Below are positions 1-64,000 of a DNA stretch of 64,000 nucleotides, in pieces (position 1 is the stretch's first letter; each line of letters starts with the position of its first letter). The translations under genes were made by a program, and so were the position numbers. Location: the NCBI GenBank assembly GCA_014529675.2, contig CP076040.1, forward strand, positions 3,925,894-3,989,893, in the 5' to 3' direction. Source of the DNA: Opitutia bacterium ISCC 52 (GTDB lineage: Bacteria > Verrucomicrobiota > Verrucomicrobiia > Opitutales > UBA2995). The notes beneath the pieces were generated by a model that saw only the letters and a list, made by a program, of their open reading frames with translations, was not told the origin of the DNA and did no database searches.

Positions 1-54
1 AGCCATTTATCAGGACTTCAGAACGAACGAGTTCTAAAGGATTATTGTGATTTA

Positions 55-123
55 GGTAGGGACGGATCGCCGAGCCGTCCGAAACTCTTTGGCCAACGGC
101 TCGCTCGGCGATCGAGCCCTACC
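55..123. repeat. REP-like palindrome R1
   Basis: An imperfect 69-bp inverted repeat. The left arm starts GGTAGGGACGGATCGCCGAG and the right arm, read in reverse complement, starts GGTAGGGCTCGATCGCCGAG; the loop is around 78-95. The GGTAGGG ends are shared with repeats R3 and R4 near 12.7 and 14.7 kb, but here they lie outside and the CGG end lies inside, so the same unit seems to be paired the other way round. It lies downstream of the AraC gene, where it could also act as a transcription stop. Nothing else is seen in 1-234. Confidence 0.7.
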
Positions 124-234
124 ATCTAAGGTACTACGCATCATGGATGACTAGAGTAATATGTGTTGGTATTCGCAGAGTCCAGATTTTGTGCTACTCT
201 ATTACTGACACCTGAACACTGAAACCGTTTCCCC

Positions 235-1176
235 CTACCCTTTCACACTCTTAGTCACGCTATTGCGATACTGTCTGGGAGACTCCCCAATTGTATTGGC
301 AAAGAAACGTGAGAAGGACGACAAAGTTGTAAAACCCAACTCAAATGCGATATCCGTAAAACTCATGCTCGAGTTTTGCATTAACTGAATAGCTTGGTGG
401 GCGCGAAAGTTTTTGATGTAAGCTCCAAGGCTGATGTTAAACTGCTGCCGAAACACAGCCCGTAAATTGCTCTCAGACATATTCAACGCACGAGCGATGT
501 CCGAGACACTTTGTAAAGTCCCAGGATTCGAAGTCAGACAATCCTGGATTCCACGGATGAGCGCATTCGATGACCCCTTGATATTTCCACCTTGCATCGT
601 TTCAGAGACCTCATGCCTGACCTTCTCCCGCAGATGATTGATCAACATGGCAGAGTCCAAAGTCAGCCGACGATTATACCGCTCCACAGGAAAAGGGGTC
701 AGTTCTTGATTATTGACATTTGAGCCAAGAAGTAAGGACTGGCCCTTTTGGTAATGGTCAATAATCCGGGCCAGAAGCTCATGGCAACGCTTGTCCATCT
801 TTAGGATCCTATGCCGAAACGCCTGCATAGCGGTTGGGAGCTCTAGCTCGAAGGTAAGGAAGAGCCACACCAAATTCGTGTCAGCCAAATCGATAAAATG
901 ATGAAACTGGTAGGGAAACACCATCATCGCATCGCCCGGCTTCAAGCGCCAATGAATCCCATCCAAATTCATGGTTCCTTCAGTCATCAAATTGAAGAGC
1001 AACACGTATCGATGATGCGGATAACCATCAAAGGAGCGTCGCTGAAGCTCTTGAGTCGTTTTCCTGGAAAACACAATCAAGTTGCGAGGGATACAGATAT
1101 CCTCCGCCGTACGGCCCGAAAAGTAGTCATCAGGCACTGATAGATTCAACGCATCCTGTAAGAGTGAAAAGCGCAT
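235..1176 (-). CDS. AraC family transcriptional regulator
   Basis: A 313-residue cytoplasmic regulator that probably controls the divergent amino-sugar and sulfatase genes. Residues about 50-125 look like the cupin-type ligand-binding half of AraC proteins, with a YVLLFNL strand and a KPGDAMMVFPYQFHHF stretch typical of such sensor domains. The last 100 residues form the double helix-turn-helix: SVSDIARALNMSESNLRAVF for the first helix pair, and FTDIAFELGFTTLSSFSRFF followed by GESPRQYR for the signature second one. Family knowledge: these proteins bind DNA near target promoters and respond to a sugar or other small molecule. The ligand cannot be read from the sequence. It is transcribed away from the NagB-LmbE gene across a 97-bp gap that carries a small palindrome. 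Confidence 0.93.
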   Translation of the reverse strand: MRFSLLQDALNLSVPDDYFSGRTAEDICIPRNLIVFSRKTTQELQRRSFDGYPHHRYVLLFNLMTEGTMNLDGIHWRLKPGDAMMVFPYQFHHFIDLADTNLVWLFLTFELELPTAMQAFRHRILKMDKRCHELLARIIDHYQKGQSLLLGSNVNNQELTPFPVERYNRRLTLDSAMLINHLREKVRHEVSETMQGGNIKGSSNALIRGIQDCLTSNPGTLQSVSDIARALNMSESNLRAVFRQQFNISLGAYIKNFRAHQAIQLMQNSSMSFTDIAFELGFTTLSSFSRFFANTIGESPRQYRNSVTKSVKG

Positions 1177-1239
1177 AAGAAGCCTTCAATTCAATCGAAA
1201 ACGCTAAATTTGATGCAGTATGTGAAAAGTTTTTACCAG

Positions 1240-1256
1240 ACTATAAATGCTATAGT
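1240..1256. promoter_or_regulatory. Palindrome in divergent promoter region
   Basis: ACTATA-AATGC-TATAGT is a perfect 6-bp inverted repeat with a 5-bp spacer, lying between the AraC gene and the NagB-LmbE gene and just upstream of the chosen ATG at 1274. It may be an operator or part of a promoter, since it overlaps a TATAAA-like hexamer. Short AT-rich palindromes arise by chance, so this is weak. Confidence 0.3.
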
Positions 1257-1273
1257 TGGCATCTACCCATAAA

Positions 1274-3205
1274 ATGAGCACAGAAGCAGAACAATTTGAA
1301 CGGATATCCACCAAGATTTTCCAAGACTCCAACGCTGCAGCGACTGTTGTTGCGGAGGAAATCGCCGATTTAATCAAATCCCGCTCGAAAGGCGGAAAAA
1401 CAACCGTACTTGGGCTGGCCACAGGATCGACACCCTTACCGGTTTACCGTGAGCTGATTCGCATGCATCGGGAAGAAAACCTGAGTTTTCGCAATGTTAT
1501 CACTTTCAACCTGGACGAATATTACGGGCTGAATATCGATCATCCTGAAAGCTACTACCAATTCATGTGGCAGCGACTCTTCAGCCATGTGGATATACCG
1601 GAAGATCAGGTGCACCTACCCTCGGGCACAACCGAACGTTCAAAGGTTTACGCGAATTGTGCGGAATATGAGCAGGCGATTGCAGAAGCAGGGGGACTGG
1701 ATTATCAGATTCTAGGAATCGGTCGCACCGGACATATCGGATTCAACGAACCGGGTTCAACCCGAGACTCTAAAACCCGATTGGTTACTCTGGATGCTTT
1801 AACCCGACGAGATGCCGCTCGCGACTTCCTAGGCGAAGCCAACGTTCCACGCTACGCTATCACTATGGGAGTTGGTACCATTTTAAAAGCCAAACGCGTG
1901 GTCCTCATGGCCTGGGGTCAGGCAAAAGCCGGCGTTGTGCAGCAGGCGGTGGAAGAAGAACCCAACGAAAACCTTCCAGCTGGCTTACTACAAGGACATC
2001 CGGATGTTCGATTTTTTATCGATGAGTCAGCGTCGGAATCGCTCACCCGCATTCGCAATCCCTGGCTAGTGGGTCCTGTAGAGTGGACAGACAGATCGAT
2101 TCGCAAAGCCGTTATTTGGCTATCTAACAAAGCGAAAAAACCCATCCTGAAATTACAGGATTCAGACTACAACGAGTTCGGACTAGGGGAAATTTTGACC
2201 GACGTAGCACCCGCCTACGATATCAACATTCGCGTATTCAACCAGACACAACACACGATCACAGGATGGCCCGGGGGCAAGCCGGATGCCGACGACACCA
2301 GTCGTCCTGAACGCGCAAAACCCTTTCCCAAACGCGTATTGGTTTTGGCCCCGGAACCTGATGAGGACATCCTCTGCATGGGAGGAACGATTCATCGACT
2401 CAACAATCAAGGAAGCGAAATTACTTTAGCCTATTTGACCTCCGGAAATCTAGCTGTTCCTGATACCATGGCACGCCAAGTCCTTTCGCTGATGAGTGAA
2501 ATGGAAAAAGAGTTGGATCAGAACTTGGCGGAAGATTTCAGCTTGGGGAAACTCGCCTCTGTTCTTCTGGAAGAGCTTCAAAGTGCCGAAGGTGATAAGG
2601 CAGAGTCTTCGCACATCCGTCAGGTAAAATCTCTTATTCGTCGCAACGAAGCTCGAGATGCATCCGCCTTACTAAAAATCGATCCATCGAGTCTCAAATT
2701 TCTTGAACTCCCGTTTTATGAGACGGGGCGTTACCGGGCATTCAATCCAAGCGAGAAAGACCACCAGGATCTGGTCGAACTACTCCGAACAGTAAAACCT
2801 CACCAGATATACTTCACCGGCGGTTTGGCAGACCCAGGATCCGTAGCAGGCGTTTGTTTCACTCTACTTAAACAAGCAGTGGCCACCACAGCTTCAGAAG
2901 CCTGGGTTGATGACACTTATTTTTGGAGCTACCGCGGCCTTGCTCAGGAATGGCTTCTATTCGAAATCGACATGGCAGTACCTCTAAGCCCGGACGAGTT
3001 GAATCTCAAAACAGAGGCAAGCTTCCAGTATCGCTCCCAACGGCGCCAATTTCCACTGCGAGATGCTGCTCACAAAGAGATCTGGCAACAAACGGACGAG
3101 CTAAACCGCGATACCGCCTCAGCCTATGACGATGTAGGTATGGCCGAGTATGAAGCGATAGAAGCCTTTAAACGAATCCAGTTGAGCGAGCTTCTCGAAG
3201 GCTGA
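1274..3205 (+). CDS. Glucosamine-6-phosphate deaminase fused to LmbE-like domain
   Basis: A 643-residue cytoplasmic protein. Residues about 1-265 are a NagB-type deaminase/isomerase (glucosamine-6-phosphate to fructose-6-phosphate and ammonia): phosphate loop LATGSTPLPVYREL, catalytic Asp in FNLDEYYGL, and GRTGHIGFNEPGS holding the catalytic His and Glu. The Asp two residues before that His in E. coli NagB is Thr here; from memory this occurs across the bifunctional subfamily. From about residue 350 a PIG-L/LmbE deacetylase-like domain begins, but the zinc motif HPDD is EPDE (PEPDEDILCMGGT) and the later PHGTH motif is replaced by DPGSVAG, so this half is probably not a metal-dependent deacetylase. 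The open frame extends to a TTG at 1256; the ATG at 1274 is the likelier start. First gene of the rightward locus. Confidence 0.88.
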   Translation: MSTEAEQFERISTKIFQDSNAAATVVAEEIADLIKSRSKGGKTTVLGLATGSTPLPVYRELIRMHREENLSFRNVITFNLDEYYGLNIDHPESYYQFMWQRLFSHVDIPEDQVHLPSGTTERSKVYANCAEYEQAIAEAGGLDYQILGIGRTGHIGFNEPGSTRDSKTRLVTLDALTRRDAARDFLGEANVPRYAITMGVGTILKAKRVVLMAWGQAKAGVVQQAVEEEPNENLPAGLLQGHPDVRFFIDESASESLTRIRNPWLVGPVEWTDRSIRKAVIWLSNKAKKPILKLQDSDYNEFGLGEILTDVAPAYDINIRVFNQTQHTITGWPGGKPDADDTSRPERAKPFPKRVLVLAPEPDEDILCMGGTIHRLNNQGSEITLAYLTSGNLAVPDTMARQVLSLMSEMEKELDQNLAEDFSLGKLASVLLEELQSAEGDKAESSHIRQVKSLIRRNEARDASALLKIDPSSLKFLELPFYETGRYRAFNPSEKDHQDLVELLRTVKPHQIYFTGGLADPGSVAGVCFTLLKQAVATTASEAWVDDTYFWSYRGLAQEWLLFEIDMAVPLSPDELNLKTEASFQYRSQRRQFPLRDAAHKEIWQQTDELNRDTASAYDDVGMAEYEAIEAFKRIQLSELLEG

Positions 3206-3236
3206 TTCGTTCGCCATTTTACCTATCTGATAAATC

Positions 3237-3261
3237 GGGTTTTCGATTCGTTTCGAAACCC
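3237..3261. promoter_or_regulatory. Inverted repeat between NagB-LmbE and dehydrogenase genes
   Basis: GGGTTT (3237-3242) and AAACCC (3256-3261) flank a partly symmetrical TTCGA-rich core. It lies in the only gap between the first and second genes of the locus, 12 bp before the next start codon. It could be an operator or a weak stem-loop; no T-run follows. Confidence 0.3.
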
Positions 3262-3273
3262 TCATCAAACTAC

Positions 3274-4302
3274 ATGACTGAAACAAACAACACCTTAAAA
3301 GGCATTCTCGTCGGCTGCGGTTTCATGGGCGGCATGCATGCCCAAATCTACACTCAATTAAAGGGTGTCGAGCTCGTAGCGGCCGTGGACCATCGTCCAG
3401 AACCGAGTGCAGAAAAACTAAAGTCTTTTGGCATCTCCATTCCCGTTTTTGCATCTCTGAATGAAGCCGAAGCAGAAGCTGATTTCGTGGACATTTGCAT
3501 GCCTACTCAACATCACCTGGGCAATGCGCTACAAACGATTGAAGCCGGCAAAGCCTTATTCTGCGAAAAACCACTGGCCCTCATTCTGGAGGAAGCCGAT
3601 CAGATAGTAGCCGCCGCCAATGCTTCAGGCACGTTCGCTCAAGTCGGTCATTGTATCCGGTTCTGGCCCGAGTACCAGGCATTGATGGATTACCATCGAT
3701 CGGGGCAAGGAGGAAAACTGTTGAGCTTAAATCTGGTTCGACGATCCGCTCGCCCCGCCTACGGAGCCAGCAATTGGCTGAACAACGCTGACCTTTCTGG
3801 AGGCGCAGCATTGGACCTTCACATTCACGACAGCGATTTTGCCCTCGCTCTACTAGGAGAACCCAAGTCCTTCACTAGTCGAATAAAAGAGGACTTTAGT
3901 GGACCTGCCCACATTTTCACATTAATGGACTACGGAGATCTCACCGTCACAACCGAAGGTGGGTGGAACTACCCTGAGAAGTGGGGTTTCCAAATGTCCT
4001 TTCAAGCTATCTACGAAAAGGCCGTTCTGGATTACGATTCCAAAAACGATAAAGGACTCATGATTTGTGAACATGACCAGGAACCCCGATCAATGGAGAT
4101 CGCAAAGCCGGACTCTGGAGAATCGACAGCAGACGAAGGGAATGTTTCTGATCTCGGAGGATACTACAATGAACTCCTCTACTTCACAAATTGTTTAAAG
4201 GAGGGGAAAGCTCCAGCCATTGCCACGCTGGAAGATGCCCGATCTTCACTAGCCCTTACACTCAATGAAATTGAATCTGCCTCAGCCGTTCCCAGCTTGT
4301 GA
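3274..4302 (+). CDS. Gfo/Idh/MocA family oxidoreductase
   Basis: A 342-residue NAD(P)-dependent sugar dehydrogenase-like protein, expected in the cytoplasm. The N-terminal Rossmann motif is ILVGCGFMGGMHAQ, followed by the family EKP motif (FCEKPLAL, about residue 98) that carries the active-site lysine; a C-terminal alpha/beta substrate domain follows with GGAALDLHIHDSDF, which holds the usual histidine and aspartate. Family knowledge: such enzymes oxidise or reduce a hydroxyl of a cyclic sugar or inositol. It overlaps the next gene by 4 bp, so the dehydrogenase and isomerase are likely made together and act in one sugar pathway. The exact substrate is unknown. Confidence 0.92.
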   Translation: MTETNNTLKGILVGCGFMGGMHAQIYTQLKGVELVAAVDHRPEPSAEKLKSFGISIPVFASLNEAEAEADFVDICMPTQHHLGNALQTIEAGKALFCEKPLALILEEADQIVAAANASGTFAQVGHCIRFWPEYQALMDYHRSGQGGKLLSLNLVRRSARPAYGASNWLNNADLSGGAALDLHIHDSDFALALLGEPKSFTSRIKEDFSGPAHIFTLMDYGDLTVTTEGGWNYPEKWGFQMSFQAIYEKAVLDYDSKNDKGLMICEHDQEPRSMEIAKPDSGESTADEGNVSDLGGYYNELLYFTNCLKEGKAPAIATLEDARSSLALTLNEIESASAVPSL

Positions 4303-5147
4303 AAAAATCAATCAGCATCTGGTCCTTCTATGGTGATTGGGACCTTACACAAAAATTCCAAATCGCAAAGGATGCGGGATTCGAAGGCTTCGAAATCGAT
4401 CTCAGTCGTGACGGACCTATTACCCTCGATTCCACAGATGAAGACCTCGATGCAATCGCTGAACAAGCCAGCGATGAAGGCATCACACTGAGTGGTGTAG
4501 CTACCGGCATGTATTGGGAATTCAACCCGGCAAGCGCCAAAGACAAAATACGAGCGAAGGCAAGACAAGTATTAGAAAAACAAATACGAGTCGCCTCACG
4601 TCTTCACATTGATACTATTCTTGTGGTTCCAGGAGCCGTAGGAGCTGATTTCATTCCTGACTGCGAAGAGATCCCTTACGATCTGGCCCTCAAACGAGCC
4701 ACCAATTTCATCAGATCTGCTGTTCCTCTCGCCGAGGAATTGGGAGTCAATATCGGGATCGAAAATGTCTGGAACAAGTTCTTGCTCAGCCCGCTTGAAA
4801 TGAAGTTTTTCATCGATCAATTCGATACGCCTCATGTGGGAAGTTATTTCGACGTAGGCAACGTCCTTGCATCTGGCTACCCCGAACATTGGATAACGAT
4901 CCTGGGCGAACGCATTAAGCGCGCTCACTTCAAAGATTTCCGAAAAGCCGTGGGCACGGTGGATGGCTTTTGTGATCTGCTTTCAGGAGATGTCAATTGG
5001 CCGGCCGTTACGAAGTCACTTAAAGAAGTGGGTTACGATGGCTGGGTGGCCGCCGAAATGATTCCACCTGTTCCCTTTTACAAATACGCACCCGAAACAC
5101 TCATCGAAAACACCTCGCGCGCCATGGATAAGATATTTGCCATGTAA
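4299..5147 (+). CDS. Sugar phosphate isomerase/epimerase (TIM barrel)
   Basis: A 282-residue xylose-isomerase-like TIM barrel protein. It starts with GTG inside the stop of the dehydrogenase gene (GTGA overlap), which implies translational coupling. Visible family features are GFEGFEIDLS near the N-terminus, NIGIENVWNKF in the middle, the metal-binding strand GSYFDVGNVLASG and RIKRAHFKDF, and the C-terminal GWVAAEM glutamate. Family knowledge: these enzymes interconvert ketoses and aldoses or epimerise sugars using a divalent metal held by Glu, Asp, His and Glu. It works with the preceding dehydrogenase on an unknown sugar, plausibly a product of the exported hydrolases. Confidence 0.88.
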   Translation: MKKSISIWSFYGDWDLTQKFQIAKDAGFEGFEIDLSRDGPITLDSTDEDLDAIAEQASDEGITLSGVATGMYWEFNPASAKDKIRAKARQVLEKQIRVASRLHIDTILVVPGAVGADFIPDCEEIPYDLALKRATNFIRSAVPLAEELGVNIGIENVWNKFLLSPLEMKFFIDQFDTPHVGSYFDVGNVLASGYPEHWITILGERIKRAHFKDFRKAVGTVDGFCDLLSGDVNWPAVTKSLKEVGYDGWVAAEMIPPVPFYKYAPETLIENTSRAMDKIFAM

Positions 5148-5240
5148 GCGGAAATGGTGAGTATACCAGCACATCTTCAATGCCCCCAGTTCGGCTCTCC
5201 ATTCTTCACTCTATAAGCTCGTAAGCAACCCACTTAAATA

Positions 5241-7016
5241 ATGCATCTCGAAACCCTGGATTGGATCTTCATCATCGGCTACTTTCTCGCCGTCATTGCC
5301 GTTGGTTTATTAGTAGCCAAAGTTGCTGGAAAAGACAGCGGACAGTTTTTCCTGGGGGGTCGGCAAATGCCCTGGTGGCTGCTTGGTTTCTCCATGGTCG
5401 CAACGACCTTCTCTAGCGACACACCCAATCTGGTAACAGACATTGTCCGTCAAAACGGTGTAGCAGGAAACTGGGTGTGGTGGGCCTTCCTAATCACCGG
5501 TATGGTCACGGTTTTCCTTTTCGCTAAACTGTGGCGCCGTTCCGAAGTGTTAACTGATATCGAATTTTATGAGCTCCGTTACAGTGGAAAGAGCGCGGCG
5601 TTCTTACGTGGGTTTCGAGCTATCTATCTCGGTGTATTTTTCAATGTCATGATCATGGCATCCGTTTCACTCGCAGCCATCAAGATTGGAGGAGTGATGC
5701 TGGGACTGAGTCCTTTTCAATCAATACTCTGGGCAGGGTTGGCCACCGTCATCTTTTCATCCGTGGGTGGATTTCGTGGCGTTGTCTTCACCGACTGCCT
5801 GTTGTTTGTCATCGCGATGATCGGTTCGGTTGCGGCTGCTTATTTTGCTATCGGACATACAGACATTGGTTCGCTCTCAGCCTTGCTAGAACATCCAAAT
5901 GTTGCGGACAAGCTCAGCTTCCTACCTCCAACCGGTGGTGAAGGAGCAGCCTCAGAGCAAAACCTCAATCTCTGGATGACCTTAATCATCATTCCGCTGG
6001 TCGTGCAGTGGTGGAGTGTTTGGTACCCGGGCGCTGAACCTGGTGGAGGTGGATACGTCGCCCAACGTATGCTCGCGGCTAAGGATGAGAAACATGCTAC
6101 CGGAGCGGTTCTATTTTTCAATTTCGCTCATTACGGACTAAGACCCTGGCCCTGGATTCTTGTCGCTCTAGCTTCTTTAGTTGTTTTCCCAACTTTAGAT
6201 GATATCCAAGCGGCATTCCCTGGCCTCGATCCCAGTACGATCGGGCATGACATGGCCTATCCTGCCATGCTAACCTTTCTGCCAAATGGATGGCTTGGAT
6301 TGGTGCTCGCTTCACTCGTAGCCGCTTACATGTCCACCATTTCGACCCATCTAAATTGGGGATCCTCATACATCGCCAACGACTTCTACAAACGCTTCAT
6401 GAAACCGGAAGCTACTGAGAAACAATTGGTTACTGTCGGTCGTATATCGACAGTCATTATGATGATTCTGGCCGGGCTCCTAGCACTCCAGTTGCAGAAT
6501 GCATTGGATACGTTTCAGATCCTTCTCCAAGTGGGAGCTGGAACCGGGTTAATATTCATGCTTCGCTGGTTCTGGTGGCGGATTAATGCCTTCAGCGAAC
6601 TGAGTGCGATGATCGCTTCATTTATCTTTGCAGTTGCCTTTAGAACCATTGATCACGGCATGCCGTGGTGGATGGAACTCATACTCAGTGTCGGTCTTAC
6701 TACCGCAGTCTGGCTGGTCGTCACCTTCATGACTCCTGCGACCGATGAGTCTGTCCTCAAATCGTTTTACAAAAAAGTCCATCCAGCTGGAAATGGATGG
6801 AATCCAATCCGTAAACTTCTTGGCGAAGGCATAGCTCCTAGAGAATCTCTGGCTCCTCAAATTGGATCGATGCTCATGGGGACCTTTGCCGTGTATGGAT
6901 TTCTATTCGGAATCGGTAAGATCATCTATGGATCGACGCTGATAGGAATCATTCTCCTGCTTGTTGCAGCAGGTTTAGGTTTCAAAATCATCTCAGCACA
7001 AACATCGGAATCATGA
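5241..7016 (+). CDS. Sodium:solute symporter family transporter
   Basis: A 591-residue inner-membrane transporter with 13 or more hydrophobic segments. The N-terminus (WIFIIGYFLAVIAVGLLVA) and the FFLGGRQMPWWLLGFSMVAT motif after the first helix are characteristic of the sodium:solute symporter (SSS) family, as is SSDTPNLVTDIVRQNG, which lies on the sodium and substrate path. Family members import sugars, sialic acid, amino acids or vitamins with sodium. Its position between sugar-catabolic genes and sulfatases suggests uptake of a monosaccharide released from the sulfated glycan. Its stop codon overlaps the ATG of the next sulfatase. Substrate not determinable from sequence. Confidence 0.93.
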   Translation: MHLETLDWIFIIGYFLAVIAVGLLVAKVAGKDSGQFFLGGRQMPWWLLGFSMVATTFSSDTPNLVTDIVRQNGVAGNWVWWAFLITGMVTVFLFAKLWRRSEVLTDIEFYELRYSGKSAAFLRGFRAIYLGVFFNVMIMASVSLAAIKIGGVMLGLSPFQSILWAGLATVIFSSVGGFRGVVFTDCLLFVIAMIGSVAAAYFAIGHTDIGSLSALLEHPNVADKLSFLPPTGGEGAASEQNLNLWMTLIIIPLVVQWWSVWYPGAEPGGGGYVAQRMLAAKDEKHATGAVLFFNFAHYGLRPWPWILVALASLVVFPTLDDIQAAFPGLDPSTIGHDMAYPAMLTFLPNGWLGLVLASLVAAYMSTISTHLNWGSSYIANDFYKRFMKPEATEKQLVTVGRISTVIMMILAGLLALQLQNALDTFQILLQVGAGTGLIFMLRWFWWRINAFSELSAMIASFIFAVAFRTIDHGMPWWMELILSVGLTTAVWLVVTFMTPATDESVLKSFYKKVHPAGNGWNPIRKLLGEGIAPRESLAPQIGSMLMGTFAVYGFLFGIGKIIYGSTLIGIILLLVAAGLGFKIISAQTSES

Positions 7017-8626
7017 ATCATAGGTTGAATTGTAGGAGCAAATTGTTTTCCGCTTTGCTGTCGACTAAAGCCTCGGTAATTCGCGACCCATTTGTTAGGG
7101 AACTCGCTGTGGTCGCGAACAAGTATGCTCCTACAGTACTAGTATTCCCTGCAATCTTGATGCTTGCATGGGGATGCAGTTCAAAGAGTCAGCCTGATAA
7201 TTCCAAGCCCAACATCATCCTCATCGTTTCCGACGATCAAGGCTATGGGGATCTTTCTGTGAATGGAATTCTGGATGACGTTTCGACACCGAATCTGGAT
7301 AAGCTCGCTTCCCAAGGAACACGCTTTACTCAAGCCTACGCCAGCTCACCCATCTGCAACACCTCTCGTTGCGCAATCATCACAGGTGCCTACCAACAAC
7401 GCTTCGGCATGCAGTGGTATGGAGGTCCCGGAATATCAAACTGGGATCAACCAACCATGGCAGAACTCCTCAAAGAGGCTGGCTACAACAATGGCTATGT
7501 GGGTAAAGTTCACTACGGTTCTCCCAATGGACCGGGCGCCAGGAACTTCCCGATAGAACATGGGTTCGACGAATTCTTTGGATCCGAGAACGCTCGTATT
7601 CATTATATGATACACAATCAAGAAGCGATCGATGCATTTGATGCGGCTCGGGCCAAGAATCCAGCACCCAGCAATTCCTGGGGCATGGGTCCCTTTCGTG
7701 ATGGCATTGACGAAGTCGACATGGAAGGCATGAGCACTGAGATCTTCGGAGAGAAAGCTCGTGACTTTGTAAGTCGGAATCAGCATCAACCGTTCTTCCT
7801 CTACCTCTCTTTCAACGCCGTTCACAATTTTACCCATCAATTGCCTGAAGCGTATTTAGAAGAACACGGACTTGAAGACTATGGCGATTGGGATCCGACA
7901 AAGGAACCTTACTTGGATTGGTACTACCGTTCACGTCGTCCGAACAACCCCGATGGTCGAGCACACTATCTGGGACAACTCCACTATCTAGATCAGGAAG
8001 TCGGTCGATTAGTAGACCATGTAGACCAACTCGGCTTGCGTGAAGACACCCTGATTGTCTACATCGGTGACAATGGTGGTTCACGTCCTATCTATGCGGA
8101 GAACACTCCCCTTCGAGGAAGCAAGTTCACGCTCTACGAAGGCGGAACGCGCGTACCGCTTATTGTCAGTCAACCAGGCAGCTTGCCTGAGAACCAGGTC
8201 TCCCACAATATCGTAAGTGCTTTGGATCTTTTACCCACCTTTCTTACCGCTTCTGGACAAAGCACGCCTGAGTTTGCAGATGGCATCGACTTGTTTCCGA
8301 TTCTCACCAATGAAGATCCGAACCACCAACACGATGTACTCCACTGGAAGACCTCAGATGAGTGGTCCATTCGTAAGGGTGACTGGAAACTTCACACCGT
8401 GCATGGTCCCGGCGCATCCCCTACAGAGAAGGTCGAACTCGAGCAAGGTGTGTTCCTTCGAAACCTGAGAACGAATCCTTCCGAATCCATGGATTTCGCA
8501 AAGGAGCATCCAGGAATCCTTACCCAACTTCAAGGCCTCCACGAAGCCTGGGTAGCCGAGCTCCCTGTGAGCACAAGCAATGTTCCGTCAGCAACCGAAT
8601 GGGCCGACGAAAAAGGTAAAAAATAA
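7013..8626 (+). CDS. Type I sulfatase, putative lipoprotein, atypical FGly motif
   Basis: A sulfatase-family hydrolase of up to 537 residues that would remove sulfate esters from a glycan. The metal-binding start is IILIVSDDQGYGD and later IVYIGDNGG. The formylglycine site reads C-N-T-S-R (Cys115 counted from 7013) instead of C-x-P-S-R: Thr replaces the Pro/Ala that the maturation enzyme usually needs. The real signal appears to be APTVLVFPAILMLAWGC, a lipobox with Cys55, preceded by about 30 extra residues that are the translation of repeat R2. The ATG at 7013 overlaps the symporter stop codon (ATGA); a GTG at 7109 would give a normal-length lipoprotein signal and is a serious alternative start. 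Downstream lies the GH109 gene. Confidence 0.87.
   Translation: MNHRLNCRSKLFSALLSTKASVIRDPFVRELAVVANKYAPTVLVFPAILMLAWGCSSKSQPDNSKPNIILIVSDDQGYGDLSVNGILDDVSTPNLDKLASQGTRFTQAYASSPICNTSRCAIITGAYQQRFGMQWYGGPGISNWDQPTMAELLKEAGYNNGYVGKVHYGSPNGPGARNFPIEHGFDEFFGSENARIHYMIHNQEAIDAFDAARAKNPAPSNSWGMGPFRDGIDEVDMEGMSTEIFGEKARDFVSRNQHQPFFLYLSFNAVHNFTHQLPEAYLEEHGLEDYGDWDPTKEPYLDWYYRSRRPNNPDGRAHYLGQLHYLDQEVGRLVDHVDQLGLREDTLIVYIGDNGGSRPIYAENTPLRGSKFTLYEGGTRVPLIVSQPGSLPENQVSHNIVSALDLLPTFLTASGQSTPEFADGIDLFPILTNEDPNHQHDVLHWKTSDEWSIRKGDWKLHTVHGPGASPTEKVELEQGVFLRNLRTNPSESMDFAKEHPGILTQLQGLHEAWVAELPVSTSNVPSATEWADEKGKK
7031..7135. repeat. Palindromic repeat R2 inside a coding N-terminus
   Basis: A 105-bp element bounded by the perfect inverted 10-mers TGTAGGAGCA (7031-7040) and TGCTCCTACA (7126-7135), with a second perfect inner pair TTCGCGACC (7080-7088) and GGTCGCGAA (7111-7119). 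It lies wholly within the 5' end of the sulfatase reading frame that starts at 7013 and ends just before the lipoprotein signal. Its arms differ from those of the GGTAGGG group of repeats, so it is probably another REP/MITE family. Confidence 0.75.
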
Positions 8627-8658
8627 TTTTCCCTAAGAAATAACTTCACCGACATATC

Positions 8659-10059
8659 ATGAACTTCTTCAACGATTCTCGCCGCGGCTTTTTCAAGAAA
8701 GTCACAGGATTAACAGCTGGCGTCTTGGCCGCATCCAACAGCCGTTTGGCAGCCGCGCCCGCAAAACCATCAGGCGCAAGATACATGGGTGACTTTAAAG
8801 CCCCCAAACTGGGTACCGTCCGCATCGCCTTCATTGGAGTCGGTGCCCGTGGTGTGGGGCATGCCAAACAGTTAGCTGCTATCGAAGGTACCGAAGTCGT
8901 TGCCATTTCCGACCTCTATGAAGACCTGGCCGCTCGCTCGCTCAAGAATTGCGAGGAAGCGGGCAATGGTGAGCGCCACAAGTCTATCAAACTTTACCAC
9001 GGCAAGAAAAACGGCTGGAAGAAAATGCTACGGGAGGTGAAACCCGATGCAGTTGTAATTGCTACTCCTTGGAAGGATCACGCTCCCATGGCCATCGAAG
9101 CCATGAAGCAAGGTGCACACGCATTTGTAGAAGTTCCACTCGGCCTCACTAACGATGAGCTTTGGGAGTTGGTCGATACCTCCGAGACAACCGGCAAGCA
9201 CTGTATGATGATGGAAAACGTCAACTACGGTCGGGAAGAGCTTCTCTATCTCAACCTGTGCCGAAAAGGAATCATTGGTGAACTCCTCCATGCAGAAGCT
9301 GCCTATATCCATGAACTTCGTTTTCAAATGAATGAGGTCGAGCGCGGCACCGGTAGCTGGCGTACCTTTCATTACGCGATGCGCAATGCGAATCTCTATC
9401 CAACCCACGGACTCGGTCCAGTTGCCCAGTATATGAACCTGGCGCGTGGTGAAGATAACTTCGATCGCATCGTATCGTTTTCATCACCCGCGAAGGGACG
9501 TGCATTGTATGCAGAAAACAACTACCCGGCGGACCACCAATGGAACCAGCTCAGCTACGAAGGAGGAGACATCAATACCTCCATCATCAAAACGACGCTC
9601 GGACGAACGGTTATGGTCCAGTGGGATGAAACCAGCCCACGCCCCTACTCCCGTCATAATTTGATTCAAGGAACCAAAGGCACACTGGCTGGCTTCCCTA
9701 CAAGAGTCGCTCTTGAGGGCGGAGTGCCGGGCGCGACCAAAGATCATCACCGCTGGGCACAAGGTGAAGGCCTTCAGGCATTCATGGAGGAGCACGATCA
9801 CCCACTCTACAAGCGCATGGGTTCTTTGGCAGAACGTATGGGCGGGCATGGCGGCATGGACTTCCTCATGCGCTACCGGATGGTCGAGTGCTTGCGCAAG
9901 GGCGAGCCCCTCGATCAAAACCTATACGAAGGTTGTTTCTGGAGCGCGGTCACTCCCTTAAGTGAAGCCTCTATAAATGAACACGGTTCTTCACAGAAAT
10001 TCCCCGACTTCACTCGTGGCCAGTGGAGAAAAACGAATCCTCTGGGTATCGTCTCATGA
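8659..10059 (+). CDS. GH109-type alpha-N-acetylgalactosaminidase (Tat-exported)
   Basis: A 466-residue Gfo/Idh-fold glycosidase. The N-terminus has a twin-arginine signal (DSRRGFFKKVTG then an Ala-rich stretch), so it is exported folded, probably with its NAD bound. The Rossmann start is IAFIGVGARGVGHAKQLA. Segments such as MENVNYGREELLYLNL, EAAYIHELRFQM, GTGSWRTFHYAMRN and NLYPTHGLGPVAQYMN match what I know of GH109 enzymes, which cleave terminal alpha-GalNAc by a transient oxidation using tightly bound NAD. With the flanking sulfatases this points to a GalNAc-containing sulfated glycan. The assignment is by motif; some GH109 relatives have other activities. Confidence 0.88.
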   Translation: MNFFNDSRRGFFKKVTGLTAGVLAASNSRLAAAPAKPSGARYMGDFKAPKLGTVRIAFIGVGARGVGHAKQLAAIEGTEVVAISDLYEDLAARSLKNCEEAGNGERHKSIKLYHGKKNGWKKMLREVKPDAVVIATPWKDHAPMAIEAMKQGAHAFVEVPLGLTNDELWELVDTSETTGKHCMMMENVNYGREELLYLNLCRKGIIGELLHAEAAYIHELRFQMNEVERGTGSWRTFHYAMRNANLYPTHGLGPVAQYMNLARGEDNFDRIVSFSSPAKGRALYAENNYPADHQWNQLSYEGGDINTSIIKTTLGRTVMVQWDETSPRPYSRHNLIQGTKGTLAGFPTRVALEGGVPGATKDHHRWAQGEGLQAFMEEHDHPLYKRMGSLAERMGGHGGMDFLMRYRMVECLRKGEPLDQNLYEGCFWSAVTPLSEASINEHGSSQKFPDFTRGQWRKTNPLGIVS

Positions 10060-10082
10060 TAAATTCCTAACTCCTTAGCCCC

Positions 10083-11115
10083 ATGGCTCAGTCAACACCT
10101 TCCATTCAGCAGCCCGAGCGTCTCCTATCCTTGGACCTGTTTCGAGGTCTTGTCATGTTGCTACTCGTGGCGGAAGGCGCAGGAGTCTACCGATCCTTAG
10201 TAAACCTAACCAGCGAAGATAGCTTACTCCGTGGCTTCTTCGTTCAATTTACCCACCACCCTTGGGATGGGCTCCGCGCCTGGGATTTGGTGCAGCCAGC
10301 CTTCATATTCATTGTGGGGGTTGCCATGGTCTACTCGATCAATAAGCGACTCGACAAAGGTGACTCCTGGAGCGCGATTGTCATTCACCATTCTGGTGGC
10401 TTTTTGGATTTTCAGGCTCCCATGGAAAACACAGCTTAGCATATCCATCGCCCTGATACTCATCACCGACATTATTTACCGAGTATTTTGGGTGGAAGGA
10501 TTCAACCACCCATACACACCGAACGATAATTTCGGAGCCTGGATGGATACCGTTTTACGGAATCCCATATCTGTTAACGGGCACTGGGTGGCTTTCAATG
10601 CCGTCCCTACCGCAGCTCATACCATCTGGGGAGTCCTAGTGGGCATGCTCTTGAGAAACAGTAAGCCAGCCCAGGGAAAATTGAAGTGGTTAGTAATCAC
10701 GGGCTTCATCGGCTTGACCGTGGGCTATCTCATGAACTGGGGTTTTGGCAGCGACACGCTCCGCATTCCACTCATCAAACGGATCTGCACAGGTTCCTTT
10801 ATATACGCCAGCGGTGGTTGGTGCCTGTTGATCCTAGCACTTTTCTACTACCTGATCGACTTACGTGGCTGGAAACCCAGCTGGTTATTCATCATCAATG
10901 TCGTGGGTACCAATTCCATCTTCATCTACCTGGCTTCACAGACACTCTCTACTCGCTGGCTGTCACCGAACGTAAAGATTTTCACGGAAGGATTTTTTGG
11001 GGCGATCGGGTTTGGGGGAGAATTGATTCAAGTTTTCACCGCATTTATCACCTGGTTCATTTTCTGGTATTTATGCTACTGGCTGTATAAAAGAAAGATA
11101 TTCTTAAAAATTTAA
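10083..11115 (+). pseudogene. Heparan-alpha-glucosaminide N-acetyltransferase-like membrane protein, internally deleted and frameshifted
   Basis: Two overlapping frames make one broken gene. The first (from ATG 10083, stop at 10437-10439) gives ERLLSLDLFRGLVMLLLVAE and AWDLVQPAFIFIVGVAMVYS, the start of a HGSNAT/DUF5009-type multispan acyltransferase. From about 10385 the family resemblance moves to another frame (ILVAFWIFRLPWKTQ through HWVAFNAVPTAAHTIWGVL to stop at 11113-11115). The junction is at a short ttgtcattcac stretch that reads as AIVIH in frame one and LSFT in frame two, both plausible family positions about 40 residues apart, so a roughly 120-bp deletion with frame change is likely. 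Intact relatives re-acetylate or modify hexosamine termini across a membrane. It sits between GH109 and a sulfatase. Confidence 0.75.
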
Positions 11116-11136
11116 GAAGCTACTCTCCATCCTATC

Positions 11137-12693
11137 ATGAAAAAAATCCTAGTCCCCCTACTTGGCTCAATCACAGCATTACTGACCTTCAACGGCTGTG
11201 GTCCCACCGATGCAGAACGTGAAGCCGCCGCGGAAGCTAAACCTCCCAACATCATCTACATCTTAGCTGACGACCTTGGCTACAATGAGCTTGGTTCCTA
11301 CGGGCAAACCTTGATTGAGACGCCACACCTCGACGAACTGGCTGCCCAAGGCATGCGTTTCACTCAACACTACTCAGGTTCTCCCGTGTGCGCGCCATCT
11401 CGCTGCATACTCTTAACCGGTAAACACAGTGGTCATGCTTACATTCGAGGGAATGATGAATGGAGTGAACGTGGAGACACCTGGAATTTTGAAAAAGCAG
11501 TTGCAGATCCAAACCTGGAAGGACAACGCCCCATCCCAGCAGGCACCAACACGATAGGGTCACTGCTAAAAAACGTCGGTTACAAAACCGGAATCGTCGG
11601 AAAGTGGGGACTGGGCGCACCCCTCACTGAAGGTATTCCCAACAAGCAGGGATTTGATTTTTTCTACGGCTACAACTGCCAACGTCAGGCGCATACCTTA
11701 TATCCGGTTCATCTATGGCGAAATGAAGAGAAACATATATTGGCTAACGAACTCGTTCCGCCAAGCACACCTCTCGAAGAAGGAGCCGATCCCAATGACG
11801 AAGCGAGTTATGCCAGATATCGACTCACCGACTATACGCCTGAACTCATGCTCAATGAAGCAGTCGGCTTCATGAAGGAAAACCAGGACCATCCATTTTT
11901 CCTATATTTTGCTTCTCCCATTCCTCATGTGCCCCTGCAAGCGCCCCAACGCTGGGTCGATCACTACAAAGAAAAGCTTGGAAAAGAAGAGCCTTACATT
12001 GGTAACAAAAGCTACTTCCCCAACCAAACCCCCAGAGCTACCTACGCAGCGATGGTCTCCTATCTCGACGAGAGCGTTGGCAAGCTGATTGAAACCTTAA
12101 AAGAAATGGGCCAATACGAAAACACCCTTATCGTTTTCTCCAGTGACAATGGTCCGACCTATAATGGCGGAAGTGACTCGGCTTTCTTTGATAGCGCTGC
12201 ACCCTTCAACAGTGCCTATGGTTGGGCCAAAGGATTTGTGAACGAAGGCGGTATCCGCGTTCCCATGATCGCTAGTTGGCCAGGAAAGATAAACCCCGGA
12301 CAAACCAGTGAGCACATATCTGCCTTCTGGGATGTACTACCCACCTTATGCGAAGTGTCAGGAGCCGAAACTCCAGCCGACACGGATGGTATCAGCTTTC
12401 TACCTACACTCCTAGGCAAAGAAGAACAAAAGGCCCACGAATTCCTCTATTGGGAATTTCCATCCTACACGGGGCAGCAAGCCGTTCGAATGGGCGACTG
12501 GAAAGGCATCCGCAAAAATATTTTTAAGGGCAACCTGGACATTCAGTTATTCAACCTGGTAACCGATCCTCGAGAGGAGCTAGACGTAGCAGCAGCGAAT
12601 CCAGAGATCGTGAAGAAGATAGAATTACTCATGGTGCAGGAGCATAGGCCTGCAGAACTGGAGAAATTTAAGATCACGCAGTTGGGGGACTAG
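11137..12693 (+). CDS. Type I sulfatase, lipoprotein
   Basis: A 518-residue arylsulfatase-type enzyme. The N-terminus (MKKILVPLLGSITALLTFNGC) is a lipoprotein signal with the lipidated Cys at residue 21. The metal site begins NIIYILADDLGYNELG, the formylglycine motif is canonical CAPSR (Cys85) followed by CILLTGKHSGH, and IVFSSDNGPT supplies later metal ligands. It resembles the arylsulfatase A/GalNAc-6-sulfatase branch (S1 class). The product would be anchored to a membrane face and remove sulfate from oligosaccharides. It starts 21 bp after the broken acyltransferase gene and is followed by repeat R3 at its 3' side. No maturation enzyme is encoded nearby. Confidence 0.93.
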   Translation: MKKILVPLLGSITALLTFNGCGPTDAEREAAAEAKPPNIIYILADDLGYNELGSYGQTLIETPHLDELAAQGMRFTQHYSGSPVCAPSRCILLTGKHSGHAYIRGNDEWSERGDTWNFEKAVADPNLEGQRPIPAGTNTIGSLLKNVGYKTGIVGKWGLGAPLTEGIPNKQGFDFFYGYNCQRQAHTLYPVHLWRNEEKHILANELVPPSTPLEEGADPNDEASYARYRLTDYTPELMLNEAVGFMKENQDHPFFLYFASPIPHVPLQAPQRWVDHYKEKLGKEEPYIGNKSYFPNQTPRATYAAMVSYLDESVGKLIETLKEMGQYENTLIVFSSDNGPTYNGGSDSAFFDSAAPFNSAYGWAKGFVNEGGIRVPMIASWPGKINPGQTSEHISAFWDVLPTLCEVSGAETPADTDGISFLPTLLGKEEQKAHEFLYWEFPSYTGQQAVRMGDWKGIRKNIFKGNLDIQLFNLVTDPREELDVAAANPEIVKKIELLMVQEHRPAELEKFKITQLGD

Positions 12694-12715
12694 TTTTGTA
12701 CAAATTTAACCACAA

Positions 12716-12785
12716 CGGCACTGCAGGGATGCAGTGGCCCTACCATTATAGGAAATGGTAGGGCAATCGCGTCCTCGCGATGCCG
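12716..12785. repeat. REP-like palindrome R3
   Basis: A 70-bp palindrome: outer arms CGGCACTGCAGGGATGCAGT and, in reverse complement, CGGCATCGCGAGGACGCGAT; inner arms are the perfect 11-mers GCCCTACCATT (12737-12747) and AATGGTAGGGC (12754-12764). It fills the gap between a sulfatase and the sialidase-like gene. The first possible ATG of that gene (12780) is part of the repeat. Same family as R4 and R5. Confidence 0.85.
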
Positions 12786-12794
12786 CAGACCATC

Positions 12795-14594
12795 ATGGGA
12801 GATCCTACTTCTAAAAACACTATCAAATATTGGCTTCTCTTTCTGCCGCTCGTTCTTTGCGCCTGTTCCCAATCGGAACAACCTGAACTCCCCTTTACAC
12901 CCACCTTTGTAGCCACACCACCGGCCAATGCCTTCCGCTCACTATGGAGAGCTCCTGACGGAAGCATCCATAGTCATGGCTTTTTGGGTACCGCCAGGAA
13001 TCCTGAAGGTATCATTACCTTAATTTCAAACGACGAAGGTCTGACCTGGACAAAAGAACCCTTCACGATCAAGCGAGCTGAGTATAAAGAAGATCCCTTT
13101 CATACCTATATACCCACCAGCCTAAAACAGGACAAAAAAACCGGAGATTGGCTGGCCATCATGGATGGGAAAGAACCTTACCTGACAAGGTGGGCTGGGA
13201 ATCCTTGGGAAGTAACTCCCACCACTCAGAAAATTACCGATCGCGCACTCATCATGATGCGACCGCCCATTTTTATACGAAACGGGTCGCGCATCATCGC
13301 TGCAGGACACAACCACTCCCTCAATCCTGCGGGAGGCTGGACCAGTATCTATCACAGTGATGATGGTGGAGCTACCTGGAATGCCGCGCATCTGGAAAAA
13401 GTTCCGGATCACACCATCACTCCACCTCACCAAGGGCTTCGCTGGCAGAATCCAGGTGTTGAACCAACCATCGTCGAACTGAAAGACGGCCGCCTTTGGT
13501 GCCTCCTCCGAGCGTCTCTGGATCGGCATTACGAAACGTACTCAGAAGATGGGGGAGCAACCTGGAGCCGTCTTCGTCCATCTCCTTTCTGGGGAACGAT
13601 CACCATGAAGACCTTTCACCGCTTACCGGATGGTCGACTCATGCTGGTGTGGACCAATGCTTCGCCTTTACCCGAGACTCCCCATCACACACGCGAGCAG
13701 GGTAAGAAAGATTGGGAAACGGGACGTCAGGAGGTGTTCACGAACCGGGATACTCTGCACGCCGCTCTCAGTTACGATGAAGGCAAAACCTGGACTGGAT
13801 TTCGTGAGATCCTTCGCAATCGTCTTCGCAACGAGCCCGACTTTGGCACCTCTCACGGAGGTGTGGGCCCATCCAATGACCGCAGCGTTCACCAATCGCA
13901 AGTTATCGATCTCAAGGATGATCGCGTCTTGGTCCAGGCGGGGCAACATCCGGCCCTACGAAGCTTACTGATCATGCACCCCGATTGGTTGTTGGAAAAA
14001 TCTCAAGCCGACGATTTCTCCCACGGTTTAGATGCCTGGCATGTCCAGCAATTCAAAGCCGGAGTGGTTGGGCATTGTGCTTATAACCGCCAAACTGGAG
14101 CTGAGCTGGTAGCGAATCCTGCAAACTCAGCCCGACAAGTCCTATCGCTCAAAAACCTCCCCGATGAGTCGCTGGTGAGTTCTGTGCAAGGTGCCCTTTG
14201 GCATTTTCCTGTAGGTCGCAGCGGAACGTTGAAAACCAGCCTCTATCTACCTAAAGACAGTCAAGGTGGAGTGATTGCTCTGAATGATCGCTGGCTAGCT
14301 CCTATCGATGAAGAGGTACGAGCAGTTGCCCCCTTTCTACTTCACATTCGCCCGGACGGCACCCTAAACAATTCAGATATCCGCCTGGTACCTGACACCT
14401 GGCACTCCTTAACCATCACATGGTCCTACGATGAAGAGTCTGCTCAGATCTCATTGGCCAACCAGTCAGCCACCTTCCCCTTCACCCACACACCGATCCT
14501 TCCCCACGGTTTTTCTTATCTCCACTTGCAAAGTAGCCTCGAACCAGACGACAATGGTTTCTTGATTGGACCGGTTTCGGTTCAAGTGGATTAG
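12795..14594 (+). CDS. Sialidase-fold exported lipoprotein (Asp-box protein)
   Basis: A 599-residue protein if started at ATG 12795; a start at 12780 lies within repeat R3. The signal KYWLLFLPLVLCAC is a lipobox with Cys24. Four Asp-box motifs are visible (SNDEGLTW, SDDGGATW, SEDGGATW, SYDEGKTW), spaced as in the blades of a six-bladed sialidase propeller, which occupies about residues 40-400. The last 190 residues look like a concanavalin/laminin-G type beta sandwich (GALWHFPVGRSGTLKTSLYL, DTWHSLTITW). Family knowledge: such proteins are exo-sialidases or relatives acting on other sugars. The substrate is not certain because I cannot confirm the arginine triad. It sits between sulfatases in the same locus and direction. 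Confidence 0.82.
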   Translation: MGDPTSKNTIKYWLLFLPLVLCACSQSEQPELPFTPTFVATPPANAFRSLWRAPDGSIHSHGFLGTARNPEGIITLISNDEGLTWTKEPFTIKRAEYKEDPFHTYIPTSLKQDKKTGDWLAIMDGKEPYLTRWAGNPWEVTPTTQKITDRALIMMRPPIFIRNGSRIIAAGHNHSLNPAGGWTSIYHSDDGGATWNAAHLEKVPDHTITPPHQGLRWQNPGVEPTIVELKDGRLWCLLRASLDRHYETYSEDGGATWSRLRPSPFWGTITMKTFHRLPDGRLMLVWTNASPLPETPHHTREQGKKDWETGRQEVFTNRDTLHAALSYDEGKTWTGFREILRNRLRNEPDFGTSHGGVGPSNDRSVHQSQVIDLKDDRVLVQAGQHPALRSLLIMHPDWLLEKSQADDFSHGLDAWHVQQFKAGVVGHCAYNRQTGAELVANPANSARQVLSLKNLPDESLVSSVQGALWHFPVGRSGTLKTSLYLPKDSQGGVIALNDRWLAPIDEEVRAVAPFLLHIRPDGTLNNSDIRLVPDTWHSLTITWSYDEESAQISLANQSATFPFTHTPILPHGFSYLHLQSSLEPDDNGFLIGPVSVQVD

Positions 14595-14619
14595 TCAAAA
14601 TTACCCTGAGTATTTCTTT

Positions 14620-16476
14620 ATGAATCACCTGCTGTCTCTTCTGTTCGGCGGCACTGCGAGGACGCAGTTGCCCTACCATCCTTTCAACACCAAGGTAGGG
14701 CTATTGCGTCCCCGCAGTGCCGTTCTCCAAAAGTTAAAGAACACCCTCCCGGCTATTCTCCTGCTCGGAGTTTTGTCGATCCACGCAGAACGCCCCAATG
14801 TCGTCATCCTGATCTCCGACGATCAAGGCTATGGCGATTTTGGCTCGATGGGAAACGACATCATTGAAACGCCCAATATCGATGCCATGGCGAAACGCTC
14901 GGTGCTGTGGGACAATTTCTACGTCAGTCCTGTTTGCTCTCCCACACGCGCCAGTCTGATGACAGGTCGTTATAATCACCGGACCTATTGCATGGATACC
15001 TGGCTGGGTCGATCCATGATGCACACGGACGAAGTCACCATCGCCGAAGTGCTCAAAGAAGCAGGATATGCCACAGGTGTATTTGGTAAGTGGCACTTGG
15101 GAGACAACTACCCGATGAGGACCACCGACCAGGGATTTGAAGAATCCATCGTTCACCGTGGGGGCGGATTAGCTCAGCCGGCGGATCCCATCGAAAACGA
15201 ACGCCGTTATACCGACCCGATCCTCATTCACAACGATAGAGAAGTTCAGACCCAGGGTTACTGCACGGACGTCTATTTCGACTATGCGATCGATTGGATT
15301 AAGGAGGTCAAGAAACAGGATAAACCTTTCTTCGCCTACCTTCCCACCAATGCGCCCCATGGCCCTTACCACGATGTGCCTGAGGATTTACGGAAATACT
15401 ATTTGAAGAAGGACCTGAAGAGCCTTTTCCGGGCCAAGGTTCGGGATGAAGATGCAGAGATCGACAAGCTCAGCCGTATTGCCGCCATGATCACCAACTG
15501 GGATCAGAATATCGGGCGCTTGTTCGAAACACTCAAGGAGACGGGGCAGTACGAAAACACCCTGGTTTTCCTCATGACGGATAATGGGCCCAACACCATG
15601 CGCTATGTGGGGGACTTGCGAGGCATGAAAACCAACATCGTCGAAGGTGGCATTCGTACTCCACTTTGGAGCCATTGGCCAGCTAAGCTGGGCGCCAACC
15701 AAACGGCAGAGACTACCGTAGCTGCGCACATCGATATTTTTCCGACCATTGTGGAAGCCACTGGCGCAAAACTACCAGCAGGTCTCCAGATCGACGGTCG
15801 CAGCCTAATACCACAACTCATGGAACCCGCCAAACGTATGGCACCAAGAACGACGTTCATGCAAATTCATCGCGGGACTCAACCACAGCGCTATCACAAT
15901 TTCATGGTGCGAGACTCCATGTGGAAACTGGTTCATCCGAGTGGATTTGGAACGCAAACCTTTGAAGGAGAAGCTGACTTGCAACTCTACAATCTTGAGG
16001 TAGATCCAGGTGAATCGAAAAACTTGAAAGAGAAGTACCTTCACAAGTTTAATTTCCTGAAAGGCCTCTACGACGATTGGTTCGACGATGTCATGTCCAA
16101 CGTATTGGAAAACCCGGGACCACCGGACATCATCATTGATGGAAACCACGAGAATCCTTCGGTTCTCACCTGGCAGGATCGGGTTGCGGATCGCTGGTCA
16201 GAAGGCAGTGACGGTCATTGGCAATTGAACTTTGCTCGCGATGGTCGTTTCGACATTCAGGTCGATATGCCTCGCGAACATGCTCCGGACGCGGATGGAG
16301 AACTTATACTATCTATCGGCAGTGATGACTACTCCATGCCAGTGAAGAAAGGTACAAGCTCAATTCGTTTCCCCATTATTCATGTAACTCAAGGTTCGAA
16401 AAACTTGAAGGCGAGCATTCACTACCCGGGCGGCCGCGTAGAAGGTGGTTACCAAGTCCGCGTTACGGAACGATGA
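14620..16476 (+). CDS. Type I sulfatase with repeat-derived N-terminal segment
   Basis: A sulfatase of 618 residues from ATG 14620 (the frame is open to 14566, inside the previous gene). MNHLLSLLFGG is followed by about 25 residues encoded by repeat R4, then by a clear signal core LKNTLPAILLLGVLSIHA before ERPNVVILISDDQGYGDFG. TTG at 14704 could be an alternative start that skips the repeat. The formylglycine motif is CSPTR (Cys106 from 14620), followed by ASLMTGRYNHR, and VFLMTDNGPN gives later metal ligands. The last 120 residues, after the catalytic domain, form an extra domain of unknown role (GHWQLNFARDGRFDIQVDM onward), probably a beta sandwich. Its stop overlaps the next ATG (ATGA). 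Confidence 0.9.
   Translation: MNHLLSLLFGGTARTQLPYHPFNTKVGLLRPRSAVLQKLKNTLPAILLLGVLSIHAERPNVVILISDDQGYGDFGSMGNDIIETPNIDAMAKRSVLWDNFYVSPVCSPTRASLMTGRYNHRTYCMDTWLGRSMMHTDEVTIAEVLKEAGYATGVFGKWHLGDNYPMRTTDQGFEESIVHRGGGLAQPADPIENERRYTDPILIHNDREVQTQGYCTDVYFDYAIDWIKEVKKQDKPFFAYLPTNAPHGPYHDVPEDLRKYYLKKDLKSLFRAKVRDEDAEIDKLSRIAAMITNWDQNIGRLFETLKETGQYENTLVFLMTDNGPNTMRYVGDLRGMKTNIVEGGIRTPLWSHWPAKLGANQTAETTVAAHIDIFPTIVEATGAKLPAGLQIDGRSLIPQLMEPAKRMAPRTTFMQIHRGTQPQRYHNFMVRDSMWKLVHPSGFGTQTFEGEADLQLYNLEVDPGESKNLKEKYLHKFNFLKGLYDDWFDDVMSNVLENPGPPDIIIDGNHENPSVLTWQDRVADRWSEGSDGHWQLNFARDGRFDIQVDMPREHAPDADGELILSIGSDDYSMPVKKGTSSIRFPIIHVTQGSKNLKASIHYPGGRVEGGYQVRVTER
14649..14722. repeat. REP-like palindrome R4 inside a sulfatase N-terminus
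   Basis: The best-preserved repeat: the left arm CGGCACTGCGAGGACGCAGT plus TGCCCTACC and the reverse-complemented right arm CGGCACTGCGGGGACGCAAT plus AGCCCTACC agree at 26 of 29 positions, with a short loop at about 14678-14693. It is 74 bp long, lies in frame within the 5' coding part of the sulfatase gene and contains no stop in that frame. Confidence 0.88.
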
Positions 16477-17714
16477 TCAGAATTGGTATCGTTGGCTGCG
16501 GTCGCATCTTGGCCGCGCATTTACGTGGTTATCGGAGACTGAGAGAAGCCGGCTTCGATAACTTTCGTATTACTGCACTTTGCGCACGGAAAATAGAAGA
16601 TGCTCAAATGTACGCCAAGCGAGGAGAAGGCCCACCCCAACGTCTGGCGGTGAGTGACGCGCCAGGGGATCCACTGGCCATAGACGATGAATATGTTTCC
16701 GACTTTCAAGACGATGTAGAAGTAGCCCTCTATGATGACTATCAAGAGATGATCACCACAGGACCAGTGGATGCGATCAATGACTTTACCTCCCACGGCA
16801 TGCACCATCTGGTTGCCGACATCGCTTGCCAAAACGGAAAGCATCTGCTCACCCAAAAGCCTTTGGCCGTCACGGTCGCAGCTGCCAAGAAGATGTGTGA
16901 GGACTTTGAGGCCCATGGTCTCACCCTCGGCGTGTTTGAAAACTGGCGCTACCGCGACAAAGCCCGCAACATGCGTTGGCTCATCGATGAAGATATTGTC
17001 GGAACTCCACAAATGTTCCTCTTTGGAAATATTGGAAATTGGTGGACGCCGGACAAAGTGGTCGCTCACACACCCTGGCGCCACATCAAGAAAATGGCGG
17101 GGGGCATAGCCCTGGATTTAGGTGTGCACCAACTCCACCTTGCGCGAATGCTTTTGGGTGACATTACTTCCGTTGTCGGCACCGCTCATGTCATCGAGCC
17201 CCATCGTCACTATATCAATGCTGACGGAAAACCGGAAACTATGGATTGCGATGCGGATGATGTTTTCAACGCCTCATTCACAAGTGAGAACGGAGCCTTT
17301 GGAACTTTAACTGCCAGTTGGGCCGGTCACGGAGAAGGCACTCACTTTGGAGGTGGACCGGTACTTTACGGCCGCAAGGGACGTGTCCTCGGAGATACGC
17401 TCACTCTTGATGATGGTACTACCCACGACATCGCCACGCTTTATAATGAACAATGCAATCCTGAGCGAAAAGAACAGGATTTCCCCGGAGGCATGAGCAA
17501 TGAGTTTGGTATCGCTCAACTCGACTGGATCCGTGCGATCGAGGAAAGCCGAGCCCCACAAACAAGTGGGCGAGAAGGTCTGGCCGATCTTGCCGCCGCC
17601 TTTGCCGTACTTGAATCAAACCTAGCGGGGCGACGTGTCACTGTAGACGAGGTTATCAATGGTGGAGTATCCGAATATCAGATACCCATATCCGAATACT
17701 ACGAAATTAATTAA
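16473..17714 (+). CDS. Gfo/Idh/MocA family oxidoreductase
   Basis: A 413-residue dehydrogenase-like protein. The Rossmann loop is IGIVGCGRILAAHLRGY, and the family lysine motif reads LTQKPLAVT rather than EKP. The C-terminal domain has GGIALDLGVHQLHLARMLLG, with the aspartate and histidine of the active site. It is longer than the usual 340 residues because of inserts around residues 50-85. No signal peptide is seen, so it acts in the cytoplasm on an imported sugar or its oxidised form. Start ATG overlaps the stop of the upstream sulfatase, and the MFS permease follows after 16 bp, consistent with a desulfate-import-oxidise route. Confidence 0.9.
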   Translation: MIRIGIVGCGRILAAHLRGYRRLREAGFDNFRITALCARKIEDAQMYAKRGEGPPQRLAVSDAPGDPLAIDDEYVSDFQDDVEVALYDDYQEMITTGPVDAINDFTSHGMHHLVADIACQNGKHLLTQKPLAVTVAAAKKMCEDFEAHGLTLGVFENWRYRDKARNMRWLIDEDIVGTPQMFLFGNIGNWWTPDKVVAHTPWRHIKKMAGGIALDLGVHQLHLARMLLGDITSVVGTAHVIEPHRHYINADGKPETMDCDADDVFNASFTSENGAFGTLTASWAGHGEGTHFGGGPVLYGRKGRVLGDTLTLDDGTTHDIATLYNEQCNPERKEQDFPGGMSNEFGIAQLDWIRAIEESRAPQTSGREGLADLAAAFAVLESNLAGRRVTVDEVINGGVSEYQIPISEYYEIN

Positions 17715-17730
17715 ATCGAACCCAAGAGCC

Positions 17731-19035
17731 ATGTCTCAATCAATCACCACTAAGGGAATCATTCCAAAACTCTCCGCCTTGATGTTTATGGAATGGGGAG
17801 TCAAAGCCTTCTGGATGCCTCTGGCTGGTATCTTCCTCGTCACCGAAACTTCCATGGGTGGCCTCGGCTTCACCGAAACTCAAAAAGGAATGATCATCGG
17901 TATTCCTATGGCCACGGCTTGCTTCTTAGCGCCGTTCATCGCCGGCCAACTGACGGACCGACTGTTTTCTACTCAGCGAGTGATCGCGGTCATGCTGATC
18001 CTGGCCGGAATCATTAAATTCAGCAACGCTTTCCAGACGGGATTCGCGGTCTGGATGACCTTGTCGATTTCCTTTGCCATCCTTTACGTGCCGACGAATG
18101 CCTTAGTTAACTCCATGGCGATGGAGCATCTGAGTGATCCGAAAAACCAATTTCCCAGGATACGGGTTTGGGGAACGATCAGCTGGATCGCCATCTCTTG
18201 GATCTTCCCCATGATTTGGTTGCAGGAAAACCTGCAGTTCCAATGGCTGCCTCCCTTTCTGAAAGGAGACGAAGTTCCGATGGTCACCGCTCGGATGGTC
18301 GACAGTTTAAAGTTTGCCGGAGTTCTGGCAGTCATACTGGGGATTTATTGCTGGTTCGTTCTGCCCAACACGCCACCCAGTAAGGAAACGAAGGAGAAGA
18401 TGGCCTGGATGGCCGCATTGAAACTTTTCAAGAAACGTTCTTTCGCGGTCCTGATGATCATGGCCCTGCCCGTGAGCATCCTACAGGTTTTCTATATGAT
18501 GAATACCAGTCCCTTCCTCAAGGAAAGCGGATTGGAACAAAGCCTCATCATGCCGTCTATGTCGCTGGGACAATTTTCAGAGATCGCTGTCCTAATTTTC
18601 CTTGGCTTTCTCCTAACCAAGCTGGGATTCCGCACCGTCATGACCTTCGGGATCTTCTGCTACGGATTGCGTTACTTTATTTTTGGTATCGATGGGCTAT
18701 CTGTAAACGTGCATGTGGGTGTGCAGTTGCTCCATGGTCTTTGCTTTGGCTGCTTCTACGCCAGCGCCTTCATTTATGTGCAACGCATCTCGCCGAAGGA
18801 GATTCACAACACGACCCAGATTCTTTTCATCTTCGTCATGTTCGGTCTGGCCCCGCTGATCGCGGGTTACTGGCTCAATGGATGGTTGGCCGACCTGTGT
18901 GGGGCACCCAACGGAGTACATGATTTGGATTCCTATGTTAAATTCTGGCGGATCACGGCCATCGTCGGATTGATTTCTGCAGCCCTATTCTGGATCTTTT
19001 TCAGAGATGAAACCTCCGACGAAGAAGAAGCTTAA
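17731..19035 (+). CDS. MFS permease, NupG-like sugar or nucleoside transporter
   Basis: A 434-residue inner-membrane protein with about 12 hydrophobic segments. The N-terminus (LSALMFMEWGVKAFWMPLAGIFL) and the loop after helix 2 or 3 (GQLTDRLFSTQRVIAVMLIL) resemble the nucleoside:proton symporter branch of the major facilitator superfamily, which is often found with Gfo/Idh dehydrogenases in sugar loci of Bacteroidota and Verrucomicrobiota. I chose ATG 17731 because the frame upstream overlaps the previous gene. Probable role: import of a mono- or disaccharide for the two flanking dehydrogenases. Confidence 0.88.
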   Translation: MSQSITTKGIIPKLSALMFMEWGVKAFWMPLAGIFLVTETSMGGLGFTETQKGMIIGIPMATACFLAPFIAGQLTDRLFSTQRVIAVMLILAGIIKFSNAFQTGFAVWMTLSISFAILYVPTNALVNSMAMEHLSDPKNQFPRIRVWGTISWIAISWIFPMIWLQENLQFQWLPPFLKGDEVPMVTARMVDSLKFAGVLAVILGIYCWFVLPNTPPSKETKEKMAWMAALKLFKKRSFAVLMIMALPVSILQVFYMMNTSPFLKESGLEQSLIMPSMSLGQFSEIAVLIFLGFLLTKLGFRTVMTFGIFCYGLRYFIFGIDGLSVNVHVGVQLLHGLCFGCFYASAFIYVQRISPKEIHNTTQILFIFVMFGLAPLIAGYWLNGWLADLCGAPNGVHDLDSYVKFWRITAIVGLISAALFWIFFRDETSDEEEA

Positions 19036-19041
19036 TTGATT

Positions 19042-20070
19042 ATGACCTCACCTCTTAGAATAGGAGTCCTCGGACTCAGTCACGATCACGTTTGGGACAA
19101 CCTTCCCTCTTTAGCCGCGCATGATGATGCCACCATCGTTGCAGCAGCAGACCCAAATCAACCTTTAACAATCCGAGCAGCGGAAGACTATGGTTGTAAG
19201 ACTTACGAATCGCCTACCGAGCTACTTAAGAACGAATCATTGGACGCTGCCTATATTTTCAGCAGTAACGCGGAAGGTGCAGAGCTCGCGGTAAAAGCTA
19301 TGGAGCAAAAGCTCCATGTGCTCATCGAAAAACCAATGGCTGCTTCCCTGACACAAGCCAACCAGATGGTTGAAGCTGCGAAAGCAAACGAAGTAAAGCT
19401 GATGATCAATTGGCCGTTTGCCTGGTGGCCACAATTACAGAAAGCACTAGCGATGGCAGGTGAAGGCGCCGTTGGAAAACTCTGGGCGGTTAAGTACCGC
19501 GCGGCACACGCGGGGCCCGCTGAGCTGGGTTGCTCGGAATATTTCTGCGACTGGTTGTTTAATCCTGAGCTCAACGGTGCGGGTGCACTGATGGATTACT
19601 GTGGTTATGGCTGTGTCCTTTCAGCAGCGCTACTGGGTCTTCCTGAATCGGTGACAGGCATGGTTGGCGGTCAGGTCAAAGAAGGTCTGACCGTTGAAGA
19701 CAATGCCATCCTGGCCATGAAGTATCCTTTTGGCATGTCGTCGACCGAAGCCTCCTGGACTCAGATTGGGAAACTCACGAGCTACACGACCACCTTTTAT
19801 GGAACGGAAGGAACCTTGCTGGTAGAACCTCGATTGGGCGGCCGACTGTTTATGGCCACAGAGCAAGATCCACTTGGGAGTGAAGTGCCAGTCCTGGATC
19901 CTAAACCGGAACTGCAGAACTCAGCGAACCAATTTCTTCACATCATACGCAATGATGCAGAGCCCTGGTTGCTCACGCATCCGGACCATGCCCGAAATGC
20001 GCAAGAGATCCTGGAAGCCGGATTGCGATCGGTCGAAACGGGCAGTCACCAATCGGTGCCGTTAGGTTAA
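19042..20070 (+). CDS. Gfo/Idh/MocA family oxidoreductase
   Basis: A 342-residue dehydrogenase. RIGVLGLSHDHVWDNLPSL is an unusual version of the N-terminal nucleotide-binding loop in which the second half of GxGxxG is replaced by SHDH; LIEKPMAASL carries the EKP lysine motif; GALMDYCGYGCVLSAALLG occupies the place of the usual DxxxH substrate segment but has no histidine there. These changes set it apart from the other dehydrogenases in the window. Start at ATG 19042 is preferred to the TTG at 19036. It ends the rightward cluster that began at 1274, and an inverted-repeat element follows at once. Confidence 0.87.
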   Translation: MTSPLRIGVLGLSHDHVWDNLPSLAAHDDATIVAAADPNQPLTIRAAEDYGCKTYESPTELLKNESLDAAYIFSSNAEGAELAVKAMEQKLHVLIEKPMAASLTQANQMVEAAKANEVKLMINWPFAWWPQLQKALAMAGEGAVGKLWAVKYRAAHAGPAELGCSEYFCDWLFNPELNGAGALMDYCGYGCVLSAALLGLPESVTGMVGGQVKEGLTVEDNAILAMKYPFGMSSTEASWTQIGKLTSYTTTFYGTEGTLLVEPRLGGRLFMATEQDPLGSEVPVLDPKPELQNSANQFLHIIRNDAEPWLLTHPDHARNAQEILEAGLRSVETGSHQSVPLG

Positions 20071-20077
20071 CTGACAA

Positions 20078-20232
20078 TCGTCCTCGTCCTCCTACTTTTT
20101 CTCGTCCTCACAATCTCGGATGATGAGGACTCGGGAGAACTATAATGAAATGGGGAAAGGTGGACCTACCCAAAGGGGCAACCCTTGTTCAATTTATTTA
20201 AAGCAGGAGAAGAAGTAGGAGGACGAGGACGA
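20078..20232. repeat. 155-bp element with perfect 20-bp inverted ends
   Basis: TCGTCCTCGTCCTCCTACTT at 20078-20097 is repeated in exact inverse at 20213-20232. The ends themselves are built on a TCGTCC tandem. Inside there is a further partly symmetrical stretch (CTCGTCCTCAC and GATGATGAGGAC). The element fills the whole gap between two convergent genes, so it may be a MITE-like repeat that also stops transcription from both sides. Confidence 0.75.
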
Positions 20233-20236
20233 CTTT

Positions 20237-21022
20237 CTAAATCAACTTCAACGCCGACTCTACACTCTCATTTTCGTGTACAATCGCGTTGAGTGCTTTT
20301 GCCACAGCCGGGGGATTGTCATGTTGCCAGACGTTTCGCCCAACGGCAATACCACTGGCTCCACCATCAATGGCTTTCTTTACCATGGTGAGTAGCGCTT
20401 CATCATCCCCCATGGCTGCACCACCAAGCACTACGACTGGCACAAGCGCGGCGTCTACAATTGCTTTAAAGTCATCGACCGTTCCGCCAACCGGAAAAGC
20501 GGTCTTTACCACATCGGCTCCCAATTCTGCTGCGAGACGCACAACAAACCCTATATTTTCCACGGTGTAGTCATCAGGACGACCGATACCAATGGGCAAC
20601 GATTCCAGTATGACGGGTGTCTGCGTTTCCAGGCTTTCTGAAATAAGCTCAGAGCAATCTCTAAAATTCTTCATTTCATGAGAATGATGTGGGTAGCACA
20701 TATTCATCACCGCCTGAGCTCCGACCAACTCGGCCTCTTCGCACGTTAAAATCCGTTCGGGGCCCGTGTCAGGATTTCCTGGATACACAGGTTTGTAACA
20801 ATCCGTCCGCAAACAAACCCCTTTTCCTGACAATTCCCTTTTGCACGCTTGAGCGACCCCAAGATTCACAACGAAGCCATCTACACTATCACTGAGTGAG
20901 GAAATTACTTCCCCGGGGTGTTCAAGACCGGTAACCGGAATGGCTGTCCCATGGTCGATCGGTAAAATGACGGTTCGGCCATCATCTTGAAAAAAGGCTT
21001 TGAGATTCTCGGATTTACTCAT
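20237..21022 (-). CDS. Class I aldolase, DeoC/LacD or FbaB-like
   Basis: A 261-residue TIM-barrel aldolase. It starts from ATG 21022. VILPIDHGTAIPVTGLEHPG matches the N-terminal strand of archaeal-type class I fructose-bisphosphate aldolases and LsrF-like enzymes; ADVVKTAFPVGG contains the likely Schiff-base lysine; PVVVLGGAAMGDDEALLTMV and ASGIAVGRNVWQ form the phosphate-binding C-terminal strands. Family knowledge: retro-aldol cleavage of a ketose phosphate to triose units, or a thiolase-like cleavage in the LsrF case. It is transcribed against the sulfatase locus and separated from it by the 155-bp element, and probably provides the final cleavage step of the sugar catabolic route. Confidence 0.87.
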   Translation of the reverse strand: MSKSENLKAFFQDDGRTVILPIDHGTAIPVTGLEHPGEVISSLSDSVDGFVVNLGVAQACKRELSGKGVCLRTDCYKPVYPGNPDTGPERILTCEEAELVGAQAVMNMCYPHHSHEMKNFRDCSELISESLETQTPVILESLPIGIGRPDDYTVENIGFVVRLAAELGADVVKTAFPVGGTVDDFKAIVDAALVPVVVLGGAAMGDDEALLTMVKKAIDGGASGIAVGRNVWQHDNPPAVAKALNAIVHENESVESALKLI

Positions 21023-21142
21023 GAGTGCATTAGCTTAAATTTCGTTGCATGCGTAAAGCGCCAACCGACTGGACAGTAAAGAAGTTGAAAGCAACTACCC
21101 CGCTAGCTTGACCGAGCTCTTCCAACCCCCTAGAACCTAATC

Positions 21143-21892
21143 ATGAAATTACCCTATTACTCTCTGATTCTGTCCCTAACTCTCGTTTTAACTGCTTGTT
21201 CCTCAAAGGATGAAAGTTCTGCAGACGACGGCTGGGTCAGTCTTTTCAATGGAAAAGACCTTACCGGCTGGGAAACCAAGGTGAAAGGCGCAGATGAAGT
21301 GTGGTCAGTTGTAGATGGACTTATTGACTGCAAGCCCAAGCTGCTACCTCGCGGGGACAAGGCACTCTGGACTGTCGATAGCTACAAAGATTTCGAGCTT
21401 CATGTGGAATGGCGCCTCAAAGACGTGAAGGGGGTTTACAATTTTCCGGTGGTTCTTCCAGACGGTAGTTACCAACTCGATGACAAAGGCGAAAGAGTAG
21501 TCAATCCAGGCCCCGGTGCGGATTCGGGCATCTACCTGCGCGGCACCAACAAAGCTCAGTTGAATATTTGGACCTGGCCGATCGGCTCAGGAGAAGTGTA
21601 TGGCTATCGGAATAACCAAAAAGATCCTGTAGTTCGCGCCGGCGTAACCCCCAAGGTCAATGCGGATAAACCAGTCGGCGAATGGAACACTTTTAAAATT
21701 ACTATGATCGGAGACCGGCTTTCTGTGACATTGAATGGGCAGCAGGTATTGGATAACGCCCAACTTCCTGACGTTCCCGAAGAAGGCCCCATCGCGGTTC
21801 AACACCATGGTGGTTACGATGAAGAGAAGAAAGAGTGGAATGGTGCATCCAGTTTAGTACAATTCCGCAATATTCGGATCAAGGCGCTCTAA
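21143..21892 (+). CDS. DUF1080 / 3-keto-disaccharide hydrolase-type lipoprotein
   Basis: A 249-residue exported protein with lipobox LTLVLTAC (Cys19). The mature part starts WVSLFNGKDLTGWE, the hallmark of the DUF1080 (3-keto-disaccharide hydrolase) family, and goes on with the concanavalin-like fold: VEWRLKDVKG, DSGIYLRG, EWNTFKITMIGDRLSVTLNG and GPIAVQHHGG. Family knowledge: some members cleave 3-keto-glycosides made by Gfo/Idh-type dehydrogenases; others only bind carbohydrate. With several such dehydrogenases in the locus, a role in 3-keto-sugar chemistry is plausible. It is followed by repeat R5 and a sulfatase in the same direction. Confidence 0.9.
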   Translation: MKLPYYSLILSLTLVLTACSSKDESSADDGWVSLFNGKDLTGWETKVKGADEVWSVVDGLIDCKPKLLPRGDKALWTVDSYKDFELHVEWRLKDVKGVYNFPVVLPDGSYQLDDKGERVVNPGPGADSGIYLRGTNKAQLNIWTWPIGSGEVYGYRNNQKDPVVRAGVTPKVNADKPVGEWNTFKITMIGDRLSVTLNGQQVLDNAQLPDVPEEGPIAVQHHGGYDEEKKEWNGASSLVQFRNIRIKAL

Positions 21893-21898
21893 AAATAA

Positions 21899-21976
21899 CG
21901 GCGCAGCGAGGACGCTGTCGCGCTAACAATTAATTTACTTCGAGAGTGGCAGGACAAGAGCATCCCTGCTCTGCCG
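21899..21976. repeat. REP-like palindrome R5
   Basis: A 78-bp imperfect palindrome: the left arm CGGCGCAGCGAGGACGCTGT and the reverse-complemented right arm CGGCAGAGCAGGGATGCTCT share the CGGC-GC-AGGA-GCT core of R3 and R4, but the central GGTAGGGC pair is decayed. It lies just upstream of the sulfatase whose ATG is at 22018. Confidence 0.65.
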
Positions 21977-22017
21977 CAATCTTCTGTATAGAACTCAAAA
22001 TACTCCACCGCCTTTAC

Positions 22018-23433
22018 ATGAAACTAAAATATATCCTGCTCACCCTTCTCTTATTCCCATTGCTTGGTCTCCAAGCCAACCACCACCAACCTAACTTTGT
22101 TGTCATCTTCTGCGACGATCTCGGTTATGGTGATTTGGGAGCTTTCGGAAATCCCACCATTCGCACACCGCACCTCGATCGTATGGCTCAGGAAGGTCAG
22201 AAGTGGACGCAGTTTTATTCAGCCGATCCCATTTGCACGCCGAGTCGGGCCGGCCTGCTGACTGGACGTTATCCTATCCGAAGTGGCATGACCTCAAAAC
22301 TTCGTGGCGTATTGTTTCCAGATTCATCGGGAGGACTTCCTCAAGAAGAAGTGACCATCGCTGAAGTATTGAAACAGAAGAACTATGCCACAGCTACAGT
22401 TGGTAAGTGGCATCTTGGCCACCTGCCCCAACACTTACCCATGACCCAGGGGTTTGATTTCTATTACGGGATCCCCTACTCCAATGACATGGCTAAAGTG
22501 AAAGGTGCTCCTAATTATAGACAAGGGGCGGAAGATCCCGACTATTACCCCGATACCAACGACTTCGATGTGCCTCTCATGGAAAATGAGGAGAACGCCG
22601 AATGGCCCGCCGACCAGAATACCATTTCCAAACGTTACACAGAAAGAGGTGTGCAATTTATTGAGGAAAACAAAGACCGCCCGTTCTTTCTCTACCTGGC
22701 CCATTCCATGCCGCACATTCCTCTGTTTGTCTCAGAACAGTTTCGTGGAAAAAGTATACGCGGACTTTATGGGGATGTCATCGAAGAGATTGATTGGAGC
22801 GTAGGGCAAGTCCTTGATACCTTGCGTAATCTGAAACTGGATACAAAGACCGTAGTCGTTTTTACTTCAGACAACGGCCCTTGGTTATCGTTTAAAACGC
22901 ATGGTGGCTCGGCCGGCCCACTCCGTGCCGGTAAAGGCACCACCTTCGAAGGAGGCCAGCGCGTGCCTACGATTTTCTGGGGACCCGGCCGTATTCCCCA
23001 TCAGGTGGTGAACGGGATGGGTTCCACTATTGATCTATTAGCAACTTTCGCATCTCTGTCAGGAACCAAGGCACCTGAAGATCGAAAGATGGATGGTTAC
23101 GACTTATCACCGGCTCTGCTCGGGGAAGGCAAAAGCCCAAGGGAAGAATTCTTCTACTGGAATCGCGGACGTTTACATGCGGTACGGTCCGGCCCCTGGA
23201 AACTACACTTCTACCAGAACGAACCGGTCAATTACAGTCGCTACCATAAGCTGGACAAGCCGGAGCTCTATCACTTGGAGAAAGACATTTCAGAAGCCTA
23301 CGAAGTGGCTGATGAAAATCCCGACGTGGTTGGTTACCTTACTCAGAAAGCGGAAATGCACCTGCAACACACCGAGGATTCGTTACCCGAACAAGTCGAA
23401 GCTCGAATACCGAACTTTATATACCGCCGCTGA
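22018..23433 (+). CDS. Type I sulfatase, GalNAc-6-sulfatase/arylsulfatase A type
   Basis: A 471-residue secreted sulfatase. I start it at ATG 22018, which gives a normal signal peptide (MKLKYILLTLLLFPLLGLQA); the open frame extends back to 21946 through repeat R5. Visible sites are FVVIFCDDLGYGDLG (metal), canonical CTPSR at Cys73 followed by AGLLTGRYPIRSGM, KWHLGHLPQ (catalytic Lys and His) and VVFTSDNGPW. The pattern fits N-acetylgalactosamine-6-sulfatase and arylsulfatase A relatives, in keeping with the GH109 enzyme upstream. It needs a formylglycine-generating enzyme from elsewhere in the genome. Last gene of the first glycan locus. Confidence 0.93.
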   Translation: MKLKYILLTLLLFPLLGLQANHHQPNFVVIFCDDLGYGDLGAFGNPTIRTPHLDRMAQEGQKWTQFYSADPICTPSRAGLLTGRYPIRSGMTSKLRGVLFPDSSGGLPQEEVTIAEVLKQKNYATATVGKWHLGHLPQHLPMTQGFDFYYGIPYSNDMAKVKGAPNYRQGAEDPDYYPDTNDFDVPLMENEENAEWPADQNTISKRYTERGVQFIEENKDRPFFLYLAHSMPHIPLFVSEQFRGKSIRGLYGDVIEEIDWSVGQVLDTLRNLKLDTKTVVVFTSDNGPWLSFKTHGGSAGPLRAGKGTTFEGGQRVPTIFWGPGRIPHQVVNGMGSTIDLLATFASLSGTKAPEDRKMDGYDLSPALLGEGKSPREEFFYWNRGRLHAVRSGPWKLHFYQNEPVNYSRYHKLDKPELYHLEKDISEAYEVADENPDVVGYLTQKAEMHLQHTEDSLPEQVEARIPNFIYRR

Positions 23434-23462
23434 CCCTCAAAGCCAGGAAGCTACTCGAAGAA

Positions 23463-24068
23463 TCAATTCCAATCGTAGCGGATAACTACGGTTTTAGCTA
23501 ACAGGTCCTGAACGGCTTTCTTTTTGGTGTTAAAAGGAAAGGTGATTAATTCAAGAACGTACCAAGCCCCATACAATAACGGTATCATATAATTAGCATA
23601 AGGGCTCACCCAAGGATTCTCTGTTCCCTGAAACCCAAACGCCCAAACGATCCATCCGATTGAAAGAAGAATAGGAAGGCTATCTCGGATTAACGCCTGC
23701 TTGTAGTTGGTGCGACTTTTCGTCTTCACATCCACAAGGACCGTCTTGGTTACGAACTTTCCCAGAGTTGCTCCATAGGCCCCATGAGAAATGATAAAAT
23801 ACAAAGGAATAATGGCGGCAGACACGATCAGCATCATCGAACTACTCGCTGCTGAGAGGTCAAAGAAATAGATAATAAAGATCGGTAATAGGCGAACAAA
23901 AGGCCACAAAATCACCATATCGATCCAGGGCGCCAGTACCCGGGGCCAGCAGGTAGAATAGGGATTCAAATGAACGACACCCTTTTCCCGGTAATAAATA
24001 ATAGCCGCTGTTGTAATCAGCAGTGGTGCCAGTACGTAGACGAATTCCTCAGCTATGAGTTCTCTCAT
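23463..24068 (-). CDS. RDD family membrane protein
   Basis: A 201-residue integral membrane protein with about five hydrophobic segments. RVLAPWIDMVILWP is the Arg-Asp start of the RDD domain, GAYGATLGKFVTKTVLV is its conserved cytosolic loop and KKKAVQDLLAKTVVI its C-terminal motif. Function of the family is poorly known; a few members transport ions or compatible solutes. The gene points away from the sulfatase locus, 29 bp from its last stop codon on the opposite strand, and shows no link to it. Confidence 0.85.
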   Translation of the reverse strand: MRELIAEEFVYVLAPLLITTAAIIYYREKGVVHLNPYSTCWPRVLAPWIDMVILWPFVRLLPIFIIYFFDLSAASSSMMLIVSAAIIPLYFIISHGAYGATLGKFVTKTVLVDVKTKSRTNYKQALIRDSLPILLSIGWIVWAFGFQGTENPWVSPYANYMIPLLYGAWYVLELITFPFNTKKKAVQDLLAKTVVIRYDWN

Positions 24069-24152
24069 ATAAAGTAGGATAAGATTTGGGAGCAGGATAA
24101 GTTGTTAGCAGAAGAACCTCTTTGGTTCAAGGAAGCGACTGTAGAATCACTA

Positions 24153-24464
24153 TCAATCCTCAGCGACAGCGAGACTATTCACTTCCCATCTGATTTTTTG
24201 TCCGTAAGTACGTTGAGCCACTTCTAGGTCGTGCGCTGTTTGAAGCCCCAACCAAAATCCAGGAGTTGTCCCAAAATAGGCCGACAAGCGTAGCGCGGTT
24301 TCCGCGGTGATTGATCTCCTTCCTTTAATAATCTCTGTTAACCGCGAGGCAGGTATTCGAGCATCTTTCGACACTTGGACCTGAGTTACACCCATGGGTT
24401 TGATGAATTCCTCCAGCAATATTTCACCTGGAGTCACAAAATCTAATCTCTTAGAGGCAGCCAT
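24153..24464 (-). CDS. higA: HigA-type antitoxin
   Basis: A 103-residue helix-turn-helix antitoxin. FVTPGEILLEEFIKPMGVTQ is the start of HigA/VapI proteins, followed by the recognition region ASRLTEIIKGRRSITAETAL and the typical FGTTPGFWLGLQTAHDLEVA segment. It should bind and neutralise the HigB toxin and repress the shared promoter. It lies 4 bp downstream of the toxin gene, in the toxin-first order normal for higBA. The likely operator is the double palindrome at 24776-24805. Confidence 0.93.
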   Translation of the reverse strand: MAASKRLDFVTPGEILLEEFIKPMGVTQVQVSKDARIPASRLTEIIKGRRSITAETALRLSAYFGTTPGFWLGLQTAHDLEVAQRTYGQKIRWEVNSLAVAED

Positions 24465-24468
24465 TGGT

Positions 24469-24750
24469 TTAATGATAATCGATGATTGATACGTCGCGCT
24501 TTATCCCCTCTTCCCAACGGAACATAATTCTCCATTGGTCATTTACTCGAATACTCCAGAAGCCCTTAAATTCTCCGCGTAAAGATTCCAGATGATTCGA
24601 TGGTGGAATTCGTAGGTCACGCATATCGTGTGCTTGGTCTATCATTCTTAATTTCCTGCGAACACGTTGCTGAATGTCATTCGGTAACTTTCTAGATCGA
24701 ATCCCACTAAATACACTCTCGGTTTCTTTGTCTCCAAAGGATTCAATCAC
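24469..24750 (-). CDS. higB: HigB-type toxin (RelE superfamily mRNA interferase)
   Basis: A 93-residue protein with a GTG start at 24750 and an AGGGTG ribosome-binding site about 8 bp before it. FGDKETESVFSGIRSRKLP, RRKLRMIDQAHDMRDL, LESLRGEFKGFWSIRVNDQW and RIMFRWEEG are standard HigB landmarks; the Arg-rich beta sheet binds ribosomal A-site mRNA. Family knowledge: HigB cleaves mRNA on the ribosome and slows growth when the antitoxin is lost. The pair is complete and looks intact. It lies in a small accessory stretch near the GxxExxY element. Confidence 0.93.
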   Translation of the reverse strand: MIESFGDKETESVFSGIRSRKLPNDIQQRVRRKLRMIDQAHDMRDLRIPPSNHLESLRGEFKGFWSIRVNDQWRIMFRWEEGIKRDVSIIDYH

Positions 24751-24775
24751 AAGTGCACCCTAGCTGAATAGATAA

Positions 24776-24805
24776 TTACGTCAAGCGTAATTACGCGAGA
24801 CGTAA
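24776..24805. promoter_or_regulatory. Two adjacent palindromic operators of higBA
   Basis: TTACG-N5-CGTAA occurs twice end to end, at 24776-24790 (spacer tcaag) and 24791-24805 (spacer cgaga), giving an exact 15-bp period; the first extends to TAATTACG/CGTAATTA. It begins 26 bp upstream of the higB start codon, where autoregulatory sites of such operons lie. Binding by HigA is inference. Confidence 0.7.
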
Positions 24806-24966
24806 CCCCACCTCATGATACTTTTCAATTCCGGATTCACAGAAAACAATCAACAACAAGTATATCCATCTATAACCCTAGCTTCTCCTTGTGCCAGAGA
24901 CATTCCAGCAATCGACGAATTGCATCCAACTTTCAAACTAGCTTGAAAGAAAAATTCACACCCCAA

Positions 24967-26031
24967 TTAGGCCCAAACACGCTTTAAGAACCGCACCCAG
25001 TTCTTCCAAGCGATATTCTCCATATCTTCGGCCTTGTAACCGCGCGCTTCAAGCATGGGGAAGATCTTCTGCACATCTCCAATTGTATCCAAATCTTCAG
25101 GACTTTGTTCCGTTCCGAATCCTCCGTCGAGGTCGGTGCCGATTGCAGCGTGTTCTGAATTACCAGCTAATTGGCAAACACGATCAATGTTATCGACCAT
25201 GTGTTCAAGTCGTGGGTGAAGCTCTTCGACCGTGGATTTTCTTTTGATCCAATTGGGTACCAGCATCCAGGCATCGAGTGCTGCACCGATAACGGCACCA
25301 CGCTCAATGAGCTCTTTCATTTGCTCATCGGTAAATTGACGGTGATCCGGAACGAGAGCACGGCAGTTGGAATGACTGGCCCAGACATTACCGCCGAAAT
25401 GATCCATCGCTTCACGAAAGCTCTCATCACAAAGATGGGTAGCATCGAGGATGATGTTAAGGCGTTCCAATTCTTTCAAAAGATCGCGGCCTACTTGTCC
25501 GATTCCTCCCTCCGCATCAGTACCTTGTGCGTAGGTGCCGGGTCCATAGTGCGCAGGGCCCATCGCTCGTAAACCTTGCTCATAGGAGCGTTCAACATGA
25601 TCCAAGGTTACCATGGAGTCTGCGCCTTCTAAGCTCAGCACGTAACCTATGGGGGTCGTCTCTGGATCTTCATTCCACGCTTTTAAATGCGCATCCAGTT
25701 CTGCCGCATTACGTATTTGCCCCATCTCTCCTGCTTCTTCCATTGCGCGATACCAAGCCAATTGTCCTTGCGTTTGAGCCCACGCTTGTTCGGGGGAATG
25801 CCAACCGGGCAAAGGATTATCGCGGCGCACATAACGAGCAATTTGGGTGGCAACACAGAGGCCCATATTTCCTTTACGCATGGCGTGTAAGGAGACCGTG
25901 TTATTCCCCCGGTCTTTTTTATCCGTCATACCTTCCTCAGATTTCCGGATGGCGTCCACGGACCAACGCAGGTCGCGGTTCCATTCCAGAGCGTTCATAG
26001 AGAGGTCAAGGTGGGCGTCAACTAGGAGCAT
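24967..26031 (-). CDS. Membrane dipeptidase (peptidase family M19)
   Basis: A 354-residue zinc dipeptidase of the renal dipeptidase family. The binuclear metal site is visible: VDAHLDLS near the N-terminus (His-x-Asp), the bridging glutamate in YVLSLEGAD, the histidine in DATHLCDESF, and VWASHSNCR; the distal aspartate is in IGTDLDGGFG. No signal peptide is seen, so it is probably cytoplasmic. Family knowledge: M19 enzymes hydrolyse dipeptides, often with a D-residue at the C-terminal side. That suits the D-threonine-aldolase-like gene upstream in the same direction, from which it is separated by the inserted GxxExxY element. Confidence 0.92.
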   Translation of the reverse strand: MLLVDAHLDLSMNALEWNRDLRWSVDAIRKSEEGMTDKKDRGNNTVSLHAMRKGNMGLCVATQIARYVRRDNPLPGWHSPEQAWAQTQGQLAWYRAMEEAGEMGQIRNAAELDAHLKAWNEDPETTPIGYVLSLEGADSMVTLDHVERSYEQGLRAMGPAHYGPGTYAQGTDAEGGIGQVGRDLLKELERLNIILDATHLCDESFREAMDHFGGNVWASHSNCRALVPDHRQFTDEQMKELIERGAVIGAALDAWMLVPNWIKRKSTVEELHPRLEHMVDNIDRVCQLAGNSEHAAIGTDLDGGFGTEQSPEDLDTIGDVQKIFPMLEARGYKAEDMENIAWKNWVRFLKRVWA

Positions 26032-26047
26032 GATATATTATTATTGG

Positions 26048-26492
26048 AACCACAGAAAGCGCAGAAGGCACAAAAAGGTGAAATAGGAGGCTATTGGATA
26101 AATTTGCGTATTTGAAGTCTCGGAGCTCCAAAGTTGATGAGGAGTCCGTGATTAATTTTAGTGGCACGCAAATAGGCAAGAACTTGGGCTATATGCTCAT
26201 CTGAAATGCTTTTTACAGCTTTTAACTCAACCAGTATCTTATCATCTATGATTAAATCGGCAAGATAGTCACCAACAACCGAGCCATCTTCATCAACCAC
26301 TGGAATAGGAACTTGCTGCTCCACCTTTAGATTCAACTTTCTCAATCTATTCTTTAATGAGTTCTCATAAACCTTCTCTAAGAATCCATTTTTAAAATAC
26401 TTGTGCGCGGAAAATGCGGTTTCCCTAATCGTGTCTGCCAAATAATTGATGTCCCCTTCTTTCATTTTGTGCCTTTTGTGCTTTTTGCGGTT
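26048..26492. mobile_element. Candidate GxxExxY element with 28-bp inverted ends
   Basis: The left end (26048-26075, AACCACAGAAAGCGCAGAAG then GCACAAAA) and the reverse complement of the right end (26465-26492, AACCGCAAAAAGCACAAAAG then GCACAAAA) match at 24 of 28 positions. Between them lies a single gene, GxxExxY, whose ATG touches the right repeat. The 445-bp unit sits between the dipeptidase and the PLP-enzyme genes. No transposase is encoded, and no target-site duplication was found on inspection. Whether it moves is unknown. Confidence 0.55.
26091..26465 (-). CDS. GxxExxY protein, PD-(D/E)XK nuclease-like
   Basis: A 124-residue protein with the name-giving motif GFLEKVYENSL at about residues 28-38, and a nuclease-like core: DLIIDDKILVELKAVKSI holds the Asp and the Glu-x-Lys of the PD-(D/E)XK superfamily. 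The family is widespread and often multi-copy in Bacteroidota, Verrucomicrobiota and Planctomycetota; its function is not established. The gene is complete and bounded by inverted repeats. The closing segment HIAQVLAYLRATKINHGLLI and NFGAPRLQIRKFI is also typical. A role in DNA processing of its own element is possible but unproven. Confidence 0.93.
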   Translation of the reverse strand: MKEGDINYLADTIRETAFSAHKYFKNGFLEKVYENSLKNRLRKLNLKVEQQVPIPVVDEDGSVVGDYLADLIIDDKILVELKAVKSISDEHIAQVLAYLRATKINHGLLINFGAPRLQIRKFIQ

Positions 26493-26498
26493 AAAATA

Positions 26499-27605
26499 CT
26501 ACAACCGATGCCTTGCCGCGTTCGTCCACTGTCCGGTAACGACATCGCCTTCCACCACATTCACATGATCATAAAGGGCCATCGTAGGACAAATATGAGC
26601 GGGGACCCCTAGATATACATCGCCCACCTGAATCGATTCCCAATTTTGCACTTTGGCAACCAGGTGCTCTTCACTGTGACCAACATACTCAGCGTTTTCC
26701 AGTCCGTGAATTTGTACCCTGGGGTGAGACATTTCAGAAGCAACCGCCTTATGCCCCAGTTCAAAACAGACCATGCCGTTCTTAGGCTTACTCACCACTC
26801 GAGTTAGCAGAAAAGCGGCATTCTCGAAAGGCATGTCAGCAAGCCTGATGCTACTGTTTAAATCCCAAAGCAACGTAGTCCCTGGACTCAATTCAACTCC
26901 TTCACGTTTGGCATGAATCGGGAACGATGGAGAACCGCCCGCAACCACCACCGGGGGAGCGAATCCCATTTTGTTGAGCTGGCTTATCAGGTCCTCAGCT
27001 TCTGCATAAGCCTTGTCCACCTTTTCAGTTCGTTCGCTCAGTGATTTATCCTGAATGTGACCGTCATAGACATGTAGCCCTCGAATATCGAGACGCGGCA
27101 TCTCATGAAGCACTTTGTAACGTGCGACGGCCTCCATTCCAGGAAGCACTCCGGTTCGATTCATTCCGACGTTGATGTCTAAAAATACCCCCAGTCGAGT
27201 CGAATGAGTTTCACAAGCTTTATTCAGCTGATGGATGATGGCCGCATTATCCACCACCACGGAAAATCGAGTGTCGGGAAATTGTGAGGACATCTCAACC
27301 AGGAGTTCCATTTCTGGTCCCACAGGCTGAATGGCCATGAGCAGTCCCTCGACTTTTTCTTCAGCCAGTAGGTTAGCTTCGGCCAGGGTCGCGCACTTAA
27401 ACTTTGAGATCCCGGCTTCCACCTGCATGCGAACCACTTCAGCCAACTTATGCGTTTTGATATGGGGTCGTAGCCGGGACGGATCACCCGCGATTTTCAC
27501 CATCTGCTGAATGTTATTCCGAATCCGGTCAGGATAGATTAACACCGCAGGTGACGGAATGCTTGTCACATCAGGAATGGTTCCAGGGAAAAGAGGCATA
27601 TTCAA
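26499..27605 (-). CDS. D-threonine aldolase / D-serine dehydratase-like PLP enzyme
   Basis: A 368-residue alanine-racemase-fold enzyme. IPSPAVLIYPDRIRNNIQQM opens the PLP barrel and LRPHIKTHKLAEV contains the lysine that forms the Schiff base; LGVFLDINVGMNRTGV and LHVYDGHIQD follow in the barrel, with VVAGGSPSFPIH as phosphate-binding loop. The last 120 residues are the beta domain, where APAHICPTM-like PAHICPTMALYDHVNVV supplies the metal ligands (His-x-Cys) of the DSD1/D-threonine aldolase family. It probably cleaves or dehydrates a D-amino acid. With the M19 dipeptidase it could degrade D-residue dipeptides. A second ATG two codons in is an alternative start. Confidence 0.9.
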   Translation of the reverse strand: MNMPLFPGTIPDVTSIPSPAVLIYPDRIRNNIQQMVKIAGDPSRLRPHIKTHKLAEVVRMQVEAGISKFKCATLAEANLLAEEKVEGLLMAIQPVGPEMELLVEMSSQFPDTRFSVVVDNAAIIHQLNKACETHSTRLGVFLDINVGMNRTGVLPGMEAVARYKVLHEMPRLDIRGLHVYDGHIQDKSLSERTEKVDKAYAEAEDLISQLNKMGFAPPVVVAGGSPSFPIHAKREGVELSPGTTLLWDLNSSIRLADMPFENAAFLLTRVVSKPKNGMVCFELGHKAVASEMSHPRVQIHGLENAEYVGHSEEHLVAKVQNWESIQVGDVYLGVPAHICPTMALYDHVNVVEGDVVTGQWTNAARHRL

Positions 27606-27637
27606 AAGAATCAGTCGTTATGGCAGTTTCGACAAGC

Positions 27638-27946
27638 TTAACTGTCTGGGCTTACGATCAGAACATCGTAAGACTGTTTGTCCATAGGGAGTGCTCCTTC
27701 ATGACGTAGTTCCACGTTGGCTCCTGTCCCATCCGCAGCCGTTCCTTCGTTTTGCCAGTCACCGGATGCCAAGGTCTCACGACGGCGAAGTTGATAAGTA
27801 GCACCCACCCCGGTATCAAGACTCACAACGACATCATTTCCATCTATTGCGGGTTGGCCTTCGATGAGGATCGTTTTGATTCCTTGTCCGGCAGCAAGCA
27901 ACGAGAAGAAGAGACAGGAGAGGAAGACTATTATTCGAAAATGCAT
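27638..27946 (-). CDS. Small exported protein of unknown function
   Basis: A 102-residue protein with a signal peptide (MHFRIIVFLSCLFFSLLAAG). The mature part contains TYQLRRRETLASGDWQNEG and ends SYDVLIVSPDS. This beta-rich YxLxRxxxLxxxxW pattern is one I associate with exported repeats and tail domains in Verrucomicrobiota, often part of larger proteins ending FYRV. Here it stands alone. It lies 32 bp upstream of the D-threonine-aldolase-like gene in the same direction and may be cotranscribed. Function not known. Confidence 0.7.
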   Translation of the reverse strand: MHFRIIVFLSCLFFSLLAAGQGIKTILIEGQPAIDGNDVVVSLDTGVGATYQLRRRETLASGDWQNEGTAADGTGANVELRHEGALPMDKQSYDVLIVSPDS

Positions 27947-28001
27947 AGCTCAGAAACAATTAAGAATTCAATCTTCAGCTTATCCCATTTCGACTAGACT
28001 T

Positions 28002-28036
28002 GTAAGCCTTTCAATAGCTTGAAATAAATGGCTTAC
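28002..28036. promoter_or_regulatory. Nested palindrome upstream of dehydrogenase gene
   Basis: GTAAGCC (28002-28008) pairs with GGCTTAC (28030-28036), and inside TTTCAA (28009-28014) pairs with TTGAAA (28019-28024) around TAGC. It lies in the divergent gap, 43 bp before ATG 28080. It could be an operator for a sugar-responsive repressor or a 5' RNA hairpin. A similar CTTTCAA-N6-TTGAAAG sequence occurs near 24936 downstream of the dipeptidase gene. Confidence 0.45.
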
Positions 28037-28079
28037 TCGAATCAAAGCTACTCAAAGACAAAGTCACTACCCCACTATT

Positions 28080-29129
28080 ATGCCTCAAAATAACTATAAA
28101 GTCGGAGTCATCGGTTACGGCTGGGCTGCGACAGCTCACATTGATGCCATTAATGGAACGAACCAGTGTACGGTTACCGCGGTTTATTCTTCGCGCGAAC
28201 TGGACGCCCAGGACCTAAAAGCCGCTCATAATTCTGACATCACTCCATATCAGGACCTCGATGACATGCTGGCTGATCCAAACGTGAATACGGTCTCGAT
28301 CACCTCCTACCCGGGACAGCACAAAGACCAGGCCATTGCTGCTGCCAAAGCGGGAAAGAACCTTATTATCGAAAAACCACTGGCTTTATCCCTAACCGAT
28401 TGTTACGAGATTCAAACAGCCGTTAACGAAGCGGGCGTTCAGGCCTGTGTGTGCTTTGAAGTTCGCTTTATCAGCCAGTTTCAAACCACCAAAAAGATCA
28501 TCGATGAAGGACTCTTAGGAGACATTCATTATGGAGAGGTCGATTACTACCACGGCATTGGTCCCTGGTATGGTCAGTACCGCTGGAATACGACCAAAGA
28601 AAATGGAGGTAGCAGTCTTCTTTCGGCTGGTTGCCATGCGCTCGATGCATTGCTCCTGTGCATGGGGAACGATGTGACATCCGTTTCATCGATGGGTACA
28701 CAATCAACCCACGACGTTTTTTCAAAATACGAATACCCCACCACAACGGTCACCTTGATAAACTTTGCCAATGGCAAGGTAGGCAAAGCGGCATCCGTCA
28801 TAGATTGTTTTCAACCGTATTACTTTCACACGCATTTAGTAGGAAGCGAAGGGAGCATGCTCGATGATAAGATCTACTCAGCCAAGTTGCATCTTCGCGA
28901 TAAGGAGTGGACGAAACTTCCCATCGCTATGGCTGACTCGGGCGATGTGGCAGATCATCCTTACCAGGATCAGTTTCAGGCATTCTTTGATGCACTGGAC
29001 GAAGGTAAAGCGATGCCACTTACATCCTTAGACGAAGCCATTAAATCGTTCGAAGTGATCTTTGCTGCTGACAAATCGGTAGAAGAAAGACGTCCGGTTA
29101 CGATCGAAGAAATGAGAGCACATGGGTGA
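28080..29129 (+). CDS. Gfo/Idh/MocA family oxidoreductase
   Basis: A 349-residue NAD(P)-dependent dehydrogenase. VGVIGYGWAATAHIDAING is the Rossmann start, LIIEKPLALSLTDC the lysine motif, and GGSSLLSAGCHALDALLLCMG the substrate-side segment with the catalytic histidine. YGQYRWNTTKENGGSS just before it is common in sugar-acting members. No export signal. Its stop codon overlaps the start of the LmbE deacetylase gene by 8 bp, so the two are coupled; both converge on the amino-sugar operon on the other strand. The pair may act on an N-acetyl sugar derivative. Confidence 0.92.
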   Translation: MPQNNYKVGVIGYGWAATAHIDAINGTNQCTVTAVYSSRELDAQDLKAAHNSDITPYQDLDDMLADPNVNTVSITSYPGQHKDQAIAAAKAGKNLIIEKPLALSLTDCYEIQTAVNEAGVQACVCFEVRFISQFQTTKKIIDEGLLGDIHYGEVDYYHGIGPWYGQYRWNTTKENGGSSLLSAGCHALDALLLCMGNDVTSVSSMGTQSTHDVFSKYEYPTTTVTLINFANGKVGKAASVIDCFQPYYFHTHLVGSEGSMLDDKIYSAKLHLRDKEWTKLPIAMADSGDVADHPYQDQFQAFFDALDEGKAMPLTSLDEAIKSFEVIFAADKSVEERRPVTIEEMRAHG

Positions 29130-29928
29130 AGCTAAATCGGCCTTGGGCATGTTCGCCCACCCTGACGATATCGAGTTTGTCGCAGCAGGCACTTTACTCC
29201 TATTGAAGGAGCGTGGCTGGGATATTCATTACATGAATCTGACGGGAGGAGATCTCGGTAGCCTGGAACACGATCGTGATGAGACACGCTGCATTCGCAT
29301 TCAAGAAGGACAGGATGCGGCAAAACTACTGAGAGCCACATTCCACGATCCCGTGTGCAATGACTTGGAGATTCTGTACGAGCTGGAAACGATTCGGCGC
29401 ATTACAGCAGTCATTCGCGAGACTGATCCTAGCATTATTCTGACGCACGCTTTGAGCGATTACATGATGGATCATGAAAACACGGCGAAGCTCACTGTAT
29501 CATCCGCCTTCGTAAAAGGCATGCCCAACTATGAAACCCACCCTCCCGTGGAAGCGGTTTCGACCAACACGACTATCTACCATGCCATGCCTCACGGGCT
29601 GCAAACGCCCATGCGTGAAAAGGTGCGGGCTGGACTCTATGTCGATACCGGTTCCGTTCATTCAACCAAGCGCGAAGCATTAGCAGCTCACAAAAGCCAA
29701 AAACACTTTCTCGATGCGACCCAAGGCATGGACTCCTACCTGGTTACCATGGATGAACTTTCCAAAGGGGTTGGTAAGTTGTCTGGCCGATATGAACATG
29801 CCGAAGGCTGGCGGCGCCATTTGCACTTAGGGTTCAGCACTGAGGAGCAGGATCCATTGGCCGAAGCGTTGAAAGACGTGTGCTGTATAGATGAGGCCTA
29901 CGAAGCGTCACTTCGCGAACCAAAGTAA
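29122..29928 (+). CDS. PIG-L/LmbE family deacetylase
   Basis: A 268-residue zinc-dependent N-deacetylase. The metal motif MFAHPDDIEF is intact (His, Asp, Asp), and SDYMMDHENTAKL supplies the third ligand histidine. Length and layout fit single-domain family members, which remove acetyl groups from N-acetylglucosaminyl compounds. This contrasts with the degenerate LmbE half of the fusion at 1274. ATG overlaps the stop region of the preceding dehydrogenase. Probably deacetylates an amino sugar before the NagB step. It ends 24 bp from the convergent transporter gene. Confidence 0.92.
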   Translation: MGEAKSALGMFAHPDDIEFVAAGTLLLLKERGWDIHYMNLTGGDLGSLEHDRDETRCIRIQEGQDAAKLLRATFHDPVCNDLEILYELETIRRITAVIRETDPSIILTHALSDYMMDHENTAKLTVSSAFVKGMPNYETHPPVEAVSTNTTIYHAMPHGLQTPMREKVRAGLYVDTGSVHSTKREALAAHKSQKHFLDATQGMDSYLVTMDELSKGVGKLSGRYEHAEGWRRHLHLGFSTEEQDPLAEALKDVCCIDEAYEASLREPK

Positions 29929-29952
29929 ACGTTCGTCATGAAAACACACAGG

Positions 29953-31215
29953 CTAAGATGTCTGTGCTACTTCAGCAAGCTCAGGCGAGTTCATCTTTGC
30001 ATACACTTTACTTGCCGTAAGCCCTGCAAGAACAAGAGACACAATCAACCCGATAGTTGCTAGAATTAGAATCGGTTTGGGAGTTTTCCGATCACCACTC
30101 AGTTCTTTTCGAGTGCCCAGATAGATTAAGGCAGCCGCCAACGCTGGAATGCCCAAAACAGTCAGGGCCTGAGCGAACGTTATAAGTAAAACCGTGCTGC
30201 CCTCTTGGACAAGAGAAGCAATCGCAACCATCATCCCAACCAACAATGCCAAAGCAGTTAAGTGGACTGGCCAACGGTCATTCAAACGAGAACCTTTACC
30301 CAAAGCGTCTGACATAACGGTACCCCCTATCATGGCATTAACCAGGAAGGAGCTCAATGCACCTGCCAAAATTCCACCGGCAAAAATGTAACGTGCACCC
30401 GAACCAAACAGTGGTTCTAACTGACGAGCGACATCGCCCACCGATGCTAGGGTGACTCCGCCAGGCATTCCATAAAAAGTGCGCCAAGCCGTTAAGAGGA
30501 TGATCACGGTGATAATACCCAGCACTGATATACTCACCATGGAATCCAACATGCCTTTGCGGACATCTCCCATTCCCCAGCCACGTTCTTTTACCAGGTA
30601 GGCTTGGTAAAATGCACCTCCGACTGAGAAAGTCGTTCCGATCATACCCAACAGTGGAATCAGGTCAGGACTGCCAGTTGGGCGGACGGGTTCGAAGTCG
30701 GGTGGATTAAAAAGCACGAGCAAGAAATTCACCACAAAGGCCGCACACATGAAAGCGATGAGAAACTTCATCAACTTTTCAATGAAGCGATAGAGATCTC
30801 GCATTCGATAAAGGATTCCAAGGATGACCGCATTGAAAGCGATCAGGACCACGACCCGAGCGGATGAAGAAAGGGTCTCTTCTGTGATCAATGGTTCTAA
30901 TCCACCAATTATGGCGATATTGTTGGAAGACTGAAACAGCGCAACCAGAGTGAATAGGATGAGCCCAATCAAAATCGTTACGCCGCGGCCGAGACGAGCT
31001 GCCAGTTCATCGCACAAACTGCTTTCATAGACCACACCTAGACGGGCAGACAAAGCCACCATGGCAATCATTAGGATCGCAGCACCAATGATGATCGGTA
31101 CTCCCACCAATCCAAAACTGGCTCCCACTTTAGAGCTAGTCAGAATAGAGCCGGGGCCCAAGACAACAGCAGCGACAATAAGGGCAGGACCGATGGATTG
31201 AAGTAAGCGTTTCAT
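29953..31215 (-). CDS. Nramp-fold transporter lacking the metal-site residues
   Basis: A 420-residue inner-membrane protein with about 11 hydrophobic segments and clear overall similarity in layout to Nramp/MntH transporters. In real Nramp proteins helix 1 has DPGN and helix 6 has MPH; here helix 1 reads GPGSILTSSKVGAS and helix 6 TFSVGGAFYQAYLVKERGW, so the Asp, Asn, Met and His metal ligands are absent. It is therefore unlikely to carry manganese or iron in the usual way. It overlaps nagA by 4 bp (start ATG 31215) and is the last gene of the isomerase-nagB-nagA operon, which has no other transporter. I infer uptake of an amino sugar or derivative. Confidence 0.85.
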   Translation of the reverse strand: MKRLLQSIGPALIVAAVVLGPGSILTSSKVGASFGLVGVPIIIGAAILMIAMVALSARLGVVYESSLCDELAARLGRGVTILIGLILFTLVALFQSSNNIAIIGGLEPLITEETLSSSARVVVLIAFNAVILGILYRMRDLYRFIEKLMKFLIAFMCAAFVVNFLLVLFNPPDFEPVRPTGSPDLIPLLGMIGTTFSVGGAFYQAYLVKERGWGMGDVRKGMLDSMVSISVLGIITVIILLTAWRTFYGMPGGVTLASVGDVARQLEPLFGSGARYIFAGGILAGALSSFLVNAMIGGTVMSDALGKGSRLNDRWPVHLTALALLVGMMVAIASLVQEGSTVLLITFAQALTVLGIPALAAALIYLGTRKELSGDRKTPKPILILATIGLIVSLVLAGLTASKVYAKMNSPELAEVAQTS

Positions 31216-32126
31216 GTGTTTAAACCTAATGCCTTGCGTGGGTTTGTATCAATGAGTTGCTGAATATCAGCATCACTCAACCCGAGTTGTTCTCTTAAAT
31301 TCCTTCGAAGCCGCGCCATGGTAAGCGTTGATCCTGCCAGATTGGCCGAGCCAGGTCGACGAGCGACACCTTCATCATCCACCTCAACCTCGAAACCAGA
31401 GAGTCGATGCAGCCCCGGTCCGAGACGCGCGGCACTGATAGCGTCTGTCACCATGATCGCTCGTTCCACACCCACTAAATCCAAATAATTCTTCAAACTA
31501 TAAAAGTTGATGTGGTGGCCATCAGGAATGAAACAGATCCACAACTGTTCTCGAAAGTGGAGAAAACGTTGAACCACATTGTCGTGACGAGGCAACTCAA
31601 CCGGACAACCATTACCGAGATGCGTGACCATACTCAGTCCATTATCGATCGCTCCTTTGAGTTGCTCCAAGCTAGGATTGCAGTGGCCGGCGGAAACCAC
31701 AATTCCTTCACCCTTGAGGAAACGTGTGGTTTCGAAATACGGATCCATCTCAGGAGCCAAGGTCACCAGGCGAACCAATCCTTTTCCTACGTCCAGCATG
31801 CGTTTGGCATCGTCCACGTTAGCCAGTTTCACATACTCAGCATCGTGAGCTCCAATATACCCAGGGGCAGGATTCAAGAACGGTCCTTCCACGTGAATGC
31901 CAGCGATCATTTTCTGAGCAAGCGGATCCTTTTCACGTAGATGGACCAGGTTTGCCACTTTCAGCAGCAATCGATCAAGGCTATCGGTTATGATAGTCGC
32001 CAAAATAGAATCAAACCCATCGGTCTCGAGCGCCACGCAAGCAGAATGAAGATCTTCCACTGACAGCCCGGGTGAACAAAAGTCAGTCCCGGCATAACCA
32101 TTCACTTGTATATCAAAAGGGTTCAC
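31212..32126 (-). CDS. nagA: N-acetylglucosamine-6-phosphate deacetylase
   Basis: A 304-residue amidohydrolase. I start it at GTG 32126, which overlaps the nagB stop as GTGA; the frame is open to 32165 but that would add 13 residues inside nag[14 protein letters not shown] opens the barrel, [13 protein letters not shown] gives the metal-binding Glu, [11 protein letters not shown] and MVTHLGNG the two His, and IMVTDAISA the catalytic Asp. It is short for NagA (about 380 residues) because the N-terminal beta domain before the barrel is nearly missing. It should convert GlcNAc-6-P or GalNAc-6-P to the amine. Coupled on both sides in the operon. Confidence 0.9.
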
Positions 32127-32854
32127 AGCAATGATGCAGAAGGAGTATCCAGAAACATATGACAATCCGGATGTGTTTGCAAAATAGAAGCCGGAACATC
32201 TGGAGAAACCGGACCTTGGATCGCAGCTCTGACCGCTTCTGCTTTCCGCTCATCAGGAACGGTGCAAATGATCGTACGGCTTTTCATGATTTGTTGCACC
32301 GACATGGAAATCGCCTGTTTCGGGACTGAATCAAAATCAGGGAACCAGCCTTCCCCCAATTGTTGATTGCGACAAGCCTCGTTTAATTCAACCAGTAGAT
32401 AGGGCTCGGTTGTTTCAAAGTCCGCGGGAGGATCATTGAAGGCCAAATGTCCATTCTCTCCAATTCCGACGAACGCTACATCAATCGAAGTCTTTGATAA
32501 CATCTCCCCTACTCTCTGGCACTCATCTTCAGGGTCTGTTTCTCCATCGAGGTAATGAAACTCCTTCAAGGGACAGGGCAGAAGATCCACAAAACGTTCT
32601 TTTAAATACTTTCGAAAAGAGGCCGGCTGCTCGATAGACAATCCTATATACTCGTCGAGGTGAAAACCGGTTATGGAGGTCCAATCCAAATGGAGGAGGC
32701 GCAGTTGTTCGAGCATTTCAAATTGAGATGCACCTGTAGCCACTATTAAGGCAGCAGAATTGGATTCGGACAGCGCTTCATGAAGCCGCTGAGCACCTGA
32801 AGCAACTGCTGCCGCTCCCATTTCCTCTTTTGAACCGAAGACTCGTGTCTTCAT
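32123..32854 (-). CDS. nagB: Glucosamine-6-phosphate deaminase family protein
   Basis: A 243-residue single-domain NagB-type deaminase/isomerase. [17 protein letters not shown] is the phosphate loop, [13 protein letters not shown] holds the catalytic Asp, and [18 protein letters not shown] the His region, where the Asp and Glu of E. coli NagB are Asn and Asp. [21 protein letters not shown] matches the C-terminal lid. It would convert the NagA product into a ketohexose phosphate and ammonia; the altered residues leave open a galactosamine-6-phosphate or similar substrate. ATG overlaps the upstream isomerase stop by 4 bp. Confidence 0.88.
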
Positions 32855-33714
32855 TTAGCGGTCACGCGCGACACCATTTTTTCTAATCGCTTGGCATACT
32901 CCACCCACAGTTTCCGAGCCTCGCCGGAGTCATCGATATCCTGCCCGGCATGGACGGCCGCCATCATATGCGGTTCGATAGATAGCCAACCTTCGTAATG
33001 CGTGTCTTCCAAATCCTGCAAAATCTTTTCCTGGACGTCATCCTCGTCTATATAACAGGCCACGTACTTATCGCCCTCAGGACCTGGTTTTGCCGCCTTG
33101 ATATGCACATGAGTCACGTGCTCCCAGCAGGCTCGGTAATAATCCCAAGTGACCTCCGTATTATTTTCATGGAGGCTATTGTTGCCTGTATCAAAGATCA
33201 GTTGAAATGCAGGACTATCGATCACGTTGACCAATTCAAGGAATCCAGCAGCTGTTTCGCCATAGCCGGCACAGTTTTCGTGCCCAAGAATGACCCCTTC
33301 CCCTTCAGCGATTTTGGAAAGCTCACTCAGTCGCCGAATGGTTTCCTGTCTCCAGGAAGCACGACTCAGAGGCGTGTGCCCTGAATTTGGGTACGACATG
33401 ATCCTGAGGAACTTGCAATTGGCTTCCCGTATTCTCGGAGCGACCCGTCTAAGTTCGGCCACATCGAGCTGAAAATCCGTATTGATGGCTCGTGACCAGT
33501 TTCCAATCTGACCGCCAAATCCAACGACTTGGATACCTGATTCCTGGAGTGTTTCAAAAGTATGTTTCCACTCGTCCTCAGATTGATCGCACACATTGGC
33601 GCCATCAATCAGGCGTAGCTCAATGGCGGACCAACCTACCTCCTTGAGTGTAGCTATTTGATTGGGGAGAGATTTTTCTGCTTCGTCGGTAAAACCGGTC
33701 AATTGAAATGGCAT
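32851..33714 (-). CDS. Sugar phosphate isomerase/epimerase (TIM barrel)
   Basis: A 287-residue xylose-isomerase-like barrel, the first gene of the leftward amino-sugar operon. [26 protein letters not shown] is the N-terminal strand and helix, [18 protein letters not shown] carries one metal Glu, [13 protein letters not shown] an Asp, [10 protein letters not shown] the His, and GWLSIEPHM the last Glu. All metal ligands appear present. It likely isomerises or epimerises a sugar made by the dehydrogenase that converges from 28080. Transcribed divergently from the sulfatase at 33837 across a 122-bp gap. Confidence 0.88.
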
Positions 33715-33836
33715 GGTCTTATTAAGACTAGATTTTCGCTAGCATCAACAGGAATTCCGTACTGTATGCAAAAGAGTGGAAGAAGCTATTGAATGTTGCC
33801 ACCAATAAGATCCGAATATCTCCTTAAATCAGCTCT

Positions 33837-35252
33837 ATGAAAATCCGTATTCTACTCATTACCCTTCTTGTTACCCTGCTGAACTCATCTCTCTACGGTG
33901 AGGACAGACCTAACTTCCTCATCCTTATGTTGGATGATGCAGGCTGGACGGACCTTAGTTCCTACGGAAGCCGTATCCAAACGCCCCATATGGATAGTCT
34001 AGCGGATGAAGGAATGCGCTTTACCGACTGTCATGCTCCGGCTCCCAATTGTTCACCATCGCGTATAGGCATGCTAACGGGCCGTAGCCCTATTAGAGCC
34101 GGGATTTTCAATTACCTAAACCCGGGTACGCCTATGCATCTCCAAGCCGAGGAGGTGACAATCGCCAACTTACTGCAAGATGCTGGTTATGCGACGGGCC
34201 ATTTTGGGAAATGGCATGTCAGTAAACTTAATTCCGACCAAGCCCAGCCAGAAGATCACGGCTACGATTATTACCTGGGAACCGATAACAATGCAGAGCC
34301 TAGCCACTTAAATCCTGAAAACTTTGTCCGGAACGGAATCGAACTAGGAATGATCAAGGGCTACTCCTGCGACATTGTTGCAGACGAGGCGATTGGATGG
34401 TTAAGGGCCCACGTATCGGAAAAAGAGAAACGGCCCTTCTTCACTACCGTCTGGTTCCATGAACCGCATGTTAGAATTGCATCTCCCCCCGACCTGGTGA
34501 GCGAATATGAGACACGTCATCCGGACATCAATCGCCGTGAAGCCGAATACCTCGCCAATGTAGCAAACGCCGACAGGGCCGTTGGAAGAATCTTGGAGAC
34601 CCTGGAGCATTTGGAATTGGATGAAGATACCGTAGTTTTCTGCACGTCCGATAACGGGGGGTTGAACACATTTTCGAATGAGGGCTTACGCGGTTTTAAG
34701 TCCAATGTCTGGGAAGGTGGTCACCGAGTCCCAGGAATTTTCCGTTGGCCAGGGAAAATAAAAGCCGGCTCAGTATCTCACGACACGATCGGATTTGTGG
34801 ATCTACTACCCACCTTCTGCGACTTGGCCGGAGTTTCACTTCCCAAGGGTCGACATCTAGATGGGCTCAGTATTAGTAATCACCTTACAGAGGGCGAATT
34901 GATAGACAGGGAATACCCGCTATTTTGGTTTTTCTATCGGGTGAATCCTTCGATGTCTTTTCGCCAAGGGGACTGGACACTGATTTCCAATACTACGGAC
35001 AGTATGCGAAGAAAGACTCACGCGATTTCCAAGGAAGATCTTCCCATTATCAAGTCGGCAGAGCTAAGTGACTTTCAACTGTTTAACCTGAAGGATGACT
35101 TGGATCAAACGACCGACGTCAAAGAGAAACATAAGAAGCAATTTGAAAAGATGAAGGCCCAGATGATAAAGGTTCATAAGGAGATTGTTACCGAAGGTGA
35201 GCACTGGGACCTACCCGTGCAGAACACTCCGAAAAAGCCGATCGGGAAATAG
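33837..35252 (+). CDS. Type I sulfatase, secreted
   Basis: A 471-residue enzyme with a signal peptide (MKIRILLITLLVTLLNSSLYG). FLILMLDDAGWTDLSSYG is the metal site, CSPSR at Cys72 the canonical formylglycine motif followed by IGMLTGRSPIRAGIF, GKWHVSKLN carries the catalytic Lys and His, and VVFCTSDNGGLN the second metal site. It is of the arylsulfatase A type (S1). It is exported, probably to the periplasm. It stands alone on the plus strand, divergent from the amino-sugar operon, with which it probably shares regulation. Confidence 0.93.
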   Translation: MKIRILLITLLVTLLNSSLYGEDRPNFLILMLDDAGWTDLSSYGSRIQTPHMDSLADEGMRFTDCHAPAPNCSPSRIGMLTGRSPIRAGIFNYLNPGTPMHLQAEEVTIANLLQDAGYATGHFGKWHVSKLNSDQAQPEDHGYDYYLGTDNNAEPSHLNPENFVRNGIELGMIKGYSCDIVADEAIGWLRAHVSEKEKRPFFTTVWFHEPHVRIASPPDLVSEYETRHPDINRREAEYLANVANADRAVGRILETLEHLELDEDTVVFCTSDNGGLNTFSNEGLRGFKSNVWEGGHRVPGIFRWPGKIKAGSVSHDTIGFVDLLPTFCDLAGVSLPKGRHLDGLSISNHLTEGELIDREYPLFWFFYRVNPSMSFRQGDWTLISNTTDSMRRKTHAISKEDLPIIKSAELSDFQLFNLKDDLDQTTDVKEKHKKQFEKMKAQMIKVHKEIVTEGEHWDLPVQNTPKKPIGK

Positions 35253-35261
35253 ATTAGAGAT

Positions 35262-35960
35262 CTATTCAAAATAGGACACATTCACAGGTTCAAGAATAGG
35301 TCCTAATTCATCACTATCATTTTTCTCTTCGTCCTTGCATCCATTGGCACTAGGTTCCAGGACCGAATACAGGAAGAAGCCAACGCCTCCAAGAAGAACG
35401 AGGACGATGAATAAACCCGAGGGAAGGATACGATCAAAATTTTCATCATAAATCCCGAACGCGACACCCAACACAGCCACTACAAGGATAGGCAATAGAT
35501 AAGCCGGAAGTGGTTTTATATCTTTGTCCTCAAATGGATGGCTCAAAGCTTCTTTCGTAAGCTCATCTTCCTCTCCAGTGACTTCAGTGTCAGTTTCATC
35601 AAATTTCTTCAAGCAATCCTGGCAGTACATCCGTTTTCTACCAATGGGAAGGATCATAATGAATCCAAAAAACATGATGAGGTTCCACCAGCTCAGCCGC
35701 AGGTAGCGAATTCTGGTTGAATCACAATGGGGGCAATGCTTATCCCCTTTGTCCTCCTCCAATGCCCCTATGATACCAATGGCATCTACAACATGTTCCT
35801 CATCAACCAGAATATCGATGCCATGAACGGCATTGGATATCAGCGGATCTACCGCGATTATATAATCATTGGTGAGCTCACAGGGGATGCCGAAGGACTC
35901 AAGCATCGAAATCAGCAAGTGAGCTTCCTCAACCGTTTCGACTGTCTGAATGCGTTTCAA
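35262..35960 (-). CDS. DUF2007 domain membrane protein with zinc-ribbon pairs
   Basis: A 232-residue protein. Residues 1-75 form a DUF2007 (putative signal-transducing) domain: VETVEEAHLLISMLESFGIP, and GIDILVDEEHVVDAIGII. Two cysteine pairs, CPHC at about residue 78 and CQDC at about 119, could bind one zinc; a hydrophobic stretch (LSWWNLIMFFGFIMILPIG) lies between them. Two more membrane segments follow at about residues 155-210. Function of the family is not established. Convergent with the sulfatase gene, with a 9-bp gap. Confidence 0.8.
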   Translation of the reverse strand: MKRIQTVETVEEAHLLISMLESFGIPCELTNDYIIAVDPLISNAVHGIDILVDEEHVVDAIGIIGALEEDKGDKHCPHCDSTRIRYLRLSWWNLIMFFGFIMILPIGRKRMYCQDCLKKFDETDTEVTGEEDELTKEALSHPFEDKDIKPLPAYLLPILVVAVLGVAFGIYDENFDRILPSGLFIVLVLLGGVGFFLYSVLEPSANGCKDEEKNDSDELGPILEPVNVSYFE

Positions 35961-36009
35961 TATGTGCGGAGTTAATGAGTGGTCCTAGTCTATTCAACCG
36001 GCGACTGAC

Positions 36010-37152
36010 TTATTCCTTCGAAAAATCTATTTGATTTACATCCAAAAACTCTCGAATAAGCACACCCAAGTCGTCACGGTTTCGTGCAAAGGCGACACCA
36101 TAGGGAGTGAGGTCTCGTTCATTAAAGACTTCAGTCTCGGCACCCTTATTAAGCAGGAGTTCAATCATCTCCTTCTGCTCTCGTTAGGCCGCAAGATGGA
36201 GGGCTGTATTACCACGCTCAGTCGCGTAGTGGACGTTTGCACCATGGCGGAGCAACAGCTCTACAAAGGAAATATCCCCCGTTTCAATAGACATGGTTAA
36301 GGGGTGCTTCATCCAGAGTTTGGTAAATCCAAGAGACTCATAGCGAGCATAGAAACCCGCGCCATTGGCTTTGGCTAAAGATAGGAGCTTGTGGAATTTG
36401 TCTCCTAGACTGTTGGGATTAGCTCCCTGCTCCAATAGCTGTTCGGCTACGTCGAAGTGGTTTCTAATGATGGCGAAATTAAGCGGAGAAGAAGGGTGGT
36501 CGGCATCTGCCCCCAGTTCTAATAGCCGGCTAACCAATTCGACATGCCCTTGAACCGCCGCGTAACAAAGAGGAGTCAATCCGACGGGGTTTTCAATATC
36601 CACAGGTGTTCCTGACGAGACCAGTTTTTCGCACAAAGCAACCACGCCAGATTCTGCGGCAAGGTGAATGACATGCTGATCTCTCAGAACAATCCAGTCC
36701 TCACTTTCCGGATCCCGATAATTGTAATCGCGGATAGGGTTAGCTCCGGCATCCAATAGAGCGCAAGCGAGAGCATCGTGTCCTTTCTGAGCAGCTATAA
36801 AGATGGGCGTCTGGCCAAGCCGATCTACAAACTCGATGTCATAACCCTGCTTGAGCAGATGAGTAAAAATGTTAACGGCCCCCTGCTTCGCGACCCAAGT
36901 GACCATGGTCTCCTCTTCGAATCCCTCGGCCTGGTTTTTCCAATCAGCTACCAATCGTTCGTAGTATTGAAATAACTCCAGATCATCGACCTTTACTACC
37001 TCATACAATCCCTTTTCAAACTTGGGCTTTTTTACCTGAAGGAGAAACCATCCGAAACTGGCAAGGCATACAAGAGCTCCCATGAGGATCAAAAGAATAT
37101 TCAGCAATCCCCCGGAACGGCTGTCAGATATCATTTGAGCGATCACTGTCAA
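36010..37152 (-). pseudogene. Membrane-anchored ankyrin-repeat protein with in-frame stop
   Basis: A 380-codon frame with one TAA at 36184-36186. The intact first part (322 residues) has a membrane segment at about 14-39 (LLNILLILMGALVCLASFGW) and at least five ankyrin repeats (GQTPIFIAAQKGHDALACAL, GLTPLCYAAVQGHVELVSRL, and others). It stops at GNTALHLAA; the same frame then goes on after the stop with REQKEMIELLLNKGAETEVF, the exact second half of an ankyrin repeat, and about 37 more residues to a TAA at 36010. So a sense codon in the last repeat has become a stop. The protein may still work without its last 57 residues. Function not known; ankyrin repeats bind other proteins. Confidence 0.82.
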
Positions 37153-37172
37153 AACACCCGAGGGCGTCGGTC

Positions 37173-39032
37173 TTATTCATTGCCATATCCTGGAAGTAAA
37201 TAGCCCAGGCGACGATTCACATCGGAGCGCTCTTCCTTACGCCATTCAGCTGGAAATATCTCAGGATCAATTTCAAATTCATAGCCTTTAAGATCCTTCA
37301 GAAGCACTACTGAATTCAGAGTTAGAAACGCTTCCACCTCGTTGTTCGCTTTGGAGAGGACTTCAATGATAACCGGTGAAGGATCCTCAGCTCCTATCAA
37401 CCCGAGAAACTCAGCTGCGCGGACCCGCACCAAGTTTTCTGAATCATTGGAAGCCATCATCTTCGCTTTATCTGTGAAACTGGCGGCTTCCTCATAAAAG
37501 GAACTGCACACAATCAATCCCCAATAACGGCCCCAAGGATCACTCGCATTCAATGCCTTTTCAATTCCGGCCTTCGCTTCATCAAACGAACGCAAACTCA
37601 GATCAGCAATATCCACCAAGCCCGAGATTCTCTCGCTGTTCTTTCTCCCGAATTCGACAGGGCTATCAAAGGCTTCTTCCCACAAAACACTTTCAGGAAA
37701 CATGCTCAGATCGTTGATCGACTTTACCTTGTTGGTCAGGCGTTCACGCATGCTTTTTAAAACGACCGCATACTCGGGGTCATCCGCGAGATTGTTAACT
37801 TCATGCGGATCTACTTCCACGTCGTAAAGTGCCTCCGCAGCTCGAGGCTGGAAGAATTGGCTCTGAATATCATTCAATTCACCTGCCTGATACAATTCCC
37901 ACCACTCCATGTATGCCAGCATACGGTAGCGATACTGATTCCATAACCCATCAAAGTTGAAGGGCTGGTAGTTCCGCTGGTAAGTGTACTTTCCTTTGCG
38001 CAGGGTCCGAACCGGATCGTATTTCTCATCCATACGGTCTGCGTAACCAAAGGATTCATCTCGTTCATTCAATTCATCAAAATCGACACCCTTGCCCAAG
38101 AACGGAACTCCGTCCATATGTGGAGGCACATTTATTCCAACCAAATTGAGCAAAGTAGGAGCAAAGTCTATAAAGCTAACAAACCCTTTGATCCGTGTGC
38201 CCAGCTTTGCATCGACCAAGTGTTTCCAGTTTTTGGGTACGTAAACAACGAGCGGCACGTGAAGCCCACTTTCATAGGCGTATCCTTTTCCGCGAGGAAG
38301 CACACCCCCATGATCACCGTAGTAAAAAATAAAAGTGTCATCGAGAACACCATCCTCCTCCAGCATTGCGATGTATTCACCGTGGTAGTCGTCGACTTTT
38401 TTGTGGTTATCCAGGTAACGGGCATGCGTATACCGGAAGGTCGGAGTATCAGGAAAATAAGGAGCTAATTTAACCGAGTCAGATGGGGTGTTATTTTTGA
38501 CGGTGCGCATCTCTTCGGCCAAAAAATGCAAGCTACTCTCATGAGTAAGCGTTGTATTCTGCACATGGAAAAACGGTTGCCCTGGTTTCCGGTTGCGCCA
38601 AGTGGCTTTGGCAGATGATTCATCCCACCCCCCTTTATCGATGACATTATAATCCTGCTTTGAATTGTTGGTGGTATAATAACCGGCCTCTTTGAGATAC
38701 CAGGGATACATACGACCCTTGTCAGGCATGGGCACCATTTTGGACCGACGGTGAAATTGAGCTCCGATACGTGGCCCATAAGCTCCCGTTAGCAAGGTCG
38801 TCCGAGCAACTGAACAAACCGGCGCATTTGAGAAAGCATGCTCAAAGACCAAGCCATGTTCAGCCAACTTCTCAATGTGCGGCATTGCGGCACCATTTTC
38901 GTCGTAAAGCTTCACATAGTGAACAGAATTATCTTCTGAGGTCAGCCAAACGATGTTGGGGCGATCTGCCGCAGAAAGAGCCAATAAGCCAAATAAGGCA
39001 AGGGAAGTGATGATTCGAAGGGTAAGCTTCAT
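37173..39032 (-). CDS. Heparan N-sulfatase-like sulfatase with HEAT-like tail
   Basis: A 619-residue secreted enzyme with a signal peptide (MKLTLRIITSLALFGLLALSAA). NIVWLTSEDNS is the metal site; the formylglycine motif is the variant CSVAR at Cys73 followed by TTLLTGAYGPRIGAQFHRR; YYGDHGGVLPRGKG is the second metal site. The layout fits the sulfamidase-like S1_8 group, which removes N- or O-sulfate from glucosamine. From about residue 490 to the end the sequence is helical and looks like HEAT repeats (SENLVRVRAAEFLGLIG), which may mediate binding. It lies on the minus strand next to another sulfatase gene. Confidence 0.88.
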   Translation of the reverse strand: MKLTLRIITSLALFGLLALSAADRPNIVWLTSEDNSVHYVKLYDENGAAMPHIEKLAEHGLVFEHAFSNAPVCSVARTTLLTGAYGPRIGAQFHRRSKMVPMPDKGRMYPWYLKEAGYYTTNNSKQDYNVIDKGGWDESSAKATWRNRKPGQPFFHVQNTTLTHESSLHFLAEEMRTVKNNTPSDSVKLAPYFPDTPTFRYTHARYLDNHKKVDDYHGEYIAMLEEDGVLDDTFIFYYGDHGGVLPRGKGYAYESGLHVPLVVYVPKNWKHLVDAKLGTRIKGFVSFIDFAPTLLNLVGINVPPHMDGVPFLGKGVDFDELNERDESFGYADRMDEKYDPVRTLRKGKYTYQRNYQPFNFDGLWNQYRYRMLAYMEWWELYQAGELNDIQSQFFQPRAAEALYDVEVDPHEVNNLADDPEYAVVLKSMRERLTNKVKSINDLSMFPESVLWEEAFDSPVEFGRKNSERISGLVDIADLSLRSFDEAKAGIEKALNASDPWGRYWGLIVCSSFYEEAASFTDKAKMMASNDSENLVRVRAAEFLGLIGAEDPSPVIIEVLSKANNEVEAFLTLNSVVLLKDLKGYEFEIDPEIFPAEWRKEERSDVNRRLGYLLPGYGNE

Positions 39033-39442
39033 AGTATGATTCGAGTAATTTTGCCCTCAATTAGTTAAGTAAGGTTTGAGGAGTGGCAATACCTTTGACC
39101 CAGTCAATGCCACCCGCGCTATATCAATCAAACCCGGTCTTGCTGCATGGCGGGCATTGAAATCATATTCTTAGTACAAAAACGGGGTAATTGGATTCCC
39201 CAACTTCCCTCATTCCAGGAAGACCCTCGTCTCGAGACAGAGTTTCAGGATAAACTACTAAATGGCTAAAACACCCATCTTGGACTTTGAGTAGAGCGAT
39301 CTTTTCGAACTACTCATTTTGCCTGAATCCCTGAAAAGCAGGTACGAAGTCGGGCTCGTGGAAACTTCCGTCAAAGGCTAAAGCACCCATCCGTCTACCG
39401 CAGACTCTATCGATAGCAGGATAAAGAAACTGTAATTACCCC
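39033..39442. other. 410-bp stretch without a gene
   Basis: Between two minus-strand sulfatase genes. It contains a 9-bp inverted pair, GGGGTAATT (39184-39192) and AATTACCCC (39434-39442), and two near-identical direct 16-mers, GGCTAAAACACCCATC near 39264 and GGCTAAAGCACCCATC near 39379. No open frame or RNA gene is evident. It may hold the promoter of the heparan-sulfatase-like gene's neighbour or a decayed insert. Confidence 0.5.
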
Positions 39443-40843
39443 TTATAATTTCCCATGATTTTTTCGCCGAGTAAGCGGGAATTCAGCGCTGTGAGTACGG
39501 GTGCTTTTAAGAATGGCTTCTACGCGCGATGCCTCTTTTGATTTTGAAGCAGCCACGTTTTCTTTTTCTGAAAGGTCCTTGGACAAATCGTAAAGCTCCA
39601 TTGGCTTATCCATATATTTAACGCCTTTGAAGTTTCCAACCCGAACCGCCTGGATGGGGCCCTCACCTTCGTTGAACTCCCAATAAAGCACCTCATGCTC
39701 TTTCTGATCTCCTTGACCGAGCAAGGTAGGCAAATAGGAAATTCCATTAATGGAATTATCTGCGGGCCTTATTCCTGCAAGCTCACAAGCAGTGGGAAGA
39801 AAATCCCAAAATGCGGATGGATGGTCCGTCTTACTTCCCGCTTCAATCTTCCCAGGCCAACGAGCCACAAAGGGCACACGGATACCACCCTCATAAAGAT
39901 CACGCTTTCCACCACGCAAAGGTCCATTGCTGTTAAAGAATCGATCTTTGCGCTCATAAACCGGACCATTATCACTCGTAAAGATGACCAGGGTATTCTT
40001 CTCAAGCCCCAGCTCTTCCAAATGGTCCAGGATTCGACCTACGTCGCGGTCCATCCTTGACACCATCCCGGCGTATGCAACGTTGCCGTCTTCATCGTCG
40101 CGATAGTGAGCCTTTTTTCGAGGCTCTACCGGCCAGCCTAGCTTCTCATAGGGGTCCTTCGAGTCCTGTGGGACCGTGAGTTCGTAATGCGGCAATGCAT
40201 AAGCAACATAGAGAAAAAAAGATTCATTTTGATGCTTTTCGATATATCCCAAAGCCTCCTCGGTCACCAGGTCATGAACGTATTTGCCTTCAGTATTCAA
40301 ATAATCATTACCATCGATGTGAATGACTGATTCATTGCGCCACAAAGAGGGCCAATAATGATGGTGAGCATCGACATGCGTCCGGTAGCCAAAGAAGTAA
40401 TCAAACCCTTGCCGCGTCGGCATGCCATCGAGGTTAGATTCTGAGAGACCCCACTTCCCGACTATGCCGGTTGCATAACCAGCGCGCTTCATCTCCTTCG
40501 CAACGGTTTGATCCTCAGGCGTCAGATCGACCGCTTTGCCACTGACGGTCCACGTGGGATTTCCTCGAATCGTTCCATGTCCGGTATGATACCCAGTCAT
40601 CAACGTGCCACGCGAAGGCATACAGACCGTGGCTCCAGCATAATGATCAGTGAATACCATGCCCTCATTCGCCATACGGTCGATCTCAGGTGTCAGGATG
40701 TGCTTTTGTCCCTGATAGCCTACATCCCCATATCCCAAATCATCAGCGAGGATGAAGATGATGTTGGGTTTGGATTCACCCCACACGATTGGGGCGGAGA
40801 ATACAGAAAACAGGAGGGTAAGCGTAAGTATAATACGATTCAT
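39443..40843 (-). CDS. Type I sulfatase, arylsulfatase A type
   Basis: A 466-residue secreted sulfatase if started at ATG 40843 (MNRIILTLTLLFSVFSAPIV gives a good signal peptide); the frame is open to 40900 and an ATG at 40852 is the other option. NIIFILADDLGYGDVGYQGQ is the metal site, CMPSR at Cys74 the canonical formylglycine motif followed by GTLMTGYHTGH, GKWGLSESNLD the catalytic Lys region and VIFTSDNGPVYERKD the second metal site. The HxxxH-like TGHGTIRGN and overall pattern are close to the lipoprotein sulfatase at 11137, so the two may act on related substrates. Divergent from the GH4 gene. Confidence 0.92.
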   Translation of the reverse strand: MNRIILTLTLLFSVFSAPIVWGESKPNIIFILADDLGYGDVGYQGQKHILTPEIDRMANEGMVFTDHYAGATVCMPSRGTLMTGYHTGHGTIRGNPTWTVSGKAVDLTPEDQTVAKEMKRAGYATGIVGKWGLSESNLDGMPTRQGFDYFFGYRTHVDAHHHYWPSLWRNESVIHIDGNDYLNTEGKYVHDLVTEEALGYIEKHQNESFFLYVAYALPHYELTVPQDSKDPYEKLGWPVEPRKKAHYRDDEDGNVAYAGMVSRMDRDVGRILDHLEELGLEKNTLVIFTSDNGPVYERKDRFFNSNGPLRGGKRDLYEGGIRVPFVARWPGKIEAGSKTDHPSAFWDFLPTACELAGIRPADNSINGISYLPTLLGQGDQKEHEVLYWEFNEGEGPIQAVRVGNFKGVKYMDKPMELYDLSKDLSEKENVAASKSKEASRVEAILKSTRTHSAEFPLTRRKNHGKL

Positions 40844-41012
40844 CGATGGCATAAAAAGATGGGTGCAACTGATAAAACTACATTCGAGTATGCAAATCAA
40901 TTGGCACCATTCAAAATATTCCTTGTGAGCACAACAGAATCTTGTTTCCCAAGCCGCAATATTAGAAGTAGGCTTTCAGCATACCTTTCAAAAGGATACC
41001 GCTTTAATTATT

Positions 41013-43199
41013 ATGAGAAGAAAGATCACGCTTATTGGCGCCGGTTCGGTTGTTTTTGCTAAAAAACTAATCGGTGACATTCTTCAGTTTCCTGAGCTGT
41101 CAGACTCAGAGATTTGTTTGATGGATCTAAATGCCCAGCGATTGAAGGTGGCAAAGATCATGACACAAAAGATGGTCGAAGTGCTAAAAGTAGATGCACG
41201 GGTGACTGCTACCACCGACCGAACGGATGCCATTCGCGGCGCACATTACGTTATTTGTACCATCCAGATGGGTGGATACGAACCCTCAACAGTCGTCGAC
41301 TTTGAAATCCCCGCGAAATATGGCCTCCTTCAAACGATCGGCGATACACTGGGCGTCGGTGGAGTATTCCGAGCCCTGCGAACCATTCCACCGATTCTAG
41401 ATATTTCCCGTGACATCGCTGACGTGGCTCACCCGGATTGCCTCCTGCTGAACTACAGCAATCCCATGGCTATGAATTGCTGGGCGCTCGACCGCGCTAC
41501 AGGTATTCCGCACGTCGGTCTCTGCCATTCAGTTCAACACACGTCCCAGGCCCTGGCCAGTTATACCGGGCTGAACTACGACGACGTCACATACAAAGTG
41601 GCTGGTATCAATCACATGGCTTTCTTCCTGGAGTTTAATTACAAAGGACAGGATGCCTACCCTCTGCTTTTTAAGGCACTGGAAGATCCTGCTGCCGTAG
41701 TCCAGGACAAGGTGCGCTTTGAAATGATGCGACGCCTCGGATACTTCGTCACCGAATCCAGTGAACACCAAAGCGAGTACGTGCCGTATTTCATTCACCA
41801 TGGAGAAAAGGTCATCGACGAGTTTCTCATCCCTATCGATGAATATCGTCGTCGCTGTGAAGCCATCATCGCTACCTGGAAGCAGGAAGAAAAAGAACTG
41901 CTGGGAGAGGTCGAAGGAAAGGACTTCGAGGTCGCTCCTCAGTCCCAAGAATACGGGGCCTATATCATTCATGCACGGGAATCCAACGACCCGACCACTA
42001 TCTATGGGAATGTGCCCAACCGTGACTTGATCACCAACCTCCCGGATGGATGTTGCGTCGAGGTTCCGATTGTAGTGGACGACAAAGGACTCCACCCAGA
42101 ATCGATTGGCAAGCTACCACCGCAACTCGCTGCTATCTGCAGAACGAATGTCAACGTGCAAGACCTCACCGTCGAAGCTGCGTTGACCAAGCAACGCAAA
42201 TACATTTACCAAGCGGTTATGATAGATCCCCACACATCTGCCACACTCACTCTCGATAAGATCTGGGCGATGTGTGACGAGCTGATCGAAGCGCATCAGA
42301 AAGATGGATACATGGGAAAATTCGCACCGGTGATTAAAAACACAGGACGTGCCTATAAAGGCACGGGAGATCGAGCGACCGTGTTTCTGGATTCCGGCGA
42401 TGCATTCTCATTCAATGCAGGCTCCGAAAATGTTCTTAACCTACACATAGATAACCCGGGAACAGAAGCACTGGATACCCAGATCGAATTTACCTCCTCA
42501 ATCAATGGAGTCGTTGTGAAACCGATAGAAGTCCGTGTTGAACCGAACTCAAAAGCCCTATTCCCCATCTCCGTTTCCCTAGAGACAACGATCGACCAAA
42601 CAATCGAGATCGATCCAAAAACGGACGCCCTAAATCTTCTCTGTCGCGGTGTCTCGTTGAGTCCAAGAAATGTATTGGATAAAGATGAATCGGGCAGATC
42701 TAAATTTGAGCTTCAACTGGGCGGTGAGCTCGCTGCATTCGGAACGATAACACGCGATAACGAAAACCTGTGTCTGGAAATCACCGTCAACGACTCTGAT
42801 ATCCAACCAGCTCAGAGCAGTGTCATAGGTATTATGGCAGGATCTGCAATCGAACTCCGCATAGCAGCCCATGAGCAATCTGAGATAAAAACCATCAACA
42901 TCCTCCCTGGCAAAAAGGGCGACGAATCTTCAGCCGGTTTTTTCAACACCCTGGACAAAGCTCTCGGATGCGGACACATTACTCAAAAGACGAGTCCGCT
43001 TAGCTATAAAATTGAAGCCATCCTCCCTCTAGCTGAATTGAGTCTGCAAGCGGATAGCGAGGAAGCACTCATAGAAATACGAATTTTGTTAAATGCCCTT
43101 GGGGACGCTCATTCCGGTGGTGCCACTTGCCTCACGGGTCAACCGGGCCGCCGGAGTCATCTCCCCTATTTTTTCAAAATCTATTTTCCAAACTCCTAG
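41013..43199 (+). CDS. GH4 glycosidase (MelA-like) with large C-terminal extension
   Basis: A 728-residue protein. Residues 1-450 are a family 4 glycoside hydrolase of the alpha-galactosidase/alpha-glucosidase type: KITLIGAGSVVFAKKLIGDI (NAD binding), QMGGYEPSTVVDFEIPAKYG, GDTLGVGGVFRALRT, LNYSNPMAMNCW, VGLCHSVQHTSQ (metal-binding Cys and His) and GINHMAFFL. These need NAD and manganese and work in the cytoplasm. From about 455 a beta-rich part (LHIDNPGTEALDTQIEF, then VEPNSKALFPISVSL) and from about 570 a domain recalling CBM9 or DOMON folds (GTITRDNENLCLEITVNDSD) are added; GH4 enzymes normally end near 450-480. No signal peptide. Divergent from a sulfatase gene. Confidence 0.85.
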   Translation: MRRKITLIGAGSVVFAKKLIGDILQFPELSDSEICLMDLNAQRLKVAKIMTQKMVEVLKVDARVTATTDRTDAIRGAHYVICTIQMGGYEPSTVVDFEIPAKYGLLQTIGDTLGVGGVFRALRTIPPILDISRDIADVAHPDCLLLNYSNPMAMNCWALDRATGIPHVGLCHSVQHTSQALASYTGLNYDDVTYKVAGINHMAFFLEFNYKGQDAYPLLFKALEDPAAVVQDKVRFEMMRRLGYFVTESSEHQSEYVPYFIHHGEKVIDEFLIPIDEYRRRCEAIIATWKQEEKELLGEVEGKDFEVAPQSQEYGAYIIHARESNDPTTIYGNVPNRDLITNLPDGCCVEVPIVVDDKGLHPESIGKLPPQLAAICRTNVNVQDLTVEAALTKQRKYIYQAVMIDPHTSATLTLDKIWAMCDELIEAHQKDGYMGKFAPVIKNTGRAYKGTGDRATVFLDSGDAFSFNAGSENVLNLHIDNPGTEALDTQIEFTSSINGVVVKPIEVRVEPNSKALFPISVSLETTIDQTIEIDPKTDALNLLCRGVSLSPRNVLDKDESGRSKFELQLGGELAAFGTITRDNENLCLEITVNDSDIQPAQSSVIGIMAGSAIELRIAAHEQSEIKTINILPGKKGDESSAGFFNTLDKALGCGHITQKTSPLSYKIEAILPLAELSLQADSEEALIEIRILLNALGDAHSGGATCLTGQPGRRSHLPYFFKIYFPNS

Positions 43200-43359
43200 A
43201 ATAATCTTGAGTCAAAACATAGTCACAAAAAACAAAAATCCACCCTCTCTTCATTGACTCACGGATCAGGAACAGCATAGCGAGTCTCTTATGCCTTCCC
43301 TCACATTTCCACATTATTTGACCTCCTCAATACAACCAAATGGACACCTTGGAGGCAAG

Positions 43360-44213
43360 ATGTTGAGCCTCTTTAGAAAACGTAGGATAGGGCTCCTGAT
43401 AACTGCGCTCGCCCTTTGTGTATCCGGTCTCAAAGCCGAGGCCATCATCATCGCTCTACACAACGAGGACAATTCACCGTTCCTCTCCCGATGGACGAGC
43501 ACAGGGGGCCTGAATAACCAGGGGACACGCTCGGAAAAAATCGCCGGTGTCGGCACCTAGACCCTGGGTGACTATGGGACAGAATCGGGAAGCACTCGCG
43601 GCTACGAAATCGTTCCAACCGCCCAAGAGTTCAATTTGGCTGAAACCTATGGCTGGCAATACACCAGCCGAATCATGGTGACGGAGAAGAGCGATCGGCT
43701 CGGGGCATCGATCTACACCGAATTTGCCGATGGGAACAGACGCTGGGGGCTGTCCTTTGGCTCCAATTCGATTGGGGACCCCGTAGTGGAGCCAACCGTG
43801 GCTGATGCCATCTCCCTCAGTGGTAAACGACGCACCTTTAACGATTACGTGGTGCGGAAAGCCGCCGGAAATGGTCAACCAGAATTCCTGGTCAACGACG
43901 AGGTAATGCTGGCCAAATTCACGGGACAATCGTCTACCCTGAAACGTTTCGTCTGGGGCAGTTACTCATCGGCCGATGAAGGTGAAGGCAGTTACCAACG
44001 CGTGATGCTGGAAATTTTCCCCCGCTGGACGACTACTTCATAGAACATTACCCGATGAACGGAAATGCCACCGATGCACTGTCATCAACCACCAATCCTG
44101 CCACCGGAACCACCAAGATCCCGGACCGGAATGGCAATAACTCCGGAGCCCTGAGTGCCATTCAAAGGGCAGCCCAGATAAATTCAGGATTTAAGGTCCG
44201 TGGAGAGATTTGA
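43360..44213 (+). pseudogene. Decayed exported LamG-type protein gene
   Basis: The start has a strong GGAGG ribosome site before ATG 43360 and a signal peptide (RIGLLITALALCVSGLKAEA). The frame is cut by TAG at 43558-43560, yet goes on in the same frame as TLGDYGTESGSTRGYEIVP and further to 44041. There, near 44030-44043, the resemblance passes to another frame that reads DDYFIEHYPMNGNATDALSS and DRNGNNSGALSAIQ, a clear match to the start of LamG/concanavalin domains (YPLNGNAxD...DRxGNxxSA), ending at TGA 44211. So the gene has a stop mutation, a frameshift and probably a lost 3' end. Function of the ancestor: surface or exported carbohydrate-binding protein, by inference. Confidence 0.7.
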
Positions 44214-44357
44214 TTTTCACGATGAATAATATTATGAACAATTTATGACTAATGAATTGCTTATGCACTGGATATATCTGGCTTGTTATGCTTTTTGAAT
44301 CAAGTATGAACTATTTTATATTTATTTTAACTATTCTAATTTAATCCACTTAAAGCA

Positions 44358-46037
44358 ATGAAATCAATAACAACAATTAGAATATCAATCATTACCCTGC
44401 TGATGGGGGTATCTTCTTATGCAGCAGATGTCGTCAATATGTCCGCTCGTGCCGTCGTGGGTGCCGAAGAAGAAACCTTCATTATCGGGTCTGTCGTCGA
44501 CGGCATGCCGGGCGAAATGGTGCCCATGTATTTGAGAGGAACAGGGCCGACAGATAATGTTAGCAATCCCATCGCGAATCCAAATATCTCCATTTTCAAA
44601 CACGAGGCCGATGGCCCCAATGAAGTTATAGCAGGCAACGACGATTGGAAAACTGGAGGCCAGATGTTTGCAATCAGCGCGACCCAGATCCCACCGGTCA
44701 ATGACCAAGGCGCAGCCGCAATCGCAATGCTGGAGCCAGGTGAATACTCATTCCACCTAGCAGACAGAGCCGGATCAGGTGGCGTAGGAATGGCTGAAGC
44801 CTTTGAAATGACCCTGAACAACATTCCAGGGAACCTGGTAGATGCCGACGACTTCAACACTCTGCTAGCTGCTATCACAGCCGCACTTCCAAGTGCTGAT
44901 GTTGCTGGCATTCTATCAGGTGAAGGGCCATTTACCTTGTTCGCACCCACAGATGCAGCGTTTGCCAAGATTCCAACTGAGACACTGAACAGCCTACTAG
45001 CCGACCCTGACCTACTAGCAGACATCCTCCTTTACCACGCTGTGGTAGGCGAGGTACCTGCATCAGCAGTGACCAATGGTCAGGTAATGATGGCGAATGG
45101 CGAAAATGCAATTGTGCAAGTGACAGGCGCCGGAGGCGTAATCATTCAAGGAGCCAATGTTATTGAAACTGATTTCATGGCCTCCAACGGCATCATACAC
45201 GTAATCGACAAAGTTATCCTGCCTCCATCAGGAGAGGAAAACATCGTGGACGCGATCAGTGCAGCTGGAAACTTCAGCACATTGATTCAAGCCGCAATAG
45301 ACACAGGTGCCGCAGCCACACTGACGGGAGATGGCCCCTTCACACTGTTCGCACCATCGGATGAGGCATTCGCAGCACTCCCTGAAGGAACACTTGAAAG
45401 CCTATCCAATGAAGATTTGCTCAACATTCTACTCTACCATGTTGTAACCTCTGAGGTTCCTTCCTCTGCCGTAAACAACTCAAAAGTCGAAATGGCAAAC
45501 GGAGCTGAAGCAATCATTCAGGTAACTGAGGACGGACGAGTAATCATTCAAGGAGCCAACGTCACCCAAACCGATGTCCTGGGCACGAACGGAGTAGTCC
45601 ACTTTATTGACAAGGTCATCCTGCCTCCAGCAGAAGGCGGAACAATTGTAGACACGCTATCTGGAGCAGGAAACTTCTCCACACTGCTGACAGCTGCTGT
45701 AGCAACTGGAGCAGCCGACACCTTGGTCACTGACGGACCTTTCACCCTTTTCGCACCCACAGACGATGCTTTTGCAGCTTTGCCCGAGGGCACATTGGAA
45801 AGCTTATCCAATGAGGACCTCCTGGATATCCTACTCTACCATGTAGTAGTTGAAACCCAGGTTAATGCCGCCGATGTTGCAGCAGGCAATGTAGGCATGG
45901 GCAACGGTGATGAAGCAACACTCGCCGTCGACGGTGGGGTCACAATTAACGATAGTAACGTATTATTAACCGACTTGTTCGGTTCGAATGGAGTAGTTCA
46001 TATAATCGATAAAGTTCTGTTACCACCAACGGAATAA
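44358..46037 (+). CDS. Exported protein with three fasciclin (FAS1) domains
   Basis: A 559-residue protein with a signal peptide (ISIITLLMGVSSYAADV). Residues about 25-150 form a beta-rich region without a clear family; then come three FAS1 domains at about 158-293, 296-425 and 428-558, each with GPFTLFAPTDAAFAKIP-type first motif, LLYHVV centre and NGVVHVIDKVILPP end. Domains 2 and 3 share long identical stretches (FAALPEGTLESLSNEDLL), so they are recent duplicates. FAS1 domains mediate adhesion to polysaccharides or cells. The gene stands alone, with a terminator about 30 bp after the stop and an AT-rich leader before it. Confidence 0.93.
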   Translation: MKSITTIRISIITLLMGVSSYAADVVNMSARAVVGAEEETFIIGSVVDGMPGEMVPMYLRGTGPTDNVSNPIANPNISIFKHEADGPNEVIAGNDDWKTGGQMFAISATQIPPVNDQGAAAIAMLEPGEYSFHLADRAGSGGVGMAEAFEMTLNNIPGNLVDADDFNTLLAAITAALPSADVAGILSGEGPFTLFAPTDAAFAKIPTETLNSLLADPDLLADILLYHAVVGEVPASAVTNGQVMMANGENAIVQVTGAGGVIIQGANVIETDFMASNGIIHVIDKVILPPSGEENIVDAISAAGNFSTLIQAAIDTGAAATLTGDGPFTLFAPSDEAFAALPEGTLESLSNEDLLNILLYHVVTSEVPSSAVNNSKVEMANGAEAIIQVTEDGRVIIQGANVTQTDVLGTNGVVHFIDKVILPPAEGGTIVDTLSGAGNFSTLLTAAVATGAADTLVTDGPFTLFAPTDDAFAALPEGTLESLSNEDLLDILLYHVVVETQVNAADVAAGNVGMGNGDEATLAVDGGVTINDSNVLLTDLFGSNGVVHIIDKVLLPPTE

Positions 46038-46063
46038 AGAACTTTGAGATTCGACAAATGAGA

Positions 46064-46098
46064 CAGGGGTGCATGGGGGTGCGCCCCTGCTTGTTTTT
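46064..46098 (+). terminator. Rho-independent terminator after the FAS1 gene
   Basis: CAGGGG (46064-46069) pairs with CCCCTG (46084-46089), with a GC-rich loop that can extend the stem, followed by CTTGTTTTT. It lies 27 bp after the FAS1 stop codon and before the tspO gene. Confidence 0.65.
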
Positions 46099-46173
46099 GT
46101 ACAGACATACAAAATTCAGATGACCCTCATGCAAGCTCGTCTAAACCAATAAAACACAGTACTTAACCATACC

Positions 46174-46632
46174 ATGATACTTAGAATCATCGTGTTCCTT
46201 ACTCTAAACTTTGCCGCCCTGACCATAGGAGGATTATCGATGGGAAACGGGGCATCTTCGACTTGGTACCTCGATCTAAACAAAGCTCCCTGGACACCAC
46301 CTGGATGGTCATTCGGCGCGGCGTGGACCCTCATCATGGTGTGTTTTTCATTTTACATGTCCTACGCATGGACAGCTGCTAGCAATACACGCTATCTCGC
46401 ACTCCTTTACACCGCTCAATGGGTCCTGAACACAGCCTGGAGTCCGGTATTCTTCCGCTATCATCAGAGCATATCAGGCCTGGTCATAATCAGCCTACTG
46501 ACTCTTTTAGTTACTTACTTTTTATTCAGCTACCTCCGGCGGCTAAGAATCAAGAGCCTATTCATACTACCCTACTTCCTATGGCTAATAATAGCCACTT
46601 CACTGAACGCCTACATCGTACTATACAATTAA
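46174..46632 (+). CDS. tspO: TspO/MBR family protein
   Basis: A 152-residue membrane protein with five hydrophobic helices. STWYLDLNKAPWTPPGWSFGAAWTL is the signature loop and start of helix 2; YTAQWVLNTAWSPVFF and PYFLWLIIATSLNAYIVLYN mark helices 3 and 5. Length fits the family (about 155). Family knowledge: TspO binds porphyrins and, in Rhodobacter, tunes gene expression with oxygen and light; some members degrade protoporphyrin in light. It lies 1 bp before the photolyase start codon, so the two are coupled, which puts it in the photo-stress group. Confidence 0.93.
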   Translation: MILRIIVFLTLNFAALTIGGLSMGNGASSTWYLDLNKAPWTPPGWSFGAAWTLIMVCFSFYMSYAWTAASNTRYLALLYTAQWVLNTAWSPVFFRYHQSISGLVIISLLTLLVTYFLFSYLRRLRIKSLFILPYFLWLIIATSLNAYIVLYN

Positions 46633-46633
46633 A

Positions 46634-47932
46634 ATGAAGTTAGCCATCCACTGGTTCAGAAGAGATTTAAGACTCGAAGACAACAGGTCTATTCAAAGTG
46701 CTTTATCTGGCACATTACCGTTACTACCTATATTTATTTTCGATCAGAACATTCTTGAGGACCTTCCTCGAAACGATCCTCGAATCAGCTTCATCCACCA
46801 GGAACTGGCGCGAATACACAAGAAGCTGACAACGATGGGCAGCGGACTACTTGTCCTCCAAGGGGATCCGCAAACAGTATGGAAATCGCTTCTTAAGCGA
46901 TATGAGATCAAAGCCGCGTATTGGAATAAGGACTACGAGCCTTACGCCCGAGATAGAGATCGCAGCATCCATGATTTGCTGACGAAAAACGACGTTGAGG
47001 TGCTGGAACAAAAGGACCAGGTGATATTTGAGGAAAGCGAAATCACAAAGGATGACGGCAAGCCCTATACCGTCTTTACACCCTATAAGAAAAAATGGCT
47101 GGCTAAGCTGCAGCCACAGGACCTGAAAGTAGAAACACATTTAAACGAGAACGGATTCTTCCAACACGAAACCCAATTCCCATCCCTTGAGTCCATCGGA
47201 TTTTCAGATCCTATCATAGACACACCAGACTACGACTTAAGCCAAGTTTCGGCCTATGCCGCAGAACGTGACCTTCCGGGAATAGACAGCACATCCCGAC
47301 TGGGACCTCATTTACGATTTGGCACCGTCAGCATCCGTGAGATCATCAAGCAAATACATCCAGAGCATGAGGTCTTTTTATCGGAGCTGATTTGGCGAGA
47401 GTTCTTCACGCAAATACTCTTTCATTTCCCCCATGTAATAAGTGGAAATTTTCGCAGCAAATATGACGGTATCGAATGGCGTAATGACGACGCTGAATTT
47501 GACGCCTGGTGCCGAGGTGAAACGGGATATCCACTCGTAGACGCGGGCATGAGACAATTAAACGAGACCGGATTCATGCATAACCGGGTAAGAATGGTGG
47601 TCGCTAGTTTTCTATGTAAACACCTCCTTATAGACTGGTGCTGGGGAGAAGCCTATTTTGCGGAGAAGCTACTGGATTACGAACTAGCATCCAACAACGG
47701 CAACTGGCAGTGGGCAGCGGGCACCGGCTGCGATGCCGCTCCCTACTTTCGCGTTTTCAATCCCACTGCCCAGCAGGAAAGATTTGATCCACATTTCGAT
47801 TACATTAAGCGATGGTTACCCGAATACGGAACACCTGCTTATCCTGAACCGATTGTAGATCACAAATTTGCGCGAGAGCGGGCCATTGTCACCTACAAGA
47901 AGGGATTGGATAGCTTCACGATTGATCGCTAG
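46634..47932 (+). CDS. phrB: Class I CPD photolyase
   Basis: A 432-residue flavoprotein that splits cyclobutane pyrimidine dimers in DNA with blue light. Residues 1-130 form the antenna domain (AIHWFRRDLRLEDNRSIQSA); the FAD domain covers about 200-430, with GETGYPLVDAGMRQLNETGF, MHNRVRMVVASFLCKHLLID, NNGNWQWAAGTGCDAAPYFR and FNPTAQQERFDPHFDYIKRW. The Trp residues of the electron path and FAD-contact Asn in NNGNWQW are present. It is coupled to tspO. Second photolyase of the window, distinct from the iron-sulfur type at 53482. Confidence 0.96.
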   Translation: MKLAIHWFRRDLRLEDNRSIQSALSGTLPLLPIFIFDQNILEDLPRNDPRISFIHQELARIHKKLTTMGSGLLVLQGDPQTVWKSLLKRYEIKAAYWNKDYEPYARDRDRSIHDLLTKNDVEVLEQKDQVIFEESEITKDDGKPYTVFTPYKKKWLAKLQPQDLKVETHLNENGFFQHETQFPSLESIGFSDPIIDTPDYDLSQVSAYAAERDLPGIDSTSRLGPHLRFGTVSIREIIKQIHPEHEVFLSELIWREFFTQILFHFPHVISGNFRSKYDGIEWRNDDAEFDAWCRGETGYPLVDAGMRQLNETGFMHNRVRMVVASFLCKHLLIDWCWGEAYFAEKLLDYELASNNGNWQWAAGTGCDAAPYFRVFNPTAQQERFDPHFDYIKRWLPEYGTPAYPEPIVDHKFARERAIVTYKKGLDSFTIDR

Positions 47933-48263
47933 CCACCGAAGGGCCGACAGTCGAAATAGCCGACCCCATAAAGACAAAGCGTTACTACAGCGCTTGCATC
48001 ACCGCTTACCACTGCCAGGGCGGCGAGAATTCCATCGGAATCATAATTGACTATGTTTTGTATAACTTTAACCCACCAATACCTACAAATATCTTAATTG
48101 TACTAGTTTTGTATCATTTTTTAGCCAATGAATACCCAGATGATGTTTATATGAATCATTTATCAGCTAGGTTGGAGTATAAATAAAACACCTGACCTTC
48201 AAGGCTTAAGGAGAATCATAAAAACAACAACATTCATCCATAATCCTTCAAGAAAACAGAAAG
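47933..48263. other. 331-bp gap without a gene
   Basis: Between the photolyase and a small exported protein gene. It has a short hairpin (AAGCG at 47977-47981 and CGCTT at 47991-47995) soon after phrB and a long AT-rich part from about 48050, which probably holds the promoter of the next gene. No open frame is convincing. Confidence 0.5.
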
Positions 48264-48584
48264 ATGAAAACAAAAGTAACCACACGCCTAATCGCAGGGC
48301 TGCTATTCGCGGCACTATCCAGCGCCTCATTAACGGCTGACACGGGAACTGCAGAATCAGATGGAATTATGCAGCTACCGACGTTCTATGTCTATGCTTC
48401 AGATTCCGAAAAAAAGGAGAGTGAACTGGCAGTTATAAGCACGGACTGGACATTCCAGAAGTCCCTGAACTTTCAATCAAATCTTGATGTGATTACCATC
48501 GCAACTCCCGGCAATACGACCAGGACCGTATCAATACCCAGTATTCAGACTGCATTGGTAAACACCGATTTTGCCGAAGGTTAA
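48264..48584 (+). CDS. Small exported protein, unknown
   Basis: A 106-residue protein with a signal peptide (TRLIAGLLFAALSSASLTA). The mature 80 residues start DTGTAESDGIMQLPTFYVYA, are polar, have no Cys and give no family match I recognise. The gene has an AT-rich upstream region, an AGAAAG-like site before ATG and its own perfect hairpin terminator 25 bp after the stop, so it forms a single-gene unit inside the photo-stress island. The reading frame is credible because of the signal peptide and the isolated, well-bounded unit. Role unknown; possibly an outer-membrane or periplasmic stress protein. Confidence 0.7.
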   Translation: MKTKVTTRLIAGLLFAALSSASLTADTGTAESDGIMQLPTFYVYASDSEKKESELAVISTDWTFQKSLNFQSNLDVITIATPGNTTRTVSIPSIQTALVNTDFAEG

Positions 48585-48608
48585 ACGCATTCAACTTAAC
48601 TTATAAAA

Positions 48609-48642
48609 TGCAGGATAACTTTTACATCCTGCACAATTTTTT
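48609..48642 (+). terminator. Rho-independent terminator
   Basis: A perfect 8-bp stem TGCAGGAT (48609-48616) and ATCCTGCA (48626-48633), 9-base loop, followed by CAATTTTTT. It isolates the small exported protein gene from the operon that starts at 48689. Confidence 0.88.
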
Positions 48643-48688
48643 ATCCACGGAATTTAGGACCTAGGCCTCCACCCCCAAACTCGCACCC

Positions 48689-49699
48689 ATGAAACACAAG
48701 ACATCCCAAATCGAATTTCTAGTCATTGGCGCTGGAATGACCGGGCTGGCAGCAGCAAATGCACTGACCCAATCAGGGAAAGAAGTAGTCTTGCTGGATA
48801 AAGCTCGCGGTGTTGGAGGCCGTCTCGGCAATCGGCGCTTCGATGGGGCCGTCTTTGACCATGGCGCTCAATTCATAACTGCTCGTGACGGTCGCTTCAA
48901 GAGACTTACATTGGACTGGCAAAACAGAGGGATCATCAAGGAGTGGCGCCAAAGAAAGTTAGGTGCTGATGTCGTCCCACGATTCCGAGGGAGCCCGACC
49001 ATGTCGGCCATAGCCAAAGAGCTTGGCCAAAATTTAGACATCCGCCTAAGCAGCCCAGTAGGGAGTATTAAACAAGAGGGCGACGAGTGGTCGATCAGCC
49101 TCAAAGAGGGTGAGCACATCCAAGCCAACGCGCTATTAATAACTCCCCCTGTTACCCAGTCGCTAGCGATCTTAGATGCAGGAAAAATTTCAATACCAGA
49201 AGAAACCAGACAGCGACTAGAGAAGATTCAATACGAGAAGTGCTTTGCGGTCATGGTCCTCCTTGAGCAACCTTCGTGTATTCCCAAACCTGGATATTTC
49301 AAACTCAAGAAGGGGCCCATCGCCTGGATAGCAGATAATCAAATCAAGGGTATTTCCGAAATACCCGCGGTCACCATCCATGCCACAGGTGAGTACAGCG
49401 AGACGAACTGGGAACGTGACAGAGATGAGATCGCAAGAGATCTTATCCACAGCGCTAAGGAATGGCTCGGATCATCGGTAGTTAAATATCAAATACACGG
49501 ATGGCGATACAGCAAACCGACAACAACTAACGTGAACCTCTGCGAAGTAATAAGCCAACATCCGCCATTACTCATGGCCGGCGATGCTTTTGCCAGCGCT
49601 CGAGTGGAAGGGGCTGTACTTTCGGGATGGGCGGCTGCGGGCACCCTGTTAGAACTTAGGTCCAATTTTCAAAAATCACAACAAGCAAGACCCATTTAA
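48689..49699 (+). CDS. FAD/NAD(P)-dependent oxidoreductase, COG3380/renalase-like
   Basis: A 336-residue flavoprotein. FLVIGAGMTGLAAANALTQS is the FAD-binding start, VVLLDKARGVGGRLGNRR the second FAD contact, VFDHGAQFITARDGRF a family motif, and LLMAGDAFASARVEGAVLSGWAA the C-terminal FAD site. This is the COG3380 group related to renalases, which often lies beside photolyase genes in proteobacteria. The true reaction is not known; renalases repair off-target NAD(P)H isomers. First gene of an operon with SOUL, ADP-ribosylglycohydrolase-like and DUF2071 genes, with gaps of 7-30 bp. Confidence 0.9.
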   Translation: MKHKTSQIEFLVIGAGMTGLAAANALTQSGKEVVLLDKARGVGGRLGNRRFDGAVFDHGAQFITARDGRFKRLTLDWQNRGIIKEWRQRKLGADVVPRFRGSPTMSAIAKELGQNLDIRLSSPVGSIKQEGDEWSISLKEGEHIQANALLITPPVTQSLAILDAGKISIPEETRQRLEKIQYEKCFAVMVLLEQPSCIPKPGYFKLKKGPIAWIADNQIKGISEIPAVTIHATGEYSETNWERDRDEIARDLIHSAKEWLGSSVVKYQIHGWRYSKPTTTNVNLCEVISQHPPLLMAGDAFASARVEGAVLSGWAAAGTLLELRSNFQKSQQARPI

Positions 49700-49711
49700 C
49701 TCGAAGCAATC

Positions 49712-50278
49712 ATGCTTAAATTTCTAATTCCACTGGCACTCATCCTCCAATCTCCATTCCTTATGGCCTACGAGCAAGCTTTCGAACCAACAAAGCCAGG
49801 CGTCATCGAATTCAAAGAACTTCCAGCTGGACGGCTGCTTGAGTCGCGCGGCAATGGTTCCTATTTCGACAGCTCCAATAATCTCTTTGGCCCGCTGTTT
49901 CGGTACATTCAGAAAAACGATATTGCAATGACGACCCCCGTTGAAGCGCGAATGGATCCTGGCACCATGTATTTTTGGGTATCCAAGACTCAGGAGGAAA
50001 AAGCGTCGAAGGACGCTGCTAGTGTTCGAGTGATTGATGTAGCAAAACGCCGAGTAGCCGCTCACGGAGCCCGTGGCTCCTATAGCCCAGAAAATTTCGA
50101 GAAAACCATGAGTGCTCTACTGAAGTGGGTTGATAGCCAATCGGATATTGAAACTGTAGGTGACCCATTTGCAGTGTATTGGGATGGCCCCTTCAAACCA
50201 TGGTTTCTAAAAACATATGAAGTCCAGGTTGAGATTAAATTCAAAAAGAGTCCTTCAAATCTCCAAAACCGCAGTTAG
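49712..50278 (+). CDS. SOUL family haem-binding protein
   Basis: A 188-residue exported protein with a signal peptide (MLKFLIPLALILQSPFLMA) then YEQAFEPTKPGVIEFKELPA. The rest is a SOUL/HBP fold: SNNLFGPLFRYIQKNDIAMTTPVEARM and the C-terminal DPFAVYWDGPFKPWFLKTYEVQ. SOUL proteins bind haem or other porphyrins. Location in the periplasm and the presence of tspO nearby suggest handling of free porphyrins, which are strong light-driven oxidant sources. It lies 12 bp downstream of the COG3380 gene. Confidence 0.92.
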   Translation: MLKFLIPLALILQSPFLMAYEQAFEPTKPGVIEFKELPAGRLLESRGNGSYFDSSNNLFGPLFRYIQKNDIAMTTPVEARMDPGTMYFWVSKTQEEKASKDAASVRVIDVAKRRVAAHGARGSYSPENFEKTMSALLKWVDSQSDIETVGDPFAVYWDGPFKPWFLKTYEVQVEIKFKKSPSNLQNRS

Positions 50279-50285
50279 CATACCC

Positions 50286-51296
50286 ATGAAAGAAATTCTG
50301 CACCAAGCCTTCCTCGGCTCTTTGGTGGCTGACGCAACAGCCATGCCCGTTCACTGGTATTATGACGTTCAATCTCTTGACCGGGACTATCCGGAGCTGA
50401 CCGTATATATGGCGCCCAAGAATCCTCATCCCGACAGTATTCTCTGGCGGTCTTCATACCATCCACGCAACCCGGAAGCGGATATCCTGCACGACCAAGC
50501 ACGCTTCTGGGGCAAACGGGGTGTTCACTACCATCAATTCCTGGAGGCAGGCGAAAACACCTTGAACTACCGCTTGGCGGTCGAACTCTATGCCAGTATC
50601 TTGCAAAATGGCGGTTATGATGCGGAACAATGGCAGCAAACTTACATTGAACTTATGCGAACGCCAGGATGGCATAAGGATACTTATGCAGAGGAATATC
50701 ATCGTGCATTTTTCGACCGCTTGGCTTCAGGCATGGCTCCCGAAAAATGCGGAATCGATGATCTCCACATTGGGGCATTGGCCACCGTTCCTTCACTCCT
50801 GGCCGGCCTAAGCCAAGTTGAGGAACGTGATCCCGATAGTTGGTTACAAATCGTATTAAAACACGTGAATTTGACCCATAGAAACACCCATGCCTTAAGG
50901 GCCGCCGAAGCGTTGACTCGAATACTAATAGATCTGGCAGGAGGGCAGAATCTGGAATCGACTTTGGAAAGCAGGGCCAGATCCTGGCAGTCTCCCAAGC
51001 AATTCAAAGCCTGGTCGGATTTTGAAGACCGAACCATAGTAGGCCGAAAGCTGACTCCTGCGTGCTACTTGCCAGACTCCTTTACTGCATCCCTTTTTCT
51101 TGCCTACAAATATAGCGATGGCTTCGAGCCTGGCATCCTGGCCAATTCCCTTTGCGGAGGAGATAATTGTCACCGAGGTGCTGTTGTTGGTTCTATTCTC
51201 GGCGCAATCAATGACATTCCCGCTAATTGGATAAGCTCTCTAAAATCAATAGAGCGTATCACGGAGGCAGAAAAACCCAGAGCAACTTCGCCTTAA
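50286..51296 (+). CDS. ADP-ribosylglycohydrolase family protein with altered metal site
   Basis: A 336-residue helical protein. ATG 50286 is chosen since it follows the SOUL stop by 7 bp; the frame is open from 50217. ILHQAFLGSLVADATAMPVHWYYD resembles the first helix of the family, where the metal-binding residues lie, and SLCGGDNCHRGAVVGSILGAIND takes the place of the C-terminal GGDTDTxxxxxGAIxGA signature. Asp-Thr-Asp has become Asp-Asn-Cys-His, so one magnesium ligand is replaced. Related proteins remove ADP-ribose from proteins or nucleotides; this one may have another role. Third gene of its operon. Confidence 0.8.
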   Translation: MKEILHQAFLGSLVADATAMPVHWYYDVQSLDRDYPELTVYMAPKNPHPDSILWRSSYHPRNPEADILHDQARFWGKRGVHYHQFLEAGENTLNYRLAVELYASILQNGGYDAEQWQQTYIELMRTPGWHKDTYAEEYHRAFFDRLASGMAPEKCGIDDLHIGALATVPSLLAGLSQVEERDPDSWLQIVLKHVNLTHRNTHALRAAEALTRILIDLAGGQNLESTLESRARSWQSPKQFKAWSDFEDRTIVGRKLTPACYLPDSFTASLFLAYKYSDGFEPGILANSLCGGDNCHRGAVVGSILGAINDIPANWISSLKSIERITEAEKPRATSP

Positions 51297-51326
51297 GCTC
51301 TTTCACATTTGTGACTTCACCTGATT

Positions 51327-52061
51327 ATGCTCCACAAGCATCCAGCCTTCGTACAAACGGATCATAGACCGTGGCCACTACCCAATGGAAATTGGTTGCT
51401 CTCTCAACAATGGCTGAACCTGGCCTTCATACATTGGGAAATCGATCCAGATCAACTGCGGGCCGAGATTCCATCCGAACTTACCTTGGATTTATACGAC
51501 GGAAAAGCTTGGATAGGAATTGTCCCATTTGACATGAAAGGTGTTACTTTCCGGGGCCTTCCCGCCATTGCACCACTCAGCGAATTCCCAGAGATCAATG
51601 TCAGGACCTATGTCGAATACAAAGGGAAAAAGGGGGTTTGGTTTTTCAGTCTCGATGTCCCAAAGCAATTTGTGGCCTGGACTGCTCGGACCTTTTTCCA
51701 TCTACCTTATCGCCGAGCGCAAGTAGAGGTAATTCTAAGGGATCAATCGGTTCACTACTCTCATCAGATGAAGCATTCTGCCTTTGAGGCTACTTACAAA
51801 CCAACCCAAACCTGCCACTGGGATAATGATTCTTTCGAAATATGGGCTACGGAACGCTACTGCCTTTATTGTCAGAGCAAGCGCGGGCAACTGTATCGCA
51901 CGGAAGTGCACCATCCCCAATGGCCACTTGAAAAGGCGGAGATCTCTTTTCAAAAGAACACCTTGCTCAATGATTTTGAGATTGGCGACCAGCATCCTTC
52001 AGTCCTCTTTTCAAGGAGCATTGATGTCATAGCCTATCCTCCGACAGCTTTGTCTAAATAA
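51327..52061 (+). CDS. DUF2071 (YqjF-like) protein
   Basis: A 244-residue protein. WLLSQQWLNLAFIHWEIDPDQLRAEIP is the start of DUF2071/YqjF proteins; WIGIVPFDMKGVTFRGLPAI and FPEINVRTYVEYKGKKGVWFFSLDV follow in the standard order. No signal or membrane segment is seen. The family has an acetoacetate-decarboxylase-like fold; function unknown, though it recurs with photolyases and lipid genes. Last gene of the four-gene plus-strand operon. After it come 517 bp without a clear gene. Confidence 0.9.
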   Translation: MLHKHPAFVQTDHRPWPLPNGNWLLSQQWLNLAFIHWEIDPDQLRAEIPSELTLDLYDGKAWIGIVPFDMKGVTFRGLPAIAPLSEFPEINVRTYVEYKGKKGVWFFSLDVPKQFVAWTARTFFHLPYRRAQVEVILRDQSVHYSHQMKHSAFEATYKPTQTCHWDNDSFEIWATERYCLYCQSKRGQLYRTEVHHPQWPLEKAEISFQKNTLLNDFEIGDQHPSVLFSRSIDVIAYPPTALSK

Positions 52062-52578
52062 AAAACCCACATCTGCACCAAGCTAATATTTATTAAGCTA
52101 CTTTCCAGCCGCTACATACATTCCATGATAGCGACAAAAATGACTGGAAAGAATGGGTCGAATATAGCTATCGAAATCCACATTCCCCACCTGCACACCA
52201 TGAATCCAATCGTAGATCATCTCTAATATGATTCGCCCGAATCCGAAAGAAGACCGAGAGCGGATCCCGTTACGAGGAACTACCCTTCCAAAGCGTATTC
52301 TCAGTTTCACCTACTGCAATCCGGAGATCCCCAATGAGAACTGCTTGGCCAGCTCCCAGACCGAAGAACCAAGGACCAGATGATCTTTGTTTGATACAGA
52401 GCTAAGGGGATGTGTTGGCTTGCCGCAGTATCCGCGACAAAGGAAAGAGTCGTAATTCGTTGCGCACCGATCAGTTCGCCGGCAGCTCTTCCGCAGTTAT
52501 CTTATTTGAAGCGCCTCTGAAGCCCCGCTACCATACGCTTGGAAGAATCGCTTTAAAGGGCTAGCTCAATGACTCTTT
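52062..52578. other. 517-bp stretch, possible decayed gene
   Basis: No intact gene is supported. On the minus strand a frame ending at 52098 finishes with YIRPILSSHFCRYHGMYVAAG, which looks like a real protein C-terminus, and short coding-like pieces in two frames lie upstream of it (for example GPWFFGLGAGQAVLIGDLRI), broken by stops. I read this as a possible remnant of a gene next to the frameshifted epimerase gene; I cannot name its family. Confidence 0.35.
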
Positions 52579-53459
52579 TTAATCCCGAAGACAGTGCGAG
52601 AGAGCCATCTTCAACTCCGGCGTTGTCCATGTAAAACCTGGTTCCTCGGCACGTGTCGGCAAAACGGTCAAGTCTGCCAGAACCGTCTCTTGTCCCATCT
52701 TACCGAACAGTGCTTTTATAACCGCGACGGGGAGCGGAAATATTGCTGGACAGTTTAATACTTTACCAAGTTCCTTAGTAAATGATGCGTTGGATACCGG
52801 GTTGGGAGAGACCGCGTTCACGGGACCGCTTAGCTCATTCTTTTCTAAAGCAAAACAATACAGATCCACCAGATCGGGAAGACTAATCCAACTCATCCAC
52901 TGAGTGCCGGAACCCAGCCTTCCACCCACACCCAGCTTGAATGGAGTCAACATCTTCGCCAAAGCTCCACCTCGGGCACTCAGAACGATTCCCGTTCGAA
53001 TAAACACCGCGCGAACGCCTGCTGCGGTCAAGGGTTGCGCCGCGCCCTCCCACTTTTTGCAAACTTCAGCGAGGAACCCTTCGCCAGACTCGCTGTGTTC
53101 ATCGACAGGTTCTTTTCGATTAAAACCGTAGAAATTAATCCCCGATGCACTGATGTAAATCGGTGGCTTGGGTTGCTTAAAAATTCCTTCAACCAGAATA
53201 CGAACACTCTTTTCTCGACTGTCGATAATGCGCTGTTTGGTTTCCTCAGACCACCGCTGGGCTATAGGCTCTCCAGCCAGGTGAATGACCCCATCCACTT
53301 TGTCCATAGCCTCATCGCTAATAGTGCCTGCCTCGATATCCCATGTCGCGTCACCACCTGATCGGGATAGCGTTCGCACTTCATAGCCCTTAGCCTCAAG
53401 CCGTTTACAGAGGGCGGATCCAATAAGCCGCTGGCTCCGGTTACAAGAACAGTTTTCAT
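52579..53459 (-). pseudogene. TIGR01777 family epimerase, frameshifted near the N-terminus
   Basis: A short-chain-dehydrogenase-fold protein. The start at 53459 reads MKTVLVTGASGL, the nucleotide-binding loop, then the frame goes wrong. From about 53423 another frame continues with GSALCKRLEAKGYEVRTLSR, joining the long downstream part (VDGVIHLAGEPIAQRWSEET, YISASGINFYGF, GTQWMSWISLPDLVDLYCFA) that ends at 52579. A single missing base in the DNA around 53423 (TTATTGGATCC where TTAATTGGATCC would be in frame) explains it. The first ATG in the downstream frame is at 53379, beyond the Rossmann loop, so the product would be defective. A sequencing error is possible. It follows the photolyase gene by 22 bp. 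Confidence 0.85.
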
Positions 53460-53481
53460 TTTGATAATTACCTGATTAACA

Positions 53482-55044
53482 TTACGTTTCTTTACTTGAA
53501 TAACAAACGACTGGGTTTTTTCTGATAAGGTTAGCTGCTCGAGCAATGGCGCTGCGTTCACCGGAATTTAGTCGGTCAAGATTCCGGAGTTGAAGACTCA
53601 TGCGTTGATTGTTTTTAAGAGTCTCCTTATGGCGAATCAGGTAGTCCCAATACAGCGTGGTAAATGGACAGGCCGTCTCGCCTGTCCGCTCCTTAGGGTT
53701 CCGCGGACATTTCGAACAGTAGTTGCTCATCTTCCGAATATAGTTACCGGTTGCAATATAGGGCTTGGAAGCCATTAACCCGCCATCGGCATATTGCGAC
53801 ATGCCAAGCGTGTTTGGCAATTCGACCCATTCAACGGCATCGACGTAAACCGCAAGGTACCATTCATGAACTTTCTTAGGATTTACCCCGAGTAAAAGAG
53901 AGTACAATCCCGTGACCATGAGGCGTTGAATGTGATGCGCGTATCCATATTCCAACGTCTGCCCAATCACTTGCTTTAGACATTCCAAGTCCGTCTTCCC
54001 GGTCCAGAAGAATTCAGGCAAGGACTCCTCTGCGCCCATCTCGTTGTAGTCCAAGTATTCCGGCATGCGCGTCCAATAGATGCCTCTCACAAATTCACGC
54101 CATCCAAGAATTTGCCTTACAAATCCCTCAACGGCGGCAAGCGGTGCTTTACCGTCTCGGTATGCCTGTTCGGCCGAGGCAACTACTTCCCGGGGATTGA
54201 GTAATTTAAGATTCAGACAAGAGCTGATCAACGAATGATAGAGCCATGGTTCGTCGGTCCACATGGCGTCCTGGAATTTGCCAAAGTATGGTAAACGGTT
54301 CTTTATGAAATCCCGTAGCGCATGGCCTGCCTCATTTGCGGTTACTGGCCAAGCAAACGATTCTAATGAGCCCGGATGATCTGCAAACCGATTGTTGACC
54401 AAGTCCATAACCTCACGGGTAATCTCATCCGGCTTGAAACCTGGGCCTGGGTTTGCGTCAGGCGGACCATCCCGACCAAATCTCTCGCGGTTTTCACGAT
54501 CGTAATTCCAATCACCTCCTACCGGTTTGCCTTCATCCATCAGAATATCAAACCGTTTTCGCTGTTCACGATAGAAGTATTCCATTCGCAGCGTTTTGCG
54601 ACCCTCAACATGTTCGCGAAAATCGTCGATGGTGGTAAAAAAATGGGCATCACTAACTACCTCGAGTTGGATATCTTCCTCCCCACAGGACTTCTTCAGG
54701 TCTTGCAATATTCGCCATTCGCCTGGCATGGTAACCATTACCCGCTCGGGCTTCAGAGCCTGCAAGTCACCACGCAGAAGTTGCGAAATTTCGTCCGAGC
54801 TTTTATCATCGGCAAGTTGCCTGTACTGAACTCGATAGCCATCCACCTCTAAAGAATTCCGAAAGTGCCGCATAGCAGAGAGGAAAATCACTATACGCTG
54901 TTTGTGCGTCCACACATGCTCAGACTCATGAGCTGCTTCTGCCATCCATACAACATCTTGGGACTTGTCAAAACCCTCAAAAACAGAGGCATCCGCATTG
55001 AGCTGATCTCCTAAAACAACCAGCAAGTTTCTTATATTCTGCAT
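53482..55044 (-). CDS. Iron-sulfur (6-4)-type photolyase, CryB/PhrB-like
   Basis: A 520-residue photolyase of the FeS-BCP group, which repairs (6-4) photoproducts and carries a [4Fe-4S] cluster. NLLVVLGDQLNADASVFEGF is the group's start; VTMPGEWRILQDLKKSC and LRMEYFYREQRKRFDILMDE follow; SCLNLKLLNPREVV would hold the first cluster cysteine, and YCSKCPRNPKERTGETACPF the remaining three. GWREFVRGIYWTRMPEYLDY and EYGYAHHIQRLMVTGLYSLL are in the FAD half. It differs from class I photolyases in lacking their motifs. It begins the minus-strand operon with the TIGR01777 gene. Confidence 0.94.
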   Translation of the reverse strand: MQNIRNLLVVLGDQLNADASVFEGFDKSQDVVWMAEAAHESEHVWTHKQRIVIFLSAMRHFRNSLEVDGYRVQYRQLADDKSSDEISQLLRGDLQALKPERVMVTMPGEWRILQDLKKSCGEEDIQLEVVSDAHFFTTIDDFREHVEGRKTLRMEYFYREQRKRFDILMDEGKPVGGDWNYDRENRERFGRDGPPDANPGPGFKPDEITREVMDLVNNRFADHPGSLESFAWPVTANEAGHALRDFIKNRLPYFGKFQDAMWTDEPWLYHSLISSCLNLKLLNPREVVASAEQAYRDGKAPLAAVEGFVRQILGWREFVRGIYWTRMPEYLDYNEMGAEESLPEFFWTGKTDLECLKQVIGQTLEYGYAHHIQRLMVTGLYSLLLGVNPKKVHEWYLAVYVDAVEWVELPNTLGMSQYADGGLMASKPYIATGNYIRKMSNYCSKCPRNPKERTGETACPFTTLYWDYLIRHKETLKNNQRMSLQLRNLDRLNSGERSAIARAANLIRKNPVVCYSSKET

Positions 55045-55423
55045 TTGCTTAGATTAATCCAAAGAGCAGAAGATAATCCTGCACTTAATAAATTTGTTAT
55101 AGTGGAATGAAAATGGGGGAATGAGCATACAATGGTTAGCAATTTTAAAGCGTTGTTTGGTTTACAGATCACAGTTTACGAAAAAACAATTCTTCTATTC
55201 TTATTACTATTGTCCGGCTATCAGCGGTAGAATTTCCTTTGTACCCATTAATCCGTAACAGTGCGGTTCCAAGCGACATGTCTGCCGGTGTCTTGGCTCA
55301 ATTTCCGGCTCTCCTGAAGACGAACTATTCAGTATGATTTTATTACGCTAAATCGAGCAGCTTCGAATTAATTTAACGGGCAATTCGTTTTAAGCAGAAT
55401 TATAGGCATTAAATTTCTTCGGG
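55045..55423. other. 379-bp gap without a gene
   Basis: AT-rich DNA between the dps stop and the start of the iron-sulfur photolyase gene. It likely holds the promoter of that gene on the minus strand, but I find no clear -35/-10 pair, operator or terminator, and no open frame of note. Confidence 0.5.
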
Positions 55424-55900
55424 CTAAGCCGATTCCAGAAAACTATTTAACATCCAAATAGTCTTTTGATGCACTTGAATACGGACAATCATGAGGTCCT
55501 CCGTCTGATTATCTCCGGATTCACCTGCAAGATCCCGGGCTTCAATGAGGTGATTAACCAAGGCTTGGTTCGCGGACGCAAGGTGCTGGACCATCGCGTT
55601 TGCCGAGGCGTTCTCTTCGATTTCTTCCATTCCCGCAATATTTGCCAAATTTCTTAGGCCACCGGGAGCCAGTGCCCCTAAGGCCCGGATGCGTTCAGCG
55701 ATTTCATCTATAGCCGTAAACAACTCGGTGTACTGCATCTCGAATGCGCCGTGCAATGAAAAGAAAGAAGGTCCGCGGACATTCCAATGACATATGTGAG
55801 TTTGCGCTAAAACAGCATAGCTGTCGGCAACCACCTGGCGTAAGGCGCTCACAACGGTGGAAGGCTCAGCGTTCAATTGATTTTCTACTGTGTTACTCAT
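55424..55900 (-). CDS. dps: Dps-like ferritin (DNA protection during starvation)
   Basis: A 158-residue helical protein started at ATG 55900 (another ATG is at 55912). THICHWNVRGPSFFSLHGAF is the classical ferroxidase region with its two His and following Glu/Asp residues (YTELFTAIDEIAERIRALGA), at dimer interfaces. Length fits Dps (about 160-170). It should store iron and remove hydrogen peroxide, protecting DNA. Single-gene unit in the stress island, fitting the light and oxidant theme. No lysine-rich N-terminal tail for DNA binding is seen. Confidence 0.94.
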   Translation of the reverse strand: MSNTVENQLNAEPSTVVSALRQVVADSYAVLAQTHICHWNVRGPSFFSLHGAFEMQYTELFTAIDEIAERIRALGALAPGGLRNLANIAGMEEIEENASANAMVQHLASANQALVNHLIEARDLAGESGDNQTEDLMIVRIQVHQKTIWMLNSFLESA

Positions 55901-56186
55901 GAGCGCGATCATTACCGAAATTACTTCGGGTGCAATTCATTACAGACAGTATAAGTTCTTCAAAAGATCTTCGCTCACTTTTCAAGACAGTATGATTCAC
56001 GGGAAACAAGAGGATTAAAGGAGCAAAGATCCTAATCAGCGCTATGCTTCAATGAACCCAAAACAGAAATCAAATAAGCCTTGAACACTCTTGCACCAAT
56101 TTATTCACGCGAAACAGCGTTCATCGCTTGCAATTCGTTTAAAAGCGATACGATGTGAATGACTTTGCTCGAACACCGAGCTGCTC

Positions 56187-56522
56187 ATGTATTACATACT
56201 CAGCCTGTTTAGTGCGCTGTCCTTTCTCGTTTACGCGATAGGATGCCTTTTTAGTAGCCATATGTTATTGGAATTCAATCGGTACGGTTTCGCCAAATAT
56301 CGAATTGCCATAGGCCTGCTTCAGCTGTTGGGAGTAACTGGTCTGCTTATTGGATTTATTATCCCGTTAATCGGAGCACTCGCGGCGGGCGGACTCGCTC
56401 TTCATATGCTGTGTGCTGTTGGCATACGGATCAAGATAGGAGACAGCGTCCTTCGGACTTCACCCGCATTTTTCTACCTGGCACTTAACGCTAGTCTCGT
56501 CATATCATACCTACGCACTTAA
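56187..56522 (+). CDS. DoxX-like small membrane protein
   Basis: A 111-residue protein with four hydrophobic helices. LLEFNRYGFAKYRIAIGLLQLLGVTGLLIG matches the second half of the first helix pair in DoxX-like proteins, in which an Arg-containing loop precedes a Gly-rich helix. Function of the family is unclear, though members of DoxX/MauE type take part in respiratory or thiol redox work. Its 3' end overlaps by 12 bp with the second DoxX-like gene on the other strand; the two face each other. Confidence 0.75.
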   Translation: MYYILSLFSALSFLVYAIGCLFSSHMLLEFNRYGFAKYRIAIGLLQLLGVTGLLIGFIIPLIGALAAGGLALHMLCAVGIRIKIGDSVLRTSPAFFYLALNASLVISYLRT

Positions 56523-56885
56523 TTGGATGTAGATCAGTAACAGAGTGAGAACAAGAACGCCTGCGGCGGGAAGGGATTTCATGGCTGGATCTTTCACCTT
56601 CACATGCATGATTATCGCCCCGAGCATTAAAATAGCCAAAACGATCGCCGCTGGAAGCACTAATAAAGGTAAGGCTATGCCTATTAACAAAGCAAGTGCG
56701 GCGCTGATCTTAATTGCGCCTACCACCCAGACAGACGAATCAGGCAAGCCATAGACGGAAAACTCTTCTTTGATATCCGAGGCCTCACCGCCTCGGTAAG
56801 GGGTCTTTTTCTTAAAGCGAAGAAGCCAAACATTTAATATACCTAGTCCGACGATAAGCTGACAAATGGTCTGTAAAATCTCCAT
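56511..56885 (-). CDS. DoxX family membrane protein
   Basis: A 124-residue protein with four hydrophobic helices. GGEASDIKEEFSVYGLPDSSVWVVGAIKISAALALLIGIALP is the DoxX signature: FxxYGLP before the KISAAL helix. C-terminal helices are LAILMLGAIIMHVKVKDPAMKSLPA and VLTLLLIYIQL. It is tail-to-tail with another DoxX-like gene, which suggests ancient duplication and inversion, although they are quite different in sequence. Function not known. Confidence 0.82.
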   Translation of the reverse strand: MEILQTICQLIVGLGILNVWLLRFKKKTPYRGGEASDIKEEFSVYGLPDSSVWVVGAIKISAALALLIGIALPLLVLPAAIVLAILMLGAIIMHVKVKDPAMKSLPAAGVLVLTLLLIYIQLSA

Positions 56886-57014
56886 GGTAATTAAAGTAAC
56901 ATCGGTTTAAATTTTTATTGTTAGCGATCTCTTCGACAATGGCCAGAGTGAAAGTGCCCCGAAAGCATCTATATCTTTGCCCAGCCACCAAAGGCGTTGT
57001 GACCCGACAATTCC

Positions 57015-57054
57015 TATACCCCTATATGCCTATATCTCTATATACCTATAAGTG
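57015..57054. repeat. Tandem 8-bp TATA-type repeat
   Basis: Five 8-bp units begin with TATA: TATACCCC, TATATGCC, TATATCTC, TATATACC, TATAAGTG (57015-57054). The array ends 4 bp before the lipocalin stop codon on the minus strand. It looks like a decayed microsatellite. Confidence 0.6.
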
Positions 57055-57058
57055 AAGC

Positions 57059-57607
57059 TTATTCAGGCACCGGCCACTGCTGAGGCACCCGCACAAAGTC
57101 TGTTAGATCGAAGTTTCTATTTTCAAGTTCCTGAACGAGTTCTGCGTACCGTGTTTCCGTAATATCCGGAGAACGAGACATGAGCCAAGCCATCTTCAGG
57201 TTCGGATGACCGACCAGAGTACCCGTGTAGTCGGGATCCACATACAGTATCAAATAAGGCGCCGAAATCACGGTGAAAAACCGCATTCTCCACTCGGCAT
57301 TGGTTTCCGTATTCACCACTTTACCTACAGGATTGTACGTTTTCAATGAGCCATCAAAGCTTCCTTTGCGAAACTGATAAGTGGTAAGAATCCGACCTTT
57401 GTCATCGAGCTCATAACTCTCCGTTGCATTATGGGCATTTCGGTCCAGTGCAGTGGGCGTGTAACCGTGAACATACCAGGTCCCCATAAAACGGTCGATA
57501 TCCACATGCGCTGCCATTTCAGGCAGATTTTCATAGGTTTTACAGCCAGTAAATATTTGCGCGATACTCATAAAAAGTACGATTAAAAATGCTTTATAAG
57601 TGTTCAT
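57059..57607 (-). CDS. blc: Bacterial lipocalin, lipoprotein
   Basis: A 182-residue protein started at ATG 57607 (the frame is open to 57670). The signal YKAFLIVLFMSIAQIFTGC is a lipobox with Cys22; the mature part has VDIDRFMGTWYVHGYTP, the lipocalin GxW motif, FRKGSFDGSLKTYNPVGKV and the closing AWLMSRSPDITETRYAELV. Blc-type lipocalins bind lysophospholipids or fatty acids at the outer membrane and are induced by envelope stress. It lies at the downstream end of the lipid-modification run, 101 bp after the chalcone-isomerase-like gene. Confidence 0.93.
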   Translation of the reverse strand: MNTYKAFLIVLFMSIAQIFTGCKTYENLPEMAAHVDIDRFMGTWYVHGYTPTALDRNAHNATESYELDDKGRILTTYQFRKGSFDGSLKTYNPVGKVVNTETNAEWRMRFFTVISAPYLILYVDPDYTGTLVGHPNLKMAWLMSRSPDITETRYAELVQELENRNFDLTDFVRVPQQWPVPE

Positions 57608-57708
57608 AAAAAATGTTGGTAAATTCTTTGCCTTAAGAGTGAACAGGAACCGCGGGCCAGAGGGGCCCATCCATAGGACCTACCCAGCGACGGTCTTTCG
57701 AAGAGACA

Positions 57709-58260
57709 TTATGATTGCTTCAACAGAGCCCGACTCAACTTTTTCGTGTTTGGGTGATCGCCCAACCAGATTGAAAAATAGATCTCAGCGAAACGCTCAC
57801 CAGGTATGGTCACCTTTTCTTCGCCATTGTATAAAAGCGTCGTTCCAAGGGAAGGCTTATAGATAAGTGTGTACTCATCCCCTTTGCCCACATCGAGGTA
57901 AACGGAGTTGATCAAACCCAGAGACTGTTCGATTTCAGCAAGCTGCTCAGCCGTATAAAGATCATTCAGAATCTCATCCGCACTACCTATCAGCTTCTCT
58001 TTCTTGAAATTCCGATCGTATCTCAAACGCAACGCCAATGGGATTGCTCCAGGATAGTCTTCGAGGCCATGCCCTTCTCCCAGATATAGACTTGCAGAGA
58101 GCAGTTTAAAGAACCCCAACAACTTAATTGAGCTGGAATTTGCCTGTACATAATTCGTGTCGTTGGCAGTGAAGGTCTCCGGAAACGCTGGCTCAGCGGA
58201 CAAGGGAGCACTCATTAAAATAATGAGTCCGAAAACGAGAAAAGAGAGGCTTTGTTTCAT
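57709..58260 (-). CDS. Chalcone isomerase-like exported protein
   Basis: A 183-residue protein with a signal peptide (SLSFLVFGLIILMSAPLSA). LLGFFKLLSASLYLGEGH and IPLALRLRYDRNFKKEKLIGSADEIL match the chalcone-isomerase-like domain, and GTTLLYNGEEKVTIPG is the next strand pair. Related fatty-acid-binding proteins of the same fold bind lipids. Its place 4 bp after the desaturase gene suggests it works on or carries a modified fatty acid in the periplasm. Reaction unknown. Confidence 0.88.
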   Translation of the reverse strand: MKQSLSFLVFGLIILMSAPLSAEPAFPETFTANDTNYVQANSSSIKLLGFFKLLSASLYLGEGHGLEDYPGAIPLALRLRYDRNFKKEKLIGSADEILNDLYTAEQLAEIEQSLGLINSVYLDVGKGDEYTLIYKPSLGTTLLYNGEEKVTIPGERFAEIYFSIWLGDHPNTKKLSRALLKQS

Positions 58261-58264
58261 AAAT

Positions 58265-59002
58265 TTAAAAGGCCTTGGGTTTGAGCTGGATCACACTCAA
58301 CTTATCGAGCAACCAGATTAAAGGATAGAGCATATCGCATTCAAACCAGCGAGTGGCAAAGTTCGCTCGGTTTGGATATTGGTGATGATTATTCTGAAAG
58401 GTTTCTCCCATAAACAGAAGATCCCAAGGGAAGGTGTTTTTTGAGTTATCCCCGGTATCGTGCGTGACGTAGCCATACTTGTGACCACACCAATTTATAA
58501 ATGCTCCATGGAAAGGACCGATCACTATCTGAATGGGCAGCAGAAGGTAGAACCAGGCAGATGGAGCAAAGGCAACGTAAACCGCCGTGTAGGCCGCTAC
58601 AAAAAGAAGACGAATCAGAATACTGTTACCCAATCGATCAACAAACCCCCAGACAGGCATATTTGCGACAAACGAATCAGGCGCCTTGCGAATCCCACGC
58701 TGGTATTCCATGTAGATGATTTTTGTCTGCCACATCATAGAAAATACATCTCTAAAGAAGAGCGGCGAATGAGGATCCTCCTCCGTGTCACTATGCATAT
58801 GATGAGCTAGATGAAGTTGTGCATACGACTTGGGATGCAGAAAAGAGGACCCTTGAGCGACAAAGGTCAGCAAGTAAAAGAAGCGCTCCCAGAATAAGCT
58901 CATTTTAAACATTCCATGAGCCATATATCTGTGAAGAAAAAAGCTCTGAGAAAATGCGCTGAGATACCAATGCACAAAAAAGAATGTCAGAATAACGAAC
59001 AT
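58265..59002 (-). CDS. Membrane fatty-acid desaturase
   Basis: A 245-residue integral membrane protein with the three histidine boxes of acyl desaturases: HRYMAH, HLAHHMH and QNNHHQYP, which hold two irons. It is shorter than typical Delta-9 desaturases (about 300) but keeps all boxes and four hydrophobic segments. It would insert a double bond in an acyl chain with oxygen and reduced carrier. It lies 19 bp after a cyclopropane-synthase-type methyltransferase gene, so the two may work in turn on the same phospholipid chain. Confidence 0.92.
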   Translation of the reverse strand: MFVILTFFFVHWYLSAFSQSFFLHRYMAHGMFKMSLFWERFFYLLTFVAQGSSFLHPKSYAQLHLAHHMHSDTEEDPHSPLFFRDVFSMMWQTKIIYMEYQRGIRKAPDSFVANMPVWGFVDRLGNSILIRLLFVAAYTAVYVAFAPSAWFYLLLPIQIVIGPFHGAFINWCGHKYGYVTHDTGDNSKNTFPWDLLFMGETFQNNHHQYPNRANFATRWFECDMLYPLIWLLDKLSVIQLKPKAF

Positions 59003-59021
59003 AGGAAAATTGTGCTATTGA

Positions 59022-60050
59022 TCAGGACTGAAGTTGTTTCCTGAATACGTAATGAGAAACACCCCACTCACTACCCCTCTTGTAACCAAATAATTCTGAG
59101 CAAGCCAGGAAGAAGAGGCGCCAACGCCACATCCAAGTTTTCGTATCTTTCTTTCCATAGCATTCATTGAAAATCTCGCGAATACTCTCTTCGTTTTCGT
59201 CAAATTTCTCGAGCCAGGCATCGAGCGTTTTTTGGTAATGCTCACCACTTAATCTCCAGGAACCGGCTACCCGTAGATGCTTGTCGAATTGGGCCAACAA
59301 ATTGTGCGAAGGCATGACACCTCCGGTGAAGAAGTATTGAGCCATCCATTCGGATTCATCCTCGGCATTGTAAGTATAAGCAAAATCTTTGTGCGTGAAT
59401 ATGTGAACAAACATCAGGCCATCCTCGTGCAACCAAGAGGAAATTCGTTCCAGCAGGTGCTCGTAGTTACGCATGTGCTCGAACATCTCGACCGATACAA
59501 TTCGATCGAAGGTTCCCCCCGGGTTAAAGCTGTTCATGTCAGCGGTGCGAACTTCCAGATTGCGAATGCCCTTCTCCTCGATTTGACCTCTTATAAAATC
59601 CCCCTGTGGCTTTGAATTGGACACACAGACAAATTGAGATCCGGGAAAGCGCTGAGCGGCCCAAAGAGAAAATGATCCCCAGCCGCACCCCAGATCCAAA
59701 ACCTTCTGACCATCGGCTAATTGCGCCCTTTGCGACAAAAGCTCCAAGGCATCTTTTTCGGACTGATCGAGTGATTCACATTTAGGCGACCAGATGGAAC
59801 TGCTATATTTAAGATGGCTTCCGAGTACCGTTTTAAAAAACTCTGGAGGAAGTTCGTAGTGCTGCTCGTTAGCTTTGTCGGTGTCCTCTGCTATAGGTTT
59901 TTCGGATAAAACATCGACGATCGAATCCTGCGCCTCTTTGGCGACAGAGGATTCGTAATTAAGTTTTTTTGCCAGACGCTTGCGAATACCGAAGCGAATT
60001 AGCCAATAAGGTAAGCGGCCATTTTCGGCCCATGCGATTGGATTGATCAT
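59022..60050 (-). CDS. SAM methyltransferase, CFA synthase/coclaurine N-methyltransferase-like
   Basis: A 342-residue methyltransferase. ANEQHYELPPEFFKTVLGSHLKYSSS is the substrate-entry segment, VLDLGCGWGSFSLWAAQRFPG the SAM-binding loop, IVSVEMFEHMRNYEHLLERI the region that binds the methylene in CFA enzymes, and FFTGGVMPSHNLL a later family segment. In this subfamily the N-terminal extra domain of true CFA synthases is missing. It probably methylates an unsaturated acyl chain; it is also close to a plant-type N-methyltransferase group, so another substrate is possible. It precedes the desaturase gene. Confidence 0.9.
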   Translation of the reverse strand: MINPIAWAENGRLPYWLIRFGIRKRLAKKLNYESSVAKEAQDSIVDVLSEKPIAEDTDKANEQHYELPPEFFKTVLGSHLKYSSSIWSPKCESLDQSEKDALELLSQRAQLADGQKVLDLGCGWGSFSLWAAQRFPGSQFVCVSNSKPQGDFIRGQIEEKGIRNLEVRTADMNSFNPGGTFDRIVSVEMFEHMRNYEHLLERISSWLHEDGLMFVHIFTHKDFAYTYNAEDESEWMAQYFFTGGVMPSHNLLAQFDKHLRVAGSWRLSGEHYQKTLDAWLEKFDENEESIREIFNECYGKKDTKTWMWRWRLFFLACSELFGYKRGSEWGVSHYVFRKQLQS

Positions 60051-60219
60051 ATTAATAAGTGTGCTTGATAGATGTCTATGAAAACCAAGAAATCAGAGAG
60101 CTGGCTTCCTTGAGATAAGGGCGATAGCTATCACCACGTGAAATGAGCGATTATTTTTCGATAGGAGGAATTCCAGTAAAGACCCAACCAGTCGATCGCC
60201 ACTATTGAAATCATTTCCA

Positions 60220-61494
60220 TTAGGACGCTGCTTGGACGGTTAACTCTTGAGATTCAGTTTGATGAGAAGCGCGTTCAAATTGATAGGTGCTAATATCGGG
60301 CTTGCCGAACACGAGCTGAACTACATTTACATGCCTCTCCAGAAAACCTGCTTCACAATAAGATAGATAGAACTTCCACCGTCTCTCAAAAGATTCACTC
60401 GAGGTTTCTAAAGTGGATTCACTTACGGTACTCTGAAACTTATCTCTCCAATAGGACAGAGTTCGCGCATAGTGCAAACCGAATGACTCCATGTGGTAAA
60501 GATCCCATCCCACCTTCTTTTTAGCAATTGAGTCGGTGATGCTATCAATAGAAGGCAAATGGCCGCCTGGAAAAATATACTTCCTTATCCAGTCAACTTT
60601 GTGGGTATAGGCATCATAATTCGAGTTCGGGCAGGTGATGACTTGGTAGGCCGCTAAACCTTCAGGCGACAGAAGCTTGTTACACTGATCGAAGTAGGCA
60701 CCCAAGAAACTATGACCAACAGCCTCGAGCATCTCGATCGATACAATACGATCATACACGCCAGTCAGAGTACGGTAATCCTGGAATTTAACATCGATGT
60801 AATCTTCGAGCTTTTGTTCGTGAACTCTTTGAACTGCAAATTGGTACTGCTCTTTGGAAATAGTGGTTGTGGTTATCTTGCATCCATACTCCCGGGCAGC
60901 GTGGATTGCAAAGCCTCCCCAGCCGGTACCAATCTCAAGTAGATGGTGATGGCTTTGCAGATTGATCTTCCTGCAGATGCGATCGTATTTCTCACTCTGA
61001 GCATCCTCCAACTTTTGCCCCTCATGAGCAAAGAATGCCGATGAATAAGTCATACTGGGATCAAGGAAACTTTCATAGAAAGCGTTACCCAAATCATAGT
61101 GAAAACTTATATTCTCACGACTGTTATCAATAGAATTCCGATTACGGAAATGCCCGAAGCGCTCTAGAAGCAGAAGCGCCGACTGAGCTAGCTTTGCGAA
61201 TACAGGAGATGTAGAGCCCTTGAAGCACGGTTGGTTTGCAAGCAACCAACGAATGAACGCGGTGAGATTATCAGATTCCCATTTCTTCTGTTCGAAGCTC
61301 TCACCCAGGCCTATGTCATTCTTCAGAACAAGATCCTTGAAAAAGGTCTCGTCTAGCACTTGCACACTGGCATCAGATTCGCCGGACTGCGAACCGAACA
61401 TGCGAATTTCGCCATTGGGCAAGGTCATTTCCAGGCAACCAAGCTGGGCCTTGGTGAATGTTTTTAGAATGAGGTTTTTGTATAAGTTATTCAT
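60220..61494 (-). CDS. cfa: Cyclopropane-fatty-acyl-phospholipid synthase
   Basis: A 424-residue enzyme of full family length. An N-terminal domain (about 1-110) is followed by ISFHYDLGNAFYESFLDPSMTYSSAFF, LLEIGTGWGGFAIHAAREYG for SAM, IVSIEMLEAVGHSFLGAYFDQC (with the catalytic Glu), and KYIFPGGHLPSIDSI. The bicarbonate-site Cys and His of E. coli Cfa seem covered by VITCPNSNYD and FGLHYARTLSYWRDKF. It adds a methylene across a double bond in membrane phospholipid acyl chains, often under stress. Gap of 28 bp from DUF1365 upstream. Confidence 0.94.
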   Translation of the reverse strand: MNNLYKNLILKTFTKAQLGCLEMTLPNGEIRMFGSQSGESDASVQVLDETFFKDLVLKNDIGLGESFEQKKWESDNLTAFIRWLLANQPCFKGSTSPVFAKLAQSALLLLERFGHFRNRNSIDNSRENISFHYDLGNAFYESFLDPSMTYSSAFFAHEGQKLEDAQSEKYDRICRKINLQSHHHLLEIGTGWGGFAIHAAREYGCKITTTTISKEQYQFAVQRVHEQKLEDYIDVKFQDYRTLTGVYDRIVSIEMLEAVGHSFLGAYFDQCNKLLSPEGLAAYQVITCPNSNYDAYTHKVDWIRKYIFPGGHLPSIDSITDSIAKKKVGWDLYHMESFGLHYARTLSYWRDKFQSTVSESTLETSSESFERRWKFYLSYCEAGFLERHVNVVQLVFGKPDISTYQFERASHQTESQELTVQAAS

Positions 61495-61522
61495 CGGAAT
61501 CTCAGAAATAGTATTTGGGTTA

Positions 61523-62299
61523 TTAGTGTTTCAGATAAGGCCGTATGCCCGTCTGCAACTCGGGATCGTTTGCCTTGGCTCGAACGGGGATTTTTTTAAG
61601 AAATAGCTTTAATGCCTCCCAATGAATTCCCCAAACAATAGATAAAGTGATAAACGGAAATAGCAGGGTATATTTTAACAGGTTAAGATTACTTAACACT
61701 TTTTTTTGACCCACCAGGGAGCTAAAGAAATAAATCCCTTGATCATCGGATTCATTAATGGAAACAGAGAGGTCCTCACCGGGAGTCTTTAAGTTAAAAT
61801 GCAAGCGAGTATCCAGATCGCTGAATGGAGAGATGTAGAAATGCTTGTCTTGAGCATCTATGTATCGATCACCTTTGAGCTTATCTCTTTTGAGGAGATA
61901 CATCTTCTGTTCCTTGAAGGTATTTGCCACTTCAGAAACCAGACAAAGCGGCTGACCGTCTTTGTCCTCAACAAAGTAAAATGAAACCGGATTAAACACA
62001 TGCCCCCAGGTTCTTAGATGAGTAAGCAGGGTTATTCGACCAGCAGGCTCACTGACCCCATTTTCACTGAGAAAAGCCTCCATATTCTCACGCGGTGATG
62101 TTCGGCCTTGGCTAAAGTGATCTGAGTCACGGTAGGTGTAGATGTTGAAACGATTACGGCTCATCAACCAGAACTTAGCAGGGAGAGAATCCAACTCATC
62201 CAGATCCAGCATAAACATGAATATACGGTAGCGAAAGCTATGCTTCTTCGGCCGTTTCCTCGAATGACTGATTCTACAATTATACAGACAAGACTTCAT
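61523..62299 (-). CDS. DUF1365 family protein
   Basis: A 258-residue protein. CLYNCRISHSRKRPKKHSFRYRIFMFMLDLDEL is the DUF1365 start, LLTHLRTWGHVFNPVSFYFVED and LCLVSEVANTFKEQKMYLL the central motifs, and KHFYISPFSDLDTRLHFNL the C-terminal one. A hydrophobic stretch near residue 215 may anchor it to the membrane. Function is unknown, but the family is nearly always found with CFA synthase and the amine-oxidase-like flavoprotein, as here. Its 5' end overlaps that gene by 20 bp. Confidence 0.94.
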   Translation of the reverse strand: MKSCLYNCRISHSRKRPKKHSFRYRIFMFMLDLDELDSLPAKFWLMSRNRFNIYTYRDSDHFSQGRTSPRENMEAFLSENGVSEPAGRITLLTHLRTWGHVFNPVSFYFVEDKDGQPLCLVSEVANTFKEQKMYLLKRDKLKGDRYIDAQDKHFYISPFSDLDTRLHFNLKTPGEDLSVSINESDDQGIYFFSSLVGQKKVLSNLNLLKYTLLFPFITLSIVWGIHWEALKLFLKKIPVRAKANDPELQTGIRPYLKH

Positions 62300-63566
62300 G
62301 TTTCTTATCCCTCATTTTGATAGACCTAACAGCACCAATAGCCGAGGTCAGCGCATCCTCGTGGAAGCCGTTTTCGAAATAACTACCCGCAAAGAGCACA
62401 TTCTCTTCCAGGTTTAACTTATAAAGCTCATTTTGCGCCCGGACAGCGGCTACATTAAAAATCGGATGGGTATAGTCATCCTCCCAATGCACCTTAGATG
62501 CATCCAAATCCCCTTCATAATCTACACTCACGAAATAATTCTGATTCTCGGAAACATGCTGCAGACTATTCATCCAATAATGCGTAGATGAATGGCGTAT
62601 ACCACCGGATTCAGGCGAGGTCCTGAAATTCCATGAGGCCCATGCAGATTTGCTTTTCGGCATGACCGTATCATCGCTGTGAAGCACCACATGGTTTTTG
62701 TTATAAACAAAGTTAGAAAGTAAACGGTTCTGCAACTCCGAAGGACCTTCCAGCATTTGAAGAGCCTGGTCCGCATGCGTTGCGATGATCACAAAATCAT
62801 ACCCTTCTTCACCACCGTGCTCATCCCTTACCAATACAGTCTCGTCGGAAGCAGATGCTACACTGACAGCCGACCTATTAGTGTGCACACAATCGGGAAG
62901 CGCATCCAAAATCTTTTTCTTATATTCATTACTACCACCAACAACGGTTCGCCATTCCAACTGAATCCCAATTCCCAGAAGCTGGTGATTGTCTAAAAAT
63001 CGAAGAAGAGAGAGTGCCGGATAATCCAGCATTTTACCGGGAGGCGTTGACCAGATAGCCGCAGTCATCGGCAGCAGATAGTCTTCAGCCAACGCTTCGT
63101 CGAGTGAATACAAGTCAAGAAACTCGCCCAAAGTGACTCGGATGTCCGCAGATATACTAAGAAAGTCTTTAGCAGAACTGAAGAACTTTTTGATCTGCTT
63201 GAGCAAGCTCCAATGAGCTGGGTCAAAGAGCCGTCTGGATTGGGCGAAGTAGGTCTTAAACCCAGTGCATGCATACTCAAGACCTCTGGATAAATTCTGA
63301 ACGCCAAAGGACATGGACGTTTCCATCGTATCTACCCCAAGCTCACTGAATAGCTTTACCAGATTAGGATAGGTATGCTCATTGTAGACCATGAACCCGG
63401 TATCAACCGGGACTCGAGAGGAGCTCTCATTAACATAAACCGTGTTCGTATGACCACCAGCGTAGGTGTTTTTCTCATACACCGTAAGATCGTACTGGTC
63501 TTTTAAGTACCAAGCACTCCCCATACCGGCTATACCGGATCCAATAATGGCGATCCGTTTTTTCAT
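62280..63566 (-). CDS. FAD-dependent amine-oxidase-like protein (COG2907)
   Basis: A 428-residue flavoprotein. RIAIIGSGIAGMGSAWYLKD is the FAD loop, YEKNTYAGGHTNTV the second contact, VPVDTGFMVYNEHTYPNLVKLF the COG2907 signature, and ENVLFAGSYFENGFHEDALTSAIGA the C-terminal FAD motif. It belongs to a group found with DUF1365 and CFA synthase. A likely role is oxidation of a modified acyl chain, by analogy with the furan fatty acid pathway of Rhodobacter; that is inference. It starts 3 bp after the stop of the partial gene that enters from the window edge, so all form one operon. Confidence 0.93.
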   Translation of the reverse strand: MKKRIAIIGSGIAGMGSAWYLKDQYDLTVYEKNTYAGGHTNTVYVNESSSRVPVDTGFMVYNEHTYPNLVKLFSELGVDTMETSMSFGVQNLSRGLEYACTGFKTYFAQSRRLFDPAHWSLLKQIKKFFSSAKDFLSISADIRVTLGEFLDLYSLDEALAEDYLLPMTAAIWSTPPGKMLDYPALSLLRFLDNHQLLGIGIQLEWRTVVGGSNEYKKKILDALPDCVHTNRSAVSVASASDETVLVRDEHGGEEGYDFVIIATHADQALQMLEGPSELQNRLLSNFVYNKNHVVLHSDDTVMPKSKSAWASWNFRTSPESGGIRHSSTHYWMNSLQHVSENQNYFVSVDYEGDLDASKVHWEDDYTHPIFNVAAVRAQNELYKLNLEENVLFAGSYFENGFHEDALTSAIGAVRSIKMRDKKHEVLSV

Positions 63567-63569
63567 CCG

Positions 63570-64000
63570 CTAGAGCCCTCTTTCTTTCGGAGGCAATGGC
63601 ATTCCTTCCGCTTCACAAAGATACATGAGCGCTTCCTCTACGCGCCGTCGCGCCATCGAGACCTCGTAACCGAGATGTCTGTGCACTTCCGAATCCGCTG
63701 GAGTGTCTACCTCACAGCCATGACAATAGTCCTCGAACGCTAATAAGCTAGATACCAGCGCAGCCATGTGATTTGGACACTCACACTTCAGCTTTGGCGT
63801 GGCGTTGGCAAGGGAGATCAATTGATTTTGGGTGAAGAGTCTCTCAGCGTCCTTCTGGTGCTCTGGATTTGTCATCTCAATATCCTTAGGCACTCTTTTT
63901 TGACCCGCCGCCTTGAAAAGATATAACTCGAGCTGCTCATTAGGAACTGGCAGGCGGATAAGGAAAAATCCTTCGTCACCGAGTCTCCGCAGCTGCTCGC
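63570..64000 (-). CDS. Unidentified cytosolic protein, N-terminus outside the window
   Basis: The frame is open to the window end, so at least 143 residues are seen (the GTG at 63893 is internal in my view, since coding-like sequence EQLRRLGDEGFFLIRLPVPN and EQLELYLFKAAGQKR precedes it). The rest has QNQLISLANATPKLKCECPN, HMAALVSSLLAFEDYCHGCE and EVSMARRRVEEALMYLCEAE, helical with four Cys. This tail recalls C-terminal segments of some MerR-type regulators beside such gene sets, but I cannot confirm it. As first gene of the lipid operon a regulatory role is attractive. Confidence 0.6.
   Translation of the reverse strand, partial: EQLRRLGDEGFFLIRLPVPNEQLELYLFKAAGQKRVPKDIEMTNPEHQKDAERLFTQNQLISLANATPKLKCECPNHMAALVSSLLAFEDYCHGCEVDTPADSEVHRHLGYEVSMARRRVEEALMYLCEAEGMPLPPKERGL

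Follow-up and report, generated by a model that had tools for sequence, protein, structure and literature searches.

A GxxExxY gene enclosed by inverted arms is a likely member of a widespread family of very small mobile elements

Introduction

In RAYT/REP-REPIN systems (TnpA_REP, related to IS200/IS605), a small gene lies between inverted copies of a repeat, and the repeat varies with the protein (PMC2817692; for RAYT/REPIN, also PMC3116915). The intervening sequence (IVS) of the Coxiella burnetii 23S rRNA is 428 nt long, has 28-bp terminal inverted repeats and a single small ORF, and is considered selfish (PMC4990558). The locus described here resembles the 23S rRNA IVS (S23p/IVP) in its ~430-nt scale, its terminal inverted repeats of ~28 bp and its one small ORF. 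However, the IVS is embedded in rRNA, from which RNase III excises it, and carries a four-helix-bundle ORF, whereas the present unit is intergenic and encodes a predicted nuclease.

The gene in question belongs to GxxExxY, a common annotation of the "function unknown" type, and lies in a 64,000-nt stretch of the Opitutia bacterium ISCC 52 genome (contig CP076040.1), referred to below as the window; the genome is called G000 or the own genome. The open literature, searched by family name, accessions, arm sequences and anatomy, contained no earlier description of such a unit. A prior description cannot be excluded, because subscription papers and preprints were mostly outside the reach of the search.

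Results

The unit spans 445 nt (window 26048-26492, minus strand) and consists of a single small GxxExxY gene enclosed by 28-nt inverted arms. The arm downstream of the gene (26048-26075, plus strand; AACCACAGAAAGCGCAGAAGGCACAAAA) and the arm upstream of it (26465-26492, minus strand; AACCGCAAAAAGCACAAAAGGCACAAAA in reverse-complement reading) are complementary at 24 of 28 positions. This is exactly what a first-pass annotation, made from the sequence alone, had claimed for the two ends hugging the gene, at the same coordinates. A unit scan of both arms resolves the upstream one into three CRCARAA-type units at ~9-nt spacing, and a repeat finder extends the pair to 26039-26075/26465-26501 (81% over 37 nt). 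The inverted-repeat score of the window element is 43, compared with a best score of 35.5 among 3000 random intervals of equal geometry. The GxxExxY ORF (26091-26465, minus strand; 124 aa) occupies the space between the arms, its ATG starting at the innermost base of its upstream arm, and the unit encodes no other gene.

The unit is intergenic, situated between two protein-coding host genes on the same strand. Upstream, the stop codon of a D-serine-dehydratase-like gene (Ala_racemase_N and D-ser_dehydrat; 26499-27605, minus strand) is 6 nt from the element, and downstream, the start codon of an M19 dipeptidase gene (24967-26031, minus strand) is 16 nt from it. The first-pass annotation had described the element as separating two genes of a plausible D-amino-acid pathway. 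Its position between these genes held, but the context looks incidental, since a sister-genus element lies behind the dehydratase gene without an M19 gene. No known RNA was matched in an Rfam search of window 24000-28500, and a search for phage origin gave zero matches among 50,697 phage records. Directly downstream of the M19 gene lies a HigB-like toxin paired with an XRE-type antitoxin (type II toxin-antitoxin; window 24153-24750). Another spaced inverted repeat is found at window 20073-20237, with 36-nt arms (GACAATCGTCCTCGTCCTCCTACTTTTTCTCGTCCT), a 93-nt spacer and short tandem units; it is possibly a gene-less element of related kind.

The window protein meets family membership for both TIGR04256 GxxExxY (1e-35, 122.6 bits; curated cut-off 35) and PF13366 PDDEXK_3 (4e-32, 111.5 bits; curated cut-off 22). 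In an alignment of 73 sequences D70 is invariant and E30, Y33, K82, Q94 and Y98 are nearly so, with K82, Q94 and Y98 at ≥90%; E80 reaches ≥90% in one alignment and falls below the 90% list in a second. From this conservation and a weak alignment with T7 endonuclease I, the residues D70...E80-x-K82 (codons 26220-26258, minus strand) are predicted to form the metal-binding/catalytic core, which is followed by Q94-x3-Y98 (codons 26172-26186). The AlphaFold2 (AF2) model of the protein is confident, with a pLDDT of 96.6. Its top fold match in the PDB is entry 4ic1, SSO0001, which we take to be Cas4 (E 1.7e-4, TM about 0.6), followed by AdnAB, lambda exonuclease and MGME1, with archaeal tRNA-splicing endonucleases further down the list. 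Direct sequence relation to solved structures is limited to weak matches, namely lmo1582 and T7 endonuclease I (E 0.5). In the latter, D70/E80/K82 align with the D-E-K core of the enzyme, whose residue identities are general background. On the basis of the fold matches and of the conservation and alignment of D70/E80/K82, the GxxExxY protein is predicted to be a minimal PD-(D/E)XK nuclease of the Cas4/RecB type; neither catalysis nor DNA binding has direct support.

Comparison of the window gene with its counterpart L256 in G005, which appears to be contig CALJGU010000050.1 of an uncultured Opitutales bacterium, gave a dN of 0.13-0.14 and a dS of about 1.35. The resulting dN/dS near 0.1 indicates that the protein is under purifying selection. 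The dS of the neighbouring genes in the same comparison is only 0.5-0.8. The GxxExxY gene clearly exceeds both neighbours in dS, and the element is evolving more rapidly than the DNA around it; gene conversion among copies or replacement at the same site may account for the difference.

Inverted arms are a trait of the family rather than of this locus alone. We scored 114 GxxExxY genes, drawn from Verrucomicrobiota as well as other phyla; the set includes two loci in duplicate and excludes one whose frame contains a stop. Flanking inverted arms exceed the 99th percentile of random intervals at 100 of the 114 and the 99.9th percentile at 91; clear arms are missing at 14, some of which lie within long fused ORFs. 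An unbiased scan for long spaced inverted repeats, for which the own genome was sampled over 864 kb, returned only 12, five of them flanking GxxExxY genes. Five of the six GxxExxY genes in this sample are arm-flanked, and the sixth is truncated on one side. The own genome holds about ten GxxExxY loci, nearly all with closely fitting inverted arms, and the arm sequences differ among them (AACCACGAATGGACACGAATGGACACGAAT, AACCGCAGATGGACACAGATGAACACAAAT, AGCCGCAAAAGAACGCAAAGAGCACAAAA, AACTACGAAATGCGCTAAATTTCGCGAAA and others).

Each arm consists of three ~7-nt units separated by 1-4-nt spacers, with a period of mostly 9-10 nt, a structure present in 90% of arms and in 2% of shuffled arms. The left and right arms of one element share a mean identity of 87%, and arm-end positions are uncertain by a few nucleotides. 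Among the unit types are CACGAAA (L187, L191, L164 and L208), CACTRAT (L195 and L206), ACAGGAT (L184, L198, L199 and L203) and CGCCAAG (L186 and L192). The unit type tracks the protein clade (Mantel r=0.19, p=0.001) and can be common to different phyla, as in Bacteroides L175 and verrucomicrobial L042, or in Sphingomonas L176 and verrucomicrobial L209. The single arm sequence considered by the first-pass annotation is thus one of many, and a single inherited repeat family for all copies is ruled out, as the arms differ by clade.

Arm similarity follows protein similarity. For protein pairs that are 60-70% identical, the arms are 74% identical against a baseline of 61% (aligned shuffled arms), whereas the 4-fold degenerate sites of the same pairs agree at 27%, which is random. 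Arms agree at 87% when protein identity is ≥70%, and their similarity equals the baseline below about 50%. The conservation of the arms while 4-fold sites are random indicates that selection holds the arms together with the protein. It is possible that the covariation partly reflects linked inheritance, for which the saturated synonymous sites serve as the control.

Outside Verrucomicrobiota the sample was small, comprising plasmid records and eight genome-contig matches. Among these records, arms are clear in Bacteroides, Sphingomonas, Bernardetia, Prevotella (L073) and Kiritimatiellales; they are weak or absent in plasmid records of Fusobacteria, Treponema, Persicobacter, Gemmatirosa and Prevotella nigrescens. 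DUF559 was considered as an alternative cargo and dismissed, being rare in these data and found in long ORFs. Genes of a different family, TIGR02436 (S23/IVP-type), occur at loci L223-L252 (especially L226/L240, L232, L249 and L251). The units that contain them measure ~460 nt and end in inverted arms made of tandem heptamers (period 7-8). These arms exceed the 99.9th percentile at 17 of 30 loci, and L226 and L240 represent a 459-nt unit in two copies that are 93% identical but lie in unrelated surroundings.

The mobility of the arm-to-arm segment is evident from dispersed copies. Elements at unrelated loci are 96% identical within one genome (L061 and L048), 85% identical within another (L049 and L063) and 89% identical between two congeners (L160 and L154). 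In all three pairs the flanks are unrelated and the homology is bounded, within a few nucleotides, by the outer arm ends. Sites in relatives, mostly draft MAGs, were also compared. The gatA/gatB element of the own genome has an empty site in G005 (contiguous, 88% identity), in G004 and in a sister genus (G006); an orthologous copy is present in G002, and one arm plus debris is left in G001. Three further element sites of the own genome are empty in G005, one of them keeping a mini-hairpin, AAACTAC...GTAGTTT. The window site is occupied in G005 and in another genus (G007). In G006 the middle of the gene is deleted there and both arms are kept, which we read as a non-autonomous derivative caught in place. 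In G002 the window site is empty and holds a REP/RAYT-like hairpin instead, of a kind also found in G000.

The segment from arm to arm (26048-26492 in the window) is therefore the mobile unit, and orthologous sites may lack it or hold a copy with an internal deletion. Two general criteria for a mobile element, a bounded segment at non-homologous sites and empty sites in relatives, are both met. No consistent target-site duplication was found at any offset tested. Movement appears to be infrequent, because orthologous copies have kept their sites between species and even between genera. The first-pass claim that the unit spreads within genomes thus held, as the dispersed copies share exactly the arm-to-arm segment. 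That annotation would have been refuted by a lack of the repeats beside other GxxExxY genes and of any empty site in relatives; contrary to this, arms are present at most GxxExxY genes and empty sites exist. The target duplications that it suggested looking for were not borne out.

Arm sequences also occur without a gene. Across 87 genomes of the phylum, 17 of the 39 that carry GxxExxY genes contain a strict arm pattern, as do 0 of the 48 that lack such genes (Fisher p=1e-7), while a mirrored control pattern occurs in 0 of 87. The arm pattern of the window type occurs in 1 of 87, the own genome only, at two elements and two solos. Many of the strict-pattern matches are gene-less inverted pairs. 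Some genomes contain up to ~27 copies of an arm sequence, many in gene-less inverted pairs 70-100 nt across; G099, with one GxxExxY gene match, has about 26 arm matches, many of them in pairs of this size. Gene-less arm pairs, that is, non-autonomous hairpins, accumulate only where genomes also hold GxxExxY genes in this set of 87. The earlier proposal of a non-autonomous element held insofar as gene-less derivatives exist.

Five loci of G099 (L279, L284, L286, L287 and L291) contain arm pairs that are nested or arranged tail to tail, CACGAAT-type hairpins among them. These might be remnants of lost elements; only one GxxExxY gene was found in that genome. Hairpins of the REP/RAYT-like kind are located in G000 at 2795270-2795511, 4056583-4056655, 4265774-4265847 and 4325481-4325623 (AGTAGAACAGGCATCYTGCCTG; TGTAGGAGRGGAGCTTGCTCCCGA), and one such pair encloses a solo GxxExxY-type hairpin (2795305-2795370).

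The elements show a characteristic placement. Of 75 elements, 46 have a co-directional stop codon in the interval -30..+10 nt around the left arm, compared with 15 of 78 on the mirror side and 3.7% at random positions; the test counts stop-free frames, not curated genes. This placement may reflect a target preference, or the survival of transcribed copies only, and both remain possible. Because the ATG is located at the inner arm end, we infer that the unit itself leaves no space for a promoter. GxxExxY units of Sphingomonas parapaucimobilis (L176) and Bacteroides finegoldii (L175) lie within a fab gene cluster (fabD/fabG) and directly behind radA, co-directional with their surroundings.

Discussion

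The window unit likely belongs to a widely distributed family of very small mobile elements, RAYT/REPIN-like in organization and based on another enzyme class, with GxxExxY as their own mover. Members are typically ~430-530 nt, with one gene between arms of three short tandem units. The role of the nuclease-like protein as mover, raised already in the first-pass annotation, fits all observations but is unproven and inferred only. We propose that, by analogy to REP/RAYT, the GxxExxY nuclease would recognise arms belonging to its own clade. These would probably be bound as single-stranded hairpins or extruded cruciforms, with one contact repeat per 7-nt unit. Cutting at or near the arms may then free or copy the unit, which would insert without target duplication. 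Copies directly behind a co-directional stop codon would survive, their promoterless gene being co-transcribed, and gene-less arm pairs would be mobilised in trans. A helper enzyme from the host or from another element is not excluded. In a bolder reading, GxxExxY proteins form a kind of mobility enzyme that has gone unrecognised. As stand-alone nucleases of Cas4/RecB-like type, they would read three-heptamer arms by a clade-specific code and move a ~450-nt unit and gene-less hairpins without target duplication; the four-helix-bundle (S23/IVP) units would follow the same logic in parallel, as a class built around a different protein. We see as much reason to doubt this joint claim as to accept it.

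The main rival is a passenger model, in which another enzyme acting in trans (an IS transposase, a RAYT or a host recombinase) moves the arms, and the nuclease is cargo kept for defence, addiction or repair, for example. In its favor, four-helix-bundle TIGR02436 genes lie in units of comparable size whose arms are also tandem heptamers, REP/RAYT-like hairpins are present in these genomes as well, and the absence of a target-site duplication leaves no transposase signature that would name the mover. The similarity of the TIGR02436 units gives this model some weight, and a common external mover is not ruled out. Nevertheless, we consider it unlikely. The arm unit type follows the GxxExxY clade and not the host, the arms are conserved with the protein despite saturated synonymous sites, and strict-pattern arm hairpins are restricted to GxxExxY-bearing genomes among the 87. 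Furthermore, the TIGR02436 arms are differently built (period 7-8, more units), and the unit contains no other gene.

Still weaker is an RNA-level model, according to which the two arms form an RNA stem in the transcript to which the protein binds, and the element spreads via RNA or recombination like 23S rRNA intervening sequences. The size and anatomy close to the Coxiella IVS (PMC4990558) and the co-directional position behind stop codons, which implies co-transcription, speak for it. However, the fold and active site are of a DNA-exonuclease type (Cas4, lambda exonuclease, MGME1), even though lower-ranked fold matches include archaeal tRNA-splicing endonucleases. Moreover, the elements lie between genes and outside rRNA, selection for expression explains the stop-codon placement equally well, and to our knowledge there is no reverse transcriptase partner; we therefore regard this model as very unlikely. 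The view that nothing moves at all makes the gene an old one passed on vertically, its arms an operator or a processing signal, and the empty sites deletions. It can draw on insertions that are orthologous across species (gatA/gatB, the window site) and on the low dN/dS. It is all but excluded by near-identical copies at unrelated loci whose homology ends at the arms, by multicopy gene-less arm pairs and by empty sites in closest and distant relatives alike; to hold, it would require the copies at unrelated loci to be artefacts of assembly. A purely regulatory role of the repeat is likewise contradicted by the dispersed copies.

Viewing GxxExxY proteins as the cores of mobile units with clade-specific ends gives a common annotation without function a testable role as mover, and GxxExxY units account for ACCACAGATGAACACAGAT-like repeats dispersed through genomes with GxxExxY genes. 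It also suggests a minimal class of mobile element driven by a type of nuclease that is not known to act alone in transposition. An arm code that can be read from the match between unit type and protein clade could reveal how new DNA specificities arise in a small nuclease.

Among known systems, TIGR02436 units in the same genomes possibly link the GxxExxY units to the 23S rRNA IVS. Terminal inverted repeats, non-autonomous derivatives and empty sites are shared with MITEs and classical IS, but the unit has no DDE transposase, no target-site duplication, and ends that vary by clade; the first two of these differences argue against a classical IS or a MITE. The protein resembles Cas4/RecB-type PD-(D/E)XK nucleases in its fold match (4ic1) and its D-ExK and QxxxY motifs. 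Unlike them, it is a free-standing protein of 124 aa on a mobile unit, without a CRISPR or helicase partner and, as inferred from its sequence, without the cysteines of an Fe-S cluster.

The closest likeness in organization is to RAYT/REPIN. A gene flanked by inverted repeats that also occur dispersed without the gene, the criterion for such a system, is met, and in both cases orthologous genes often stay put for long, the elements are extragenic, and the repeat covaries with the protein. In contrast, the HUH tyrosine transposase (Transposase_17) required of a RAYT is absent; only PDDEXK_3 was found, with a PD-(D/E)XK fold. A single REP is a hairpin with a GTAG/GGAG-type head, whereas a single GxxExxY repeat is not, and its hairpin forms only between two arms of three tandem ~7-mers each. 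GxxExxY arm copy numbers are lower, and the elements are co-directional behind stop codons. Given the inferred cutting of its own arms and movement of hairpins in trans, the GxxExxY unit would, by analogy, work in the mode of a RAYT with its REPINs, using a different nuclease.
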